64,000 nt of DNA, from contig NZ_CP016777.1 in assembly GCF_002288225.1 (NCBI RefSeq), positions 1,054,001 to 1,118,000 on the forward strand, in the 5' to 3' direction. Shown piece by piece: positions 1 through 64,000 of the stretch. Made by a program: the position numbers and the translations under genes. This DNA is from Candidatus Planktophila dulcis. GTDB taxonomy: Bacteria; Actinomycetota; Actinomycetes; Nanopelagicales; Nanopelagicaceae. Numbering within the stretch: the stretch's first letter is position 1; each line of letters starts with the position of its first letter. The notes under the pieces are model-generated. The model was not told where the DNA came from. It saw nothing but the letters and a program-made list of their open reading frames with translations, and searched no databases.

Positions 1-199
1 CTGGGGCTGGCACAAATACACCGCAATAACCCACGATGGTGTTATCGCTTTCAGCAACAGACATGAAGCGCGTTGTGGGAATACCAGCAAACTCTTCCTT
101 GAACTGAGCTGTGTTCCAAGGAGAGTAAGGAAATAACTGCTTCTCATAGGATGCAAGAACAGGAATATCGAGAGCAATCGGTTGGCGATAGGTAATCAT
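1..199 (-). CDS. rimI: RimI-type ribosomal protein N-acetyltransferase, 5' part only
   Basis: Only the first 66 codons lie in the window; the gene continues past the left edge. The visible N-terminus begins MITYRQPIALDIPVLASYEK and holds FPYSPWN followed by an acidic FKEEF stretch, the usual start of RimI GNAT acetyltransferases, which acetylate the N-terminal amine of a ribosomal protein. The ATG overlaps the tsaB stop as ATGA, so translation is probably coupled. The order alr, tsaE, tsaB, rimI (then tsaD) is standard in actinobacteria and supports the call. The acetyl-CoA site is outside the window, so the assignment rests on the N-terminus and context. Confidence 0.75.
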   Translation of the reverse strand, partial: MITYRQPIALDIPVLASYEKQLFPYSPWNTAQFKEEFAGIPTTRFMSVAESDNTIVGYCGVFVPAP

Positions 200-729
200 G
201 TGCGCTCCGCAGTTGGAACAGCATCTGGTCTGCGCAAATACATCGGCTCTGTGACATTCTGTGAAGTGGCAAGGGCAACCAACTTCTTCATATCTGGATA
301 GTGATCGATGATAAATCCATCAACCTCCGCAGGCTTACTTACCAAAGGGCCTTCAACGCGCACACCATCTTTATAGCGAGCCCAGTAAATCTCTTTACGG
401 CGTGCGTCAATTGCCACGGTGTATTCGCTCTCTTCGATTGCAATTGCATCCAGTGAACACACTCCAATCACAGGGATGGTGCGAGCAAGTCCAAAGGTGT
501 GAGCAAAGGAGATTCCAACGCGAAGTCCAGTAAATGGTCCAGGTCCCATTCCAACAACAACCTGCTTGGGTGGATGTGAAACCTTGAGGGCTTCTGCCAC
601 CAACTCCGAAAGAGCACGACCATGATCTGTGGCGCCTTCATGGAACTTTTCAAAGAGAACGCTATCTCCGTCAATGATTCCAACGATGGTGCGCGAAGTT
701 GATGTATCAATAGCGAGCGTCAGAGTCAT
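196..729 (-). CDS. tsaB: tRNA threonylcarbamoyladenosine biosynthesis protein TsaB
   Basis: TsaB partners TsaD and TsaE in making the t6A37 modification of ANN-decoding tRNAs in the cytoplasm. The protein starts MTLTLAIDTSTS, the ASKHA-fold first strand, and has the family motif GPGPFTGLRVG at residues 62-72. At 177 residues it is somewhat shorter than many homologues (about 220), with a reduced C-terminal lobe. An upstream in-frame ATG at 747 exists, but the ATG at 729 is preferred because it overlaps the tsaE stop as ATGA and begins exactly at the conserved first strand. Its own stop overlaps the rimI start. Confidence 0.93.
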   Translation of the reverse strand: MTLTLAIDTSTSRTIVGIIDGDSVLFEKFHEGATDHGRALSELVAEALKVSHPPKQVVVGMGPGPFTGLRVGISFAHTFGLARTIPVIGVCSLDAIAIEESEYTVAIDARRKEIYWARYKDGVRVEGPLVSKPAEVDGFIIDHYPDMKKLVALATSQNVTEPMYLRRPDAVPTAERT

Positions 730-1181
730 AGCTTTAACACCTGCCATCGTGTTCCCACAGGAGTAATTGTGACTTCACGAATTTCTTCAGTGCGATCAAT
801 AACTATCTCAAGGCGCTCTTCACTTAATCGCGCAGATTCTGCCCCACCCCATTCGATAACGGTGACAGCTCCTTCTCGAGGTGAATCAAGATCAAGATCA
901 TCTAAGTACAGGGCAGCTTTGCCACCTTCTAGTAACCGATAGGCATCGACATGAATTAAGGGAAGTGGCGCCTTATGAATACGAGAGATAACAAAGGTGG
1001 GAGATGTGACATCACCGATTCCGAGGGCATCGCCAATTCCTTGCACCAGAACAGTTTTGCCAGCACCGAGTGGGCCATTGAGAAGGATGAGATCACCAGC
1101 TACGCACTGCGCACCTATGCGTTTACCGAGTGCATGCATATCGGCAGCTGTCGTTATCTTCACTGGTTGAGGATAGTTCAA
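726..1181 (-). CDS. tsaE: tRNA threonylcarbamoyladenosine biosynthesis ATPase TsaE
   Basis: TsaE is the ATPase that resets the TsaB-TsaD complex during t6A synthesis. A Walker A loop GPLGAGKT lies at residues 36-43, SPTFVIS at 60-66, HVDAYRL at 77-83 and VIEWG at 108-112, all family hallmarks. Length (151 residues) is normal. The start is uncertain: the TTG at 1181 gives MNYPQPVKITT, while a GTG at 1163 would start at the conserved KITT. Neither has a clear Shine-Dalgarno, and the T-tract of the upstream terminator abuts the TTG. It begins the tsaE-tsaB-rimI unit. Confidence 0.93.
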   Translation of the reverse strand: MNYPQPVKITTAADMHALGKRIGAQCVAGDLILLNGPLGAGKTVLVQGIGDALGIGDVTSPTFVISRIHKAPLPLIHVDAYRLLEGGKAALYLDDLDLDSPREGAVTVIEWGGAESARLSEERLEIVIDRTEEIREVTITPVGTRWQVLKL

Positions 1182-1218
1182 TAAAAAGAAGAAGGGCCCC
1201 GGTCTCCCAGGGCCCTTC
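1181..1218 (-). terminator. Rho-independent terminator after the secreted hydrolase
   Basis: A perfect 9-bp stem (GAAGGGCCC at 1191-1199 with GGGCCCTTC at 1210-1218, 10-nt loop) is followed on the minus strand by CTTCTTTTTATT. It ends the alr-liv-hydrolase transcript just before tsaE. Confidence 0.9.
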
Positions 1219-1235
1219 TCTACTTAACTTATATG

Positions 1236-2873
1236 TTACGCGAGTGACTTGAATGTCGGAACGCGGAACTTCTTGTCATAAGACAAGCCGACCTTCTTAG
1301 CAGCGGTAACGATTGGTCCCTGGATAGGGAACTTACCTGCATTGACTGCTCCTGCAACCATCTTCGCAGCAGCAAGGTACTGAGCAGATGTGAAGAGGCA
1401 GTGACCTGTACCGGCACCGACTGTGGCACCAAGATCAGGTGAACCAGCAGCAGTGAACTTGGAGTACTTAGGAGCAGTCTTTGCCCAAAGCATGACCAAC
1501 TTATTCACTGGTGCTTGGTAGTTACGTGAGCTCTTTGCAGCAGCAATTGCAGCATCTTTAGCTGCAGCAAATTGTGCGTCGTAGCCATCGATATACCACT
1601 GTGCAATTGATGCAGGTGTGTACTCATCTGATTCAGCAGCCATGATCACTGTTGGCTTTGCAATCGTTCCCTTAAGACCAATGAGTCCAGGAATCTTTGC
1701 AACAGCTGCAGCATCTGCTGTTTCACGCGGAGTTGCAGCTAGTGCGCCAAGCATGGCGTCAACTGCAGAGTTTCCACTGAATGCGAATGAGTAGATATCG
1801 CGATCTGATGCAACACGTGCTGCGTAATCAGTCTTTGAGTTATCAAATACCTTTCCACCAGTGAGCAATTCACCATCTGCGATAAGCAAGCTTCCAGCAA
1901 CTCCGACAGTTCCCATGTTTTCAAGAATTGCCACAGCTGGAGCAACAGCTAATGGATAAGTCTCAGCAGCACCTGCTGGACCTGAAGTTCCATCAACGTG
2001 CTTGCTTCGAGTTGGAATTCCAGCCATCGATCCGACTAAGAGAAGTGCAGATCGTGATGGGATTCCAGCTGCCTGAAGTGCCTTACCTGCAGGGCTTGCT
2101 GTATCTGGCCATGCGCCAGATGAAAGTCCGCCAGAGAGCTTTCCAAGAACGGTAAGAACCTTACCGATATTAGCTAACTGCTCTGTTTGGCGAGTTACTG
2201 GGTCAGTTGAATATCCACCAACCTTGATGCTTGGATCAAAGAAAGCCTTAAATCCATAGAGTGCATCACCGAAGTAGTTAATCATTGCATCACTTGGGTT
2301 AGCAGCAGGACAAGCTAAGACAACACCATCTACAAGATCAGGGTTTGTCTCAGCAAGCTTCTGTGAGTGCATTGATCCAAGTGAATCTCCCCACGCAACA
2401 ACCTTCTTTGTCGTTGGGAACTTCTTCTTAAATGCGGCAATTAACTCAACGTTTGCAGCAAGTGCTTCCTTAACGTTCAAGCTCTGTCGAGAGAAACCAG
2501 AACCTGCAACGCCGTAGCCAGCTGCAACAAGTGCGTTGACTACAGAGAGATCACCTGAAGATGAACGAGGACCAGGCTCAGCCGCATTGGTAATTGTGTA
2601 TGGGCCAACTGGTGCAAGAGTTGCTGGGATGTTGATTGCTGGGCGAATTCCGTGGGACCAGATAAATACTGTTCCGTTGAAGTTCGCTGCTGCGATCATG
2701 AGGTAAGGAGCGCCATCAGCACCCGCACCTGCGCACTGAGTTACATAACTTGCAGTTGCGCACTGTGGGTCAGCTGCCTGAGCAACTGATGGGATTCCGA
2801 TTACTGCTGTAGCAACAAGTGCTGCAGATGCAACAGTTGTTATTACACGTGATTTTTTAAATGAGATTTTCAT
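1236..2873 (-). CDS. Secreted alpha/beta-hydrolase, Sec signal peptide
   Basis: This 545-residue protein starts with a basic, hydrophobic signal peptide ending AQA before residue 34 and has no lipobox cysteine, so it is probably released or wall-associated. The mature part looks like an alpha/beta-hydrolase: an SHG oxyanion-type motif at 73-75, the nucleophile elbow GDSLG at 162-166 (Ser164), a likely acid at Asp415 (AAESDEY) and a likely His490 (GTGHC). The substrate cannot be read from sequence; ester or amide cleavage is likely. The ATG overlaps the livK stop as TAATG, so it is translationally coupled to a solute-binding protein. This suggests it releases a product imported by the Liv system. 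A terminator follows at 1191-1218. Confidence 0.8.
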   Translation of the reverse strand: MKISFKKSRVITTVASAALVATAVIGIPSVAQAADPQCATASYVTQCAGAGADGAPYLMIAAANFNGTVFIWSHGIRPAINIPATLAPVGPYTITNAAEPGPRSSSGDLSVVNALVAAGYGVAGSGFSRQSLNVKEALAANVELIAAFKKKFPTTKKVVAWGDSLGSMHSQKLAETNPDLVDGVVLACPAANPSDAMINYFGDALYGFKAFFDPSIKVGGYSTDPVTRQTEQLANIGKVLTVLGKLSGGLSSGAWPDTASPAGKALQAAGIPSRSALLLVGSMAGIPTRSKHVDGTSGPAGAAETYPLAVAPAVAILENMGTVGVAGSLLIADGELLTGGKVFDNSKTDYAARVASDRDIYSFAFSGNSAVDAMLGALAATPRETADAAAVAKIPGLIGLKGTIAKPTVIMAAESDEYTPASIAQWYIDGYDAQFAAAKDAAIAAAKSSRNYQAPVNKLVMLWAKTAPKYSKFTAAGSPDLGATVGAGTGHCLFTSAQYLAAAKMVAGAVNAGKFPIQGPIVTAAKKVGLSYDKKFRVPTFKSLA

Positions 2874-4171
2874 TAGTTTGGTAATCCCTTCGCAGGCATT
2901 GCTGGACGCTTGTATGTTGATTCAACAACTGGACCATTGCCTGAGTCTGTGGTGTACACGGTGTACTTGCCACCATCTGGCTTAAGTGCTCCAGTTTGGT
3001 CATATGTTCCAATCCAGTATCCAGTTGCACCTACGTGTGATGTTGCTGAATAACCAAGTGGAGTGAGGAATGGGTTAGCAAAAGATGCACCCTTTGACTC
3101 AATTGCCTTAATCAATCCGGCACGTGTGAGGCTTGATCCAGCTGCTTGCAGAGCCTGCACTGCTACGAATGCATTAGACATACCTGCGACAACGTTATTG
3201 TCGAAAGTCTGTGTTGGCTGAGCTGTTGCATAGATTGACTGGAACAACTTGATGTATTCATCAGTTGCATCTGTTGGAGCGGGAGCGAAAGAGAAGCCCT
3301 TTGCACCGAAGAGAAGTGGGACATATGCCTTGTTAGTAGCTGCGATTGTTGTTGCATCGCCACCAACTGAGCCGAGTACCCACTGAGTCTTGAACTGCGC
3401 TGCATATGCGTTAGCAAGTGCTGCAGTTGAAGCTGATGAGACACCGAAGAGAACTGTTACTTCAGCGCCAGATGCCTTGAGCTTTGAGATCCAGCCAGCA
3501 CCTGTTGCAGGTAGTGACTGTGATCCTGATGCGTAAGGAATATATGTTCCGAATGTGATGCCTGCCTGCTTAAAGCCTGCGAGCGCATCGCGACCGAAGT
3601 CATCATCCTGATAGATAAGTGCAAGCTTCTTATCTGCATACTTATCTTTCAGGAACTTACCCATGATTTTTGCTTCCATTTGATAGGAAGGAAGGATTGA
3701 GAATGTTGTTGGGTATGCCTTCTTATCTGCGAATCCGCTAAATCCTGTGTTGACGAAGAGTGATGGGATGCCGCGCTTTGCTAGCTGTGTTGATGCTGAA
3801 ATCGCTTTTGTGCTCGCGGTTCCAAGAGTTCCAACAAGAGCAAAGACTTTATCCTTCAAGATGAGCTCGTTCGCCTTGGCGACAGCAGTTGTTGGAATGT
3901 ATTGGTCATCTTTGACTACCAAAGTAATCTTGCGACCATTTACTCCACCATTTGCATTGACGTAATCGAAGTACGCCTTCATTGCGCCTGGAATCTTGTT
4001 ATAACCAGGTGATGCGATACCAGTCAGTGGGACAGTGATGCCCAACTTGATTGTTGTCGAAGTTAAACCTGGATCAGATGCTGCTTGTGCTGGTAACGAG
4101 CTAGCCGTCATTGCTGCAACTGCTAGCACCGCAGAAGTTAGAGCTAACTTCCGACGATTTGTTCGGATCAT
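2873..4171 (-). CDS. livK: Branched-chain amino-acid-type ABC transporter substrate-binding protein
   Basis: A type I periplasmic-binding fold (Peripla_BP_6/LivK-like) of 432 residues. The signal peptide (basic NRRK, hydrophobic 9-24, AQA cleavage near 30/31) lacks a lipobox cysteine. The mature start TIKLGITVPLTG is the classic first strand of this family, and GVNGRKITLVVKDDQY is its second. ATG at 4171 has an AAGGA Shine-Dalgarno. It follows livM by 48 nt and precedes the hydrolase with a TAATG overlap. LivK-like proteins bind amino acids, amides, urea or other small solutes; the ligand here is not deducible. The missing lipid anchor is odd for a single-membrane organism. Confidence 0.9.
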   Translation of the reverse strand: MIRTNRRKLALTSAVLAVAAMTASSLPAQAASDPGLTSTTIKLGITVPLTGIASPGYNKIPGAMKAYFDYVNANGGVNGRKITLVVKDDQYIPTTAVAKANELILKDKVFALVGTLGTASTKAISASTQLAKRGIPSLFVNTGFSGFADKKAYPTTFSILPSYQMEAKIMGKFLKDKYADKKLALIYQDDDFGRDALAGFKQAGITFGTYIPYASGSQSLPATGAGWISKLKASGAEVTVLFGVSSASTAALANAYAAQFKTQWVLGSVGGDATTIAATNKAYVPLLFGAKGFSFAPAPTDATDEYIKLFQSIYATAQPTQTFDNNVVAGMSNAFVAVQALQAAGSSLTRAGLIKAIESKGASFANPFLTPLGYSATSHVGATGYWIGTYDQTGALKPDGGKYTVYTTDSGNGPVVESTYKRPAMPAKGLPN

Positions 4172-4219
4172 GTCATTCCTTCCATCGAGGGCCTCTAGGT
4201 ATTTCCCTAAAGGGATGTT

Positions 4220-5197
4220 CTAACGCTTTGCTCGCTTTTCATGGCGCGCACGCATTTGTTCGACAGGGCCATTTGGGACAAAGAGCACTGTCAAAATCAG
4301 TAACGTACTAACCAAGAGACCGGGCAAGTTATTGGCAACGCTCTCTGAGCTTTCGAAACGATGAACCACCGTATCGACGATCTCAGGTATTGCTACCAGT
4401 GTCACTGCCCCAATCATTACGCCTCCGAGGGTAGTAACGCCAGATAGCACTGCGCCTGTCGCCAGAGAAAATGAGAGGGCAAGAGGGAAGGCACCGGGTG
4501 ATACGGTGCTGATGGTCATGGCTAAAAGGGCTCCTGCAAGGCCTGCAAGGCCTGCGCTGACGGTAAATGCCAGCACTTTATTGCGCCCCACGTTTATACC
4601 TGCAAGTTCGGCTGCAACATCATTTCCTCGCACAGCCTTCCAGCTCCTACCGTAACGAGAGTTCATAACATTTCGTAACCAATAAATGGCGATGAGGGCT
4701 GCCAGGGATGCAATCCAGAAGAACCACTTGTATTGGGTGAACTCTTCTCCAAGAAATGATGGTGGTGTTCCAATATCAAAGAGTAACCCTTGCTCTCCAC
4801 CAAGAATAGTAAATTGATTTGCAATCGATGGAAGACCAATAGCAAGTGCAAGAGTTGTGCCAGCTAAGTAAGGACCACTTAATCGAGCCGCTGCTAATCC
4901 AAGGAGATAGCCACCGAGTGCTGCAGCAAGCACGGCAATGCAGAATGTTAACCAGACTGGTGCTCCCCATTCATTGCGCGAAAGTGCTGCTGCATATCCG
5001 CCAATTGCAAGTAGGGCGCCATGACCCAAAGAAACTTGACCGGAATAACCGGTGAGAAGAATTATTGAAGCAATTGCAATGACATAGATTGCAACAGTTG
5101 CGCCTTGGAAAACACGTAACTCATCAACTCTATTACTCAAAAGAAAGAGAATTACTCCAAAGATAATGAAGGTGAAGAGTGGATGTTTCTTAAGCAC
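4220..5197 (-). CDS. livM: Branched-chain amino-acid-type ABC transporter permease LivM
   Basis: An integral membrane protein of 325 residues with about nine to ten hydrophobic segments and the LivM landmarks ILLTGYSGQVSLGHGALLAIGGYAA near 45-70 and a cytoplasmic coupling loop near 185-215 (RGNDVAAELAGINVGRNKVLAF). It pairs with LivH to form the transport channel. The start is GTG at 5197, overlapping the livH stop by 8 nt, with AGG upstream. The C-terminus is rich in Arg and Lys. Confidence 0.93.
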   Translation of the reverse strand: MLKKHPLFTFIIFGVILFLLSNRVDELRVFQGATVAIYVIAIASIILLTGYSGQVSLGHGALLAIGGYAAALSRNEWGAPVWLTFCIAVLAAALGGYLLGLAAARLSGPYLAGTTLALAIGLPSIANQFTILGGEQGLLFDIGTPPSFLGEEFTQYKWFFWIASLAALIAIYWLRNVMNSRYGRSWKAVRGNDVAAELAGINVGRNKVLAFTVSAGLAGLAGALLAMTISTVSPGAFPLALSFSLATGAVLSGVTTLGGVMIGAVTLVAIPEIVDTVVHRFESSESVANNLPGLLVSTLLILTVLFVPNGPVEQMRARHEKRAKR

Positions 5198-6098
5198 GGC
5201 GACCTGCCTTTGATCCGATAAATCCTTGAGGGCGCACTAAGAGCACAAGCAAGAGAAGAGCAAAGGCGACTATAAAGACAAGAGTTCCACTGATATAGAT
5301 CTGAACTACCGCTAAGACCAATCCGAGGACCACAGCGCCTAGAACTGCACCAGGTAGCGATTCAAGTCCACCAATAACTGCTGCAATAAATCCAAAGGTG
5401 AGTAGAAGACTAAATTCAAGAGAATCAGGTGAGATAGCACCTGTTCCATTCACAGTTTGCAGAAGTCCTGCTGCAGCTCCCGCTGCTCCCGCAATCGCCC
5501 AGCCGATGGTGCGAATTGCTCCCACTCTGATTCCAGCAAGCTGTGCAATCTCCGGTGAATATGCCGATGCTCGAAGTGAAAGACCCAAATTAGTCTTCTG
5601 AAAGATAAACCCAAGGATGATCACCATTCCGACAACTGTGAGCAGAACCAGTAAATTCATTGGCGAGAGCGCAATGGTCTCTTCGCCCACTTTAAATCCA
5701 ACTTTTGAAAGTGGTGGTTGAATCTGAATATCTTGATTACCCCAAATAAATCCTATGGTTGCTCGAATAACTCCAAGTAACCCCAGAGTGGCGATAATCG
5801 GAACTATGCCGGCAACAGGTCCGGAAGTACTGTGTTTAATCAGAGTGCGGATCAAGAGAATTTCAACCAGTGCACTAAAGAGAGCACCAAGGATCATCGC
5901 TAATGGGAGAGCAATCCAAAAGTTTCCAGTTTTTTGCACTAACTCAAAACCGATATAGGTGGAGAGCAGAGCCATTCCAGCTTGAGCAAAGTTGATCACG
6001 CGCGTTGAGCGCCATACCAAAACCATGGCAATCGCCATCAGCGCATAGATGGATCCTGCACCGATTCCGATTAAGAGCATATTAAAAAATTGAATCAT
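5190..6098 (-). CDS. livH: Branched-chain amino-acid-type ABC transporter permease LivH
   Basis: A 302-residue inner-membrane permease of the LivH family. It begins with a membrane segment containing IGAGSIYALMAIAMVLVWRST and shows the coupling-loop pattern RASAYSPEIAQLAGI near 180-195. It forms the heterodimeric channel with LivM. The ATG overlaps the livF stop as TGATG, so livF, livH and livM are translationally linked. Length is typical for the family. Confidence 0.93.
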   Translation of the reverse strand: MIQFFNMLLIGIGAGSIYALMAIAMVLVWRSTRVINFAQAGMALLSTYIGFELVQKTGNFWIALPLAMILGALFSALVEILLIRTLIKHSTSGPVAGIVPIIATLGLLGVIRATIGFIWGNQDIQIQPPLSKVGFKVGEETIALSPMNLLVLLTVVGMVIILGFIFQKTNLGLSLRASAYSPEIAQLAGIRVGAIRTIGWAIAGAAGAAAGLLQTVNGTGAISPDSLEFSLLLTFGFIAAVIGGLESLPGAVLGAVVLGLVLAVVQIYISGTLVFIVAFALLLLVLLVRPQGFIGSKAGRRA

Positions 6099-6808
6099 CA
6101 GTACCCCAAGTAAGCAGCGCGCACTGCTGGGTCGGCGATGAGGTCTGCTGCGCTTCCAGAAGTTGCAACACGTCCCAAGTTAAGAACAACTGCAGTATCT
6201 GCAATCTTCAGGGCTCCCATTGCATTCTGTTCAACCAAGACAACCGTCAGACCCATTGAGTCCACAATGCCACGGATAGTTTGAAGAATCTGTTCAATCA
6301 CAAGAGGAGCAAGTCCAAGTGAGGGTTCATCAAGGAGCAAAAGATTTGGCTTAGACATTAAAGCGCGACCGATTGCAAGCATCTGACGTTCTCCGCCCGA
6401 TAACGTATCTGCGCGCTGGCTAAGGCGCTCACCTAAACGTGGAAAGAGTTCAAGGGCTTGCTTCTTAGATTCTGCAGCTTCCTTCTTATTGCGACGCCAG
6501 AGAGCTCCTAAATCGAGATTTTCTTCAACGGTAAGTTCTGCAACAACTGACTTTCCTTCAGAGACATGCGAGACACCGCTTCGCACATGAGACTCTGGCT
6601 TGCCATGCAAAAGATTGTGATCGCCCCAATGCGCACTTCCTTCTGTTGCCTTATTAAGTCCTGAGAGAGTGCGCAGCAAAGTGGATTTACCAGCACCATT
6701 GGCGCCAATGACTGCAGAGAGCTTTCCAGTTTCAACGGCAAATGAGACTTCACTGATTGCACGGATTGCACCGTGATCAACGGTGAGATCTTTAATAACG
6801 AGGCTCAA
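6098..6808 (-). CDS. livF: Branched-chain amino-acid-type ABC transporter ATPase LivF
   Basis: ABC ATPase with Walker A GANGAGKST at residues 35-43, the signature TLSGGERQ and Walker B LLLLDEPSLGLAP, ending AAYLGY as LivF proteins do. The preferred start is TTG at 6808, one base after the livG stop, giving MSLVIKDLTV, which matches the usual family N-terminus. An upstream in-frame TTG at 6838 would add ten residues overlapping livG and is less likely. It energises LivHM together with LivG. The 236-residue length is normal. Confidence 0.9.
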   Translation of the reverse strand: MSLVIKDLTVDHGAIRAISEVSFAVETGKLSAVIGANGAGKSTLLRTLSGLNKATEGSAHWGDHNLLHGKPESHVRSGVSHVSEGKSVVAELTVEENLDLGALWRRNKKEAAESKKQALELFPRLGERLSQRADTLSGGERQMLAIGRALMSKPNLLLLDEPSLGLAPLVIEQILQTIRGIVDSMGLTVVLVEQNAMGALKIADTAVVLNLGRVATSGSAADLIADPAVRAAYLGY

Positions 6809-6809
6809 C

Positions 6810-7574
6810 TTATGCCCCCGTTCCAAGGTAGGCGGCAATCACTGCTGGATCACGGCGCACAACATCTGCTGATCCACTTGAAATAACTTCACCGAAGTTG
6901 AGAACATAGAGGCGATCACAGACTGACATCACTACATCCATATGGTGTTCGACAATTAAGACAGACATATGGGCCGTCAAATTACGAATCAGCCCATTCA
7001 TCCATTCAATATCTTGAGGACCCAATCCGCCTGCAGGTTCATCAAGCATCAATACCTTGGGTTCGCTTACAAGTGCTCGTGCAATAGCTACTCGCTTAGT
7101 ATCAGGATAAGAAAGTGTGTTTGCGCGACGATGAGCAAGTGCTCCTGCATAAACGCGCTCAAGGGCAGCCATAGAACGATCTGCAAGGTCTGCTTCATCT
7201 TTTGTATTGCGTCCAAAGCTTGCAGAAATCAAACCAGTCTTTGCAAACTTCTGAGCACCAATCATGACATTCTCAAGAACTGTCAGATCTGGAAAGAGAC
7301 CGACTCCTTGCAGAGTTCGTGCAATTCCAAGATCGGCTAATTCATCGGTGCGTGGCCATGAACGTTGCTTACCTTCAAATGAGAATGTTCCAGAATCTGG
7401 AGTAACCAGACCGCAGATAGCGTTAAAGAGAGTTGTCTTGCCAGCACCGTTTGGACCAATAACTCCAACAACTTCTCTCTCATTCAGCTGCAGATAAACA
7501 TCATGCAGAGCGCGAAGTCCCCCGAAGGAGACAGAGACTCGTTCGGCGTGGAGAAGGGGCGTATTAGTAGACAT
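6810..7574 (-). CDS. livG: Branched-chain amino-acid-type ABC transporter ATPase LivG
   Basis: ABC ATPase partner of LivF, 254 residues from the ATG at 7574 ([19 protein letters not shown]). An upstream in-frame start at 7598 lies deeper in alr and is not favoured. Walker A GPNGAGKTT and Walker B VLMLDEPAGGLGP are intact, and RTLQGVGLFPDLTVLENV matches LivG proteins. The signature loop reads LSYPDTKRVAIARAL instead of the usual LSYGQQRRLEIARAL, so the glycine of the signature is replaced; the transporter may still be active because LivF is canonical. The start lies 11 nt inside the end of alr, which ties this module to the cell-wall operon. Confidence 0.9.
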   Translation of the reverse strand: MSTNTPLLHAERVSVSFGGLRALHDVYLQLNEREVVGVIGPNGAGKTTLFNAICGLVTPDSGTFSFEGKQRSWPRTDELADLGIARTLQGVGLFPDLTVLENVMIGAQKFAKTGLISASFGRNTKDEADLADRSMAALERVYAGALAHRRANTLSYPDTKRVAIARALVSEPKVLMLDEPAGGLGPQDIEWMNGLIRNLTAHMSVLIVEHHMDVVMSVCDRLYVLNFGEVISSGSADVVRRDPAVIAAYLGTGA

Positions 7575-8667
7575 GAGCTGAATAGATTCTAGGCACACGA
7601 GGACCGATTCGTGTCACTATCTCGTAATTAATTGAGTGTGAGGCTGCTCCCCAATCATCGGCTGTGTATTCACCATGGGAGCTATTACCGAAGACGACGA
7701 CCCAATCCCCCGACTTAGCCTTTGATGCAGCCCCTAAATCCACAACGAATTGATCCATTGAGACACGACCAATAATCGGTGATTTCTTACCTGAGAACCA
7801 GATACCTGCATCATGAGCAACGCGTGGAATTCCATCTGCATAACCCATCGCAATCACACCTAGCTTGGTATCGGCACTGGTGCTCTCTGTTGCTCCATAC
7901 CCAACGGGTGTGTGAGCTGGAACTTCTTTTACTAAATAGAGAGCTGCCCGTAATTGCATTGCAGGTCGAAGTCCAAGTGATTGTGAATTACCAAGAGTTA
8001 TCACATCAGGTGATAACCCATACATAGCAATACCTGTGCGGACCATGTCGAATGCAGCAGCGTGATTCTTCAAGGTTGCAGCAGAGTTAGATAAATGGCG
8101 AATGACATCGGTAAATCCAAGTTCGTGCACACGTGCAACCATCTTGTTAAAGCGATCCATCTGATCAGAGTTCTGTTTCTCATCCGGCTCATCAGCGCGT
8201 GCAAAGTGGGAGAAAATTCCAACAATCTCCACATTCACAAGATGCGAGGCCGTAAGTGAGTCCCATTCACCAAGGAATCCACCACGTGACATTCCTGTAT
8301 CAACCTCTAAATGCACCTTGGCCTTCTTTGAAGTCGATGCATCAGAAATCTCTTTTAGGGCTGCAAGAGATGCAACAGCTATTTCAATATCAAGTTCTAT
8401 CGCCTTCTTAAAATCTGATCCAGGTTGCACAAGCCATGCCAAGATGGGTGCATCAATTCCTGCCTCACGAAGAGCGATTGCTTCTTCAAGAAGTGCCACA
8501 CCTAAATAATCAGCACCTGCAGAAAGTGCTGCCTGTGCAACAGGAACAAGTCCATGTCCATAGGCATCAGCCTTCACAACTGCGAGCAGCTTTGTTCCAG
8601 CTGCCTTCTTTAACAACTCAACATTGTGCTTAATTGCGCTGAGATCAACGATTGCCTCTGCTCTCAT
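7564..8667 (-). CDS. alr: Alanine racemase
   Basis: PLP enzyme interconverting L- and D-alanine for peptidoglycan, 367 residues. The PLP lysine is Lys32 in [11 protein letters not shown], the second-subunit tyrosine region is VGYGATES, and [10 protein letters not shown] is the conserved C-terminal domain motif. The ATG overlaps the acpS stop as ATGA. In many actinobacteria alr directly precedes tsaE-tsaB; here a liv-hydrolase block of about 6.4 kb lies between them. Confidence 0.96.
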
Positions 8668-9005
8668 CGCTCAAGCACCACCATGGCGGATGCAATTCCA
8701 GCATCGTGTGACAGTGAGAGATGCACCTGTGCGCCATCAACAAGATCTGCAATCTCACCGCGGAAGAGAAATTCAGGTTTTCCATTCGGTTGATTAATCA
8801 CTTCAGCATCATGCCAGTGCAAACCATGGCTTGGGCTCAACGCTTTATAGAGAGCCTCTTTAGCAGCAAAGCGTGCAGCAAGTGATTGTGAAGATAGCGT
8901 GCGCTCTGATTCTGTAAAGAGCTTCTCGCGTAACCCTGGTGTGCGCTCTAAGGATTCAAGGAATCGTGCAATATCCACGACATCGATGCCGATTCCATCA
9001 ATCAT
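8664..9005 (-). CDS. acpS: Holo-[acyl-carrier-protein] synthase
   Basis: Transfers 4'-phosphopantetheine from CoA to ACP for fatty-acid synthesis. The 113-residue protein has the Mg2+-binding Asp8 in GIGIDVVDI and Glu50 in [12 protein letters not shown], plus HLSLSHD near the C-terminus, all diagnostic of AcpS. It sits 20 nt after the PAP2 gene and overlaps alr by 4 nt, within the glmM-glmS-acpS-alr operon. Confidence 0.95.
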
Positions 9006-9025
9006 GGGAGTGAGTGTATTAGCCC

Positions 9026-9694
9026 CTAGTGAAGTTGGCTATCAGATGGAAAGAAGCGATCGATTGCGATGATGAGGACCAAGAGAGCGCCGCCTAGTAG
9101 TAGCCCTCCAAATAAATCCAAGAACCAATGAGTATTACGAAGAAGTGAGACCACACAGACAGTCAAAGCTAGGAGTCCCACACCAGCACTCGCAAGGCGT
9201 CCGTTATATCTATCCACATGCGCATATCGATAAATCAGATATGCAACAACGCCCCAGATGAAGATTGCATTGGAAGCATGCCCACTGGGATATGACATCC
9301 CTCCTGCATGCAAAATATCAAAACCATCGCGAGGCTTTGTGCGACCTAACCCATATTTAAATGCACCGACAACAACATTGAGTGAGATGAAAGATAGGAG
9401 GCCGAGATTGATTGGTCTCCACGTCTTAAAACGTCGGGATATATAGAGAGCGACAATCAGGAGTGCAATGCCTGAGACACCGCGCAGACCCAGATCATCA
9501 AGGCGGCGAACAATGAAACCGACAGTTCCTGTAAATCGTGGGTGTTCGAGTTCACTGAGTTCGCGATCGATGCGGACCATAAATCCATCGGTAAGAACTT
9601 GATAGGTAATAAAGAGGTAACCTGCAAAGAGGCTCGCAGACCACTTGAGTGCGCGGCGCATCTGACGGTGGCGATGATCGAGAACTGTTGGCAT
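9026..9694 (-). CDS. PAP2-family membrane phosphatase
   Basis: A membrane protein of 222 residues with about five or six hydrophobic segments and a PAP2 active site on the outer face. The central motif PSGH is at 136-139. The first motif is KYGLGRTKP (Lys113 to Pro121), where the usual Arg-Pro is Lys-Pro. In the third motif His189 and Asp193 are present (HWFLD), but the arginine normally six residues before the histidine is serine. Such enzymes dephosphorylate undecaprenyl-PP, phosphatidate or similar lipids. It lies two bases after glmS and before acpS, so a role in envelope lipid or carrier recycling is plausible but not shown. Confidence 0.85.
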
Positions 9695-9696
9695 GG

Positions 9697-11535
9697 TTAT
9701 TCGACGGTGACTGATTTAGCGAGATTACGTGGCTGATCGACATCATTTCCACGAGCGACAGCGATTTCATAAGCAAATACTTGAAGTGGAACGGTTGCAA
9801 GAACTGGTTGAAATAGTGGGGAGGCGACAGGAATACGAATGATGTGCTCTGCGCCAATAACTTCAGCACCTTCGGGCGCAATTACGATCACGCGAGCACC
9901 ACGTGCCTTCACCTCTTGAATATTGCTCAGCATCTTCTCATCAAGTGCATGCTCATCCTTTGTTGGAAGGATTGCAATCACTGCAGTTCCTTCTTCAATG
10001 AGAGCAATAGGACCGTGCTTAAGTTCTCCGCCTGCAAAACCTTCAGCATGGATATAGGCAAGCTCTTTGAGCTTGAGCGCACCTTCTAGGGCTACTGGGT
10101 ATTCAATCCCGCGACCTAAGAAGAGAACAGTGTTGTCCTTTGCAAATTTACGAGTTAATTCACGAAGTGGCTCAATAGTTTCAAGAATCTGTTCAACCTG
10201 TCCTGGTAGCTCAAGCATTTCGGTATAGAGGCTCTTGACCTGTGCATCGGTGAGTGTGCCGCGCACCTGTGCCAACTTAAGACCGATGAGATAGACAGCA
10301 ACAATCTGTGTAAGAAAAGCCTTAGTGGAAGCAACAGCAATTTCAGGGCCAGCATGTGTATAGAGAACAGCATCTGATTCACGTGGAATCGTTGAAGAGT
10401 TTGTATTGCAGACTGCGAGTACTCGAGCACCTGCTGCCTTTGCATGGCGCACAGCCATCAGTAGATCCATCGTTTCACCTGATTGTGAAATAGCAATCAC
10501 AAGTGAATCTTTATCAACGATGGGGTCGCGATAGCGATACTCAGATGCAATCTCAACATCAACAGGAACTTTTGCCCACTTTTCAATTGCATACTTTGCA
10601 ACCATTCCAGCGTGATAAGCAGTTCCGCAGGCAATGACTGAGATGCGCTTAATCTTCTTCATTTCATCATCACTCATATGTAGCTCATCGAGTTGGATCT
10701 GATTGTTATCGCTCAAGCGACCAATCAAAGTATCTGCAATCGCCTTAGGCTGATCGAAGATCTCCTTCAACATAAAGTGGGAAAAGCCACCCTTTTGCGC
10801 AGCAGCTGCATCCCACGTAATTTCATACTCTTTCAAGGCCAGCACCTTGCCATCTAGGTCGCAGATAGCAATACCTTCAGGAGTGATAGTCACAACTTCA
10901 TCTTGGCCAAGTTCAACAGCGCGCTTTGTGTAATCGATAAAGGCTGCAACATCTGATGCCAAGAAGTTCTCACCATCACCGAGGCCAGCAACAAGTGGTG
11001 AATTGCGGCGCACACCGACAATTGTCTGTGGTGCATCGGCATGAATTGCAAGGAGAGTAAAGGAGCCGCGAAGACGCTTGACTGCAGCTCTCATCGCAGC
11101 TGTTAAGTCACCTTTATATTCTTTGCGAAGTTCAGAGAGCAGGTGAGCCACAGATTCTGTATCAGTCTCTGATTCAAACTTATGGCCACGCTTTTCAAGT
11201 TCTGCTTTGAGCTCTGAGTAATTCTCAATGATGCCGTTGTGAATAACAGCAAGCTTGCCTTCGTTATCAAGATGCGGGTGGGCATTGCGATCTGTTGGTC
11301 CACCGTGGGTTGCCCAACGTGTGTGGCCAATACCTGAGTGAACGGTCGGAAGATTTGCAGGTAGTGCACCTTCAAGGTTTGCTAGCTTTCCTGCGCGCTT
11401 TTCTACAAATAAAGATGTGCCGGTGCCGAGTGCAATACCTGCTGAGTCATATCCTCGATATTCAAGTCGGCGAAGTCCTTCAACGATGGGCGTGAATGCA
11501 GATTGTGGTCCTGTGTAACCCACGATTCCGCACAC
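9697..11535 (-). CDS. glmS: Glucosamine-fructose-6-phosphate aminotransferase
   Basis: Makes glucosamine-6-phosphate from fructose-6-phosphate and glutamine, the first step to UDP-GlcNAc. The 612-residue protein has the N-terminal nucleophile Cys2 (MCGIVGYTG), the glutaminase motifs HTRWATHG and HNGIIENY, then two SIS sugar-isomerase domains (VIAISQSGETMD) and the C-terminal LAKSVTVE tail. It follows glmM by 3 nt. No glmS ribozyme-like space exists upstream, so control is probably at the operon level. Confidence 0.97.
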   Translation of the reverse strand: MCGIVGYTGPQSAFTPIVEGLRRLEYRGYDSAGIALGTGTSLFVEKRAGKLANLEGALPANLPTVHSGIGHTRWATHGGPTDRNAHPHLDNEGKLAVIHNGIIENYSELKAELEKRGHKFESETDTESVAHLLSELRKEYKGDLTAAMRAAVKRLRGSFTLLAIHADAPQTIVGVRRNSPLVAGLGDGENFLASDVAAFIDYTKRAVELGQDEVVTITPEGIAICDLDGKVLALKEYEITWDAAAAQKGGFSHFMLKEIFDQPKAIADTLIGRLSDNNQIQLDELHMSDDEMKKIKRISVIACGTAYHAGMVAKYAIEKWAKVPVDVEIASEYRYRDPIVDKDSLVIAISQSGETMDLLMAVRHAKAAGARVLAVCNTNSSTIPRESDAVLYTHAGPEIAVASTKAFLTQIVAVYLIGLKLAQVRGTLTDAQVKSLYTEMLELPGQVEQILETIEPLRELTRKFAKDNTVLFLGRGIEYPVALEGALKLKELAYIHAEGFAGGELKHGPIALIEEGTAVIAILPTKDEHALDEKMLSNIQEVKARGARVIVIAPEGAEVIGAEHIIRIPVASPLFQPVLATVPLQVFAYEIAVARGNDVDQPRNLAKSVTVE

Positions 11536-11538
11536 GAA

Positions 11539-12885
11539 TTAGTTCCCCAGTTCTGCCTTAACGGTTGCAGCAAGTGATGCTGCGATTTCTTGTGCAAGGT
11601 TATCACTCGAGGCTTCGACCATGACTCGAATGAGAGGTTCTGTGCCTGATGCGCGAAGTAATACTCGACCATCACTGCCCAGAATTGCTTCAGCTTTGGC
11701 AACAGCATCGGTAATTGCCTTAGATGTTGCAAGCTTGTCTTTAGCAACATTAGGAACGTTAATCAATACTTGAGGAAAACGCTTCATCGTTGCAGCAAGA
11801 TCTGCCAAAGACTTCTTAGTGCGAACGACCTCTTGAGCTAATTGAAGAGCGGTAAGGATTCCATCTCCTGTGTTGGCAAACTCGCGCATAATCAGGTGGC
11901 CAGATTGTTCCCCGCCTAATGAGAAATCACCTTCGAGCATCTTCTCAAGAACATAGCGATCGCCCACAGCTGTGGTGATGACTTCAATGCCAGCTTCTTT
12001 CATCGCATGCATAAATCCAAGGTTGCTCATCACTGTGCCAATGATGGTGTTGGACTTCAGTGCACCGCGCTCTTTAAATCCACGAGCGAGAATTGTCATG
12101 ATGGCATCGCCATCAATCACATTTCCCTGTGCATCAACTGCAAGGCAGCGGTCTGCATCTCCATCATGGGCAATACCAAAGTCAGCACCTTCTTTAAGAA
12201 CGCGTGCCTGTAAATCTTCAAGGTGAGTTGATCCACAATTCTCATTGATATTCCACCCATCAGGTGTGTGATGGATGGCAATGACTGTGGCTCCTGCCTT
12301 CTCATAGGCAAGAGGTCCCACAACTGAAGATGCACCATTGGCACAATCAATAACAATCTTTAAACCATTAAGTGGAGTTGAAACTGATGCAAGCAGGTGG
12401 CTGACATAGCGATCACGAGCTGTCTTATCAAAGGTAATGCGACCAACATCGCGTCCTGTGGGACGAGTCCATGGCTCACCCATACGCTTTTCAATCGCAG
12501 CTTCAATTGCATCATCGAGCTTTCCACCACCGCGTGAGAACAACTTAATTCCATTATCTGGCATTGGATTATGTGATGCTGAAATCATCACACCAAGATC
12601 GGCGCCAGATTCACCCACAAGATAAGCAATAGCTGGTGTGGGAAGAACTCCGACGCGATAAACATCAACGCCAGCACTTGCAAGACCTGCAGCAACTGCT
12701 GCCTCTAGAAATTCTCCTGATGCGCGTGAATCTTGACCGACGATTGCACGTGGGCGCTTGCCCTTATTAGAAGATGATTCAACGAGGATATGAGCTGCAG
12801 CTACTGCAACATCAACAGCGATTTCTGCTGTGAGAGTCTGCCCGTTTGCTAAACCACGAATCCCGTCTGTTCCAAAGAGAGCCAT
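11539..12885 (-). CDS. glmM: Phosphoglucosamine mutase
   Basis: Converts GlcN-6-P to GlcN-1-P. The 448-residue protein has the phosphoserine loop ISASHNPMPDNG with Ser104 as the phosphorylated residue, the metal-binding loop DGDADR and the C-terminal phosphate-binding RASGTEPLIRVM. ATG at 12885 has an AAAGGAG ribosome-binding site. It is 48 nt after rpsI and 3 nt before glmS, the standard actinobacterial order rplM-rpsI-glmM. Confidence 0.97.
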   Translation of the reverse strand: MALFGTDGIRGLANGQTLTAEIAVDVAVAAAHILVESSSNKGKRPRAIVGQDSRASGEFLEAAVAAGLASAGVDVYRVGVLPTPAIAYLVGESGADLGVMISASHNPMPDNGIKLFSRGGGKLDDAIEAAIEKRMGEPWTRPTGRDVGRITFDKTARDRYVSHLLASVSTPLNGLKIVIDCANGASSVVGPLAYEKAGATVIAIHHTPDGWNINENCGSTHLEDLQARVLKEGADFGIAHDGDADRCLAVDAQGNVIDGDAIMTILARGFKERGALKSNTIIGTVMSNLGFMHAMKEAGIEVITTAVGDRYVLEKMLEGDFSLGGEQSGHLIMREFANTGDGILTALQLAQEVVRTKKSLADLAATMKRFPQVLINVPNVAKDKLATSKAITDAVAKAEAILGSDGRVLLRASGTEPLIRVMVEASSDNLAQEIAASLAATVKAELGN

Positions 12886-12933
12886 AAAAACTCCTTTACT
12901 GCAGGAACAAACGGGATATCGAGATAAAAAGAA

Positions 12934-13419
12934 TTAACGCTTTGAGTACTGTGAACGCTTACGCGCCTTCTTCAGACCGTACTTCTTACGTTCGATAACG
13001 CGAGCATCGCGCTTGAGGAAGCCAGCCTTCTTAAGAGCTGGACGGTTTGCCTCTGTGTCGATCTCATTCAATGAACGAGCAACGCCAAGACGTAGTGCGC
13101 CAGCCTGACCTGAAACTCCACCACCGTTGATGCGTGCAAATACATCGTATGTATTTTCGGCACCTACTGTGCGAAATGGTTCAGAGACGAGCTGTTGGTG
13201 AACCTTATTTGGGAAGTAACCATCAAGAGTCTTGCCGTTAACTACCCAGCGACCTGTGCCTGGTACGAGGCGAACGCGAGCAACTGCTTCCTTACGGCGA
13301 CCTGTTCCAGCACCTGGTGCTGTGATTGCCTTGCGGTTAGTTGCAGCCGCTGGTGTTGATGAAGAGTAAGAAGTAGGTGTCTCTGTCTCGTCGATCTCGT
13401 TAAAAGTTGTATCTGACAT
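12934..13419 (-). CDS. rpsI: 30S ribosomal protein S9
   Basis: S9 reaches the P-site tRNA with its basic C-terminal tail, here RKRSQYSKR. The conserved core starts at about residue 41 with [14 protein letters not shown], and [17 protein letters not shown] is the other hallmark. An acidic, Ser/Thr-rich N-terminal extension of about 40 residues is typical of actinobacteria and gives a 161-residue protein. It lies 17 nt after rplM in the same transcript. Confidence 0.97.
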
Positions 13420-13436
13420 ATTTATTTACTTATCCC

Positions 13437-13889
13437 TTACTTCGCTACTTGAGAAACTTGAGTGAAAACATATGGTGTTGGAGCTTGTGCAGCATGTGGA
13501 TGCTCTGGACCTGCATAGACCTTGAGCTTTGATGCAACCTGTGCGCCAAGACGGTTCTTAGGAAGCATTCCCTTAATTGCCTTTTCAACTGCGCGTGTTG
13601 GGTGCTTCTCCATCAATTCTCCGTAGACAGTTGATGTAAGACCGCCTGGGAAACCTGAGTGGTGGTGTGCAAACTTTGTTGTTGTCTTTGTTCCAGAGAG
13701 TGCGATCTTCTCTGCATTGATTACGATGACGAAGTCACCCATATCCATGTGTGGGGCGAATGTCGCCTTGTGCTTACCGCGAAGAAGAACTGCAGCGTGA
13801 GTTGCTAGACGACCGAGCACAACATCTTGTGCATCGATGACGTGCCACTTACGGACGGCGTCGCCTGCCTTTGGGCTATATGTACGCAT
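13437..13889 (-). CDS. rplM: 50S ribosomal protein L13
   Basis: L13 is an early 23S rRNA assembly protein. The 150-residue protein shows [16 protein letters not shown] at the start, [12 protein letters not shown] in the middle and GMLPKNRLG toward the end, all diagnostic. ATG at 13889 follows an AAGAAGG ribosome-binding site nine bases away. It is the first gene of a long transcript through rpsI, glmM, glmS, acpS and alr; a candidate promoter lies at 13961-13990. Confidence 0.97.
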
Positions 13890-13960
13890 GCTTTATTACC
13901 TTCTTCTTCTTCAGTTGAGCTTGGACTTACCGAGTAGCACCTCGCTGGTGCAGGAGTGGA

Positions 13961-13990
13961 ACTTTACCTTTCATGCGGGGGGTGGGTCAA
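13961..13990 (-). promoter_or_regulatory. rplM: Candidate rplM promoter
   Basis: On the minus strand, TTGACC (13985-13990), an 18-base spacer and TAAAGT (13961-13966). The spacer starts CACCCCCCGC, the C-run element shared with other promoters here. The predicted start leaves a leader of about 65 nt before rplM. Confidence 0.5.
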
Positions 13991-14010
13991 AATGGCCTCA
14001 AAACCCCCGC
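13975..14010 (-). terminator. GC-rich inverted repeat between the ABC-F gene and rplM
   Basis: GCGGGGGT and ACCCCCCGC arms (14003-14010 and 13975-13983) can pair on the minus strand. They lie just after the ABC-F stop but lack a following U-tract, and they flank the candidate rplM -35 box, so the structure may be a weak terminator, an operator or both. Confidence 0.35.
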
Positions 14011-14022
14011 GTAGACCAAGGG

Positions 14023-15624
14023 CTAGAAATCAAAGACCGGCTCTGGGGACTCATAGACCTGGCCATCTGCCCCAAAGACCAAGAATCGGTTAAATCCTCG
14101 GGTAAACCAGCGATCGTGGGTCACAGAGAGAACAGTTCCTTCATAGTGATCGAGAGCATGTTCAAGAGATTCAGCACTGGCCAAATCTAGGTTATCTGTT
14201 GGTTCATCAAGAAGGAGCAGTGTCGAACCTGAAAGTTCGAGTAACAAGATTTGAAAGCGCGCTTGTTGTCCCCCAGATAACGATGTGAACTTCTGCTCTG
14301 CCTGTTTATCAATTTCATACTTACGTAGCACGCTCTTGGCAGGCCCTAACTGCAAGGAATATGTCTCCCAGAGAATTTCCAAAAGTGATTTACCTTCAAA
14401 CTCTGGGTGTGAATGAGTCTGAGCAAAGTATCCAATCTCAACGCGCGCTCCCACCTTGAAATTGCCTGCATATTTAACAGTTGTATCCCCCGAAATCATT
14501 CGGAAGAAGTGAGATTTTCCTGTGCCGTTTTTACCAAGAACTGCGATGCGGTCGCCGAAGAAGACTTCAAAGTTAAAGGGCTCTGTCAGATTCGCTATTG
14601 CCACATTTTCAAAGGTGAGAGCACGAAGTCCTGTGCGACCACCACGCAGCCCCACCTTCACATCTTGTTCCACAGGTGGTGCTTCAGGTGCTCCCGCTTC
14701 TTCAAATTTACGAAGTCGCGTCTGCATCGCATGATACTTACTTGCCATTGCAGGAGAGTTTGCTGCTTGAACTTGCAAAGTCTTTACTAACTCAATTAAC
14801 TTCTGATGAGCTTCTTCCCAACGTAAGAGAAGTTCGGCAAAACGCTCATTACGAGCCTTTCTAGCGGCGTGCCACGTGTCGAATTTTGCTCCATGCACCC
14901 ACGCTGAATTTCCAAAGACGCCCTGTTCCAGTGCCACAATGCGTGTTGCAGTGTTTTGTAGCAGTTCGCGATCGTGGCTAATAAAGAGAACTGATTTCTT
15001 GGTCTCACCAATGACTTTTTCAAGCCATCGCTTTGATGGAACATCCAGATAGTTATCTGGCTCATCAAGGAGCAGCACTTCTTCAGGTCCTTCAAGCAGT
15101 GCTCGTAAAACAAGCTTCTTCTGCTCTCCCCCTGAGAGAGTATTTACTTTGCGGTCTGCAACCTCATCAAAAGTCTTCCCAAGCATCTCTGTGCAGCACT
15201 TATCCCAAATAACTTCGAATTCATATCCACCGCAATCGCCCCACTCGATAATTGATTGCGCATAGGCCATCTGGCTCTTCTCAGAATCATCTTCATTCAT
15301 CTCTTTTTCGGTAGCAATAATCTTTGCTGCAGCTTCGCGAATACGTGGGGGCGCTACAGAGATGAGAATTTCGCGCACAGTAGTTTCATCGCGCACAGAA
15401 CCGATGAACTGACGCATAACACCAAGACCGCCTGTGATTGCAACGCTGCCTTCATCAGGAGAGATATCCCCACAAATCATTCTCACCAACGTTGTCTTGC
15501 CTGATCCATTAGGACCAATCAGCGCAACCTTTGCTCCATCACCAACGCGGAATGAAACATCGTTGAGCAATACACGACCATCAGAGAGCGAGTATTCAAC
15601 GGCTGAGACATCAATATGCCCCAT
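14023..15624 (-). CDS. ABC-F family ribosome-associated ATPase
   Basis: A soluble tandem ABC protein without membrane domains, 533 residues. The first ATPase has Walker A GPNGSGKTT at about 37-45, signature LSGGEQKK and LLLDEPDNYLD. The second has GKNGTGKSH, LSGGQQAR and LLLDEPTDNLDL. The inter-domain linker (near 245-320) is helical and charged, as in ABC-F factors that enter the ribosomal E-site. It could be a housekeeping translation factor or an antibiotic-protection type; family position cannot be settled by eye. The ATG overlaps the truA stop as TAATG, so it belongs to the rplQ-truA transcript. Confidence 0.88.
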   Translation of the reverse strand: MGHIDVSAVEYSLSDGRVLLNDVSFRVGDGAKVALIGPNGSGKTTLVRMICGDISPDEGSVAITGGLGVMRQFIGSVRDETTVREILISVAPPRIREAAAKIIATEKEMNEDDSEKSQMAYAQSIIEWGDCGGYEFEVIWDKCCTEMLGKTFDEVADRKVNTLSGGEQKKLVLRALLEGPEEVLLLDEPDNYLDVPSKRWLEKVIGETKKSVLFISHDRELLQNTATRIVALEQGVFGNSAWVHGAKFDTWHAARKARNERFAELLLRWEEAHQKLIELVKTLQVQAANSPAMASKYHAMQTRLRKFEEAGAPEAPPVEQDVKVGLRGGRTGLRALTFENVAIANLTEPFNFEVFFGDRIAVLGKNGTGKSHFFRMISGDTTVKYAGNFKVGARVEIGYFAQTHSHPEFEGKSLLEILWETYSLQLGPAKSVLRKYEIDKQAEQKFTSLSGGQQARFQILLLELSGSTLLLLDEPTDNLDLASAESLEHALDHYEGTVLSVTHDRWFTRGFNRFLVFGADGQVYESPEPVFDF

Positions 15625-16472
15625 TAATCGCTGCCATCTCTCTTAGCTACAGTAATTTTTGCCCGCTCAAGAAGCTGATCATCACTTGGATAATCCACTT
15701 GGTAGAGAGTCAGGCCGCGAGCAGGAAATACCAATGAATCAGAGACTCGCTCTTTATTAGCCAATAACTCTGCAATCCAACTCGGCTCTTTACGCCCATC
15801 TGCCACACAGACAACTGCCCCCACAAGATTGCGCACCATCGAATAACAGAAAGCATCAGCGACGATATCTGCCACCAGCACGCCATCATCTGTGCGCTTC
15901 CATTCATACTTTTCAAGGGAGCGAATCGTTGTGCTGCCCTCTCGGAATTTACAGAATGCTGCAAAATCATGGTGGCCAAGGACAAGCTTGCTTGCCTCAT
16001 TCATACGATCGACATCTAGTGGTCGATACCAGGATGCAACATCGTTTCGGGTAAGAGGCGGAATCACATCATTGTTATCGATCAACTTATAGACGTAGTG
16101 GCGGCGCAGCGCTGAGAAGCGCGCATGAAAGCCGCTCGGTGCATCAGTAATAGACATGATGCGCACATCTTCATCGAGGATGCGGTTGAGTTTGTATCGA
16201 AAATCTATGTAGTTAAGTTCGCCATCAAAGATCGCATCAGGAACATCAACATGGATAACTTGGCCTGTGGCATGCACACCAGCATCAGTGCGGCCTGCAA
16301 CGATGGATTCTGTATCTACTCGCGAAATACGTGAGATTGCTTCTTCGACGAGATCTTGAATGGTGCGACGATCAGGTTGGGCGCCCCACCCATAGAAGTT
16401 GGTGCCGTCATATGCGATATCAATGCGTAAACGACGAAACCCACTCTCGGGATGGAGAGTGGGTTTGGCCAT
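15624..16472 (-). CDS. truA: tRNA pseudouridine synthase A
   Basis: Forms pseudouridine at positions 38-40 of tRNA anticodon stems. The catalytic Asp63 lies in GRTDAGVHATGQVIH, and FHARFSALRRHYVY and FCYSMVRNLVGAVV are further family motifs. It is 282 residues long, close to the family norm. It lies 27 nt after rplQ, the usual actinobacterial neighbour, and overlaps the ABC-F gene. Confidence 0.96.
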   Translation of the reverse strand: MAKPTLHPESGFRRLRIDIAYDGTNFYGWGAQPDRRTIQDLVEEAISRISRVDTESIVAGRTDAGVHATGQVIHVDVPDAIFDGELNYIDFRYKLNRILDEDVRIMSITDAPSGFHARFSALRRHYVYKLIDNNDVIPPLTRNDVASWYRPLDVDRMNEASKLVLGHHDFAAFCKFREGSTTIRSLEKYEWKRTDDGVLVADIVADAFCYSMVRNLVGAVVCVADGRKEPSWIAELLANKERVSDSLVFPARGLTLYQVDYPSDDQLLERAKITVAKRDGSD

Positions 16473-16499
16473 AAGAATTACGCTATTGGAACGTACGGA

Positions 16500-16859
16500 T
16501 TACTTCTCTGTTACGAGTTCGATTACTGCCATAGGAGCGTTATCGCCCTTACGTGGACCGATCTTTGTAATACGTGTGTATCCACCTTCGCGGTTAGCAA
16601 ATGTTGGAGCGATTACTGTAAAGAGGTTGTGAACAACGCTCTTGTTAGCAATACGTGCCATCACTTGGCGACGAGCTGGAAGGTCACCCTTCTTACCGAA
16701 TGTGATCAACTTTTCAGCAAGTGGACGAAGTCGCTTCGCCTTTGCCTCTGTAGTTGTGATCTTTCCGTGCTCGAACAACTGCTCAGCAAGAGTACGAAGA
16801 ATCAAGCGCTCGTGTGATGGGCCTGAACCCAGACGAGGACCTTTAGTTGGCTTTGGCAT
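16500..16859 (-). CDS. rplQ: 50S ribosomal protein L17
   Basis: L17 (119 residues) sits near the polypeptide exit tunnel. The start [22 protein letters not shown] and the central [19 protein letters not shown] are diagnostic parts of the family. The ATG has a GGGAGAAG ribosome-binding site. It lies 11 nt after rpoA in the alpha operon and before truA. Confidence 0.96.
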
Positions 16860-16870
16860 TGTCTTCTCCC

Positions 16871-17881
16871 TTATGCCTGATCTGCGTCAGCGAAGTCTTC
16901 ATCTGACACGTTGTAGTTCTGGTGTTGTGATGGATCGAAACCTGCTGGGCTGTCCTTAAGAGACATTCCCATTGATACAAGCTTCGCCTTGATCTCGTCG
17001 ATTGACTTAGATCCAAAGTTACGGATGTCGAGTAGGTCAGCCTCTGAACGGTTGACGAGCTCTCCCACTGTGTGAATGCCTTCGCGCTTCAAGCAGTTGT
17101 ATGAACGAACTGTGAGATCGAGATCTTCGATTGGAAGAGCAAGATCTGCAGCAAGGGCAGCATCCATAACAGATGGCCCCATCTCGATACCTTCAGCATC
17201 AAGATTGAGTTCGCGTGCAAGACCGAAGAGTTCAACAAGTGTCTTACCAGCTGATGCAACAGCATCACGTGGCTTCATTGATGGCTTTGTCTCGACATCA
17301 ACAACAAGACGATCGAAGTCTGTGCGCTGTTCAACGCGAGTTGCTTCAACCTTGTATGTAACCTTCAAAACTGGTGAATAGATTGAGTCAACAGGAATGC
17401 GACCAATCTCTGCTCCAGCTTGCTTGTTCTGAACTGCAGTCACGTAACCGCGACCGCGCTCAACTGTAAGTTCGATTTCTAGGTTTGCCTTGCCGTTCAG
17501 TGTTGCGATGTGGAGTTCAGGATTGTGAACTTCTACGCCACTTGGAACAGCAATATCAGCACCTGTGACAGCGCCTGCACCTGACTTGCGGATGTAGATA
17601 ACAGAAGGCTCATCGTTATCACTTGAAAGAACTAGGTTCTTAATGTTCAAGACGATATCTGTGAGGTCTTCCTTCACACCTTCAAGTGTTGTGAACTCGT
17701 GGAGAGCTCCAGCAACGCGAATGCTTGTCACTGCTGCACCTGGAATAGATGAAAGCAGAGTACGGCGCATTGAGTTGCCGAGTGTGTAGCCGAAACCTGG
17801 CTCAAGCGGTTCAATGATAAATCGTGAGCGGTTCTCGGAAATTACTTCTTCGCTAAGCGTTGGGCGTTGTGCAATTAGCAC
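16871..17881 (-). CDS. rpoA: RNA polymerase alpha subunit
   Basis: 336 residues. The N-terminal dimerisation domain carries [25 protein letters not shown], and the C-terminal domain that contacts UP elements and activators carries [18 protein letters not shown] and [15 protein letters not shown]. The start is GTG at 17881 with GAGGAG five bases upstream. It follows rpsD by 62 nt and precedes rplQ. Confidence 0.97.
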
Positions 17882-17943
17882 TGGTGCTCCTCTTTCTTCT
17901 CGCGGAAATCCACTATTTGATTTCCTCTAGGGGGTAGAAAAAA

Positions 17944-18570
17944 TTACTTGCTGTAGAGCTCAACGATGAGCTGTTCTTGAACCTGTGTATCGATGATTGA
18001 TCGAGCAGGTACGCCGTGGATGATGATGCGCATCTGAGCTGCGACAACTTCCATCCACGCTGGAACAGACTTCTCACCGAACTCTGCGCTTGCGACGATA
18101 AATGGTGTGAGGTCGTGTGACTTTGGAAGAACATCGATGATGTCCATTGGAGTCACGCGGAATGAAGGAATGTTTACCTTCTTACCATTTACAAGGAAGT
18201 GACCGTGGCGAACCATCTGGCGCGCCATGTCACGTGACTTTGCAAATCCTGCGCGGAATACAACGTTATCGAGACGTGTCTCAAGGATGACGAGAAGGTT
18301 TTCACCAGTCTTGCCCTGCTTGCGGTTCGCCTCTTCGTAGTAACCACGGAACTGCTTTTCGAGAACACCGTAGATACGTGCGCACTTCTGCTTCTCACGC
18401 ATCTGCAATAGGTATTCAGATTCCTTTGAACGGCCGCGGCCGTGCTGCCCTGGTGGATAAGGACGTGATTCGATCGGACACTTTGGTCCATCGCACTTTG
18501 CGCCCTTAAGGAAGAGCTTTACTTTTTCGCGACGGCAACGCTTGCAGTCTGCTCCGGTATAACGAGCCAT
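17944..18570 (-). CDS. rpsD: 30S ribosomal protein S4, zinc-binding type
   Basis: S4 nucleates assembly of the 5' domain of 16S rRNA. This 208-residue protein has the zinc form: Cys9, Cys12, Cys26 and Cys31 in the N-terminus (DCKRCR then KCDGPKC). The S4 RNA-binding domain contains RLDNVVFRAGFAKSRDMARQMVRHGHFLVNG. ATG at 18570 has GGAAGGAAG upstream. It lies between rpsK and rpoA, as usual in the alpha operon. Confidence 0.97.
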   Translation of the reverse strand: MARYTGADCKRCRREKVKLFLKGAKCDGPKCPIESRPYPPGQHGRGRSKESEYLLQMREKQKCARIYGVLEKQFRGYYEEANRKQGKTGENLLVILETRLDNVVFRAGFAKSRDMARQMVRHGHFLVNGKKVNIPSFRVTPMDIIDVLPKSHDLTPFIVASAEFGEKSVPAWMEVVAAQMRIIIHGVPARSIIDTQVQEQLIVELYSK

Positions 18571-18586
18571 TTATTCTCTTCCTTCC

Positions 18587-19006
18587 TTAAACTCGACGAG
18601 GTTTCGGTGGGCGGCAGCCATTGTGTGGAGCTGGAGTTGTATCTGAGATAGCTCCAACTTCTAGGCCTGCTGCTTGCAATGAACGGATTGCAGTTTCGCG
18701 TCCGGAACCAGGTCCCTTTACGAATACATCTACCTTCTTGAGGCCGTGCTCCTGTGCGCGACGAGCTGCTGCTTCTGCGGCTAGCTGTGCTGCGAATGGA
18801 GTCGACTTACGTGAGCCCTTGAAACCTACTTGGCCAGATGAAGCCCAAGAGATAACAGCCCCTGTTGGATCTGTAATAGAGATGATTGTGTTGTTAAAGG
18901 TCGACTTAATAAAAGCCTTACCTACTGCAACGTTCTTCTTCTCTTTCTTACGAATTTTTACTTTGCCCTTTGCTGGGGCAGCAGTCTTTACCTTAGGAGC
19001 GGCCAT
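18587..19006 (-). CDS. rpsK: 30S ribosomal protein S11
   Basis: S11 (139 residues) lines the 30S platform near the E-site codon. [21 protein letters not shown] and the C-terminal [16 protein letters not shown] region are diagnostic. A basic N-terminal extension of about 20 residues ([13 protein letters not shown]) is actinobacterial in style. The ATG overlaps the rpsM stop as TAATG. Confidence 0.97.
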
Positions 19007-19383
19007 TACTTAGTCACCTTCTTCTTACCGGCAATTGCCTTACGTGGACCCTTACGAGTACGAGCGTTTGTATGTGTGCGCTGACCACGTACAGGAAGTC
19101 CCTTACGGTGACGAATACCTTGGTAGCTCTGGATTTCAACTTTACGACGGATATCGCCTGCGATTTCGCGGCGGAGATCACCCTCGATTTTGTAGTTAGC
19201 TTCGATGTATTCACGAAGCTGAGCAAGTTCTGATTCTTGCAAATCTTTAACGCGGGTATCTGGAGAAATTCCAGTTGCCTTAAGCGTTTCGTGGGAACGG
19301 GTTAGACCCATTCCGAAAATATAGGTGAGTGCAATCTCTACACGCTTTTCGCGTGGAAGATCGACACCGACTAGACGTGCCAT
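19006..19383 (-). CDS. rpsM: 30S ribosomal protein S13
   Basis: S13 (125 residues) bridges the head of the 30S to the 50S and tRNA. It starts [21 protein letters not shown] and carries [20 protein letters not shown] and a basic tail [12 protein letters not shown]. The ATG at 19383 has only a weak ribosome-binding site directly upstream. A structured 132-nt spacer separates it from rpmJ, so a regulatory leader is possible. Confidence 0.97.
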
Positions 19384-19515
19384 GTATTCAACCGTTTCTG
19401 TATCCGGAGGTCCTCCGCAATGCTCCTCGACATATTTATCGAGCCCTGGCCTACCGGTCCGGGGGTCTTAACTATTTCTAGTTAAGTCGCATCACGCGTA
19501 CTTATTGTCTGGGTA
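19384..19515 (-). promoter_or_regulatory. Structured spacer between rpmJ and rpsM
   Basis: This 132-nt gap inside an otherwise tight ribosomal operon can fold into several hairpins on the minus strand. One is a perfect 8-bp stem with a GAAA loop (arms 19467-19474 and 19479-19486). Others are a CTCGA/TCGAG stem near 19426-19443 and a compact GGAGG/CCTCC palindrome at 19404-19417. No U-tract follows, so it is not a simple terminator. A cis-regulatory leader for rpsM is plausible. Confidence 0.5.
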
Positions 19516-19629
19516 TTAGCCCTGACGCTGTTTGTGACGAAGATTTTCGCAGATCACCATTACGCGACCTTTGCGACGAATGACTTTGCACTTGTCGCAA
19601 ATCTTCTTCACGCTTGGATTAACCTTCAC
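19516..19629 (-). CDS. rpmJ: 50S ribosomal protein L36
   Basis: A 37-residue protein starting at GTG (19629), with AGGA upstream. It reads [19 protein letters not shown] and ends RHKQRQG. Cys11, Cys14, Cys27 and His32 form the zinc site of the C+ type of L36. It lies 30 nt after infA, the conserved infA-rpmJ-rpsM order. Confidence 0.96.
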
Positions 19630-19659
19630 GCGATTTTCCTTTTCTTTGTGGCGAATTAC

Positions 19660-19881
19660 TTACTTGTAACGGTAAATAATTCGACCCTTTGTAAGGTCAT
19701 ATGGACTGAGCTCTACGATCACACGGTCAGCAGGCAGAATACGAATGTAGTTCTTTCGCATCTTTCCACTGATATGTGCCAAGACCTTATGTCCATTTGT
19801 TAGCTCAACACGAAACATTGCGTTAGGTAACGCCTCAGCAACAGTGCCTTCGATTTCGATCGCACCATCTTTACTTGCCAA
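19660..19881 (-). CDS. infA: Translation initiation factor IF-1
   Basis: IF-1 blocks the ribosomal A site during initiation. The 73-residue OB-fold protein carries [38 protein letters not shown] and [17 protein letters not shown], nearly invariant in the family. The start is TTG at 19881 with a GAAGG ribosome-binding site about ten bases upstream; no better start fits the conserved N-terminus. In most actinobacteria map lies directly upstream; here the tct-MFS block intervenes. Confidence 0.96.
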
Positions 19882-19917
19882 GGATCAATACCTTCTTCTC
19901 TTATTTCATATGAACGA

Positions 19918-19996
19918 ACAGGGTCGAACCCCGAAAAACCCTGTGGATTTCTTGGAGCGCGAAGGGAGATTCTATTGCCGACCCCCCTTATAAGGG
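19918..19996 (-). promoter_or_regulatory. infA: infA upstream region: palindromic -10-like element and leader hairpin
   Basis: A perfect 12-bp palindrome with TTATAA at its centre (19985-19996) supplies a TATAAG -10-like box on the minus strand, without a clear -35. Downstream, ACAGGGT and ACCCTGT arms (19938-19944 and 19918-19924) form a 7-bp hairpin before the infA ribosome-binding site. A promoter here would let infA escape dependence on the tct transcript. Confidence 0.4.
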
Positions 19997-20025
19997 AAAT
20001 TGGCTAGAAATGGGGTATTAAACCC

Positions 20026-21177
20026 CTATTGGCGAGGGATAAATGTCGTCGAAACCAGGATCGCAAGGCCAATAAAGACAGCGCTGGCTCCAGCAGAGGC
20101 TGCCACCAACCCTGCCACCGCAGGAATCAGGAATTGGCCAAGGCGATTGCCAGTCAGGCGAGTTGAGACGGCCAGGGCTCTCTCATCAGGTGCGGTCAGC
20201 TGAGAAATCAAAGTCATCGTCAAAGGTTGACCCACTCCGAGTGAGAATCCTGCAACAAAGACAACTGCTCCAAGCACCCATGCATTCGGTGCAAATGCCA
20301 TCGCAACACACATTGCGATAGAGATGAGATTGCTGCTTGTAATCAATTGGCGCGCGCTAAATCGCGCGCTGAGGCGACCTAAGAAGAAGCGCGATGCCAT
20401 CGATGTTGCGGCGCGAATAGAGATGATGATTCCAATGGAGAGCGCCGAAAATTGATTCTCATTCCCGTAGAGAGGCAAGAAGACCACCAAAATATCTGCA
20501 GTTGATGAGATGGCAAGGGAGGTAAAGATCGCTGCAAAGATTCCAGGTTTCTTCAGTAATTTTCCTGCAGCGCGCAGCGCACCAGAATCTTCTTTACGAC
20601 CCACAACTGTTGGGGGCTCATTTCTCCAAGAGATAACAGGAACCATTGCAAGGGCTGCAAGTGCAAGTGCCAGAGCAAATGCAGCGCTCGTTGATTTCGG
20701 CATCACACCGGTTGAACCTGCAACAAGAGTTGCAAGGATGGGACCAATCATGTGTCCTAACGATGCGCTGAAGGTATATCGCCCAAAGTGCTCTTCATAC
20801 TGATCCGGTGGACTCTTGAGCGCGACCATTGTCTGACCACCCACCATGCAGGCAAGATGTGCAAGACCTGAAAGTGCTGCTGCTATTGCCAACAATGTGA
20901 GGGAATCTGCTGCCATGAGAAGTACTGCAGAAACTCCAATGAAGAGAGTTCCAAAGATAACGAAACGTCCTTCGCCAATCTGTCCCACCATCTTGCCAAA
21001 TGTCAGTGCGAGCAAGACGGGAAGGAGTGCATAGACAGCTGCGATAAATCCGATAGTTGAAGCCGTCGCATCTAACTCGAGTGCGCGATAGGTAATCATC
21101 GGGCGGATTACATAGATCGCACCTTGCGTTATTGCAGAACTATAGAAAAGCTTTGTAGCCCACTGAGATTGAGACAT
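20026..21177 (-). CDS. Major facilitator superfamily transporter
   Basis: A 383-residue membrane protein with about twelve hydrophobic segments and a short charged loop between the two halves. It lacks the large periplasmic domain or Cys-rich parts of specialised exporters. The substrate cannot be read. It starts 6 nt after tctA, so it is cotranscribed with the tripartite tricarboxylate transporter and could export or exchange a related organic acid, or be an unrelated drug-efflux type. A short GGGG/CCCC hairpin overlaps its stop codon (20012-20026). Confidence 0.85.
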   Translation of the reverse strand: MSQSQWATKLFYSSAITQGAIYVIRPMITYRALELDATASTIGFIAAVYALLPVLLALTFGKMVGQIGEGRFVIFGTLFIGVSAVLLMAADSLTLLAIAAALSGLAHLACMVGGQTMVALKSPPDQYEEHFGRYTFSASLGHMIGPILATLVAGSTGVMPKSTSAAFALALALAALAMVPVISWRNEPPTVVGRKEDSGALRAAGKLLKKPGIFAAIFTSLAISSTADILVVFLPLYGNENQFSALSIGIIISIRAATSMASRFFLGRLSARFSARQLITSSNLISIAMCVAMAFAPNAWVLGAVVFVAGFSLGVGQPLTMTLISQLTAPDERALAVSTRLTGNRLGQFLIPAVAGLVAASAGASAVFIGLAILVSTTFIPRQ

Positions 21178-21183
21178 TAGCGC

Positions 21184-22686
21184 TTACGCGTGAGCGTCCT
21201 TACGAACTTTGCGCATCACCTTAGTGATGATCGGCGTAAAGAGAGCTATCAATAGAACCGCATAGAGAACCTTTGATAGCGGTGATGCCCACAGAGTTCC
21301 GTAATCCCCCGCACTAATTTGAAGTGCACGACGGAACTGAAGTTCAAGGTTTGGCCCCAAGATCAGCCCCAGAATCAGTGGCGTGATGGGCATTCCAAAC
21401 CTACGGAATAAGAATCCAACAATTCCAATCGCAATAGCGACTTGAACATCAAAGGTAGAGGTATTCAGTGCATAAGCACCGAGCATTGCAAAGGTCACAA
21501 TCCCTGCAAAGAGATAAGGGCGCGGAACTTTAAGTAGCTGAACCCACACGCGAACGAGTGGAAGGTTGAGAATCAAGAGAAGAGTGTTGCCAATAAAGAG
21601 CGAAGCAATCAAAGTCCAGATAAGTGCGCCATTGGTAAGAAAGAGGGTTGGTCCAGGTTGAATTTGATATGTCTGGAATGCAACAAGAATGACGGCAGCA
21701 GTTGCTGATGTTGGTAGACCCAATGCAAGAAGTGGCACAAGAGCACCTGCTGCATTGGCATTATTTGCTGCCTCCGGCCCTGCAACACCTTCGATGGCGC
21801 CATGGCCAAATTCTTCAGGGTGTTTCGATAATTTCTTCTCCACCGAATAACTCAAGAATGTTGGAACTTCAGAGCCACCTGCAGGGATAACTCCAAGTGG
21901 AAAACCTAGCGCAGTGCCTCGAAGCCATGGCTTCCATGATCGCTTCAAATCATCACGAGACATCATCGCTTTGCCCTTCATAGGGATGATGTTCCATCCC
22001 ATCTCCTTAAAGCGGCTAGCAATATAGAGAGCTTCACCGAGTGCGAAGATAGAGACGATGACGGGAACAGTTTCAATTCCTTCAACGGCTGCTTGGTTTC
22101 CAAATGTCAGTCGTGAAAGTCCAGATTGAAGGTCTGCGCCAACAAGTCCCAGAACAAGGCCAACTGCAAGTGAAATAAATCCACGTATTTGAGAAGCGCC
22201 AAGAAGGGATGAGACAGTAGTAAATGCCACCAGCATCAACGCTACATAGTCTGCAGCACCTACTTTGATTGCTAAATCTGCAATGGTTGGAGCAGTAAAT
22301 GCCAAAATAAGTGTTGCAATAGTTCCTGCAACGAATGAGCCGATAGCAGCTGTTGCAAGAGCAGGGCCTGCGCGTCCATTACGCGCCATCTTGTTGCCCT
22401 CAAGGGCTGTGATAACTGAACCAGATTCGCCTGGAGTATTGAGCAAGATTGAAGTTGTCGATCCACCATACATAGCGCCGTAGTAAATAGCTGCAAACAT
22501 AATGAGGGCAGAAGCTGGGCTGACTGTGTAGGTAATCGGAAGAAGAAGAGCAATTGCCAGTGCTGGACCAATACCAGGCAGGACTCCAACAAGGGTTCCA
22601 AGGAAAGTGCCGAGAAGTCCAAAGCCGAGGTTACTTAAGGTAAGTGCGCTGGCAAAACCATCGATCAGTGAATCAAAACTACTCAT
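21184..22686 (-). CDS. tctA: Tripartite tricarboxylate transporter large permease TctA
   Basis: TctA is the large membrane subunit (500 residues, about eleven or twelve membrane segments) of a cation-driven, binding-protein-dependent carboxylate importer. Family motifs include [21 protein letters not shown] near 29-50, [16 protein letters not shown] near 74-89 and [23 protein letters not shown] in the middle. The preferred start is ATG at 22686, overlapping the tctB stop as TGATG; the TTG at 22689 directly before it is unnecessary. It works with TctB and the binding protein TctC, all encoded here. Confidence 0.95.
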
Positions 22687-23168
22687 CAAAGGCCCTTCAA
22701 GATGCCGGCTGGAAGCTGGACGTGGAGAAAGTGTGTAAAGGAGTAATAAACAATGGAGATAAAGAGGGTGCCAAATACTGCAGCATGTAGGTGCTTCTTA
22801 TTTCCAAATGCCACAGTAATACCAAAGAATGTGATGGAGGCGGCGATGATAAATCCAGCTCGCTCAATAAGAAGTAGATATGCAAACAGGGATCCAAGTA
22901 CTAGCCCAAAGGTCTTGTAATCAGATTTTTCAATGGCATCGCCTGCTTCAAGACCTTCAGGCACTGCGCGGTCACCGCGCACAATATTAATCATGAGAAG
23001 TGCGCTTAACCCCATTAAGAGAATGGCGATAGCGAAGGGAAACACCTTAGGGCTGACAGTTAAGTTAAAGGCTGGAAGCTCTTTTGTTGCCGTATCCCAG
23101 AAAACAATAAGTCCAAGGAGAAAGAGTGAGCCCACAAATGTGAGCTCACTCTTTCCGCCTTGAGGCAA
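22686..23168 (-). CDS. tctB: Tripartite tricarboxylate transporter small subunit TctB
   Basis: A 160-residue protein with four hydrophobic segments, the size and topology of TctB, between tctC and tctA. The start is probably TTG at 23168 ([16 protein letters not shown]); no strong ribosome-binding site is visible and the first membrane segment begins at about residue 10, so a much later start is unlikely. A 15-bp stem-loop (23121-23154) spans roughly codons 5-16 and may limit its translation relative to tctC. Confidence 0.88.
23121..23154 (-). promoter_or_regulatory. Strong stem-loop at the tctC/tctB junction
   Basis: Arms 23121-23135 and 23140-23154 pair over 15 bp on the minus-strand RNA, with one G-U pair and an AUUU loop. 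The structure begins about 40 nt after the tctC stop and lies in the first codons of tctB. It may protect the tctC message or attenuate downstream expression. Confidence 0.7.
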
Positions 23169-23192
23169 TTTAACGTTGATGTCTAATTGACC

Positions 23193-24311
23193 TTACTTGA
23201 TCAACTTGAAATCGGTGAGAACGTTGATGATTGCTGTGTTCTCTGTCTTGATCCACTTAGAGAATGCATCTCCAGCGCGGTACTCATCGATCCATGACTT
23301 AGCGACCAATGTGTCCTTCCAAGACTGTGTTGAGTGAAGTGCATCAATGACCTTAAGGGTATTGAGCAGATCAGCTGCAGGAAGATCTGCTGGTGCAAGG
23401 ATTCCGCGCCAGTTACCGAATGTGAGATCCACACCCTGCTGGACGAGGGTCTTGCCCTTGATGACCTTAAGTGGCTTTGGAGAAGTCACTGCAAGTACGC
23501 GCATCTTTCCAGCTGCAACGTATGAAGCAAATTCAGATGTGCCTGAGATACCAACTGCTACACGTCCACCAATAACGTCAGGTGTAAGAGTTCCTCCACC
23601 TGAGTATGGGATGTAGTTAAGGTCTGTGGCCTTTACGCCAACAGTTGCAGCAAGTGTTGCCACTGTTACGTGGTCGACTCCGCCGTAGTTACCGCCACCA
23701 ATTGCGACAGCCTTTGGATTTGCCTTGATATCTGCCATCAAATCATTGATTGTCTTGTACTTAGATGATGTTGGAACTACGAAAGCCTCAGCTTCGCGCA
23801 TGATTCCAGCTACAGCGTTTGCTGTTGTGATGGTGAGCTTTGAACCGTTAGTGGCAAGACCACCAGGCATTGCAAATCCTGTAATAAGAAGCATGTCCTT
23901 GCGATCCTTCTGGTCATAGAAATATCCAAGACCAAGTGGCGCATTTGTCTTATATGTAACGGTGTAATCCTTAAGAAGGCCTTCCTTCTTCATTGCATCA
24001 CCGATTGCGATTGCTGTTGTTCCGTAACCGCCACCGATTGCAGATGATGAAACCCATTCAAGAGTTCCGTATGGCTTCATTTCTGGATACCACCAGCGAA
24101 GAGTTCCTGCAAATGTTCCTGTTGCAACCTTGGTACATGTGAGATCAGATCCGTTCACACCACGAGCTGCAGCTTTTGTTCCTGCGCGAAGACATTCATC
24201 TCCAACGTTTGCCTTTGCCGCAGGCTTTGCACCAGCGTTTGCTGATGGCGCTGCAATAAGTGAGGCAGCAATAGCCAGAACACCGAGCGCAATAACTTTC
24301 TTCTTAAACAT
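23193..24311 (-). CDS. tctC: Tripartite tricarboxylate transporter binding protein TctC
   Basis: A 372-residue secreted binding protein. ATG at 24311 is chosen because AAGGAG lies just upstream and the protein then opens with a signal peptide MFKKKVIALGVLAIAASL ending ANA near residue 26, without a lipobox cysteine. A short extra module follows with Cys40 and Cys59 (GDECLRAG and DLTCTKV). Beyond it is the TctC/Bug fold: AIAIGDAMKKEG, GGGNYGGVDH, NYIPYSGGGTLTPDVIGGRV. It captures a small carboxylate outside the cell for TctAB. It is the first gene of tctC-tctB-tctA-MFS. Confidence 0.9.
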   Translation of the reverse strand: MFKKKVIALGVLAIAASLIAAPSANAGAKPAAKANVGDECLRAGTKAAARGVNGSDLTCTKVATGTFAGTLRWWYPEMKPYGTLEWVSSSAIGGGYGTTAIAIGDAMKKEGLLKDYTVTYKTNAPLGLGYFYDQKDRKDMLLITGFAMPGGLATNGSKLTITTANAVAGIMREAEAFVVPTSSKYKTINDLMADIKANPKAVAIGGGNYGGVDHVTVATLAATVGVKATDLNYIPYSGGGTLTPDVIGGRVAVGISGTSEFASYVAAGKMRVLAVTSPKPLKVIKGKTLVQQGVDLTFGNWRGILAPADLPAADLLNTLKVIDALHSTQSWKDTLVAKSWIDEYRAGDAFSKWIKTENTAIINVLTDFKLIK

Positions 24312-24436
24312 GATTTCTCCTTTTGGCACCCCGAGGGTCAGGGCCATTGGAGAAGAATCTAGATGTATCTATGGATAAATTGAATAGATATCGGGTAACA
24401 GATTGATATCAAGAAAAATTCTCACGATTTTTGAGC
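24312..24436 (-). promoter_or_regulatory. tctC: tctC upstream region with palindromic operator-like sites
   Basis: The 125-nt gap between map and tctC is AT-rich. It contains the perfect palindrome TTGATATCAA (24403-24412), a second GATATC about ten bases on, and AGATGTATCT (24361-24370). TTGATA followed 16 bases later by TATCTA could act as a promoter. These are candidate regulator sites for the transporter; none is proven. Confidence 0.4.
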
Positions 24437-25249
24437 CTACGAAAGTGTGTCTGAGGTCTCAATTCCAAAGCGTGCAAGCTCGCCCTTGCCACCATCAATG
24501 GAGGTCAAAACAAAAGGCTTTCCATCTGGGCAGATCACATATGAATGCTCAAAGTGGGCACCACGAGATTGATCTGTTGAGACCACTGTCCAATCATCTG
24601 CGAGCACCTTGGTCTTATGTGTTCCACGAGTGATCATCGGCTCGATAGCAAGTGCCATTCCAGGAATGATTTCAGGACCATTTCCTGCTTTTCCAAAGTT
24701 GAGAACATGTGGCTCTTGATGCATCTCTGTGCCAATTCCGTGGCCACCATATTCTTGCAAGATTCCATATTTACCTTGCGAATTCACGTACTGCTCAATG
24801 GCATAACCGATATCTGAAAGCTTTCCACCATTCTTACCGGCAGCAATTCCCACCCACATAGATTCCTGACACACATCCATCAACTTCTGATCTGCAGGAT
24901 CTACCTTTCCAATACCGATAGAGAATGCTGCATCTCCATGCCAGCCATCAATGATGGCACCGCAATCGATGGAGACAACATCGCCTTCATTAATGATGCG
25001 AGGTCCGGGAATTCCGTGAACAATTTCATCATTGATAGAGACGCAGATAGTTGCTGGAAAACCATGATAATTCAGGAAGTTCGGTGTGGCACCGCTTCGC
25101 TTGATGTGGGCTGCAGAGATTGCATCCAGAGCACTTGTGGTCATTCCAGGCTTAATCGCTTCACGGATAAGTTGATGAATTTCGGCAACTACTAATCCAG
25201 CACGGCGCATAACCTTGAGTTGTTCAAGGTCCTTAATCTGGATTGCCAT
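24437..25249 (-). CDS. map: Methionine aminopeptidase, type I
   Basis: Removes initiator methionine from nascent proteins. The 270-residue protein has the pita-bread metal ligands: Asp in SIDCGAIIDGWHGDAAFS (two), His in HGIGTEMHQEPHV, Glu in AIEPMIT and Glu in HFEHSYVI. It follows adk by 9 nt, the standard secY-adk-map order. infA, its usual next gene, is displaced by the tct block. Confidence 0.96.
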   Translation of the reverse strand: MAIQIKDLEQLKVMRRAGLVVAEIHQLIREAIKPGMTTSALDAISAAHIKRSGATPNFLNYHGFPATICVSINDEIVHGIPGPRIINEGDVVSIDCGAIIDGWHGDAAFSIGIGKVDPADQKLMDVCQESMWVGIAAGKNGGKLSDIGYAIEQYVNSQGKYGILQEYGGHGIGTEMHQEPHVLNFGKAGNGPEIIPGMALAIEPMITRGTHKTKVLADDWTVVSTDQSRGAHFEHSYVICPDGKPFVLTSIDGGKGELARFGIETSDTLS

Positions 25250-25258
25250 AGAAGTAAT

Positions 25259-25894
25259 TTAGCCGTGTACGCGGCTTAACGCAGTAATCGCGCGCTCTGT
25301 AATATCTGCAACATCGCCATCGGCTGAGATTGTGATGAGCAGGCCTTCTGTGCGATAGAAATCAACAATAGGTGCAGTCTGCTCTTCATAGACTGCAAGG
25401 CGCTTAGCAATCACTTCTTCCTTGTCATCTTCACGCTGGTAGAGCTCACCGCTACAAGAAACACACTTCGATGCTTCAGGGGAAGCCGGAGCGCCACAAT
25501 CCTTACAGGTGCGTCGTGATGAAAGACGTTTGATGATGATCGCATTCTCAATCGCAAGCTCAAGAACCGCTTCCAGTGGTGTCTGCTTTTCAATCAAAAA
25601 TGCGCGCAGTACTTCAGCTTGAACAGTATTTCGTGGGAATCCATCAAGGAGAAAACCGTTGATTGCATCATCATGAGTCAGGCGATCTTTGACCATCTCA
25701 TTGGTAACTTCATCAGGAACTAACTGACCTGCATCCATATATCCCTTAGCTTGCAGACCTAGTGGTGTGCTTGCTTTGAGATTTGCTCGGAAGATATCCC
25801 CTGTTGAAATATGGGGAATCGAGTAGTGCGCGGCGAGAAACTGAGCTTGTGTTCCCTTACCAGCACCTGGTGGACCTACCAGGACTAAACGCAT
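25259..25894 (-). CDS. adk: Adenylate kinase, zinc-LID form
   Basis: Catalyses ATP + AMP to 2 ADP. The 211-residue protein has the P-loop GPPGAGKGT at 7-15, FLLDGFPRN at 81-89 and a long LID domain with four cysteines, Cys130, Cys133, Cys144 and Cys147, which should bind a structural zinc. The ATG overlaps the secY stop as TAATG. Confidence 0.97.
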   Translation of the reverse strand: MRLVLVGPPGAGKGTQAQFLAAHYSIPHISTGDIFRANLKASTPLGLQAKGYMDAGQLVPDEVTNEMVKDRLTHDDAINGFLLDGFPRNTVQAEVLRAFLIEKQTPLEAVLELAIENAIIIKRLSSRRTCKDCGAPASPEASKCVSCSGELYQREDDKEEVIAKRLAVYEEQTAPIVDFYRTEGLLITISADGDVADITERAITALSRVHG

Positions 25895-27189
25895 TACTTC
25901 AAGAAACCTTCATATGAACGCTGCTGCAACTGGCTCTCGATCTGCTTTGCAGTATCAAGACCGACACCGACAACGATAAGAATCGCAGTTCCACCGAATG
26001 GGAAGTTCTGTGATGCACCGAAGACGATGAGAGCAAGGATCGGAATAATTGCAACGAGTGCCAAATAGACAGATCCTGGAGCTGTGATGCGTGAGAGTAC
26101 ATATTGCAAGTACTCAGATGTTGGGCGTCCTGCACGGATACCTGGAATAAATCCACCGTACTTCTTCATATTATCTGCAACCTCATCAGGGTTAAATGTG
26201 ATTGCAACATAGAAGTAGGTAAAGAAGATAATCAAGGTTGCATAGGCCACCATATAAATTGGGTGATCACCGCTGACCAAGTTACGTGAAATCCAGACAG
26301 CCCAGCTAGCTTGGCTATTGGTGAAGTTCACAAGAAGAGATGGGATATAAAGAAGAGATGATGCGAAGATAACCGGAATAACGCCAGCCTGGTTTACCTT
26401 GATTGGAATATAAGTTGATGTTCCGCCATATGCCTGACGTCCCACCATGCGCTTTGCATACTGCACAGGAATACGACGCTGAGCTTGCTCAACAAAGACA
26501 ACTGCTGCAACAACGAGGACTCCGACTGCGCAGACAAAGAGGAATGCAAACAAGCCCTTTTGAAGCTTGATTGACCAGAGCTGGGATGGGAATCCTGCAG
26601 CGATAGATGTGAAGATCAAGATAGACATACCGTTACCGACGCCGCGATCTGTGATGAGCTCACCGAGCCACATGATCACAGATGTTCCGGCAGTCATTAC
26701 AACAATCATTGTGAGAACGCGCTGCCATGAAGCATCAGGAATGATCGGAAGTGAACAACCTGAAATCAAACGACCTGGTGTGCGAGCAACCGCAACCAAA
26801 CCAGTTGACTGCAAGATTGCAAGACCAATTGTTAAGTAACGTGTGTACTGAGTAAGAGTTGCTGTTCCTGACTGTCCCTCTTTCTTCAGCGCTTCAAAAC
26901 GTGGAATAACCACAGTGAGCAGCTGAACGATGATGGATGCAGTGATGTAAGGCATGATGCCGAGTGCAAATACTGAGAGCTGAAGAAGTGCTCCACCAGA
27001 GAATAGGTTGATAAGTCCGAAGAGACCACCGGTCTGAGCCTGATCAATACATTGCTTCACATTTGTATATGAAACACCTGGTGTTGGGACAACAGAGCCA
27101 AAACGGAACAGAGCCATGATTGAGAGAGTGAAGAAGATTTTCTTACGAAGTTCTGGCGTCTTAAAGGCCATTCCAAATGCTGAAAGCAT
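25894..27189 (-). CDS. secY: Preprotein translocase channel subunit SecY
   Basis: The protein-conducting channel with ten membrane segments, 431 residues. FALGIMPYITASIIVQLL, TRYLTIGLAILQ, GNGMSILIF and the C-terminal GGTAILIVVGVGLDTAKQIESQL are family hallmarks. ATG at 27189 is preferred to the TTG immediately before it; GGGAGAAG lies upstream. It follows rplO and is coupled to adk. SecE is encoded at 52400. Confidence 0.97.
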   Translation of the reverse strand: MLSAFGMAFKTPELRKKIFFTLSIMALFRFGSVVPTPGVSYTNVKQCIDQAQTGGLFGLINLFSGGALLQLSVFALGIMPYITASIIVQLLTVVIPRFEALKKEGQSGTATLTQYTRYLTIGLAILQSTGLVAVARTPGRLISGCSLPIIPDASWQRVLTMIVVMTAGTSVIMWLGELITDRGVGNGMSILIFTSIAAGFPSQLWSIKLQKGLFAFLFVCAVGVLVVAAVVFVEQAQRRIPVQYAKRMVGRQAYGGTSTYIPIKVNQAGVIPVIFASSLLYIPSLLVNFTNSQASWAVWISRNLVSGDHPIYMVAYATLIIFFTYFYVAITFNPDEVADNMKKYGGFIPGIRAGRPTSEYLQYVLSRITAPGSVYLALVAIIPILALIVFGASQNFPFGGTAILIVVGVGLDTAKQIESQLQQRSYEGFLK

Positions 27190-27226
27190 CAATCTTCTCC
27201 CTCTATCAAATCACGACTAGTTGTTT

Positions 27227-27667
27227 TTACAGTTTTGCTGTTGATCCGCCAGCTGCAGCAATCTTTTCGATCGCTGATGCTGAGAATGCATGTGCTGTAA
27301 CAGATACCTTGACTGCAATATCGCCATTTCCAAGGACCTTTACGGGCAAGGAATCGCGAACTGCACCCTTTGCAATGAGATCTGCAACAGTGACATCCCC
27401 ACCCTTAGGAAAGAGTGCGTTGATTGTTGAGACATTCACTGCCTGGTATTCAATGCGAGCTGGGTTCTTAAAACCACGAAGCTTTGGAAGACGCATAACG
27501 AGAGGAAGCTGACCACCTTCGAAACCAGGGCGAACCGTGTTACGAGCGTGAGTACCTTTTCCACCGCGACCTGCAGTCTTACCCTTTGATGCTTCACCGC
27601 GACCCTTACGAGTCTTAGCTTTCTTAGCACCTGGAGCTGGACGAAGATGATGAAGTTTAAGTGTCAT
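27227..27667 (-). CDS. rplO: 50S ribosomal protein L15
   Basis: L15 (146 residues) is a late 50S assembly protein. The glycine- and arginine-rich N-terminal part [18 protein letters not shown] followed by [19 protein letters not shown] is diagnostic. It lies 2 nt after rpmD and about 38 nt before secY in the spc operon. Confidence 0.96.
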
Positions 27668-27669
27668 CT

Positions 27670-27852
27670 TTATTCGACCTCCTCTACCTTGATCAAGTGG
27701 CGAGCAGCAACTGCCATGCCACGAATTTCTGGACGATCTTCCTTAACGACAACATCGTTGATTCGCTTAAGTCCGAGTGAACGAACAGTGTTACGAATCT
27801 CTGGCTTGTTGCCAACGGTTGACTTAACCTGAGTGATTTTCAAACGTGGCAT
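27670..27852 (-). CDS. rpmD: 50S ribosomal protein L30
   Basis: A 60-residue protein starting [20 protein letters not shown], with the single ferredoxin-like fold of bacterial L30 and the [14 protein letters not shown] core. The ATG overlaps the rpsE stop as TAATG, and rplO follows after 2 nt. Not all bacteria keep L30; its presence matches the spc order in actinobacteria. Confidence 0.96.
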
Positions 27853-28487
27853 TATGCACCAACTGTCATCTGTGAAGCGCGGATAATTGCTGCAGGTGCT
27901 ACATCTTCGAGCGGACGACCGCGACGAGCTGCAATCTGTGCAGGTGACTCGAGCATCTTCAGCGCAGCAACGGTTGCGTGAACCATGTTGATTGCATTTG
28001 AAGAACCGAGAGACTTAGTAAGAACATCCTTAACTCCAGCGCACTCGAGTACGGCGCGAACAGGACCACCAGCGATAACTCCGGTACCTGGACTTGCTGG
28101 GCGAAGTAGAACTACGCCAGCCGCTGTCTCGCCCTGAACTGGGTGAGGGATTGTTCCTTGAACGCGAGGGACTGTGAAGAATGACTTCTTAGCTTCTTCA
28201 ACTGCCTTAGCAATAGCTTGTGGAACTTCCTTAGACTTTCCATAGCCAATACCGACAGTGCCATTTTCATCGCCCACAACAACAAGTGCTGTGAATGAGA
28301 AGCGACGTCCACCCTTTACAACCTTTGACACGCGGTTAATGAAAACCACGCGCTCGGTGTAAGGAGACTTCTCCTTCTCGCGATCATCACGACGTTCGCG
28401 GCGTTCGCCACGACCTTTGCCTGCATTACCTTGGTTAGAAGGTGCACCAGTTGTAGGTGCTGCATCGTTAGTTGGATTAACAGCCAT
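27852..28487 (-). CDS. rpsE: 30S ribosomal protein S5
   Basis: S5 (211 residues) supports decoding accuracy. The conserved domain contains [40 protein letters not shown] and [20 protein letters not shown]. An N-terminal extension of about 40 residues, rich in Gly, Arg and Glu ([14 protein letters not shown]), is actinobacterial in style. The ATG overlaps the rplR stop as TAATG. Confidence 0.97.
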
Positions 28488-28864
28488 TAGAACTCCAATC
28501 CGTTCTCTCGTGCAGAATCTGCAACTGCTGCAATGCGACCGTGGTACTTATTACCTGCGCGGTCGAAGACAACTGTAGAAATTCCAGCTTTCTTAGCGCG
28601 TTCTGCAATGAGTGCTCCGACCTGCTTTGACTTATCTGTCTTATCGCCAGATGCCTTGCGTAGGTCTGCTTCCATTGTTGATGCGTAAGCAATTGTCTGG
28701 CTTGTGGTGTCATCAATGACCTGAACGAACAGGTGACGTGATGAACGTGAAACGACGAGGCGTGGACGTGATGGTGTGCCTGAGATCTTCTTACGAAGAC
28801 GGAAAGCACGACGAGCACGCGCGTTCTGCGCTGAGCCCTTGCGGACCTTAACTCCGATTGCCAT
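28487..28864 (-). CDS. rplR: 50S ribosomal protein L18
   Basis: L18 (125 residues) binds 5S rRNA with L5. [20 protein letters not shown] and the C-terminal [28 protein letters not shown] are diagnostic. The start overlaps the rplF stop, and the stop overlaps the rpsE start, both as TAATG. Confidence 0.97.
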
Positions 28865-29403
28865 TACTTCTTACCTGCCTTTCCTGCCTTGCGGCGAACA
28901 ACTTCGCCTTCAAGACGCAAGCCCTTGCCCTTATATGGATCTGCCTTGCGAAGCTTCTTAACCTTCGCTGCAGTTTCTCCAACGAGCTGCTTATCAATTC
29001 CGCTGATAATCAACTTTGTTGGTGACTCAACCTTGTAGGTGATTCCTTCTGGGGCTGGGAAGTTAATTGGGTGGCTGTAGCCGAGCTGGAATTCAAGATC
29101 CTTGCCCTTTTCAGCAACACGGTAACCAACACCGACGATGTTGATTGTGAGTGAGTAACCAGTTGTGACTCCGTGGACCATATTCGCAACAAGTGTGCGA
29201 GAAAGACCGTGAAGTGAACGAGTGACGCGCTCTTCGTTTGGACGAGCAACGGTGATAACACCATCTGCTTGTGAAACCTGGATAGGTGCTGGAACTGCAA
29301 TTGCAAGTGAGCCCTTAGGTCCCTTGACTGCAACGTTCTGACCTGTGATTGAAATTTCTACACCGCTTGGAACAGCGATTGGCATACGACCGATACGTGA
29401 CAT
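28864..29403 (-). CDS. rplF: 50S ribosomal protein L6
   Basis: L6 (179 residues) has two repeated domains binding 23S rRNA near the factor site. It starts [19 protein letters not shown] and contains VKGPKGSLA and the C-terminal [25 protein letters not shown]. It lies 7 nt after rpsH. Confidence 0.97.
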
Positions 29404-29410
29404 TAGATAG

Positions 29411-29815
29411 TTACCATACGTAAGCGAGAACTTCTCCGCCTACACCCTTCTTATTTGCCTGCTTATCAGTCAAGAGACCTGACGATGTTGAAATGATTGC
29501 AACACCAAGTCCGCCGAGAACCTTAGGAAGCGCAGTTGACTTTGCGTAAACGCGAAGTCCTGGCTTGCTCACGCGGCGAAGGCCAGCGATTGAACGCTCG
29601 CGATTGGTGCCGAATTTAAGGTCAAGAACAAGGTTCTTACCTACTCCTGTTGTAGTTGCTTCAACGCGGTGATCTGCAATGAAACCCTCTTGCTTGAGGA
29701 TCTCTGCAATTCGTACCTTGACCGATGATGACGGCATTGAAACCGTGTCATGGTAGGCAGAGTTCGCGTTGCGCAGACGTGAAAGCATGTCCGCGATTGG
29801 ATCTGTCATTGTCAT
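29411..29815 (-). CDS. rpsH: 30S ribosomal protein S8
   Basis: S8 (134 residues) binds the central domain of 16S rRNA and is a known translational repressor of the spc operon in E. coli. [19 protein letters not shown] at the start and [17 protein letters not shown] at the end are diagnostic. The first ATG at 29815 is used; a second at 29809 is equally possible. A 67-nt gap separates it from rpsN. Confidence 0.97.
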
Positions 29816-29882
29816 ACGTGGCCTATGGCCTTTCTCGAATCAGTATCCAAACAATCTGTCTGGACTTTTTTCGTTTGTAGAT

Positions 29883-30068
29883 TTACCAGCTTGCCTTTGA
29901 GATGCCTGGAAGTTCGCCGCGGTGCGCCATTTCACGGAAGCAGATGCGACAAATTCCAAATTTTTGGTAGACAGAGTGCGGACGACCGCAACGCTGGCAA
30001 CGTGTGTAACCGCGAACCTTGAACTTTGGCTTGCGAGCAGCTTTAACCTTGAGTGATGTTTTAGCCAT
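29883..30068 (-). CDS. rpsN: 30S ribosomal protein S14, type Z
   Basis: The short, zinc-binding form of S14: 61 residues with Cys24, Cys27, Cys40 and Cys43 (RCQRCGRPH and [10 protein letters not shown]). It begins [20 protein letters not shown] and ends [11 protein letters not shown], as the family does. It lies 2 nt after rplE. Confidence 0.97.
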
Positions 30069-30070
30069 TC

Positions 30071-30628
30071 TTATGCCTCCTTGAAAGGAAAGCCGAGCGC
30101 CTTAAGTAGTGCGCGACCTTCGTCATCGTTCTTAGCTGTAGTTACGATTGTGATATCCATACCGCGTGTGCGATCGATCTTGTCCTGTTCGATTTCTGGG
30201 AATACAACCTGCTCGGTAAGACCGAAGGTGTAGTTGCCCTTTCCATCAAATTGCTTAGGTGAAAGACCGCGGAAGTCACGGATACGTGGAAGAGAGATTG
30301 AGAATAGGCGATCTGCGAACTCCCACATGCGATCTCCGCGAAGTGTGACGTGTGCACCAATTGGCATGTTCTCGCGGAGCTTGAACTGCGCGATTGACTT
30401 GCGTGACTTGGTGACCTGTGGCTTTTGACCAGTGATGATTGCAAGATCCTTGATGGCACCTTCAATAAGCTTTGCATCACGAGCAGCTTCACCAACACCC
30501 ATGTTGACAACAATCTTGACGAGTGTAGGAATCTGCATTGGATTTGTATATCCAAATTCGCTCTTCAACGTTGGTTGGATTTCGCTCTTATAGCGAGCCT
30601 TGAGACGAACATCTGTAGTTGTACTCAT
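30071..30628 (-). CDS. rplE: 50S ribosomal protein L5
   Basis: L5 (185 residues) carries 5S rRNA with L18 and touches the 30S head. [43 protein letters not shown] and the C-terminal [20 protein letters not shown] are diagnostic. The ATG overlaps the rplX stop as TAATG. Confidence 0.97.
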
Positions 30629-30939
30629 TAGATGTCCTTTCCTGTGCGACGTGAGATACGAACATTGGATCCGTCTTCCGTTGTGCGAACGCCAAGACGT
30701 GTTGCCTTGCCATCTCCATCAACAATCATGACGTTTGAAATATGGATTGATGCTTCCTGTGTGATGATTCCGCCAACCTTGACGCCACGTTCGGTTGTTG
30801 ATTCCTTTGTGTGGCGCTGAATGCGATTAACACCTTCAACAGTTACACGGGATCCATCTACATGAAGGACCTTGCCGGTTACGCCCTTGTTCTTGCCAGC
30901 GATAACCAAAACTTCGTCATCTTTCTTAATCTTCGCCAT
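30628..30939 (-). CDS. rplX: 50S ribosomal protein L24
   Basis: L24 (103 residues) is an assembly initiator of the 50S. The KOW motif [20 protein letters not shown] lies at the N-terminus, and [19 protein letters not shown] follows. It starts 2 nt after rplN and overlaps rplE. Confidence 0.97.
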
Positions 30940-30941
30940 GG

Positions 30942-31310
30942 TTAGAGCACCTCCGGAGCGAGTGAAATGATCTTCATGAACTTCTTGTCGCGGAGTTCGC
31001 GAGCAACTGGTCCGAAGATACGAGTTCCGCGTGGTTCGCCGTCAGCCTTGAGGATGACAGCTGCGTTCTCGTCAAACTTGATGTAAGAACCGTCTGGACG
31101 ACGACGCTCTTTAACTGTGCGAACGATGACAGCCTTAACGACCTCACCCTTCTTAACCTGTCCACCAGGAATTGCATCCTTGACTGAACAGACGATGATG
31201 TCACCGATGCCTGCGTAACGGCGCTTTGATCCTCCGAGTACACGAATACAGAGAAGCTCTTTAGCTCCTGTGTTATCCGCAACGCGTAGGCGGGATTCTT
31301 GTTGAATCAT
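30942..31310 (-). CDS. rplN: 50S ribosomal protein L14
   Basis: L14 (122 residues) makes intersubunit bridges. It starts [20 protein letters not shown] and has [22 protein letters not shown] and [26 protein letters not shown], all diagnostic. It lies 14 nt after rpsQ. Confidence 0.97.
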
Positions 31311-31324
31311 TTTTTATTCGCCCC

Positions 31325-31594
31325 TTACTTAGCTTTCTCGATGATTTGAACTAAACGCCAGCGCTTTGATGCTGAGATTGGTCGTGTTTCCATGATCAAT
31401 ACGCGATCGCCTGCGCCTGCTGAGTTTGTCTCATCATGTGCTTTGAGCTTGTGTGTGCGGCTCATGACCTTTGAGTACATACCGTGTGAAACACGATTTG
31501 AAACCTCAACGGTGATGGTCTTATCCATCTTGTCTGAGACAACAATGCCTTCACGAGTCTTACGGGATCCGCGATCTTCAACTGGATTTGTCAT
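31325..31594 (-). CDS. rpsQ: 30S ribosomal protein S17
   Basis: S17 (89 residues) is an OB-fold 16S rRNA binder. [20 protein letters not shown] and the C-terminal [22 protein letters not shown] are diagnostic. The ATG overlaps the rpmC stop as TAATG. Confidence 0.97.
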
Positions 31595-31806
31595 TATGCG
31601 GCGCCTCCAATTCCTAATTCGCGTTCACGAATGATTGTGTAGATACGAGCAATCTCTTTGCGAACTGCACCGAGACGACCATGTGATTCGAGCTGACCTG
31701 TTGCAGCCTGGAAGCGAAGGTTAAAGAGTTCTTCTTTACCTTCACGAAGCTTTGCAGTTAACTCTTCAGCAGTGAGCTGACGAAGTTCTTCATTAGTAAT
31801 CGCCAT
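31594..31806 (-). CDS. rpmC: 50S ribosomal protein L29
   Basis: A 70-residue helical protein near the exit tunnel. [20 protein letters not shown] and [27 protein letters not shown] form its usual two-helix pattern. It starts 2 nt after rplP and overlaps rpsQ. Confidence 0.96.
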
Positions 31807-31808
31807 GG

Positions 31809-32222
31809 TTATGCCTCCTCACGCTTTACAACGCGGCACTTCATTGGGAGCTTGTGAATCGCAAGGCGCATAGCTTCAGTAGCTACAGCCTCTGTTACGC
31901 CTGAAATTTCAAACATAATGCGACCTGGCTTCACGTTTGCGATCCACCATTCTGGAGAACCCTTACCGGAACCCATACGAGTTTCAGCAGGCTTCTTAGT
32001 AAGTGGACGATCTGGATAGATATTGATCCAAACCTTTCCACCACGCTTGATATAACGAGTCATCGCGATACGCGCTGCCTCAATCTGACGGTTTGTCACA
32101 TATGCAGGAGCAAGTGCCTGGATACCGAAGTCTCCAAATGCAACCTGTGTTCCACCCTTTGATGCACCTGATCGTGATGGGTGGTGCTGCTTACGGTGCT
32201 TAACCTTGCGAGGAATTAACAT
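31809..32222 (-). CDS. rplP: 50S ribosomal protein L16
   Basis: L16 (137 residues) sits by the A-site t[22 protein letters not shown] at the start, [20 protein letters not shown] and [18 protein letters not shown] are diagnostic. The ATG overlaps the rpsC stop as TAATG. Confidence 0.97.
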
Positions 32223-33016
32223 TATTCAGCTCCTCCTTCTGCTGGTGCTGCAGGAGTTGTATCTGCTGCAACGGGAGCTGCTTGAGTTGTAGTTACCTCA
32301 GCGCGTGGAGCACGTGGTGTACGTGGTCCGCGGCGTTCTGGCTTTGGAGCGCGCGCTTCAGCAAGTGCCTTTTCAGCACGCTCTGCACGTGAACCAATAA
32401 CTTCACCCTTGTAGATCCAGACCTTTACACCCAAGCGACCGAATGTTGTTGCAGCTTCATAGAAACCGTAATCAATATCAGCGCGAAGTGTGTGTAGTGG
32501 AACGCGTCCTTCACGATAGAACTCAGAACGTGACATTTCTGCACCACCGAGACGACCACCGCACTGAACACGAATGCCTTGAGCTCCTGCCTTCATCGCT
32601 GACTGCATTGACTTCTTCATTGCGCGACGGAATGAGACACGTGCAGCAAGCTGCTCGGCAATTCCTTGTGCAACAAGCTGTGCATCAATTTCTGGATTCT
32701 TCACTTCGAGAATGTTGAGCTGAACCTGCTTGCCGGTGAGCTTTTCAAGCTTCTGACGAAGAACGTCAGCTTCTTGTCCGCGACGACCGATAACGATTCC
32801 AGGGCGAGCAGTGTGAAGGTCGATACGTACACGATCACGTGTGCGCTCGATTTCGATGCGTGAAACGCCTGCGCGCTCCATACCCTTCTGCATAAGTCGG
32901 CGGATTTCGACATCTTCCTTGACGTAATCCTTGTACAACTTATCTGCATACCAACGTGACTTAAATTCAGTTGTGATGCCGAGACGGAAGCCGTGTGGGT
33001 TTACTTTTTGACCCAT
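32222..33016 (-). CDS. rpsC: 30S ribosomal protein S3
   Basis: S3 (264 residues) lines the mRNA entry channel. It starts [20 protein letters not shown], and the KH domain holds [20 protein letters not shown]. After the conserved region (to about residue 215) comes a low-complexity Ala/Pro/Thr-rich tail of some 45 residues, common in actinobacteria. The ATG overlaps the rplV stop. Confidence 0.97.
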
Positions 33017-33507
33017 TAGTTGGACGCTCCCTTCTCTGCTGGTGTTTTAACTGCCGCTACTGGAGTAGCTAGCGGTGACTTATCTGAACGCTTTGGGTTA
33101 CGTGTCTGCGCACGAGATGATGTGCGAGAGATCGACTTTGAGGTCGCCTTTGTATCGCTGACAGCAACTGAGATGTGGCTTGAACGCTTGAGGATACGGA
33201 AACCGCGACCCTGTGCACGTGGGCGAAAACGCTTCATTGTGCGTCCCTCGTCTACGAGCGCTTCAACAACCCAAAGCTCTGAAGCATCGCGGATTGCTGG
33301 GTTCTGCTGCTTCGCATTTGCGATTGCAGAGTTAAGAAGTGTGAACACATCTGATCCTGCAGCCTGCGGTGCAAACTTAAGAACGTTAAGAGCTTCATCG
33401 GCACGCATTCCACGAACCAAGTCGACAACGCGACGAGCCTTCTGTGGTGTGTGGCGAATGTCGCGCAATACTGCGCGAGCTACGAGTGCGTCTTGTGTAT
33501 TAGGCAC
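33016..33507 (-). CDS. rplV: 50S ribosomal protein L22
   Basis: L22 lines the exit tunnel. The start is taken as GTG at 33507 ([20 protein letters not shown]) because GGAG lies eight bases upstream; it overlaps the end of rpsS by 8 nt. An in-frame ATG at 33525 and a longer reading to 33570 lack a ribosome-binding site. The core [22 protein letters not shown] and [20 protein letters not shown] are diagnostic. A basic, Ser/Thr-rich C-terminal extension of about 45 residues gives 163 residues. Confidence 0.93.
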
Positions 33508-33781
33508 GAGTTGCTCTCCGATCATCTTTAACGTGTCCGCGGAATGTGCGTGTTGGTGAGAACTCACCAAGCTTGTGACCGATCATTGCGTCGGTGATAA
33601 ATACAGGAACATGCTTGCGGCCGTCGTGTACCGCAATGGTGTGCCCAATCATTGAAGGCGAGATCATCGAACGTCGTGACCATGTCTTAATGACATTCTT
33701 TGTATTGGCTTCATTTTGGGCATCCACCTTTTTGGCGAGATGTCCATCAATGAATGGACCCTTCTTGAGACTACGTGGCAT
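33500..33781 (-). CDS. rpsS: 30S ribosomal protein S19
   Basis: S19 (93 residues) lies in the 30S head with S13. It starts [20 protein letters not shown] and contains [19 protein letters not shown] and [20 protein letters not shown]. It follows rplB by 9 nt and overlaps the rplV start. Confidence 0.97.
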
Positions 33782-33790
33782 GAGGGCTCC

Positions 33791-34624
33791 TTAGCGCTTC
33801 TTGTTCGACTTACGACGACGGACGATCATTGAATCTGAAGCCTTCTTCTTACGAGTACGTGCTTCAGGCTTACCCCAAGGAGTCACTGGGTGACGTCCAC
33901 CAGAGGTCTTACCTTCACCACCACCGTGAGGGTGGTCAACAGGGTTCATCACAACACCACGAACAGATGGACGAATGCCTAACCAGCGCTTACGTCCAGC
34001 CTTACCGTAGTTAATGTTTCCTTGTTCTGCGTTTCCAACTTCACCAACAGTTGCGCGGCAACGAACATCAACGTTACGGATTTCTCCAGATGGCATACGA
34101 AGTTGTGCGTATGGACCATCTTTAGCAACGAGCTGAACTGATGCGCCAGCTGAACGAGCGATCTTCGCTCCGCCACCTGGGCGAAGTTCGATTGCGTGAA
34201 CAGTTGTACCTACTGGGATGTTGCGAAGAGGCAAGTTGTTTCCAGGCTTGATATCGGCCTTAGGACCGTTCTCAACTGTTGCACCTTGCTCAAGCTTATT
34301 TGGAGCGATGATGTAACGCTTTTCTCCATCTGCGTAGTGAAGAAGTGCGATACGCGCTGTGCGGTTTGGATCGTATTCAATGTGCGCAACCTTTGCTGGA
34401 ATACCATCCTTATCATTTCGTGTGAAATCGATAAGACGGTATGCACGCTTGTGACCGCCACCTTGGTGACGAACAGTGATGCGACCTTGATTATTACGTC
34501 CACCCTTAGAGTGAATTGGACGGATAAGTGACTTCTCAGGTGTTGAGCGTGTGATTTCTGCGAAATCTGGAACAGTTGCTCCACGCTGACCTGGTGTAGT
34601 CGGCTTAAGTTTGCGAAGTGCCAT
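33791..34624 (-). CDS. rplB: 50S ribosomal protein L2
   Basis: L2 (277 residues) is needed for subunit joining and peptidyl transferase structure. [20 protein letters not shown], the conserved [16 protein letters not shown] loop with its essential histidine, and the basic tail [14 protein letters not shown] are diagnostic. It lies 31 nt after rplW. Confidence 0.97.
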
Positions 34625-34655
34625 GAGGTTTCCTCTCTTTAAGGTCCTATCTCAA

Positions 34656-34949
34656 TTACGAGACAGGGCCTCCGAAGATGTCGATACGGTCGCCAGCGGC
34701 CACATGAACGATTGCTCGCTTTGTGTCTTTGCGCTTTCCATCACCAAAACGTGTGCGCTTATTCTTTCCTTGACGGTTCATAGTGTTAACACTGATGACC
34801 TTGACTCCAAATACCTTTTCAACAGCGATCTTGATCTCTGTCTTATTAGCATCTGTTGCTACGAGGAATGTGTACTTGTTTTCATCTAGCAATCCGTAAC
34901 TCTTTTCAGAGACTACGGGCGCTAGCAAAACGTCGCGATGATCCTTCAT
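34656..34949 (-). CDS. rplW: 50S ribosomal protein L23
   Basis: L23 (97 residues) is the exit-tunnel docking site for trigger factor and [24 protein letters not shown] at the start and [12 protein letters not shown]-like loop ([16 protein letters not shown]) are characteristic. The ATG overlaps the rplD stop as TAATG. Confidence 0.96.
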
Positions 34950-35632
34950 TATGCAGATACCTCACTTTCGCGTGCTACTGACTTAACAGACTTTCCAGTT
35001 GCCTTGTCAGAAGCCTTGAACTTCAAGAAATCCTTGATCGCTGTCTCTGAAAAGACAACGTCATCTGACTTCAAGATGTCGTAAGCATTGAGCTGATCTG
35101 GTACTAGAAGGTGGAGATCATCAGCGTTACGAAGTGAGCGCCATGCAGCGTCCTCGTTACGTGAGATAACTACCAAAAGGTTTTTGCGTGATGAGAACTG
35201 ACGAACTGCAGCCAGTGCTGCCTTTGTTGAAGTAGCTCCAGTTACAGAGTCAAGAACGTGAATACGCTCGTTGCGCTGACGGTCAGAGAGAACGCCGCGA
35301 AGTGCTGCTGCGATCATCTTCTTTGGTGTGCGCTGGAAATATGAACGTGGACGAACTGCATGTGCAGCACCGCCACCACGTTGCAAAGGAGCACGGATTG
35401 AGCCCTGACGAGCGCGACCTGTTCCCTTCTGCTTAAAAGGCTTCTTACCTGAACCTGAAGTTTCTCCACGGTTCTTTGCCTTCTGTGTACCTTGACGTGC
35501 AGCTGCTAATTGAGCTGTTACGACTTGGTGAATAAGAGGAATGTTTGTCTGCGCATCAAAGATATCTGCTGGCAAATCAACTGAGCCAACTTTCTTTCCT
35601 TCTGCGTTCTTAACTTCGAGTGTAAGCGCCAT
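34949..35632 (-). CDS. rplD: 50S ribosomal protein L4
   Basis: L4 (227 residues) reaches into the exit tunnel; in E. coli it also represses the S10 operon. [19 protein letters not shown] and [22 protein letters not shown] form the tunnel loop. It starts 2 nt after rplC. A C-terminal extension after DFLKFKASD is modest. Confidence 0.97.
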
Positions 35633-35634
35633 GG

Positions 35635-36333
35635 TTACATACCAGCCTTTACAGTTTCAACAATTGCCTTCTTGGCAGCTGAGCGGATAAAGACGAGTCC
35701 ACCATCGGTACCTGGGACTGAACCCTTGATAAGAAGTAGGTTGCGCTCAAGATCGACACCCTGAACCAAAAGATTCTGTGTTGTGACCTTCTCGTTACCC
35801 ATACGACCCATCATGCGCATTCCCTTGAATACACGACCTGGTGTTGAACATGCACCGATTGAACCTGGCATACGGTGCTTACGATCCACACCGTGTGAAG
35901 AACCAAGACCACCGAAGCCGTGGCGCTTCATAACGCCAGCAGTTCCCTTACCAGTTGATGTTCCAGTTGCATCGACCATATCGCCGGGTGCAAATGTTGA
36001 TGCGCCAATCTCTTGTCCTACTGTGTAATCAGCAGCTGAGAGCGTGCGCAGTTCTGCAACAGAGCGACGAGGAGTGACGCCTGACTTTGCATAGTGGCCC
36101 GCAAGTGGCTTTGAAACCTTCTTTGGATCGATTGCACCAAAGCCGAGTTGAACAGCTGAGTAGCCATCCTTCTCAGGTGTGCGAATCGATGTAACAACGC
36201 ATGATTCAACTGAAACTACTGTCACAGGAATCATCTTGTTATTAGAGTCGAATACTTGGGTCATACCAAGCTTCTTACCAAGAACGCCCTTGATGGACGA
36301 ACCGTAAGACTGAGTTACAACTGTACGTGTCAT
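35635..36333 (-). CDS. rplC: 50S ribosomal protein L3
   Basis: L3 (232 residues) helps to initiate 50S assembly. [20 protein letters not shown] near the N-terminus and the loop [20 protein letters not shown] with [19 protein letters not shown] approaching the peptidyl transferase centre are diagnostic. It lies 17 nt after rpsJ. Confidence 0.97.
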
Positions 36334-36350
36334 TAGTTTTCGTCCTTTCC

Positions 36351-36659
36351 TTAGAGCTTAATCTCGATGTCGACGCCAGCTGGCAAGTCGAGACGCATCA
36401 ATGAATCAACAGTCTTAGGTGTTGGGTCGATGATGTCGATGAGGCGCTTATGTGTGCGCATCTCGAAGTGCTCGCGGCTGTCCTTGTACTTATGAGGAGA
36501 GCGAATCACGCAATAGGTGTTCTTCTCTGTTGGTAGCGGCACTGGACCCGCGACGGTTGCACCAGTGCGCTCAACTGTCTCAACGATTTTCTTCGCTGAT
36601 GAGTCAATCACCTCATGGTCATACGCCTTGAGTCGAATGCGGATCTTTTGTCCCGCCAT
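36351..36659 (-). CDS. rpsJ: 30S ribosomal protein S10
   Basis: S10 (102 residues) is a 30S head protein and the NusE transcription factor that binds NusB and NusG. It starts [19 protein letters not shown] and has [19 protein letters not shown] and [20 protein letters not shown] ribosome-binding site precedes it. It opens the S10 cluster, about 100 nt after tuf. Confidence 0.97.
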
Positions 36660-36722
36660 GTCGTTCTCCTCTTTACTTTCGTTAGTTCAAACTGTTGTTA
36701 AATTCTCAAACTTTCTTGTTAA

Positions 36723-36750
36723 GTGGCGGTGGTTTTAAGGCCACCGCCAC
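36723..36750 (-). terminator. Perfect 10-bp hairpin after tuf
   Basis: GTGGCGGTGG and CCACCGCCAC arms (36723-36732 and 36741-36750) with an 8-nt loop lie just after the tuf stop. The sequence that follows on the minus strand is TTAACAAG, not a U-run, so it may be a processing or pausing hairpin rather than a full terminator. Confidence 0.55.
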
Positions 36751-36761
36751 TACTACAAGAT

Positions 36762-37955
36762 TTACTTCTTGATCTTTGTAACGCGACCTGCACCTACTGT
36801 GCGGCCACCTTCGCGGATTGCGAAGCGAAGACCATCTTCCATAGCGATTGGCTGGATGAGAGTTACTGACATCTCAGTGTTATCGCCAGGCATAACCATT
36901 TCTGTGCCTTCTGGAAGTGTTACAACGCCAGTCACGTCAGTTGTACGGAAGTAGAACTGTGGACGGTAGTTGTTAAAGAATGGAGTGTGACGACCGCCTT
37001 CATCCTTTGAAAGGATGTATGCAGATGCATCGAACTCTGTGTGAGGTGTGATTGAACCTGGCTTGCAGACAACCTGACCACGCTCAACATCTTCACGCTT
37101 TGTTCCACGAAGAAGAAGTCCGACGTTCTCGCCAGCCTGACCTTCATCGAGCAACTTACGGAACATTTCAACGCCTGTAACTGTTGTCTTCTGAGCAAGC
37201 TCACGAATACCAACAATTTCAACTTCCTCGTTAACCTTAACGATTCCGCGCTCAATACGACCTGTGATAACAGTTCCACGACCTGTGATTGTGAAAACGT
37301 CTTCAACTGGCATAAGGAATGGCTTATCAACATCGCGTGCTGGCTGTGGGATAAATGCATCCACTGCATCCATCAGTTCGATGATCTTCTCAGCCCACTT
37401 TGCATCTCCTTCGAGAGCCTTCAGTGCTGAAATACGAACGATTGGAGTGTCATCGCCTGGGAACTCATACTTAGATAGAAGTTCGCGAACTTCCATTTCA
37501 ACGAGTTCAAGAATTTCTTCGTCATCGACCATATCTGACTTGTTAAGAGCCACAACGATTGATGGAACGCCAACCTGACGAGCAAGGAGAACGTGCTCCT
37601 TGGTCTGTGGCATTGGACCATCTGTTGCTGCAACGACGAGGATTGCTCCGTCCATCTGTGCAGCACCTGTGATCATGTTCTTGATGTAGTCAGCGTGGCC
37701 TGGGCAGTCCACGTGTGCGTAGTGACGCTTCTCTGTCTGGTACTCAATGTGAGCGATAGAGATTGTGATACCGCGCTGGCGCTCTTCTGGCGCCTTATCG
37801 ATATCAGAAAATGCTGTTGCAGCGTTAAGTGTTGGGTACTTGTCATGCAAAACCTTAGAGATCGCAGCAGTAAGTGTTGTCTTACCGTGGTCAATGTGGC
37901 CGATGGTACCGATGTTAACGTGTGGCTTATTACGCTCGAACTTGGCTTTTGCCAT
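36762..37955 (-). CDS. tuf: Elongation factor Tu
   Basis: Delivers aminoacyl-tRNA to the ribosome as a GTP complex. The 397-residue protein has GHIDHGKTT at 18-26, DCPGHADY and NKSD, plus the C-terminal barrel ending [15 protein letters not shown]. It lies 63 nt after fusA in the str operon. The only other EF-Tu candidate would be outside this window. Confidence 0.98.
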
Positions 37956-38018
37956 TTTGGTTCCTCTTTCGTTTATCTAGTGCTTAGTTATTAGGGGTTT
38001 ATTTGTGCTTATTAGGGA

Positions 38019-40130
38019 TTATTCGCCGCGAACTTTCGCAATGATTTCCTTTGCGACGTTGCCTGGAACTTCGGCATAGCTGTCGAACTCCATGCTGTAG
38101 CTCGCGCGACCTTGTGTTCTGGAGCGGAGATCGCCGACATAGCCGAACATCTCTGACAACGGAACTAGCGCCCTAACAACGCGGGCACCTGACCGCTCGT
38201 CCATGGCCTGAATTTGGCCACGACGACTGTTGAGATCGCCGATGACATCACCCATGAAGTCTTCAGGGGTAACAACTTCGACTTTCATCACTGGCTCGAG
38301 AATTGCAGGATCAGCAAGCTTTGCTGCTTCCTTAAATGCTGCGATACCAGCCACCTTGAATGCGAGCTCCGATGAGTCAACATCGTGATACGCGCCGTCA
38401 AGAAGAGTTACTCGTACATCTGTAAGTGGATATCCAGCAAGTGGTCCTGCTGTCATCGCTTCCTTACAACCTGCATCAACTGATGGGATGTACTCGCGTG
38501 GAACGCGACCACCAGTGATCTTATTTACGAATTCATATCCGCCTTCAACCTGACCTGTTGGAAGTGGCTCGATAGCGATCTGAATCTTTGCAAACTGTCC
38601 AGAACCACCTGTCTGCTTCTTGTGGGTGTAGTCATGGCGTGCAACTGGCTTACGAAGAGTTTCGCGGTATGCAACCTGTGGCTTACCAACATTTGCTTCA
38701 ACCTTAAATTCGCGACGCATACGGTCAACGAGGATTTCAAGGTGGAGCTCGCCCATACCAGCGATGATTGTCTGGCCTGTCTCTTCATCAGTATTAACGT
38801 GGAAAGTTGGATCTTCTTCAGATAGACGCTGAATAGCAACGCCGAGCTTCTCTTGGTCGCCCTTTGTCTTTGGCTCAATAGCAACAGAGATAACTGGTGC
38901 TGGGAAGTCCATTGACTCGAGAATTACTGGCTTTGCAGGATCACAGAGAGTCTCACCTGTTGTGGTGTCCTTAAGACCCATCACAGCAACGATCATTCCT
39001 GCGCCTACGTTGTCACGCTCTTCGCGCTTATTTGCGTGCATCTGGTAAATCTTTCCGATGCGCTCTTTGCGGTTCTTTGTTGAGTTAAGGATTGTTGATC
39101 CTGTCTCAAGAACGCCTGAGTAGACACGGATAAATGTGAGCTTTCCAAGGTGTGGATCTGTCATGATCTTGAATGCGAGAGCTGAGAATGGTTCTTCATT
39201 CTTTGGCTGACGCTTCATCTCGATAGTTGCATCATCCATATCTGTACCGACGATTGCATCGATATCAAGAGGTGATGGAAGGTAGCGGTTTACTGCATCG
39301 AGCATTGGCTGAACACCCTTGTTCTTAAAGGCTGAACCTGTAAGAACTGGTGAGAGCTTTGCAGCGATTGTTGCGCGACGGATACCGGCAATGATTTCTT
39401 CCTCTGAAACTTCAATTCCTTCAAGGAACTTCTCCATGAGTGCATCATCATTTTCAGCAAGAGTCTCAAGCATTTCAGCGCGAGCTGCTTTGCACTTATC
39501 GAGCATGTCAGCAGGAATTTCTTCAACTGCATAATCTTCGCCCTTTTTAGTCTCTCCACGCCATACGAGAGCCTTCATAGCAATGAGGTCAACGACGCCG
39601 ATAAAGTCTGATTCGTTTCCGATTGGAAGCTGCAAGACAAGAGCTACTGCATTGAGGCGATCCTTGATCATGCCTACGCACTTATCAAATGAAGCACCTG
39701 TGCGGTCAAGCTTGTTGATGAAGCAGATACGTGGAACTGAGTAACGATCTGCTTGGCGCCATACTGTTTCAGATTGTGGTTCAACACCTGCAACGCCATC
39801 GAATACAGCAACTGCGCCATCGAGCACACGAAGGGAGCGCTCTACCTCAACTGTGAAGTCAACGTGGCCAGGTGTATCAATAATGTTAATGAGATGGTCT
39901 TTCCACATACATGTGGTTGCAGCAGAGGTGATAGTGATACCGCGCTCTTGTTCCTGCTCCATCCAGTCCATGGTTGCTGCACCTTCGTGCACTTCACCAA
40001 TCTTGTATGAGATACCTGTGTAGAAAAGGATGCGCTCAGTAGTAGTGGTTTTGCCCGCGTCGATGTGAGCCATGATTCCAATGTTGCGAACCGTAGCCAG
40101 ATCGATCTTCTCTACTGTTGACGTTGCCAC
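38019..40130 (-). CDS. fusA: Elongation factor G
   Basis: GTPase driving translocation, 703 residues. [15 protein letters not shown], the switch [23 protein letters not shown] and NKLDRTGA are intact, followed by domains II-V ending [17 protein letters not shown]. The start is GTG at 40130 ([14 protein letters not shown]) with GAGGA upstream. It lies 50 nt after rpsG. Confidence 0.98.
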
Positions 40131-40180
40131 TTATATTCCTCTTCTCGACGTTTCGTAAGTTCTCGTATTAGTTTTCGTGA

Positions 40181-40651
40181 TTACCAGCGGTAGTGAGCAA
40201 ATGCCTTATTTGCTTCAGCCATTTTGTGGGTATCTTCGCGGCGCTTTACAGCTGCTCCGAGACCATTTGCTGCATCGATCAATTCATTCTGAAGACGCTC
40301 TGACATTGACTTTTCGCGGCGATCACGTGAGTAATCAACGAGCCAGCGAAGAGCAAGTGTTGAAGAACGTGAAGCCTTGACTTCAATTGGCACCTGGTAT
40401 GTAGCTCCACCAACGCGGCGTGAGCGAACTTCAACAGCAGGCTTGATGTTATCGAGTGCGCGCTTGAGTGTGATCAGTGGATCAACATCTGTCTTCTTGC
40501 GTGTGCCTTCGAGAGCGTTGTAAACAATTGCTTCTGCTGTTGAGCGCTTGCCGTGAAGGAGTACACGGTTGATAAGCGCTGTAACGATTGGTGAGCTGTA
40601 AACAGGATCAGCAACTACAGGAGTCTTTACTACAGGACCTTTACGTGGCAT
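40181..40651 (-). CDS. rpsG: 30S ribosomal protein S7
   Basis: S7 (156 residues) organises the 3' domain of 16S rRNA and represses the str operon in E. coli. It starts [20 protein letters not shown] and carries [19 protein letters not shown] and the C-terminal [19 protein letters not shown]. The ATG overlaps the rpsL stop as TAATG. Confidence 0.97.
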
Positions 40652-41031
40652 TAGCTAGCCTTCTTCTCTCTCTTAGCACCGTAACGTGAACGTGACTGCT
40701 TACGGTTCTTAACACCTTGTGTATCAAGTGATCCACGAATAATTTTGTAACGAACACCTGGAAGATCCTTAACGCGGCCTCCGCGAACAAGAACGATCGA
40801 GTGCTCTTGAAGGTTGTGACCTTCACCTGGAATGTATGCAGTAACTTCCATGCCGCTAGTAAGACGAACACGTGCAACTTTACGAAGCGCAGAGTTTGGC
40901 TTCTTAGGTGTTGTTGTATACACACGTGTGCACACACCACGACGCTGAGGTGAACCCTTTAGCGCAGGTGTATTTGTCTTCGTAGTCTTTTCTGCACGAC
41001 CACGACGCACTAACTGTTGAATAGTTGGCAC
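40651..41031 (-). CDS. rpsL: 30S ribosomal protein S12
   Basis: S12 (126 residues) controls decoding and is the streptomycin-resistance locus. The start is GTG at 41031 ([20 protein letters not shown]) with AAGGAGA seven bases upstream; a longer in-frame reading to 41148 runs through the promoter and leader and is rejected. [17 protein letters not shown] and [23 protein letters not shown] are intact, with lysines at the usual streptomycin-sensitivity sites. A structured leader precedes it. Confidence 0.97.
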
Positions 41032-41053
41032 TACATATCTCCTTTTTGTATCC

Positions 41054-41110
41054 GTACTTTTACGCTCACTGTCCGACCCACGCGGTCGGGTGTGTTGCTT
41101 GTAAAAGCAC
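41054..41110 (-). promoter_or_regulatory. rpsL: Structured rpsL leader
   Basis: On the minus strand, GTGCTTTTAC (41101-41110) pairs over 10 bp with GTAAAAGTAC (41054-41063). The stem encloses a hairpin of CCGACC and GGTCGG arms (41084-41089 and 41073-41078). It begins at the predicted transcript start and ends about 23 nt before the GTG. It could bind S12 or S7 for feedback. Confidence 0.55.
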
Positions 41111-41118
41111 AGAGGAGA

Positions 41119-41148
41119 AAGGTATCTGCAGGCACCATGAAAGGTCAA
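41119..41148 (-). promoter_or_regulatory. rpsL: Candidate rpsL (str operon) promoter
   Basis: TTGACC (41143-41148), an 18-base spacer containing CCTGC and the weak -10 TACCTT (41119-41124). The start would fall near 41112, exactly before the leader stem. Confidence 0.45.
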
Positions 41149-41199
41149 AACGGCCCTTTTACTCCTGAGGCCTCCAAGACAGCCCCATTTTCGCCCTTT

Positions 41200-41562
41200 T
41201 TACCCCTTCGGCGTGTCGCCCATCAGGGCCAGAATCTCCGACTTTGGCTGCCTCACAGTGAAGATCCATCGGGCAAAAGGGCCACTTTTTAGGCTCAGAA
41301 CTGCCCCTTCTCCCCTGCCCTTCATCGCCACAAAGTCTCGATATCCCAAACCCCTCAAAGTCCCCAAAAGGACCACGTATGGCAGGGCAGTTCCGGGGGC
41401 TCGGACCCCTCGCAAGGTGGATGAGCCCCAGAGCTCATCGAAGAATTCAACCTTTTCAACCGAATCGATAGAAGTTCGTGGGCTGGAATGTAGAGCGCCC
41501 ATCTTCTCCCAGAAGGAGAGCTCAAGGATCAACTCATCGCCAATCTTCACCACTGTAGCCAT
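41200..41562 (-). CDS. Conserved actinobacterial PH-like protein, function unknown
   Basis: A 120-residue soluble protein starting MATVVKIGDELILELSFWEK. The pattern LRGVRAPGTALPYVVLLGTLRG followed by RDFVAMKGRGEGAVLSL resembles small PH-like proteins of actinobacteria that I recall but cannot name; their function is unknown. It sits alone between the rpoC terminator and the rpsL promoter. A -10-like TAGAAT (41569-41574) lies six bases before the ATG and no ribosome-binding site is visible, so the message may be leaderless. Confidence 0.7.
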   Translation of the reverse strand: MATVVKIGDELILELSFWEKMGALHSSPRTSIDSVEKVEFFDELWGSSTLRGVRAPGTALPYVVLLGTLRGLGYRDFVAMKGRGEGAVLSLKSGPFARWIFTVRQPKSEILALMGDTPKG

Positions 41563-41568
41563 GGTGAA

Positions 41569-41574
41569 ATTCTA
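41569..41574 (-). promoter_or_regulatory. -10 box for a leaderless transcript of the PH-like gene
   Basis: TAGAAT lies six bases before the ATG at 41562, placing the transcript start at or next to the A of the start codon. No good -35 is visible. Confidence 0.4.
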
Positions 41575-41579
41575 ATGGG

Positions 41580-41618
41580 AAAAGAAAAATACCCGCCGCA
41601 ATATCTGCGACGGGTATT
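41580..41618 (-). terminator. Rho-independent terminator after rpoC
   Basis: A 12-bp stem (arms 41607-41618 and 41588-41599, one G-U pair, 7-nt loop) followed on the minus strand by TTTTCTTTTCCC. It ends the rpoBC transcript. Confidence 0.9.
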
Positions 41619-41631
41619 TCTCACTAATGAA

Positions 41632-44600
41632 TTAGCGAGGAATCTCCACTTCATCAAGGCGAACTGCTTCACCTGAACCACCTTGATCAAATGGTGTGAA
41701 GTCATACTCGTCATAAGCTGCGTAAACCGCTGCCTTTGCCTCTTCCGTTGGCTCAACTCGGATATTGCGGTAACGGGCAAGGCCTGTACCTGCTGGAATC
41801 AACTTACCGATGATGACGTTCTCCTTAAGACCCAAGAGTGGATCAGATTTCTCAGAGAGCGCAGCATCTGTAAGCACGCGAGTTGTTTCCTGGAATGAAG
41901 CAGCTGACAACCATGACTCTGTTGCAAGTGATGCCTTGGTGATACCCATAAGTTCTGGGCGACCAGATGCAGCCTTGCCACCGGTTGTAACAACGCGACG
42001 GTTTTCAGCTTCAAAGCGACCGCGTTCAACGAGTTCACCTGGAAGCATTTCAGTATCGCCAGCTTCAAGAACTGTGATGCGCTTAAGCATCTGGCGAACG
42101 ATTACTTCGATGTGCTTATCGTGAATGCCTACGCCTTGTGAGCGGTAAACAGATTGGATTTCGTTAACCAAGTGAACCTGAGTTGCACGTGGTCCAAGAA
42201 TACGAAGTACCTGCTTTGGATCAATTGCGCCGACGACCATCTTCTGGCCAACTTCAACGCGTGTTCCTTCTTCAACAAGTAGCTTCTGACGGCGTGTGAT
42301 TGGGTAAGCAACTTCTTCGCCACCATCATCAGGGGTTACGATGATTTTCTTACCCTTTGCATCTTCACGGAATGTCACAACGCCTGCAGCTTCTGCGATT
42401 GGCGCAACACCCTTAGGTGTACGTGCCTCGAAGAGCTCGACGATACGTGGAAGACCGTGAGTAATGTCATCACCTGCAACGCCACCAGTGTGGAAGGTAC
42501 GCATTGTGAGCTGTGTACCTGGTTCACCGATTGACTGTGCAGCGATAATTCCGACTGCTTCACCAACTGCAACGAGTTGACCTGCAGCAAGTGAGCGACC
42601 GTAGCAAGCTGCGCACTGTCCGACCTTGCTATCGCAAGTAAGAACTGAGCGAATCTTGACTTCATCTACTCCAGCTGCAACAAGTGCATCGATGACGCGG
42701 TCACCAAGATCTGAGCCAGCCTTAGCAAGAACTTCACCATTGACTTCAATGTCCTCAGCCAATGTGCGGCCATAGACAGATGTTTCAACGTGATCGTGCT
42801 TAACAAGGTTGCCAGCTTGCTGACGGATAGCGATGGGAAGTGCGAGACCACGATCGGTTCCACAATCTTCTTCGCGAATAATCACATCTTGTGCAACGTC
42901 GCAGAGACGTCGTGTGAGGTAACCAGAGTCAGCGGTACGAAGCGCTGTATCTGCAAGACCCTTACGTGCACCGTGTGTAGAGATGAAGTACTCAAGAACA
43001 GACAAGCCTTCACGGAAGTTGGACTTAATTGGGCGAGGAATAATTTCACCCTTTGGGTTTGCAACGAGTCCGCGCATACCTGCGATCTGACGAATCTGCA
43101 TCATATTTCCACGAGCACCTGAGAAGACCATCATCCAGACTGGGTTCAGACGTGGGAAGTTATCTTCCATTGACTTTCCAACTTCAGCAGTTGCCTTAGT
43201 CCAGATCTCAATGAGTTCCTGGCGACGCTCGTCATCTGTGATGAGGCCCTTTTCGTACTGTGATTGAACCTTGTCAGCTTGTGTTTCATAGCCGTCGAGG
43301 ATTTCACGCTTACGAGGAGGTGTTACAACATCTTCGATACCGATTGTTACGCCAGCACGAGTTGCCCAGTGGAAACCGAGTGACTTCAGTGCATCGAGTG
43401 TCTGTGCAACTGTGACCTTTGGATAGAACTCAGCAAGCTTGTCGACGATTGCGCCGAGAGCCTTCTTAGTTACATCGTGATCAACGAATGGGAAATCATC
43501 AGGCAGTGCTTCATTAAAGAGTGCGCGGCCAATAGTTGTCTCGAGAGTTTCTCCCTTAACGCGAATCTTGACCTTTGCCTGCAATGAAACAGAGTGCTGA
43601 TCGTGAGCCATGATTGCTTCAGCGATAGATCCGAATGCGCGACCTTCACCAAGCTCTGCTTCACGTTCCATAGTCATGTAATAAAGACCAAGAACCATGT
43701 CCTGTGTTGGAGATGTGATTGGACGACCGTTAGCTGGTGACAAGATGTTATTTGAAGATAACATCAAGATGCGTGCTTCAGCCTGCGCTTCTGCAGACAA
43801 TGGAAGGTGAACAGCCATCTGGTCACCGTCGAAGTCAGCGTTAAATGCTGTACATACGAGTGGGTGAATCTGAATTGCCTTACCTTCAACCAGTTGTGGT
43901 TCAAATGCCTGGATACCTAAACGGTGAAGTGTAGGAGCGCGGTTCAGGAGCACTGGATGTTCTGCAATTACTTCTTCAAGAACATCCCACACAACTGGAC
44001 GAGCACGTTCAACCATGCGCTTTGCAGATTTAATGTTCTGCGCGTGGTTAAGGTCAACAAGACGCTTCATTACGAATGGCTTGAAGAGCTCAAGAGCCAT
44101 CTGCTTTGGCAGACCGCACTGGTGCAACTTCAACTGTGGACCAACAACGATTACTGAACGACCTGAGTAGTCAACGCGCTTTCCGAGCAAGTTCTGACGG
44201 AAACGTCCCTGCTTACCCTTGAGCATGTCTGAAAGTGACTTCAGTGCACGGTTTCCTGGGCCAGTTACTGGACGACCACGACGACCGTTATCGAACAACG
44301 CATCTACAGCTTCCTGCAACATACGCTTTTCATTGTTAACGATGATCTCTGGAGCACCGAGATCAGCAAGACGCTTCAAACGATTGTTACGGTTGATAAC
44401 GCGGCGATAGAGATCATTCAGATCTGAAGTCGCAAAGCGTCCACCATCGAGCTGAACCATTGGGCGCAGATCAGGTGGGATAACCGGTACGCAATCGAGA
44501 ACCATTGATGCTGGGTGGTTTGTAGTTGTCATAAATGCGTTGACAACCTTCAGGCGCTTGATAGCACGAGTCTTCTTTGCGCCCTTTCCATTTTCAGAAA

Positions 44601-45438
44601 GATCGGTGAGCATTGCATGCTCTGTCTCGAGGTCGAAAGTTTCTAGGCGACGCTTAATTGCAGCAGCGCCCATATCTCCCTTGAAGTACATGCCGTAACG
44701 GTCACGCATTTCGCGGTAGAGGTTCTCATCACCTTCGAGATCTTGAACCTTAAGGTTCTTAAAGCGTGACCAGACATCTTCAAGACGTGTGAGTTCGCGC
44801 TCTGAACGCTCGCGGATTGCCTTGAGCTCACGCTCTGCAGATTCACGAACTTTGCGCTTCACATCTGACTTCGCATCTTCAGATTCGAGTTCAGCAATAT
44901 CTGCCTCGAGCTTCCTTGTACGAGTATCAAGATCTACATCGCGCTTTGTCTCGATCTTCTTGCGATCGTTAGCAAGCTTCTTCTCAAGCTGTGGCATATC
45001 TTCTTCACGAGCTTCAGCATCAACTTCTGTGATCATGTAAGCAGCGAAATAGATAACCTTCTCAAGATCCTTTGGAGCAAGGTCAAGTAGGTAGCCAAGG
45101 CGTGATGGAACACCCTTGAAGTACCAGATGTGAGTAACAGGAGCTGCAAGCTCGATGTGACCCATACGTTCGCGACGAACCTTTGCGCGTGTTACTTCAA
45201 CGCCGCAACGCTCGCAGATGATTCCCTTAAATCGAACGCGCTTGTACTTGCCGCAATAACATTCCCAGTCACGAGTTGGTCCGAAGATCTTCTCATCGAA
45301 GAGTCCGTCCTTCTCTGGCTTGAGTGTGCGGTAGTTGATTGTCTCTGGCTTCTTTACTTCGCCAAATGACCAATCACGAATATTTTGAGCCGATGCAAGA
45401 CCGATTCGTAGTTCATCAAAGAAGTTGACATCTAACAT
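41632..45438 (-). CDS. rpoC: RNA polymerase beta' subunit
   Basis: The 1268-residue beta' subunit. The N-terminal zinc ribbon uses Cys60, Cys62, Cys75 and Cys78. The catalytic [12 protein letters not shown] carries the three Mg2+-binding aspartates, and a second zinc site and the trigger-loop region ([24 protein letters not shown]) are present. A coiled, charged insertion near residues 150-250 (rich in Glu, Lys and Arg) is typical of actinobacterial RpoC. It lies 14 nt after rpoB. Confidence 0.98.
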
Positions 45439-45452
45439 AATTGATTCGCTCC

Positions 45453-48400
45453 TTAAATTTCTTCTACTGAGCTTGGCTCAACTCGTGACAAGTTGATACC
45501 TAGTTCTTCGGCGGCACGGAAAATCTCTTCATCGTTATCGCGCATTTCAATTGCGACACCTTCAGAAGAGAGGACTTCGACATTGAGGCAGAGTGACTGC
45601 ATCTCCTTGATAAGTACCTTGAATGACTCAGGGATACCTGGTTCTGGGATGTTCTCGCCCTTAACAATGGCTTCGTAAACCTTGACGCGTCCGAGAACAT
45701 CGTCAGATTTAATAGTGAGCAACTCTTGGAGTGTGTATGCGGCGCCGTAAGCTTCAAGTGCCCACACCTCCATCTCACCAAATCGCTGACCACCGAATTG
45801 AGCCTTACCACCGAGTGGTTGCTGAGTGATCATTGAGTATGGACCAGTTGAACGTGCGTGGATCTTGTCATCAACCAAGTGGTGGAGCTTCAAGATATAC
45901 ATGTATCCAACTGAAATTGGAGTTGGGTATGGCTCGCCAGAACGGCCGTCGAATAGACGAGCCTTTCCTGAGCGACCAATAAGTTGATTGCCATCGCGGT
46001 TTGCAAGTGTTGAAGAGAGAAGACCTGAAATTTCATCTTCTAACGCACCATCGAAGACCGGAGTTGCAAGGTTGGTTCCTGGTGCGCCCTTTTCTGCGCC
46101 GATCTCCTTAAGGTGGTTTGCCCACGCTTCAGAGACACCAGATACATCCCAACCTGTCTTTGCAACCCAACCGAGGTGCATTTCAAGAACCTGTCCAACG
46201 TTCATACGTCCTGGAACACCAAGTGGGTTCAAGACAACATCGACTGGAGTTCCATCTTCAAGGAATGGCATATCTTCCACTGGAAGAATCTTTGAGATAA
46301 CACCCTTATTACCGTGGCGACCAGCAAGCTTGTCACCATCTTGAATCTTGCGCTTCTGCGCAACATAGACGCGAACCAACTGGTTCACACCTGCTGGAAG
46401 CTCGAAGCCTTCTTCAGATTCGAAGATCTTTACGCCGATAACTTTTCCTGATTCACCGTGTGGAACCTTGAGTGATGTATCGCGAACTTCGCGAGCCTTC
46501 TCACCAAAGATTGCACGGAGCAAACGCTCTTCTGGTGTGAGTTCAGTTTCTCCCTTAGGAGTTACCTTTCCAACCAAGATATCTCCTGGCACAACATCGG
46601 CGCCAACGCGGATGATTCCGCGCTCGTCGAGATCTGCAAGAACTTCTTCAGAGACGTTAGGGATATCGCGAGTGATTTCTTCGGCACCAAGCTTGGTATC
46701 GCGTGCATCAACTTCATACTCCTCGATGTGGATTGATGTAAGAACATCATCCTGAACCAGGCGCTGCGAAAGGATGATTGCATCTTCGTAGTTGTGACCT
46801 TCCCATGACATAAATGCCACGAGGAGGTTCTTACCAAGTGCCATTTCACCGTTTTGTGTACAAGGACCATCTGCGATGACTGAGCCAACTTCTAGCTTCT
46901 GGCCTTCAGTAACAACAACCTTCTGGTTGTATGAAGTTCCCTGGTTAGAACGTGTGAACTTAGCGAGTGAATATGTTTGGTAAGTACCGTCATCGCCCAT
47001 GACCTTAACTTCATCAGCTGCGACTTCACTTACTACGCCAGCCTTTGTTGCTGTGACAACGTCACCAGCATCGACAGCTGCGCGGAATTCCATACCAGTA
47101 CCGATAAATGGTGCTTCTGCACGCATCAAAGGAACTGACTGACGCATCATGTTAGAACCCATGAGTGCGCGGTTTGCATCATCGTGCTCGAGGAACGGAA
47201 TCATTGCTGTTGCAACAGAAACCATCTGACGAGGAGATACATCCATGTAATCCACTTCATCAGCAATGATGTATTCAACTTCGCCACCGCGACGACGTAC
47301 GAGTACGCGTGCTTCTGCGAAGTGGCTATCTGCTGTGAGTGGAGCATTTGCCTGAGCGATGATGTGCTCATCCTCTTCATCAGCTGTGAGGTAATCAACC
47401 TGATCGGTGACCTTACCCTTCACAACCTTGCGATAAGGAGTTTCGATAAATCCAAATGCAGTTACTCGTGCATATGTTGCAAGCGAACCGATAAGACCAA
47501 TGTTTGGACCTTCAGGAGTTTCGATTGGACACATACGACCGTAGTGAGATGGGTGAACGTCACGAACTTCAAAGCCCGCGCGATCACGAGAGAGACCGCC
47601 AGGTCCGAGCGCTGAAAGACGACGCTTGTGTGTAAGACCTGAAAGTGGGTTTGTCTGATCCATGAACTGTGACAACTGAGATGTTCCGAAGAACTCCTTG
47701 ATTGATGCAACAACCGGACGGATGTTGATCAGCGTCTGTGGAGTAATTGCTTCGACATCTTGTGTAGTCATACGTTCGCGAACAACACGTTCCATACGTG
47801 AGAGTCCGATACGAACCTGGTTCTGAATAAGTTCACCAACGGTACGAAGGCGACGGTTACCGAAGTGATCGATATCGTCCTTCTCAACGCGAACTTCGCG
47901 GCCGTAATCCATTGTGAGATCGCCGCGGTGCAACGCTACGAGGTAGCGAAGTGTTGCGACGATATCTGAGATTGTGAGCATGCTCTGTGAGAGCTCAAGA
48001 TCTAGACCGAGCTTCTTATTGACCTTAAAGCGACCGACCTTGGCCAAGTCATAACGCTTAGGGTTGAAGTAAAGGTTTTCAATGAGGTTCTGTGCAGCTT
48101 CCTTCGTTGGAGGCTCACCAGGACGCATCTTGCGATAGATATCAAGGAGCGCTTCATCCTGTGTCTTCACAGTGTCCTTATCAAGAGTTGCCATCATTGA
48201 AGCGAAGTCACCAAACTCCGTGCGAATTTGTTCATCGGTCCAACCGAGAGCCTTAAGAAATACTGTTACAGATTGCTTACGCTTGCGATCGATACGAACG
48301 CCGACGAGATCCTTCTTATCAACTTCGAATTCAAGCCAAGCACCGCGGCTTGGAATGATCTTTGAAGTAAATACATCTTTATCTGATGTCTTTTCAATTT

Positions 48401-48905
48401 GACGTTCGAAATACACGCCAGGTGAACGAACAATCTGTGAAACAACAACGCGCTCTGTTCCGTTAATAACGAAAGTTCCACGTGGTGTCATAACAGGGAA
48501 GTCGCCCATGAAGACTGTCTGCGACTTAATTTCGCCAGTCTCGTTGTTAGTAAATTCTGCAGTCACGAAGAGTGGCTGTGCATATGTCATATCGCGTTCT
48601 TTGCAATCAGCGATTGAATACTTAGGTGGCTCGAAGCGGTGGTCGCGGAATGAGAGCGACATCGTTCCTTGGAAATCTTCGATTGGTGAAATCTCTTCAA
48701 AGATTTCTTCCAAACCGGACTTCGCAGGAAGTTCTCCACGATTGGTGTTGGTTGATTCAGCAAGACGTGAACGCCATAGATCGTTACCAAGTAACCAGTC
48801 AACGCTTTCAACTTGCAGCGCGAGCAGATTTGGAACTTCTAGCGGTTCACGGATCTTTGCGAACGAAATACGACGGGGGGCAGTTGAACTCTTTTTCGCG
48901 GCCAA
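45453..48905 (-). CDS. rpoB: RNA polymerase beta subunit
   Basis: The 1150-residue beta subunit. The rifampicin pocket ([20 protein letters not shown] and [14 protein letters not shown]) keeps the residues equivalent to E. coli Asp516, His526 and Ser531, so it looks rifampicin-sensitive. [15 protein letters not shown] and the C-terminal [19 protein letters not shown] are also intact. The start is TTG at 48905 ([12 protein letters not shown]) with AAGGA upstream, as is common for actinobacterial rpoB. Its promoter and leader lie at 48906-49075. Confidence 0.98.
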
Positions 48906-49021
48906 GAGATGTCCTTCCAGACAATATGCACTTATGTATGGACACGCACAACTAGAAGGCCCCCACCGCTATATGCAATGACCTTTAGAGAAAATATGCG
49001 AAGGGGAAGAGTATCGGCTCA

Positions 49022-49034
49022 CCCCCTATGGGGG
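49022..49034 (-). promoter_or_regulatory. rpoB: GC hairpin at the start of the rpoB leader
   Basis: CCCCC and GGGGG arms around ATA, a few bases after the predicted rpoB transcript start. The leader to the rpoB TTG is about 130 nt; the rest shows no strong structure. Confidence 0.45.
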
Positions 49035-49045
49035 CAAACCGAAGG

Positions 49046-49075
49046 GTTATACCCCCAAGCAGGGGGATTTGTCAG
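49046..49075 (-). promoter_or_regulatory. rpoB: rpoB promoter
   Basis: CTGACA (49070-49075), 18-base spacer and TATAAC (49046-49051) on the minus strand, each matching consensus at five of six bases. The spacer contains TCCCCCTGCTTGGGGG, a small GC palindrome. The promoter sits just after the rplL terminator. Confidence 0.75.
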
Positions 49076-49085
49076 CCCGTTGGGG

Positions 49086-49120
49086 ATAAAAAAGGCCCGG
49101 CCCCATGCGGGAACCGGGCC
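49086..49120 (-). terminator. Rho-independent terminator after rplL
   Basis: GGCCCGG and CCGGGCC arms (49114-49120 and 49094-49100, 13-nt loop) followed on the minus strand by TTTTTTATCC. It separates rplJL from rpoBC, which then starts from its own promoter. Confidence 0.9.
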
Positions 49121-49135
49121 TTCTCTCTGAGAAAC

Positions 49136-49519
49136 TTACTTAACTGTGACCTTTGCGCCAGCTGCTTCAAGAGCTGCCTTTGCCTTATCTGCAGTCTCCT
49201 TGTTGACCTTCTCAAGAAGGGTTGCTGGAGTTGCATCGACGAGATCCTTAGCTTCCTTAAGACCAAGAGCTGAGTTGAGGTTACGAACTTCCTTGATAAC
49301 CGCAATCTTCTGTGCGCCTGCTTCTTCGAGGATAACTGTGAACTCATCCTGTGCTTCAGATGCGCCGCCGCCTGCTGCTGCTGCGCCACCTGCTGCTGCA
49401 ACTGGTGCTGCAGCTGTTACATCAAACTCAGTTTCAAATGCCTTGACGAACTCTGAGAGTTCAACAAGTGACATTTCCTTGAACTGTGTCATCAAATCTG
49501 CTTGTGAGAGCTTTGCCAT
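49136..49519 (-). CDS. rplL: 50S ribosomal protein L7/L12
   Basis: The stalk protein (127 residues) that recruits translation GTPases; present in multiple copies on L10. The N-terminal dimerisation domain ([20 protein letters not shown]), an Ala/Gly-rich hinge at about 33-55 and the C-terminal domain [15 protein letters not shown] with [13 protein letters not shown] are all clear. It lies 18 nt after rplJ and ends at a terminator. Confidence 0.97.
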
Positions 49520-49537
49520 TTTTATTTTTCCTTTTCT

Positions 49538-50185
49538 TTATTCCGCTGGAGTTTCTGCTGCATCTGTTGCTTCTGCAGCAACTTCAGCGACAACTTCTTC
49601 TGTTACAACTGCTTCAGCAACTGGTGCTTCCGCTTCTACTGCTGGAGCTTCTTCAGCTACTGGAGCTGGAGCAGCTTCTGCGACAGGTGCAGCCGCTGGT
49701 GCGCCTGCCTCCATCTTGATGCGAAGTGCATCGAAGGTACGCGCTGCCTTAGCAAGCGATCCCTTCATAGCACCAGCAAGCTTTGCAAGAAGTACTTCGC
49801 GTGACTCGAGGTCTGCGAGCTTCATGATCTCTGCTGTTGTAACAAACTTTCCTTCGTAAATTCCACCCTTGATGATAAGAAGTGGATTTTCCTTCTGGAA
49901 GTTCTTTAGGTTACGAGCTGCATCGATTGCATCGCCCTTAATGAATGCAACAGCTGATGGACCAGCGAGAAGATCATCTGAGATGTCTACGCCAGCGTTC
50001 TTCGCTGCAATCTTTGTAAGAGTGTTCTTTACGACGCTGTACTTGGTATCTGCACCAAGGCTGCGGCGTAGAGCCTTCATCGAAGTCACGGTAAGACCGC
50101 GATATTCGGTGAGGTATGTAGCAGTAGCTGACTTGAAGTCTTCAGTCATTTCAGCAACTGCTGCTGCTTTATCTGGGCGAGCCAT
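49538..50185 (-). CDS. rplJ: 50S ribosomal protein L10
   Basis: L10 anchors the L7/L12 stalk. ATG at 50185 is chosen ([20 protein letters not shown]) because a GGAAAGG ribosome-binding site precedes it; the longer in-frame reading to 50248 runs through the leader terminator. [14 protein letters not shown]-like residues ([14 protein letters not shown]) and [16 protein letters not shown] are diagnostic. The last 50 residues are Ala/Glu/Pro/Val-rich and acidic, longer than in E. coli but common in actinobacteria. Confidence 0.96.
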
Positions 50186-50214
50186 TCGGTTCACCTTTCC
50201 TGTTAGTGACCACA

Positions 50215-50330
50215 GGCAATAAAAAATCCGTGACGCGTAAATGCGCACGGATTAATGTGAACACCTACGCGGGCTGAGATTCCTCAATTATCAAGTTCTT
50301 TCGAACCTGACCTGCGGTCTTTGGTTATGG
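50215..50330 (-). promoter_or_regulatory. L10 leader with attenuator hairpin
   Basis: The minus strand upstream of rplJ holds the actinobacterial L10-binding leader. A GTTC-GAAA-GAAC hairpin (50295-50306) lies in the segment AGGTTCGAAAGAACTTGA, and CAGCCCGCGTAGGTG follows. Then an intrinsic terminator: AATCCGTG and CACGGATT arms (50246-50253 and 50225-50232) followed by six U residues (near 50219-50226). L10-L7/L12 binding should favour termination. This matches the known L10 leader family. Confidence 0.85.
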
Positions 50331-50334
50331 GTAA

Positions 50335-50363
50335 ATCTTAAGCAGGGGACCTGAACTGGTCAA
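50335..50363 (-). promoter_or_regulatory. rplJ: rplJL promoter inside a GC inverted repeat
   Basis: TTGACC (50358-50363), 17-base spacer and TAAGAT (50335-50340). The -35 box lies between arms GCAGGGGA and TCCCCTGC (50365-50372 and 50342-50349 on the plus strand), and the spacer ends CCCCTGCT. The start would fall near 50328, at the beginning of the L10 leader. Confidence 0.7.
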
Positions 50364-50381
50364 ATCCCCTGCCTAATAGAG

Positions 50382-51086
50382 CTAGTTAGCTGATGGTTCG
50401 CGTGTGAGGTTTGGATCTACAGCGATTCCAGGTCCCATCGATGATGAGACAACAGCCTTTGCGATGTAGCGACCCTTTGAAGAGTTTGGCTTCACGCGAA
50501 GTACTTCTTCAAGAGCTGCTGCATAGTTATCTGCAAGTTGTTCTGCAGTAAATGATGCCTTGCCGATGATGAAGTGAAGGTTTGAGTTCTTATCAACGCG
50601 GAATTCAATCTTTCCACCCTTGATGTCATTAACAGCCTTAGTGACATCTGTTGTCACTGTTCCTGTCTTTGGGTTTGGCATCAATCCACGTGTTCCGAGG
50701 ACCTTACCGAGACGACCAACCTTGGCCATCAAATCTGGAGTTGCAACAACTGCATCGAAGTCCAGGCGTCCCTTTGAAACTTCATCAATGAGTTCATCGC
50801 CACCGACGATATCTGCACCAGCTGCGCGAGCTTCTTCAGCGCGCTCACCGTTAGCAAATACCAAGACGCGAGCTGTCTTACCTGTGCCGTGTGGCAAGTT
50901 AACAGTTGAACGAATTGCTTGATCAGCCTTCTTTGGGTCAACGCCAAGAACGAGTGCAACATCAATTGTTGAGTCGTACTTAGTTGTTGTTGTCTCTTTA
51001 GCAAGTGTTACTGCCTGAAGAGGTGTGTAGAGGTGGTCCTTGATGACCTTCGCTGCTACTTCGTTGTACTTCTTTGAGCGCTTCAT
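50382..51086 (-). CDS. rplA: 50S ribosomal protein L1
   Basis: L1 (234 residues) forms the mobile stalk beside the E site and represses its own operon in many bacteria. [15 protein letters not shown] at the start, [41 protein letters not shown] and [22 protein letters not shown] are diagnostic. A candidate L1-binding site lies upstream. Confidence 0.97.
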
Positions 51087-51124
51087 TTCTTCCTTCTTTC
51101 TTGTATTTCTACAAGCTAGCGGTT

Positions 51125-51154
51125 GTGGTTAGCGAACCAGCGCGGTTCTCCCAC
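51125..51154 (-). promoter_or_regulatory. Candidate L1-binding site between rplK and rplA
   Basis: On the minus strand GTGGGAG opens a stem-internal loop-stem: outer GTGG/CCAC (51151-51154 and 51125-51128), inner GAACC/GGTTC (51144-51148 and 51134-51138). A second perfect hairpin, ATAGCCAC/GTGGCTAT (51160-51176), lies just before it. The shape resembles L1 targets known from L11-L1 operons. Confidence 0.5.
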
Positions 51155-51187
51155 ATCTCATAGCCACCGTGGCTATAAGAAATTTAC

Positions 51188-51619
51188 TTATGCAGAGACT
51201 GTGATTCCCATTGAACGAGCAGTTCCTGCGATGATCAAAGCTGCTGCATCAATGTCATTTGCATTGAGATCAGCCATCTTTGTATTTGCAATCTCCTTGA
51301 CCTGAGCCATGGTGATATTTGCAACCTTGTTCTTGTGAGGAATCGCTGATCCCTTTTCAACTCCAGCTGCCTTAAGGATCAGGCGTGATGCTGGAGGAGT
51401 CTTTGTGATGAAGTCGAATGAGCGATCCTCGTAGACAGTGATCTCTACAGGAATGATCTGGCCCTTTTGTGATTCAGTCGCAGCGTTATATGCCTTGACG
51501 AACTCCATGATGTTCACACCATGCTGTCCGAGCGCAGGACCTACTGGTGGAGCAGGTGTTGCTGCGCCAGCTTGGATCTGCAACTTGATGAATCCGGTGA
51601 CCTTCTTCTTTGGTGCCAT
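51188..51619 (-). CDS. rplK: 50S ribosomal protein L11
   Basis: L11 (143 residues) forms the GTPase-associated centre with 23S rRNA. The proline-rich start [29 protein letters not shown] and the C-terminal RNA-binding domain ([20 protein letters not shown]) are diagnostic in parts. It follows nusG by 27 nt and is about 100 nt from rplA. Confidence 0.97.
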
Positions 51620-51646
51620 TTCTCTTCTCTTTTCCTTATTGGTTTC

Positions 51647-52387
51647 TTAAAGCTTCTGTACTTGAGCAAATGAAAGTTCTACGGGTGTTTCGCGACCGAA
51701 GATTGATACCAATACCTTGAGCTTTGCCTGCTCTGGCATGATCTCCGAAATTGATGCAGGAAGCGTTGCAAATGGGCCATCCATAACGGTGACTGATTCG
51801 CCAACTTCGAAATCAACAAACTTCATATCTGCCTTATCGGCCTTCTTCACAGGACGTGGAGCAAGAATCTTCTCAACTTCATCCATGCTTAGCGGGCTTG
51901 GGTTATGCGCGTTACCAACGAAGCCTGTGACTCCAGGAGTATTACGCACTACTGACCAAGACTCATCTGTGAGATCCATGCGGACAAGAACGTAACCTGG
52001 GTAGATATTGCGCTTAACCATCTTGCGAGCGCCGTTCTTAACTTCCATAACCTCTTCTTCAGGTACTTCAACCTGGAAGATGTAATCCTCCATATTAAGA
52101 GATTGAATACGGTTGGCAAGGTTGCCCTTTACCTTCTTCTCATAGCCTGCGTATGAGTGGATGACATACCAGTCACCGATAGCCGCACGAAGTGTGCGAC
52201 GAAATTCTGCGTTGGGATCATTCTCATCTGATTCGATATCGCCATCTTCATCGCTTGCGAGCGCGAGATCATCGACGATGACATCTGCAATAGGAGCTTC
52301 AATAACTTCTACTACAGGTGTTGCGATTTCTTCAGCGCTGGCAGCAAGAGCTGCTTCAAATGCGTCGGGCTTGAGTTCTTCAGTCAT
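51647..52387 (-). CDS. nusG: Transcription termination/antitermination factor NusG
   Basis: NusG couples RNA polymerase to Rho or the ribosome. After an acidic N-terminal extension of about 70 residues usual in actinobacteria, the NGN domain shows [22 protein letters not shown] and [11 protein letters not shown]. The C-terminal KOW domain has [22 protein letters not shown]. It is 246 residues long and 12 nt after secE. Confidence 0.96.
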
Positions 52388-52399
52388 TATCCGTGGTCC

Positions 52400-52624
52400 T
52401 TATCCGAATACCCAGAAGACGACCTTGGTAAGTACCAAGTCGATGATGGATACGACTGCGATGATGAAAGATACGAAGACGAGAACAACAGCTGTATAAG
52501 TGGTCAACATATTACGTGTTGGCCACACAACCTTCTTGAGCTCGCCAACTACCTGGCGATAGAAAAGTCCAACGCGCGCAAAAATTCCGAGCTTCTCCTC
52601 GGTAACTTCAACTGCATCAGTCAT
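52400..52624 (-). CDS. secE: Preprotein translocase subunit SecE
   Basis: Single-span translocon subunit, 74 residues. ATG at 52624 (MTDAVEVTEEKLGIF) has AAGGAAG upstream; a longer in-frame reading to 52705 overlaps the tRNA-Trp gene and is rejected. The amphipathic helix with VVGELKKVVWPTRN and one membrane segment (YTAVVLVFVSFIIAVVSIID) are the family signature. It lies between tRNA-Trp and nusG. Confidence 0.96.
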   Translation of the reverse strand: MTDAVEVTEEKLGIFARVGLFYRQVVGELKKVVWPTRNMLTTYTAVVLVFVSFIIAVVSIIDLVLTKVVFWVFG

Positions 52625-52678
52625 GGTGACTTCCTTTTCTTTCGTTTCGGTAGAGCGTTCGTTCTTTACTGCGGCTTG

Positions 52679-52752
52679 CAGGGCAAGAGGGACTCGAACC
52701 CCCAACCGGCCGCTTTGGAGACGGCAACTCTAGCCAATTGAGCTATTGCCCT
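52679..52752 (-). tRNA. trpT: tRNA-Trp (CCA)
   Basis: A full cloverleaf on the minus strand: acceptor AGGGCAA/TTGCCCT, D arm GCTC/AGAG (loop AATTGGCT), anticodon stem GCCGT/GCGGC with loop CTCCAAA (anticodon CCA) and T arm GGGGG-TTCGAGT-CCCTC. Discriminator G; the CCA end is not encoded. It lies just before secE as in other actinobacteria. Confidence 0.97.
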
Positions 52753-52808
52753 TCGCGACGAATTTTCAGGCGCGCCAAGGCGAGGAAGAAATTCATCGTG
52801 AGCGTCGA

Positions 52809-52838
52809 AGTGTAAGGGCAGGGGGCGTGCAGAGTAAA
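52809..52838 (-). promoter_or_regulatory. trpT: Candidate trpT-secE promoter
   Basis: TTTACT (52833-52838), 18-base spacer and TACACT (52809-52814) on the minus strand. The spacer contains CCCCCTGC three bases before the -10, the element shared with rplJ and rpoB. Confidence 0.45.
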
Positions 52839-52897
52839 ACTGGCAAAAATCCGGGTGGGCAGGGCCACTGGATCTGAGCGCGCAAGGCACGCTCGTC

Positions 52898-54109
52898 ATG
52901 GTGCAGACTTCCCCCATGAGCAGAATCTCCGCACGAATTGCAGCTATCGCAGAATCAGCCACTTTGGCCGTTGATGCAAAGGCAAAGGCTCTCAAAGCAG
53001 CCGGCCGTCCCGTCATTGGCTTTGGAGCTGGCGAACCAGATTTTCCAACTCCTGATTACATTGTTGAAGCAGCTGCTGCTGCAACGAAAGTTGTTGCAAA
53101 CCATCGCTACACACCATCACCAGGGCTACCTGAACTACGTCAAGCAATCGTTGATAAGACAAAGCGTGATTCGAACTATGAGATCACAGTTGATCAAGTA
53201 CTCGTAACTAATGGTGGCAAGCAAGCTGTCTATCAAGCATTTGCAACAATTATTGATCCAGGCGATGAAGTGATCTTGCCATCTCCTTTCTGGACTACAT
53301 ATCCTGAAGCAATCAAATTAGCTGGCGGAAAGAGCGTTGAAGTATTTGCAGATGAATCACAGAACTACCTTGTGACTGTCGAACAGCTTGAAGCTGCTCG
53401 CACACCTAAGACAAAGGCTCTGCTCTTCTGCTCACCATCTAACCCAACTGGTTCTGTTTATACACCTGCACAGGTCAAGGCAATCGGTGAATGGGCGCTG
53501 AAGAACAATATCTGGATTATTTCAGATGAGATCTATGAACATTTGCTCTATGACGGCGCTACTGCCCCATCACTACCTGTAGTAGTTCCAGGGCTTGCAG
53601 ATACCTGCATCATCATCAACGGTGTTGCAAAGACATATGCAATGACGGGCTGGCGTGTGGGCTGGATGATCGGTCCCAAAGATGTCATCAAGGCCGCAAC
53701 TAACTTGCAATCTCACCTGACATCCAATGTCTCTAACGTTTCACAGCGCGCAGCCATTGCAGCCCTTACCGGCAAACTCGATGCAGTGCATAAGATGGGT
53801 GAAGCCTTTAATCGTCGCCGCACACTTATTGTTGGACTTCTCAATGAGATTCCAGGATTTACATGCCCCACACCACAAGGTGCTTTCTATGTATATCCAT
53901 CAGTGAAGGGCGTTCTCGGCAAAACTATCCGCGGCAAAGTAGCCAATACTTCTGCAGAGCTTGCAACCATTATCTTGGATGAAGTTGAAGTTGCTGCGGT
54001 TCCTGGTGAAGCATTTGGTCCATCTGGATACCTACGTTTTTCATATGCAACTAGCGATGAAGATATCGTTGAAGGTATTGGGCGTATTAAGAAATTACTC
54101 TCAGAGTAA
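52898..54109 (+). CDS. Class I PLP aminotransferase, aspartate aminotransferase-like
   Basis: A cytoplasmic aminotransferase of 403 residues, one of few plus-strand genes here. PLP-site residues are clear: Asn182 in [12 protein letters not shown], Asp210 in ISDEIYEHL, Lys245 in [16 protein letters not shown] and a C-terminal arginine in GYLRFSYA. The subgroup fits bacterial AspC-type enzymes (aspartate to oxaloacetate), which can also act on other amino acids. ATG at 52898 or at 52916 ([14 protein letters not shown]) could be used; neither has a strong ribosome-binding site. It converges on murB with one base between stops. Confidence 0.9.
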
Positions 54110-54110
54110 T

Positions 54111-55127
54111 TTAGAGGCTAAGCCCCACAAGGTTAACTTCAGTCTCTAAGGTAATTCCAAACTTCTCAAAGACGCTCTGCTGAGCACTCTTTGCAAGCTC
54201 TGCAATATCTGTAGCCGTTGCATTTCCTGCATTTGTTAAAGCTAAAACATGCTTCGTTGAAACGCGTGCACCACCATGGCTATCGCCCTTGTGTACACCT
54301 GCATGTTCAATCAACCACGCAGCACTTGTCTTGACCATGCCATCTGATGTTGGCCACTGAGGTGCACCTTCAGGCAACTTTGCTGCAATCTCTTTAGAGA
54401 CGATGGGGTTGGTAAAGAAAGATCCTGCAGACCATGAGTCACGATCGCTGGGATTAAGAAGCATTCCTTTGGCCCCACGCAGTTCAAGAACAGCCTTACG
54501 CGTTGCATCAATAGGTGCCTTCTCGCCCACTTCAATACCTAACTTCTTTGCAAGTTCTGCATAGGTAATAGCGGTAGTCATCTCACCTTGGCGCAGATTA
54601 AATTGCACATCCAAAACTACATATCGACCAGGGTGTGATTTAAAGTGTGAATTGCGATAGGAGAATTCACATTCAGAATTTGTGAAAGTCTTAAGTCCCT
54701 TTGCTTGGCGGTCATATGTGCGCACGCGAGTAATAAACTCAGCAACTTCATGGCCATAGGCACCAATATTTTGAATCGGCGCAGCTCCCACCGTGCCAGG
54801 AATTCCACTTAAGGTTTCAAGACCTGCAAAGCCACGATCAAGTGTTACTGCAACGAATTCATCCCAGTTCTCACCTGCACCAATTGTCAGTGTTGCACCG
54901 CTGCATGCATCAACTTCAGATTGCATCGAGTGGCTCTTAATGCGAATAACAGTTCCTTCATAACCACTATCTGCAACGAGGATATTTGTTCCTCCCCCGA
55001 TGATGAGAATCGGGGTATCACCTGCAGCCTCAATCGCTGCAATGATTTCTGCTTCTGTGCCCACTTCAACAAACTTCTTGGCAGGGCCGCCCACACGCAA
55101 AGATGTGTAATCGCGAAGGTCAGCCAT
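54111..55127 (-). CDS. murB: UDP-N-acetylenolpyruvoylglucosamine reductase
   Basis: FAD enzyme making UDP-MurNAc. The 338-residue protein has LRVGGPAKKFVEV, the FAD-binding IIGGGTNILVADSGY, LSGIPGTVGAAPIQNIGAYG, the type I loop YRNSHFK and the catalytic serine in DSWSAGSFFTNP. It lies 9 nt after the glycosyltransferase-like gene in the rpmG-hadA-hadB cluster, where many actinobacteria also keep murB. Confidence 0.97.
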   Translation of the reverse strand: MADLRDYTSLRVGGPAKKFVEVGTEAEIIAAIEAAGDTPILIIGGGTNILVADSGYEGTVIRIKSHSMQSEVDACSGATLTIGAGENWDEFVAVTLDRGFAGLETLSGIPGTVGAAPIQNIGAYGHEVAEFITRVRTYDRQAKGLKTFTNSECEFSYRNSHFKSHPGRYVVLDVQFNLRQGEMTTAITYAELAKKLGIEVGEKAPIDATRKAVLELRGAKGMLLNPSDRDSWSAGSFFTNPIVSKEIAAKLPEGAPQWPTSDGMVKTSAAWLIEHAGVHKGDSHGGARVSTKHVLALTNAGNATATDIAELAKSAQQSVFEKFGITLETEVNLVGLSL

Positions 55128-55136
55128 GTTCTAAGG

Positions 55137-56027
55137 CTACCTGCGTGGACTCAATATTGCAGTCTTGCCTCTGAAGCGCTCGAGGATGCGGTCGTAATTC
55201 TTCTTCGATTGAGCATCACGATATTCAGGGTCAGTATCGTGATAACCATGATGGCGATCTTGTTCCAGTGGTAAATCTATCTGCAGTAAACGGCCATTGG
55301 AATGGCGAAGGTTGAGCGAGAATTCAATATCTGCATTGCGGTAATAGAGCGCGCGATTGCTAAAGCCGCGTGCAGCAAGTGCATCCTCACGATGCATGGC
55401 AAGAAAGTAGCTAAAGAGAACATCGACTTCGCCAGCGCCCTTATCGTCAACGCTTCGCCAATCATCTTCAAGATTGATAAGTCCCCCGCGCCAACCAACG
55501 GCAACGAATTCTCGTTTTTTGAGTTCTGCAAGAACTGGAGTGATGGCATCGCCCGTAAAGCGAGTGGAGGGATCCATAATCACAATGAACTCACTGGTGA
55601 CATTACGAAGGAGTGCGTTGGCACTTTCTCCCCAACCAAAGTCTTCTGTGAGTTGAACTAACGATGTGCGTGAATCAAGTTCGTTGACTAGAACTCCTGG
55701 GTCACCGACTACCAATATCGCAATCGCACACTGGCTATGTTCTTTAATTGTTTTGATAGTTGTGACAGCATCTTCTTGGAAGCTGTCAATAATCATTGCA
55801 ACGGTGATCTCAAATTTGCCTGAATTAATAGGGCGAATATCGCGCGTTGATTCATAGGTAGGAAAGCGCTTCTTGGGGCGAAGTTCATATCCCCCAGCAC
55901 TATCGACTACTTCAAATCCTTGAGCTGCAATCTCATCACGTAATTGATCTGAGAGAGCGAAGTTCTTCTCCGCGCGAGCTGCAAGGCGAGCCTTTGCTAA
56001 CTCGTGGACTGAATCTGGCGCACTCAC
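55137..56027 (-). CDS. Glycosyltransferase-like protein with CysRS C-terminal-type N-terminus
   Basis: A 296-residue protein. Residues 1-50 (HELAKARLAARAEKNFALSD and LRDEIAAQGFEVVDSAGGYE) closely resemble the C-terminal anticodon-side domain of cysteinyl-tRNA synthetase, not a usual glycosyltransferase start. From about residue 70 a GT-A-like fold follows: VAMIIDSFQ, ANALLRNVTSEFIVIMDPSTRF (DPS where DxD is usual) and RNADIEFSLNLRH. It contains no synthetase catalytic motifs. The start is GTG at 56027, overlapping hadB as GTGA. Function unknown; a sugar-transfer role is inferred from fold only. Confidence 0.7.
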   Translation of the reverse strand: MSAPDSVHELAKARLAARAEKNFALSDQLRDEIAAQGFEVVDSAGGYELRPKKRFPTYESTRDIRPINSGKFEITVAMIIDSFQEDAVTTIKTIKEHSQCAIAILVVGDPGVLVNELDSRTSLVQLTEDFGWGESANALLRNVTSEFIVIMDPSTRFTGDAITPVLAELKKREFVAVGWRGGLINLEDDWRSVDDKGAGEVDVLFSYFLAMHREDALAARGFSNRALYYRNADIEFSLNLRHSNGRLLQIDLPLEQDRHHGYHDTDPEYRDAQSKKNYDRILERFRGKTAILSPRR

Positions 56028-56419
56028 TTGATTACTACCGCTTTTGCCATTCCTAGAACTTTTACACCTGCAGATGTTGCACTCAAAGAAAGTGAAATCT
56101 TTCCATCTGCAACTTCAGCAACGGTTGCAGTGACTGTGAGATCTACTTTCTCACCAGCAGGAACAATCACAGGCTTAATAAATCGTGCGCTGTATTCGAG
56201 AACGTTGACAGAACCACCCGCAAAGTCAGATACATACTTTCCAACCAGAGCCATGGTGAGCATGCCGTGGGCAATCACATTGGGAAGTCCCACAGATACT
56301 GCAAACTCTTCATTCTGGTGGATTGGGTTCTGATCCCCTGATGCATCGGCATATGCTTTAAGCAGAGCGCGATCGAGATAGAAAACTTTCTCATCCAATA
56401 CTGTGCCCACTTCAATCAT
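56024..56419 (-). CDS. hadB: MaoC-type hydratase, HadB-like
   Basis: A 131-residue single hot-dog domain. Asp29 and His34 (YADASGDQNPIH) form the catalytic pair of R-specific hydratases, and VIAHGMLTMALVGKY is the helix that follows. With the neighbouring hadA product it should form a heterodimer dehydrating 3-hydroxyacyl-ACP or -CoA. In mycobacteria the same pair, at the same locus, works in the FAS-II mycolate system; no mycolate genes are seen here. ATGA overlap with hadA. Confidence 0.88.
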   Translation of the reverse strand: MIEVGTVLDEKVFYLDRALLKAYADASGDQNPIHQNEEFAVSVGLPNVIAHGMLTMALVGKYVSDFAGGSVNVLEYSARFIKPVIVPAGEKVDLTVTATVAEVADGKISLSLSATSAGVKVLGMAKAVVIK

Positions 56420-56805
56420 GCTCGCACCACCAATGTGGACCAGGCGGAGATAACGAGCTTGCCATCGCGATGTAAATCTGAGCGCACAGAGACAATTTCA
56501 TTTCCGGCAGCTACGCGATAGCTCTCAATAGTTGCAGCACATGTCAGGTTATCGCCGGCCTTAACGGGTGAGAAGATTTCAAACTTCTGATCTCCATGAA
56601 CTAAGCGCGACCAATCGAGTCCAATTTCAGGACGCGTAAGAATCTCTTCGAATTGAGTCAGGGTGATGCGGATGGTGAATGTGGGCGGTGCGATTGTTGT
56701 ATTGCTTTCGCCGATGGCAGCGCAGAAGGCATCGATTTCAGATTGAGAAAGGGTTACTGAATCTGTACCCGCGAAGGTACTCCCGACCGAATCGGGGTTG
56801 AGCAT
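56416..56805 (-). CDS. hadA: MaoC N-terminal-type dehydratase subunit, HadA-like
   Basis: A 129-residue hot-dog domain of the FAS1-DH/MaoC_dehydrat_N type, lacking the catalytic Asp-His pair. Typical parts are APPTFTIRITLTQFE and WSRLVHGDQKFEIFSPVKAGD. It is the stabilising, substrate-binding partner of HadB. The ATG overlaps the rpmG stop as TAATG. The order rpmG-hadA-hadB matches Mycobacterium. Confidence 0.88.
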   Translation of the reverse strand: MLNPDSVGSTFAGTDSVTLSQSEIDAFCAAIGESNTTIAPPTFTIRITLTQFEEILTRPEIGLDWSRLVHGDQKFEIFSPVKAGDNLTCAATIESYRVAAGNEIVSVRSDLHRDGKLVISAWSTLVVRA

Positions 56806-56975
56806 TAGCGGGTTTCGCGGTGAAGAGTTGAAGACTTACAACGTGGACAGAACTTCTTAAGTTCCATGCGGTCTGGATCGTTGCGGCGGTTCTTCTTAGT
56901 GATGTAGTTACGCTCTTTGCAATCCACGCATGCCATGGTGATCTTTGGACGAACGTCCGCGCTCTTACTTGCCAT
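56805..56975 (-). CDS. rpmG: 50S ribosomal protein L33, zinc-binding type
   Basis: A 56-residue protein starting [20 protein letters not shown]. Cys16, Cys19, Cys43 and Cys46 form the zinc ribbon; [20 protein letters not shown] is the conserved middle. It lies downstream of tRNA-Thr and tRNA-Met and overlaps hadA, as in Mycobacterium. Confidence 0.96.
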
Positions 56976-57074
56976 GGTGTTGACTCCTTCGTAGATATCG
57001 AACTAACAGGCGCTTAGATTACCTGAAGCACCTTTATTGGTGAAATCCGTGCGTATTCCACACAGTATTACTAG

Positions 57075-57148
57075 TAGCGGAGGCGGGATTTGAACCCACG
57101 ACACAGCGATTATGAGCCGCTTGCTCTACCAAGCTGAGCTACCCCGCC
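57075..57148 (-). tRNA. metT: tRNA-Met (CAT)
   Basis: Cloverleaf on the minus strand: acceptor GGCGGGG/CTCCGCT, D arm GCTC/GAGC, anticodon stem AGCGG/TCGCT with loop CTCATAA (anticodon CAT), T arm GTGGG-TTCAAAT-CCCGC. The acceptor begins G-U paired, not the unpaired initiator type, and the position beside tRNA-Thr and rpmG points to elongator Met; a lysidine-modified Ile tRNA cannot be fully excluded. Confidence 0.92.
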
Positions 57149-57208
57149 AAGGGTGGAACGAACTTTTGTAGTACTTATTTAATTATCACTTCTATATTGC
57201 AGCTTGCG

Positions 57209-57281
57209 AGCCCCCCACCGGAATCGAACCGGTGACCTTTTCCTTACCATGGAAACACTCTACCGACTGAGCTAGGGGGGC
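57209..57281 (-). tRNA. thrT: tRNA-Thr (GGT)
   Basis: Cloverleaf on the minus strand: acceptor GCCCCCC/GGGGGGC, anticodon stem TTTCC/GGAAA with loop ATGGTAA (anticodon GGT), T arm ACCGG-TTCGATT-CCGGT. CCA is not encoded. It lies upstream of tRNA-Met and rpmG. Confidence 0.97.
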
Positions 57282-57296
57282 AATGGTAGAGAGAGG

Positions 57297-57302
57297 AGTC
57301 TA
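57297..57302 (-). promoter_or_regulatory. thrT: Candidate -10 box for tRNA-Thr
   Basis: TAGACT lies 15 bases before the mature tRNA 5' end, with a weak TTTTCT 18 bases further upstream. Confidence 0.35.
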
Positions 57303-57336
57303 GGGCTTAAGGGTAAAAGTAGAAAATTCGCATCAA

Positions 57337-58284
57337 TTACCGCGCAGGATCAAGGGCAATTTTGCCCGTTGATTCACGAGCAAGCATTGAATGATGAGCA
57401 GCTGCTGCCTCACTCAGTGGATATGTCGCGCCAATGACTGGCTTGAGTTTTCCATCAGCGACTAATTGGAAGAGCTGCGCCACAACATCATTGAGCATCT
57501 CTTTACTTCCAAAGCAATTTGCTAGCCAGAAAGCAGAAACAGTCTTTGAACCATGCATCAAAGCACCTGGATGAATAGGAGTTGGAGCTGTGCGAGATGC
57601 CATTCCAAAGGTGATGATTTTTCCAAATGCACCAAGGGCTGCAAGGCTGTGATCAAATGTTGTTCCACCGACCATTTCAAGAACAAGATCTACTCCTTGA
57701 CCACCATTTGCTTCACGAAGTGCAGCGCTTAGGTCAGCTGACTTTGCATCAACGGTGATATCTGCACCGAGCGACTTAGCAAGGGCTGCCTTGGCATCGG
57801 ATGAAGTCACGGCAATAACTTTGCCGCCCCACATCTTTGCAAGTTGAATTGCAATCGTGCCAACGCCACCAGCTGCTGCATGCACAACAACAGATTGACC
57901 CTTTTGAAGGTTACCCATCGTCTTAAGCAAGTGCCACGCTGTTGCGCCTTGCACCAACATGCACAGCGCCTGCTCATCAGTGACTGCATCAGGAATAGGA
58001 AAGAGGACAGATGTATGAGCAATAGCTTTCTGGGCATATCCCCCAGATGAGACGCTAGCTAAGTAACGCTTGCCGCCATGTGTGCCAACAACTTCAATAC
58101 CAGGAATCATTGGCAGAGTTTGTGGCGACAGATATGAATTCTCTGTCTGATGCGTATCCGCATAGTTAATTCCGACTGCAGTGACATCAAGGACTACTTC
58201 ATCTTTACCTGCAACGGGATCGGCAACATCCACATACTTCATGACATCAGGGCCACCGAATGCTGTTATCTGTATCGCCTTCAC
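57337..58284 (-). CDS. Zinc-independent quinone oxidoreductase, MDR family
   Basis: A medium-chain dehydrogenase/reductase of the NADPH:quinone oxidoreductase (QorA) group, 315 residues. GINYADTHQ and the Rossmann segment VHAAAGGVGTIAIQLAKM are typical; the structural-zinc cysteines of alcohol dehydrogenases are missing. The start is GTG at 58284 (MKAIQITAFGGPDVMKYV), overlapping the stop of the upstream small gene as TAGTG; the TTG two codons earlier lies inside that gene. Substrate is not known. Confidence 0.9.
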   Translation of the reverse strand: MKAIQITAFGGPDVMKYVDVADPVAGKDEVVLDVTAVGINYADTHQTENSYLSPQTLPMIPGIEVVGTHGGKRYLASVSSGGYAQKAIAHTSVLFPIPDAVTDEQALCMLVQGATAWHLLKTMGNLQKGQSVVVHAAAGGVGTIAIQLAKMWGGKVIAVTSSDAKAALAKSLGADITVDAKSADLSAALREANGGQGVDLVLEMVGGTTFDHSLAALGAFGKIITFGMASRTAPTPIHPGALMHGSKTVSAFWLANCFGSKEMLNDVVAQLFQLVADGKLKPVIGATYPLSEAAAAHHSMLARESTGKIALDPAR

Positions 58285-58397
58285 TAGCAAGCACAGCGAT
58301 CTTCGAGAGCAATTCCTTCTAGGGCTTCTTCAATATGTTCACCGCAACCTTGCCATGTTGGCTTCCCACACTTCTTACATTCAACCTTGCTACACAT
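58284..58397 (-). CDS. Small cysteine-rich zinc-ribbon-like protein
   Basis: A 37-residue protein, MCSKVECKKCGKPTWQGCGE then HIEEALEGIALEDRCAC, with six cysteines (2, 7, 10, 18, 35, 37). The ATG at 58397 has GGGAG eight bases upstream, and the stop overlaps the oxidoreductase GTG as TAGTG, so it is a real, coupled gene. CKKCGKPTWQGCGEHIE followed by a C-terminal CxC resembles a widespread small protein of unknown function that I recall but cannot name. Metal binding is inferred from the cysteines. Confidence 0.85.
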   Translation of the reverse strand: MCSKVECKKCGKPTWQGCGEHIEEALEGIALEDRCAC

Positions 58398-58409
58398 ATC
58401 AAATTCTCC

Positions 58410-59582
58410 CTAGAAGTACTTTCTGATTGATTTAACTAGTCTATTCCAAAGAGTTGCGGTCTGCTCAAGCGGTGAGACTTCCAAGACCTTAGATTTTGCA
58501 GGCTCATCTGGGGTAATTACATCTTTCAGAGCTGGAGAATTCTGATCCAGTGAATCGGCAATGATTCCAATATTGGCAACAATCGATAGTCCCCTAACAA
58601 TCTGATCTTGATCCACATCTTTGCCATCTTCAATCAAGGTTTCGGCAAGGGCTGAGCCTGCCTCTCGTGCATCATCTGTGGGAGATGAAGAGAAATCATT
58701 GATGTCATCGGGTAAATCAACATGGGCAGAGATGGCATAGCTGGCCGCAGAGAGTGCCACTGCAATCTGCTTCTTTGTGGAATCTGCAATGCCTCCTTCA
58801 ACTGAAGAATCAAAGAGAGTGCGAGCAATCGTGCGAACTTGCACGAGGGTATGTTCTGTCGCAATTCCCTCGATATACATCTCCTCCGCCACATCTTTCT
58901 CAGCGGTGGGAAACCATCGAGCATGGCTGCGTGCTTCAACAGATTGTGCGCGAATGGCAGGTACTTCTTCAACAAGCAGGCGAGCTTGCGCAAGCCACTT
59001 ACCTGCATCCTTTTGCGTGTAGCCAGCTGCCACTCCTTCAGACATCTGAGCAAGAAGTGCTGCAGCTTTCTCGGAGACTGATCTGATCTGCATTCTCGCT
59101 CTATCAATAGGAGTGTTTGATACAGAGAAGTATGAGAAGAAGATTGCAACGGCTGCCCCAATGAGGGTCGATCCCAAGCGATGCACGGCAGTGTTCTGAG
59201 AAATTCCAGGTCCAATAACGATGAGAGCGGTAACAGGAACGTTCACTGAGGCCACTTCACCTAAGTGCAGTGCGCGCGCAACAACAGCACACAAAATAAT
59301 TGTTGTGGCAATTGCAAGAAATCCAAAGCTAAAGAGTGAGACCGTGAGCAACGCTATGCCGGCACCAATAGCTGTTCCCACAATCTGACCAAATCCTTCA
59401 CGTAAGGATTTGTGCAGTGAGATTCGGATGCTGAGTGTGGAGACGATGGCTGCTACTACTCCGCCATCTTGAATCAAGAGATCGCCTAAGAACCAAGCCA
59501 CACCTCCAGATAATCCAGCAATGGCAATAAGACGGACCCAATACTTTCGGTCCGAAAATAACTTAGATATGCGCTTTATCAT
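58410..59582 (-). CDS. FUSC/aromatic-acid-exporter-like membrane protein
   Basis: A 390-residue protein. The N-terminal half (to about 175) has five or six hydrophobic segments with RISLHKSLREGFGQIVGTAIGA, the FUSC/ArAE pattern. The second half is soluble and helical (NTPIDRARMQIRSVSEKAAAL onward), without a second membrane block. Related proteins are linked to export of aromatic acids or other weak acids; the substrate here is not known. It is the first gene before the small cysteine-rich protein and oxidoreductase. Confidence 0.78.
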   Translation of the reverse strand: MIKRISKLFSDRKYWVRLIAIAGLSGGVAWFLGDLLIQDGGVVAAIVSTLSIRISLHKSLREGFGQIVGTAIGAGIALLTVSLFSFGFLAIATTIILCAVVARALHLGEVASVNVPVTALIVIGPGISQNTAVHRLGSTLIGAAVAIFFSYFSVSNTPIDRARMQIRSVSEKAAALLAQMSEGVAAGYTQKDAGKWLAQARLLVEEVPAIRAQSVEARSHARWFPTAEKDVAEEMYIEGIATEHTLVQVRTIARTLFDSSVEGGIADSTKKQIAVALSAASYAISAHVDLPDDINDFSSSPTDDAREAGSALAETLIEDGKDVDQDQIVRGLSIVANIGIIADSLDQNSPALKDVITPDEPAKSKVLEVSPLEQTATLWNRLVKSIRKYF

Positions 59583-59616
59583 CAGGTGAGAGTTTACGCC
59601 TGAGTAAGATGCTCAG

Positions 59617-60021
59617 ATGCATCTAGCGCCTGGAGACATTCCTGAACTTCTCCGCACAGCAAAGACAGTTGCCATTGTTGGGATTTCAGATAAAGCTGAC
59701 CGGGCAAGCCATGGCGTTGCCAAGTACCTCATCGAGAACTCTCACTTTGAATTGTTCTTCGTCAACCCGCTCTTGGAGAACGTTCTGGGTCAGAAGGTCT
59801 ATAAATCGCTCAAAGAGATTGACGTTCACATCGATATCGTCGATGTATTTCGCAAACCTGCAGATTGCCTGGCAGTTCTGGATGAGAGCATTGAAATTGG
59901 TGCTAGCGCAATCTGGTTACAGTTAGGAATTTCCGTTCCAGAGGTTGCAACACAAGGCAGTGAGGCTGGGCTATCTGTTGTCATGGATCGCTGCATCAAA
60001 ATTGATTACGCAGCTTTGTAA
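59617..60021 (+). CDS. CoA-binding domain protein, YccU-like
   Basis: A 134-residue protein made of one Rossmann-type CoA-binding domain: TVAIVGISDKADRASHGVAKYL near 17-38, FFVNPLLENVLGQKVYKSL near 47-65 and VDVFRKPADCLAVLDESIEIG near 75-95. The family binds CoA or acyl-CoA; its role is unknown. It is divergent from the FUSC gene (34 nt between starts) and its stop abuts the stop of the ABC permease gene. Confidence 0.85.
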   Translation: MHLAPGDIPELLRTAKTVAIVGISDKADRASHGVAKYLIENSHFELFFVNPLLENVLGQKVYKSLKEIDVHIDIVDVFRKPADCLAVLDESIEIGASAIWLQLGISVPEVATQGSEAGLSVVMDRCIKIDYAAL

Positions 60022-60909
60022 TTAACCCTTTGTAGAGCCGAGGGTAAGACCTGCGATAAATTGCTTACGCAGCACAAAGAACATAATGACTGTAGGGGCT
60101 GCTGCGATGATCGCACCGGCTGCTAACAAGTTGAAGTCTGTGACGTACTGGCCCTGCAGACGTCGAAGTGCTGAGGTAATTGGACGCTTTGAGTCATCAG
60201 ACATCAATACAAGTGCCCAGAAGAATTCGTTATAGATCCATGTAGTCATGAGCACGCTGAGCGCAGCAAGAGCTGGGCGCAAGAGAGGCAAGATGACGTT
60301 CCAGTAATGGCGGAAGACGTTGGCTCCATCGATAGTTGCTGACTCTGAAATCTCTTTCGGAATCGTCTTCATATAGGAAGAGAGAACGAAGGTTGCAAAG
60401 CCCACCTGGAATCCCACGTGAACCAGAATCAAGCCGCCATAGTTGTTATACAAGAGGTTTCTGTTTCCGAAGAGCTCACCGATCCAGATAAACATCCAGA
60501 AGACAGGGATGTATGTGAGAACGATTGGAAGCATATTTCCTGCTGTGAAGAGCAAGAGAAGTCCGAGGTTAAATTTGTACTGATATCGAGTCACTACGAA
60601 TGCAACGAGTGAGCCGAAGAATAGAGTCAAGATGACTGATGGAACGGTCACAAGTAATGAGTTGAGTAGATAAACACCAATCTTCATCTCTTGAATTGCG
60701 TTGATGTAATTATCAAAGGTTAAACGGCGTGGCCACGAGAAAATTCCGTAAGAGATGATGTCGTTATATGGACGAAGTGAGGTCCAGACTGTCCAGAGAA
60801 TTGGGAAGATCCAGACAAAGGCAAAGATGCCAATAAAGATTGAGATGAATGTGTCTTTACGCTTCTGGCTGTCGCGGTATTCCGCGCTCCGAACTACACC
60901 GGTACTCAT
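60022..60909 (-). CDS. Carbohydrate ABC transporter permease, MalG-like
   Basis: A CUT1-type permease of 295 residues with six membrane segments and the EAA loop EISESATIDGANVFRHYWNV followed by ILPLLRPA, which contacts the ATPase. It pairs with the MalF-like protein. The ATG overlaps that gene's stop as ATGA. The C-terminus ends GLTLGSTKG as in many actinobacterial sugar permeases. Substrate unknown, probably a sugar or polyol. Confidence 0.92.
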   Translation of the reverse strand: MSTGVVRSAEYRDSQKRKDTFISIFIGIFAFVWIFPILWTVWTSLRPYNDIISYGIFSWPRRLTFDNYINAIQEMKIGVYLLNSLLVTVPSVILTLFFGSLVAFVVTRYQYKFNLGLLLLFTAGNMLPIVLTYIPVFWMFIWIGELFGNRNLLYNNYGGLILVHVGFQVGFATFVLSSYMKTIPKEISESATIDGANVFRHYWNVILPLLRPALAALSVLMTTWIYNEFFWALVLMSDDSKRPITSALRRLQGQYVTDFNLLAAGAIIAAAPTVIMFFVLRKQFIAGLTLGSTKG

Positions 60910-61817
60910 TTGAGATCCTCTTGAAAACTAATTCGAAGATAAGTAATGATCGGAACGATGCAGAGAATAAGAAGGATGACTGCGTATGCCGCACCCTTCA
61001 TTGAAATACCCTGGCCCGCAAAGTTCTGGAATACCAAAAGGTTGAGCAGTGGGAAGATTGTTGGACTTCCGTAGATGATGTACACCAAGTCGAATGCTCG
61101 AAGCGATTCAATAAGTGTGATAACAACAATGATGATGTTTACAGGCTGCATTGTCGGCAAGATAATCTTGCGGAAGATCTCCCAATCTGTAGCGCCATCG
61201 ATTGCAGCTGCTTCTTTAAGAGCTGGATCGACTGATTTAAGGCCAGATAAATAGAGAAGCATGATGTAGCCAATATGGCGCCACGAGGCGATACCTAAAA
61301 TGACCCAGGTATTGATTTTTTCGTTACCCCAAATCGAGATTGCATTACCAATATCGCGACCCATAAGGCCCTGCACAAAACCACCAGGCTGCAACATAAA
61401 GTTCCAGATAATTCCGATTACTGCCAGAGATAGAACTACAGGCAAGTAGTAAATAGATTCATAGAAAGCGTGACCTTTAATGCCACGGTCAATTTGGTAG
61501 GCAAGCAAAATCCCTAGCGGGGTTGCAATAAGAACGAAGAATGCAAGCCAAATTGCGTTGTTCTTAAGTGCTTGATAAAAAAGTGGGTTATTTACAAAGA
61601 TATTTTTATAGTTCTGGATTCCTGCCCACTGAATATCCTTAAGGCGAATACCGTTCCAATATGTAAAGGAGAGAATAATTGTGACAACTGCTGGAACCCA
61701 GAGAAGAATAATCTGAAGCAGAGTTGGAATTCCAACGAATGTTGCGAGTGTAAAGCGATCTGTTTTAGAAAGAGAGCGGCGGCTACGCTTCTGTTGAACC
61801 GTAGCCGCCGTCTTCAT
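60906..61817 (-). CDS. Carbohydrate ABC transporter permease, MalF-like
   Basis: A 303-residue CUT1-type permease with six membrane segments and the EAA loop ALKEAAAIDGATDWEIFRKI followed by ILPTMQPV. The first 23 residues are basic and cytoplasmic. The first codons contain an 11-bp inverted repeat (61777-61810). It lies 43 nt after the binding-protein gene and is coupled to the MalG-like gene. No ATPase gene is linked, so a shared MsmX/UgpC-type ATPase elsewhere is expected. Confidence 0.92.
   Translation of the reverse strand: MKTAATVQQKRSRRSLSKTDRFTLATFVGIPTLLQIILLWVPAVVTIILSFTYWNGIRLKDIQWAGIQNYKNIFVNNPLFYQALKNNAIWLAFFVLIATPLGILLAYQIDRGIKGHAFYESIYYLPVVLSLAVIGIIWNFMLQPGGFVQGLMGRDIGNAISIWGNEKINTWVILGIASWRHIGYIMLLYLSGLKSVDPALKEAAAIDGATDWEIFRKIILPTMQPVNIIIVVITLIESLRAFDLVYIIYGSPTIFPLLNLLVFQNFAGQGISMKGAAYAVILLILCIVPIITYLRISFQEDLK
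61777..61810 (-). promoter_or_regulatory. Strong stem-loop in the first codons of the MalF-like gene
   Basis: Perfect 11-bp arms CGGCGGCTACG and CGTAGCCGCCG (61800-61810 and 61777-61787) with a 12-nt loop, at about codons 3-14, followed on the minus strand by CTCTCTTTC. It may stabilise the upstream binding-protein message or limit permease expression. Confidence 0.7.
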
Positions 61818-61860
61818 ACCTTTAACTTACTAGCACTTGAACTAATTATCAACTAAGAAA

Positions 61861-63171
61861 TTAGTTCTTTGGAAGTGCATCCCATTGTGCTTGTACGTTT
61901 TCGAGGATCTTGTTGACATCAGAAGGCTTCTTAATGAAGTTCTGGATAGCTGGTCCGACAATTGGACCAGCGAAGTCTCCACGAGCATCACGATCTAAGA
62001 AGAACATGATGTTCTTTGCTGCTGCAAGAACTGCAAGCTTCTGCTTGTTGAATGAATCGTAAGCTGATGTATCAAATGACTTCGATACATAGATATTTGT
62101 ATCGCCAGCCTTGACAGCTTGTGCAATACCTTCTGGTGATGCCCAGAATTCTGCAAGGGCCTTACCGCCAGCTACGTTCTTACCGTTTGCAGCAACTGAA
62201 ATACCATCTAGTGGTGCATCAATTGTGTCGATACCGAACTTAGGGTTGATTTCTGGGAATGGAACTACCCATAGATCGTCGTAATCTGCCTGTGACTTCG
62301 CCTTGAAGTCATTTGCAAACCATGAACCCATCAACATTGCGCCTGTCTTCTTCTGGAGAAGAAGATCGCGCATGCCGTCCCATGAAATATCCATGACGTT
62401 TTCGTTCATGAATGGGATGAGCTGTGCGAAGTACTTGAATGTTTCCTTTGTGCGAGCATCTGTCCACTTTGCGCGACCGTTAAGTAGGTCGATGTGGTAC
62501 TTGTAGCCGTTGACACGTGCGTTGAGAACATCGAATGTTCCCATTGCTTCCCAGCCGCCCTTTGCGCCGAGTGAGTATCCAACAAGACCCTTCTTCTGTG
62601 TAAGAGTCATCAACTTAACGAAGTCATCCCAGTTATCAATCTTCTCTGGGTTCATTCCAATTTCCTTAACCATTGACTTGCGGTAGTGCAAAGCCCATGG
62701 GTAGTAAGTAGTTGGGAGGATGTAAGGCTTCTTTGATACAGGGCTTGTTGCACCCTTGATTGCTGCTGTTGGAAGTGATCCCTTCAGACGTGCAATCTCA
62801 CGTGTGAGATCTGCAAGAAGACCTCTCTCACCGAAGTGGTTTGAGCGATATCCAGCCATCCAACCAAATGCATCATCAGGTGAACCCTGCATGATTTGTG
62901 CAAAGTTGTTCTGGAAGTCATCTGAGTTAACTTGCTGAGCAACAACCTTTGCTCCGGTCTTCTTTGTGAATGCATCGTTGACAGCCTTAGCAATTGCATC
63001 GCCTGTTGCTCCGCCGCCACGTGTTGTCCACTTGACTGTGCTGCCCTTTAAACGTGTTGCTGCGCTTGCAGTACCAGCTGAAAGCGAACTACCGGCGGCA
63101 AGTGCTGCTCCACCGACTGCTGCGCCTTTGAGTACTGAGCGACGAGAAACTATGTTCTGCTCTTCTGACAT
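61861..63171 (-). CDS. Sugar-type ABC transporter substrate-binding protein, Tat signal
   Basis: A family 1 extracellular solute-binding protein of 436 residues. ATG at 63171 (MSEEQNIVSRRSVLKG) has AAAAGGA upstream; a longer in-frame reading to 63219 runs through the leader. The N-terminus is a twin-arginine signal, SRRSVLKG at 9-16, hydrophobic region and ASA cleavage near 37, so it is probably exported folded. No lipobox cysteine is present. The mature part has GSTVKWTTRGGG, FKYFAQLIPFMNENVMDISW and GKALAEFWASPEGIAQAV, typical of CUT1 binding proteins. Ligand unknown. Confidence 0.9.
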   Translation of the reverse strand: MSEEQNIVSRRSVLKGAAVGGAALAAGSSLSAGTASAATRLKGSTVKWTTRGGGATGDAIAKAVNDAFTKKTGAKVVAQQVNSDDFQNNFAQIMQGSPDDAFGWMAGYRSNHFGERGLLADLTREIARLKGSLPTAAIKGATSPVSKKPYILPTTYYPWALHYRKSMVKEIGMNPEKIDNWDDFVKLMTLTQKKGLVGYSLGAKGGWEAMGTFDVLNARVNGYKYHIDLLNGRAKWTDARTKETFKYFAQLIPFMNENVMDISWDGMRDLLLQKKTGAMLMGSWFANDFKAKSQADYDDLWVVPFPEINPKFGIDTIDAPLDGISVAANGKNVAGGKALAEFWASPEGIAQAVKAGDTNIYVSKSFDTSAYDSFNKQKLAVLAAAKNIMFFLDRDARGDFAGPIVGPAIQNFIKKPSDVNKILENVQAQWDALPKN

Positions 63172-63333
63172 CTTCGTCCTTTTCTCTGAGGGTTGAAAGT
63201 TCAACGAGCCTCGATTCACGAGGGTGCGTGAATCTTCGACTGGGCTAATCTAGAGGTGTTGGGACTGCTCTACCTAGGAAGTTCAGGTAACGAAATGATA
63301 AAGAAAACGGGTGAATTCAACGCTAAAAGGAGG
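63172..63333 (-). promoter_or_regulatory. Upstream region of the sugar ABC operon with two inverted repeats
   Basis: GATTCACG and CGTGAATC (63213-63220 and 63227-63234, 6-base gap) form a perfect 8-bp repeat, and GTTGAA-AG-TTCAAC (63192-63205) a second. Both lie within 65 bases of the start codon, so they could be repressor operators or leader hairpins. No clear -35/-10 pair was found. Confidence 0.45.
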
Positions 63334-63735
63334 TCAGAGAGGCTTCTCTTGCAGGTAAAGGGCCACAGAGTTGATGCACCAGCGCTCATCTGTGGGCACC
63401 TCATACCCCTCACCCGTAAAGACATGGCCCAGGTGGGAGTCACAGTTCGCGCACCGAACCTCGGTCCGAACCCGTGGGGCCAGTGAGCGATCCTCAATCA
63501 GCTTTACCGCATCATCGGCAGTCGGTGCATAGAAAGATGGCCAACCACATCCAGAGTGAAATTTAGTTTCAGATGTAAAGAGCTCATTGCCACATGCCTT
63601 ACAACGATAACTACCAACTTTATCTGTGTCGGTGTATTCGCCAGTAAATGGTCGCTCTGTTGCACCTTCGCGAAGAACTGCATACGAAAGTGGATCTAAG
63701 CGAGCTTTAAGTTCTTCCTCGTTAATCTCTGCCAT
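63334..63735 (-). CDS. msrB: Peptide methionine-R-sulfoxide reductase
   Basis: Repairs R-methionine sulfoxide in proteins. The 133-residue protein has the zinc cysteines Cys45, Cys48, Cys95 and Cys98 (CKAC and CANC), SGCGWPSF with a candidate resolving Cys63, HLGHVF and the catalytic Cys120 in ERWCINS. It lies 12 nt after the SDR gene. No terminator is evident before the sugar ABC operon. Confidence 0.95.
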   Translation of the reverse strand: MAEINEEELKARLDPLSYAVLREGATERPFTGEYTDTDKVGSYRCKACGNELFTSETKFHSGCGWPSFYAPTADDAVKLIEDRSLAPRVRTEVRCANCDSHLGHVFTGEGYEVPTDERWCINSVALYLQEKPL

Positions 63736-63747
63736 GAAATAAAATCC

Positions 63748-64000
63748 CTATCGCGGGATTCGCAGCCCTTGCATTCCACCATCGACGGCAAGGGAGGTAG
63801 CAGTTGTTGATCCTTGCAGTGGACTTGCTAAGTAGCAGAGTGCGCGTGCAACTTCATCTGCGCTGACAAGTCGTCCAAGTGGTTGACGTGCTTCCAGTGC
63901 TTTACGTTCTGCAACAGGATCTGCAGCTTGTGCCAGCAGACGTTGCACCCAAGGTGTGTCTGCTGTTCCTGGATTCACACAGTTCACGCGAATTCCTTCA
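63748..64000 (-). CDS. Short-chain dehydrogenase/reductase, C-terminal part
   Basis: The right-hand edge cuts the gene; 83 C-terminal codons are visible. NCVNPGTADTPWVQRLLAQA, then GRLVSADEVARALCYLASP and ATSLAVDGGMQGL are the C-terminal half of a classical SDR. The catalytic Tyr-x3-Lys and the cofactor loop lie outside the window, so substrate and cofactor cannot be judged. msrB follows 12 nt later. Confidence 0.9.
   Translation of the reverse strand, partial: EGIRVNCVNPGTADTPWVQRLLAQAADPVAERKALEARQPLGRLVSADEVARALCYLASPLQGSTTATSLAVDGGMQGLRIPR

Follow-up and report, generated by a model that had tools for sequence, protein, structure and literature searches.

The synthetase-derived proteins covered in the available part of the review PMC9437257 are MshC, GluQ-RS, LysX and a cysteinyl-tRNA synthetase (CysRS) without its anticodon domain, and words starting with 'glycosyl' are absent from the main text of the review. 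LysX, MshC and GluQ-RS, as described in that part of PMC9437257, resemble the protein reported here in using synthetase parts outside ordinary aminoacylation; they keep a synthetase catalytic part, whereas the present fusion has the anticodon reader only. The YqeB-like proteins also occur in actinobacteria and also carry the CysRS C-terminal domain (CysS_C, Pfam PF23493) outside a synthetase, but with a PH-like partner instead of a glycosyltransferase (GT) and with the G34-contact set lost. No description of a CysS_C-glycosyltransferase fusion was found in the open-access literature, judged by titles and abstract openings, and an anticodon reader kept without catalysis represents, to our knowledge, the rarer direction among synthetase-derived proteins.

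A fusion of this kind is encoded in the window (the whole 64,000-nucleotide stretch of DNA that was analysed), in the following setting:

55137..56027, minus strand: CysS_C-glycosyltransferase fusion gene, 296 aa, GTG start
55875..56015, minus strand: CysRS-type anticodon-binding domain, residues 5-51, helix-helix-strand-strand (Pfam PF23493, PDB profile search, isolated-domain model)
55947..55988, minus strand: R14-D27 stretch with R14, R18, F23 and D27, equivalents of E. coli CysRS R423, R427, W432 and D436
55140..55817, minus strand: GT-A fold, glycosyltransferase-2-like domain, residues 71-296 (Pfam, AlphaFold2 model, structure searches)
55566..55574, minus strand: DPS, residues 152-154, replacing the DxD metal motif (from the sequence; aligned with DAD of TagF)
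55329..55331, minus strand: D233 in YRNADIE, D in 151/153 GT domains, putative active-site role
55251..55253, minus strand: H259, near the C-terminus, kept in 151/153, candidate metal or substrate ligand
56024..56419, minus strand: hadB-like MaoC dehydratase, 4-nt overlap with the fusion gene
56416..56805, minus strand: hadA-like dehydratase (FAS1_DH_region, Pfam)
54111..55127, minus strand: murB, UDP-N-acetylenolpyruvoylglucosamine reductase, 3' neighbour of the fusion gene

The start of the fusion gene overlaps the hadB stop in the GTGA at 56024-56027, and 9 bp separate its end from the murB start, in agreement with the original prediction of a gene coupled to hadB and placed ahead of murB. 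Taken alone, the window protein has two borderline Pfam scores, barely at the cut-off: 23.1 bits for CysS_C (cut-off 23.0, residues 4-45) and 23.3 bits for Glycos_transf_2 (PF00535; cut-off 23.3, residues 117-190). The NCBIfam CysRS models matched residues 6-49 weakly, with their own C-termini (best E=0.0012); the protein as a single query against PDB sequences reached only E=0.067, making a family profile necessary; and the PHROGs search gave only a weak match to phrog_36975, a family of unknown function (E=0.029). Both assignments are nevertheless firm, because relatives and the family profile match more strongly. Six family members were scanned with Pfam, four fused and two GT-only. Two of the fused relatives were clearly over the CysS_C cut-off (L199, 35.9 bits, with 55.6 bits for GT2; L215, 45.1 and 52.5 bits) and two were just below it (L203, 22.0 bits, with GT2 over the cut-off; L157, 21.6 bits, with GT2 also just under, at 22.1 bits); as for the GT-only members, L217 was over the GT2 cut-off and L166 had no match. 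A 16-row family profile led from residues 5-51 to the C-termini of solved CysRS structures (3tqo, E=2e-6; 1li5/1u0b, E=3e-5), and from part of the GT half to TagF (E=0.001). The profile search had been named beforehand as the test that could refute a CysRS tail in residues 1-50, and the match obtained was significant, with structure and conserved residues in agreement. Neither a class I catalytic domain (tRNA-synt_1e) nor a bPH_10 domain was found among the Pfam matches of the fusion ORF, and the NCBIfam matches were confined to model C-termini, in keeping with the predicted absence of synthetase catalytic motifs.

Structure prediction, proposed together with the profile searches as a check, recovered both the CysRS-type anticodon fold and the GT-A fold. 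AlphaFold2, run on the whole protein with a 16-row alignment, modelled two domains (mean pLDDT 90.6, pTM 0.81): a helix-helix-strand-strand unit at residues 5-51, and a GT-A fold from about residue 71 to the C-terminus. The best match of the whole model was polypeptide GalNAc-transferase T2 (Z 20.4, rmsd 2.8 A over 221 residues, 10% identity); the match list was filled by GT folds and silent on the N-terminal domain (N-domain), which was therefore searched separately. Predicted alone (56-residue model, pLDDT 89.2), the N-domain had the E. coli CysRS-tRNACys complex 1u0b as its first Foldseek match (E=0.036, prob 1.00, TMq 0.77), with no Foldseek match at E <=0.001. The VIA search also placed 1u0b first (chain B, 411-461; Z 7.5, rmsd 1.8 A over 51 residues), followed by the CysRS 3sp1 (Z 5.4) tied with a UvrB fragment (5.3). 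A Z of 7.5 is modest on its own for a model of 56 residues, and counts through its agreement with the sequence evidence.

In 1u0b, as described in the available part of PMC12684709, R427 and D436 hydrogen-bond G34 of tRNACys, W432 stacks on G34, and R423 and D436 take part in a water network at G34. The profile aligns with E. coli CysRS without gaps (residue n of the window protein is residue n+409 of E. coli), placing R423, R427, W432 and D436 at R14, R18, F23 and D27. All four positions were kept in 128 of the 132 distinct fusion domains when scored at a fixed position, a set that includes related sequences and is not one of independent cases. By eye, three of the four exceptions were shifted registers with the full motif and one was real (R18K in L170), giving 131/132 after register correction. 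The set was present in 44/46 distinct fusion domains from outside the window's family, both exceptions being register shifts, and in 30/31 CysRS domains from genomes of the class (31/31 after register correction). Position 23 was F in 113/132 fusions, W in 9 and Y in 7; the 31 CysRS domains had W in 14, F in 12 and Y in 4. The CysRS C-terminal domain and the N-domain are thus alike in sequence family, fold (1u0b, Z 7.5) and G34-contact residues, and differ in that the fusion carries the domain N-terminally, without a synthetase catalytic domain and with Trp49 replaced.

The YqeB-like proteins, in which CysS_C stands behind a bPH_10 domain (control L220), served as a control for these residues (labels L219-L222, L250-L255 and L257-L264 were examined). 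Their 14 distinct CysS_C domains had lost the aromatic residue at 23 in 14/14, R18 in 13 and D27 in 13, and the R18-aromatic-D27 set was found in 0/14; D27 is retained in L262, and L222 retains R at 18 if its one-residue insertion is placed later. Other residues were kept: R30 in 14/14, G37 in 13 (not L259), D42 in 13 (E in L262) and R14 in at least 13/14. As R14 is retained in most of these domains too, it may be structural. The CysS_C fold therefore survives without R18, the aromatic and D27, so that the fusions, in keeping all three, probably retain an RNA contact; the YqeB-like domain probably no longer reads G34.

The cysteine identity elements include G34, C35 and A36 (PMC9976931, in its available part), which makes tRNACys the likely partner. 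We conclude from the conserved contacts that the N-domain has probably retained its binding to an anticodon loop, with tRNACys the most likely partner. Of the earlier suggestion of a tRNA- or RNA-binding module, the identity of the domain as a CysRS anticodon domain was upheld; RNA binding itself we infer from the kept contact residues. Mean dN/dS of the N-domain within the genus (21 sequences) was 0.069, indicating purifying selection, a value no lower than those of the linker (0.051) and the GT domain (0.047) in the same set; these are rough estimates, with synonymous sites close to saturation.

A competing explanation, which we consider rather unlikely, is that CysS_C is a recycled fold serving as a protein-protein or dimerisation module on an ordinary envelope or metabolite glycosyltransferase unrelated to tRNA. 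CysS_C was already used away from synthetases, on the YqeB-like PH-domain proteins, and Trp49 of CysRS has been replaced in the fusions: among the 132 fusion domains, five of which were too short to score, position 49 was W in 0, L in 102, F in 17, I in 4, R in 2, H in 1 and E in 1. Trp was present in 27/31 CysRS domains and is kept by the YqeB-like domains too, so that its absence from every fusion also tells against the anticodon-binding reading that we favour, although this Trp is not known to be a defining contact. The recycled-fold explanation is hard to reconcile with G34-contact residues kept in 131/132 fusions while the YqeB-like fold persists without them.

In the GT half, the fold, the structure matches and the alignment all bore out the expectation of a GT-A-like domain with DPS in place of DxD. 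The alignment comprised 153 domains (152 distinct plus the row of the window protein). The first DxD position was D in 145 and E in 8; the third was S in 143, A in 3, H in 3, G in 2, T in 1 and Y in 1, and D in 0/153. Near-invariant residues were G178 (153), G181 (153), D86 (152), P253 (152), D233 (151), H259 (151), S274 (150) and D160 (148). D233, in YRNADIE, stands at what we take to be the position of the GT2 catalytic-base motif. A conserved G-D pair at 55548-55553 follows the degenerate DxD (G159 in 135/153, D160 in 148/153) and may partly substitute for it. The GT2 family (PF00535) and the window protein are alike in GT-A fold, in a Pfam match at the cut-off and in active-site layout; the fusion differs in the replaced third D of DxD and in the attached RNA-binding-type domain. 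Polypeptide GalNAc-transferases, the top structural matches, have a DxH motif and a lectin domain. The window protein shares their GT-A core over residues 71-296 (Z about 20, 2.8 A), at about 11% identity, and differs in having no lectin domain and DPS instead of DxH.

These substitutions raise the possibility of a dead GT fold, that is, a pseudoenzyme whose nucleotide-sugar pocket serves for sensing or as a scaffold and is coupled to the state of the tRNA. None of the 153 domains has the third D of DxD, the first position is E in 8, and an Asp seen by eye in members of other families, within what is presumably the usual GT2 nucleotide-binding motif, is not found in the window's family. D233 and H259, at active-site-like positions, are on the other hand each kept in 151/153, and metal-independent GT-A enzymes exist; we regard a dead enzyme as the least probable of the explanations considered. 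The near-invariant D86, D152 (or E), D160, D233 and H259 argue for a working active site, and from this pattern catalytic activity without the third D of DxD appears possible.

If the enzyme is active, the tRNA itself could be its substrate: a tRNA-modifying glycosyltransferase would read the anticodon of tRNACys, or of another G34 tRNA, and then glycosylate that tRNA. The retained anticodon-reading residues would suit such an enzyme, and animals glycosylate the wobble nucleoside (mannosyl- and galactosyl-queuosine; PMC12518689, available part). The GT domain is, however, retained in members without the N-domain, and the queuosine version fails on the distribution of tRNA-guanine transglycosylase (TGT). 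No TGT was found in 18 of the 34 fusion genomes (each with a completeness of 90% or more), and it was found in 9/14 GT-only genomes and in the genome of the window, indicating that the family is not tied to queuosine. We know of no bacterial glycosylated tRNACys, and consider a tRNA-modifying activity improbable.

The gene neighbourhood was conserved mainly within the class. Among 40 class-level loci, 34 had hadB no more than 1 kb upstream and 31 had murB immediately downstream; such dehydratase (hadA, hadB) and wall (murB) neighbours would suit an ordinary envelope enzyme with a recycled CysS_C fold. Among 20 loci of the phylum outside the class, hadB was upstream in 7 (within 161 bp in 6 of these), and murB was found in 0/20 at E 1e-4, some contigs ending close by. 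As hadB persists outside the class and murB was not found there, the hadB link looks older, and a cell-wall role rests on the class only. The cell-wall link proposed originally is thus weaker than it looked. In five loci from small related genomes (L164-L168), a GT without the N-domain is encoded between rpmG and murB, and hadA and hadB were not found.

The family was present in 67 of 394 genomes of the class and 33 of 296 of the phylum (the window's own genome included in both). The phylum search gave matches in 41 genomes, 8 of which were dropped because the sole match was a short N-domain in a long frame, taken as CysRS. Among 41 near genomes, 25 had a match, that of G012 being to CysRS only, leaving 24. 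An assembly artefact or chance frame fusion is ruled out by this recurrence in the near, class and phylum genomes. The survey of the fusion, also proposed as a check, found both halves in 53/67 class genomes (12 without the N-domain, 2 cut by contig ends; in G091 the two halves lie on two contigs) and 29/33 phylum genomes (2 GT-only, 2 partial). A tree of 65 selected GT domains, with midpoint rooting only, set the class apart from the other members of the phylum, and fusions occurred in both parts. The nearest named relatives in the tree were Actinobacteria bacterium IMCC25003 (L039) and Candidatus Planktophila versatilis (L047), which makes a Planktophila-type freshwater actinobacterium the very probable source of the window. 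The N-domain was absent in 13/65 rows, corresponding to 7 changes, at least 5 of them forced by supported branches. Most simply, the fusion is old and the N-domain was lost repeatedly, also in close relatives of the window's genus, indicating that the core function of the GT does not need it. This repeated loss is the main point against any essential role of tRNA, and would be expected if CysS_C were a dispensable protein-protein or dimerisation module. A sensitive search of the few kb around the gene in the 13 GT-only loci gave no convincing CysS_C piece elsewhere, rejecting a split gene; in L151 it gave meaningless matches only (best E 7.6). Plasmid records contained one distant match, in a Nonomuraea record (query 67-282, 24.8% identity), without the N-domain part.

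On this evidence we favour, at about an even chance, a GT-A glycosyltransferase for which an anticodon loop, with tRNACys the most likely source, acts as a tether or a switch by way of a CysRS-derived N-domain. The N-domain would stem from a cysteinyl-tRNA synthetase, acquired early in the history of the actinobacteria, and would grip the anticodon loop via the G34 pocket. The bound tRNA would then tether or switch the transferase and be dispensable to the enzyme, since the enzyme persists in several lineages that lack the N-domain; the chemistry would lean on D152, D160, D233, H259 and conserved arginines and not on a standard DxD-bound metal. A broader and doubtful proposal is that of an anticodon-reading actinobacterial glycosyltransferase that docks on tRNACys via the G34 pocket, with the tRNA serving either as sugar acceptor or as a means of controlling sugar transfer; such control, if true, would be by cysteine or translation status.

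Base-reading residues kept phylum-wide on an enzyme outside translation predict a specific protein-tRNA contact without a known purpose. A real contact would tie tRNA, and perhaps cysteine supply, to the transfer of sugars in freshwater actinobacteria, which are common, and in related lineages. The fusion, being old, widespread in actinobacteria and conserved in its tRNA-reading residues, hints that transfer RNA and sugar chemistry are connected in a way not described so far. The fused enzymes, the enzymes without the reader and the YqeB-like proteins with the fold but a lost pocket form a ready comparison set.

Further observations concern the CysRS genes and individual members of the family. 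The genome of the window has two full-length CysRS ORFs, L029:4-1641 (G000:C1, about 983.7-985.3 kb) and L032:244-1653, both with tRNA-synt_1e (310 and 407 bits, respectively) and CysS_C over the cut-off. The L029 CysRS is extended at its N-terminus, where SH3_Rv0428c matches below threshold (13.9 bits against a cut-off of 27), and DALR_2 is not among its listed matches; DALR_2 is present in the L032 CysRS. In family f17 (large genomes; L151, L153, L154, L155), long, low-complexity-looking linkers precede the GT domain; L153 and L155 retain CysS_C, L151 and L154 lack it, and L154, in which most of the conserved C-terminal residues are gone, may be degenerate. Several public genome records with this gene (L042, L062, L066, L113 and others) bear the titles Bifidobacterium breve, Streptomyces griseus or Streptomycetaceae; their copies group with or closely resemble those of freshwater Planktophila relatives, and the titles look wrong.
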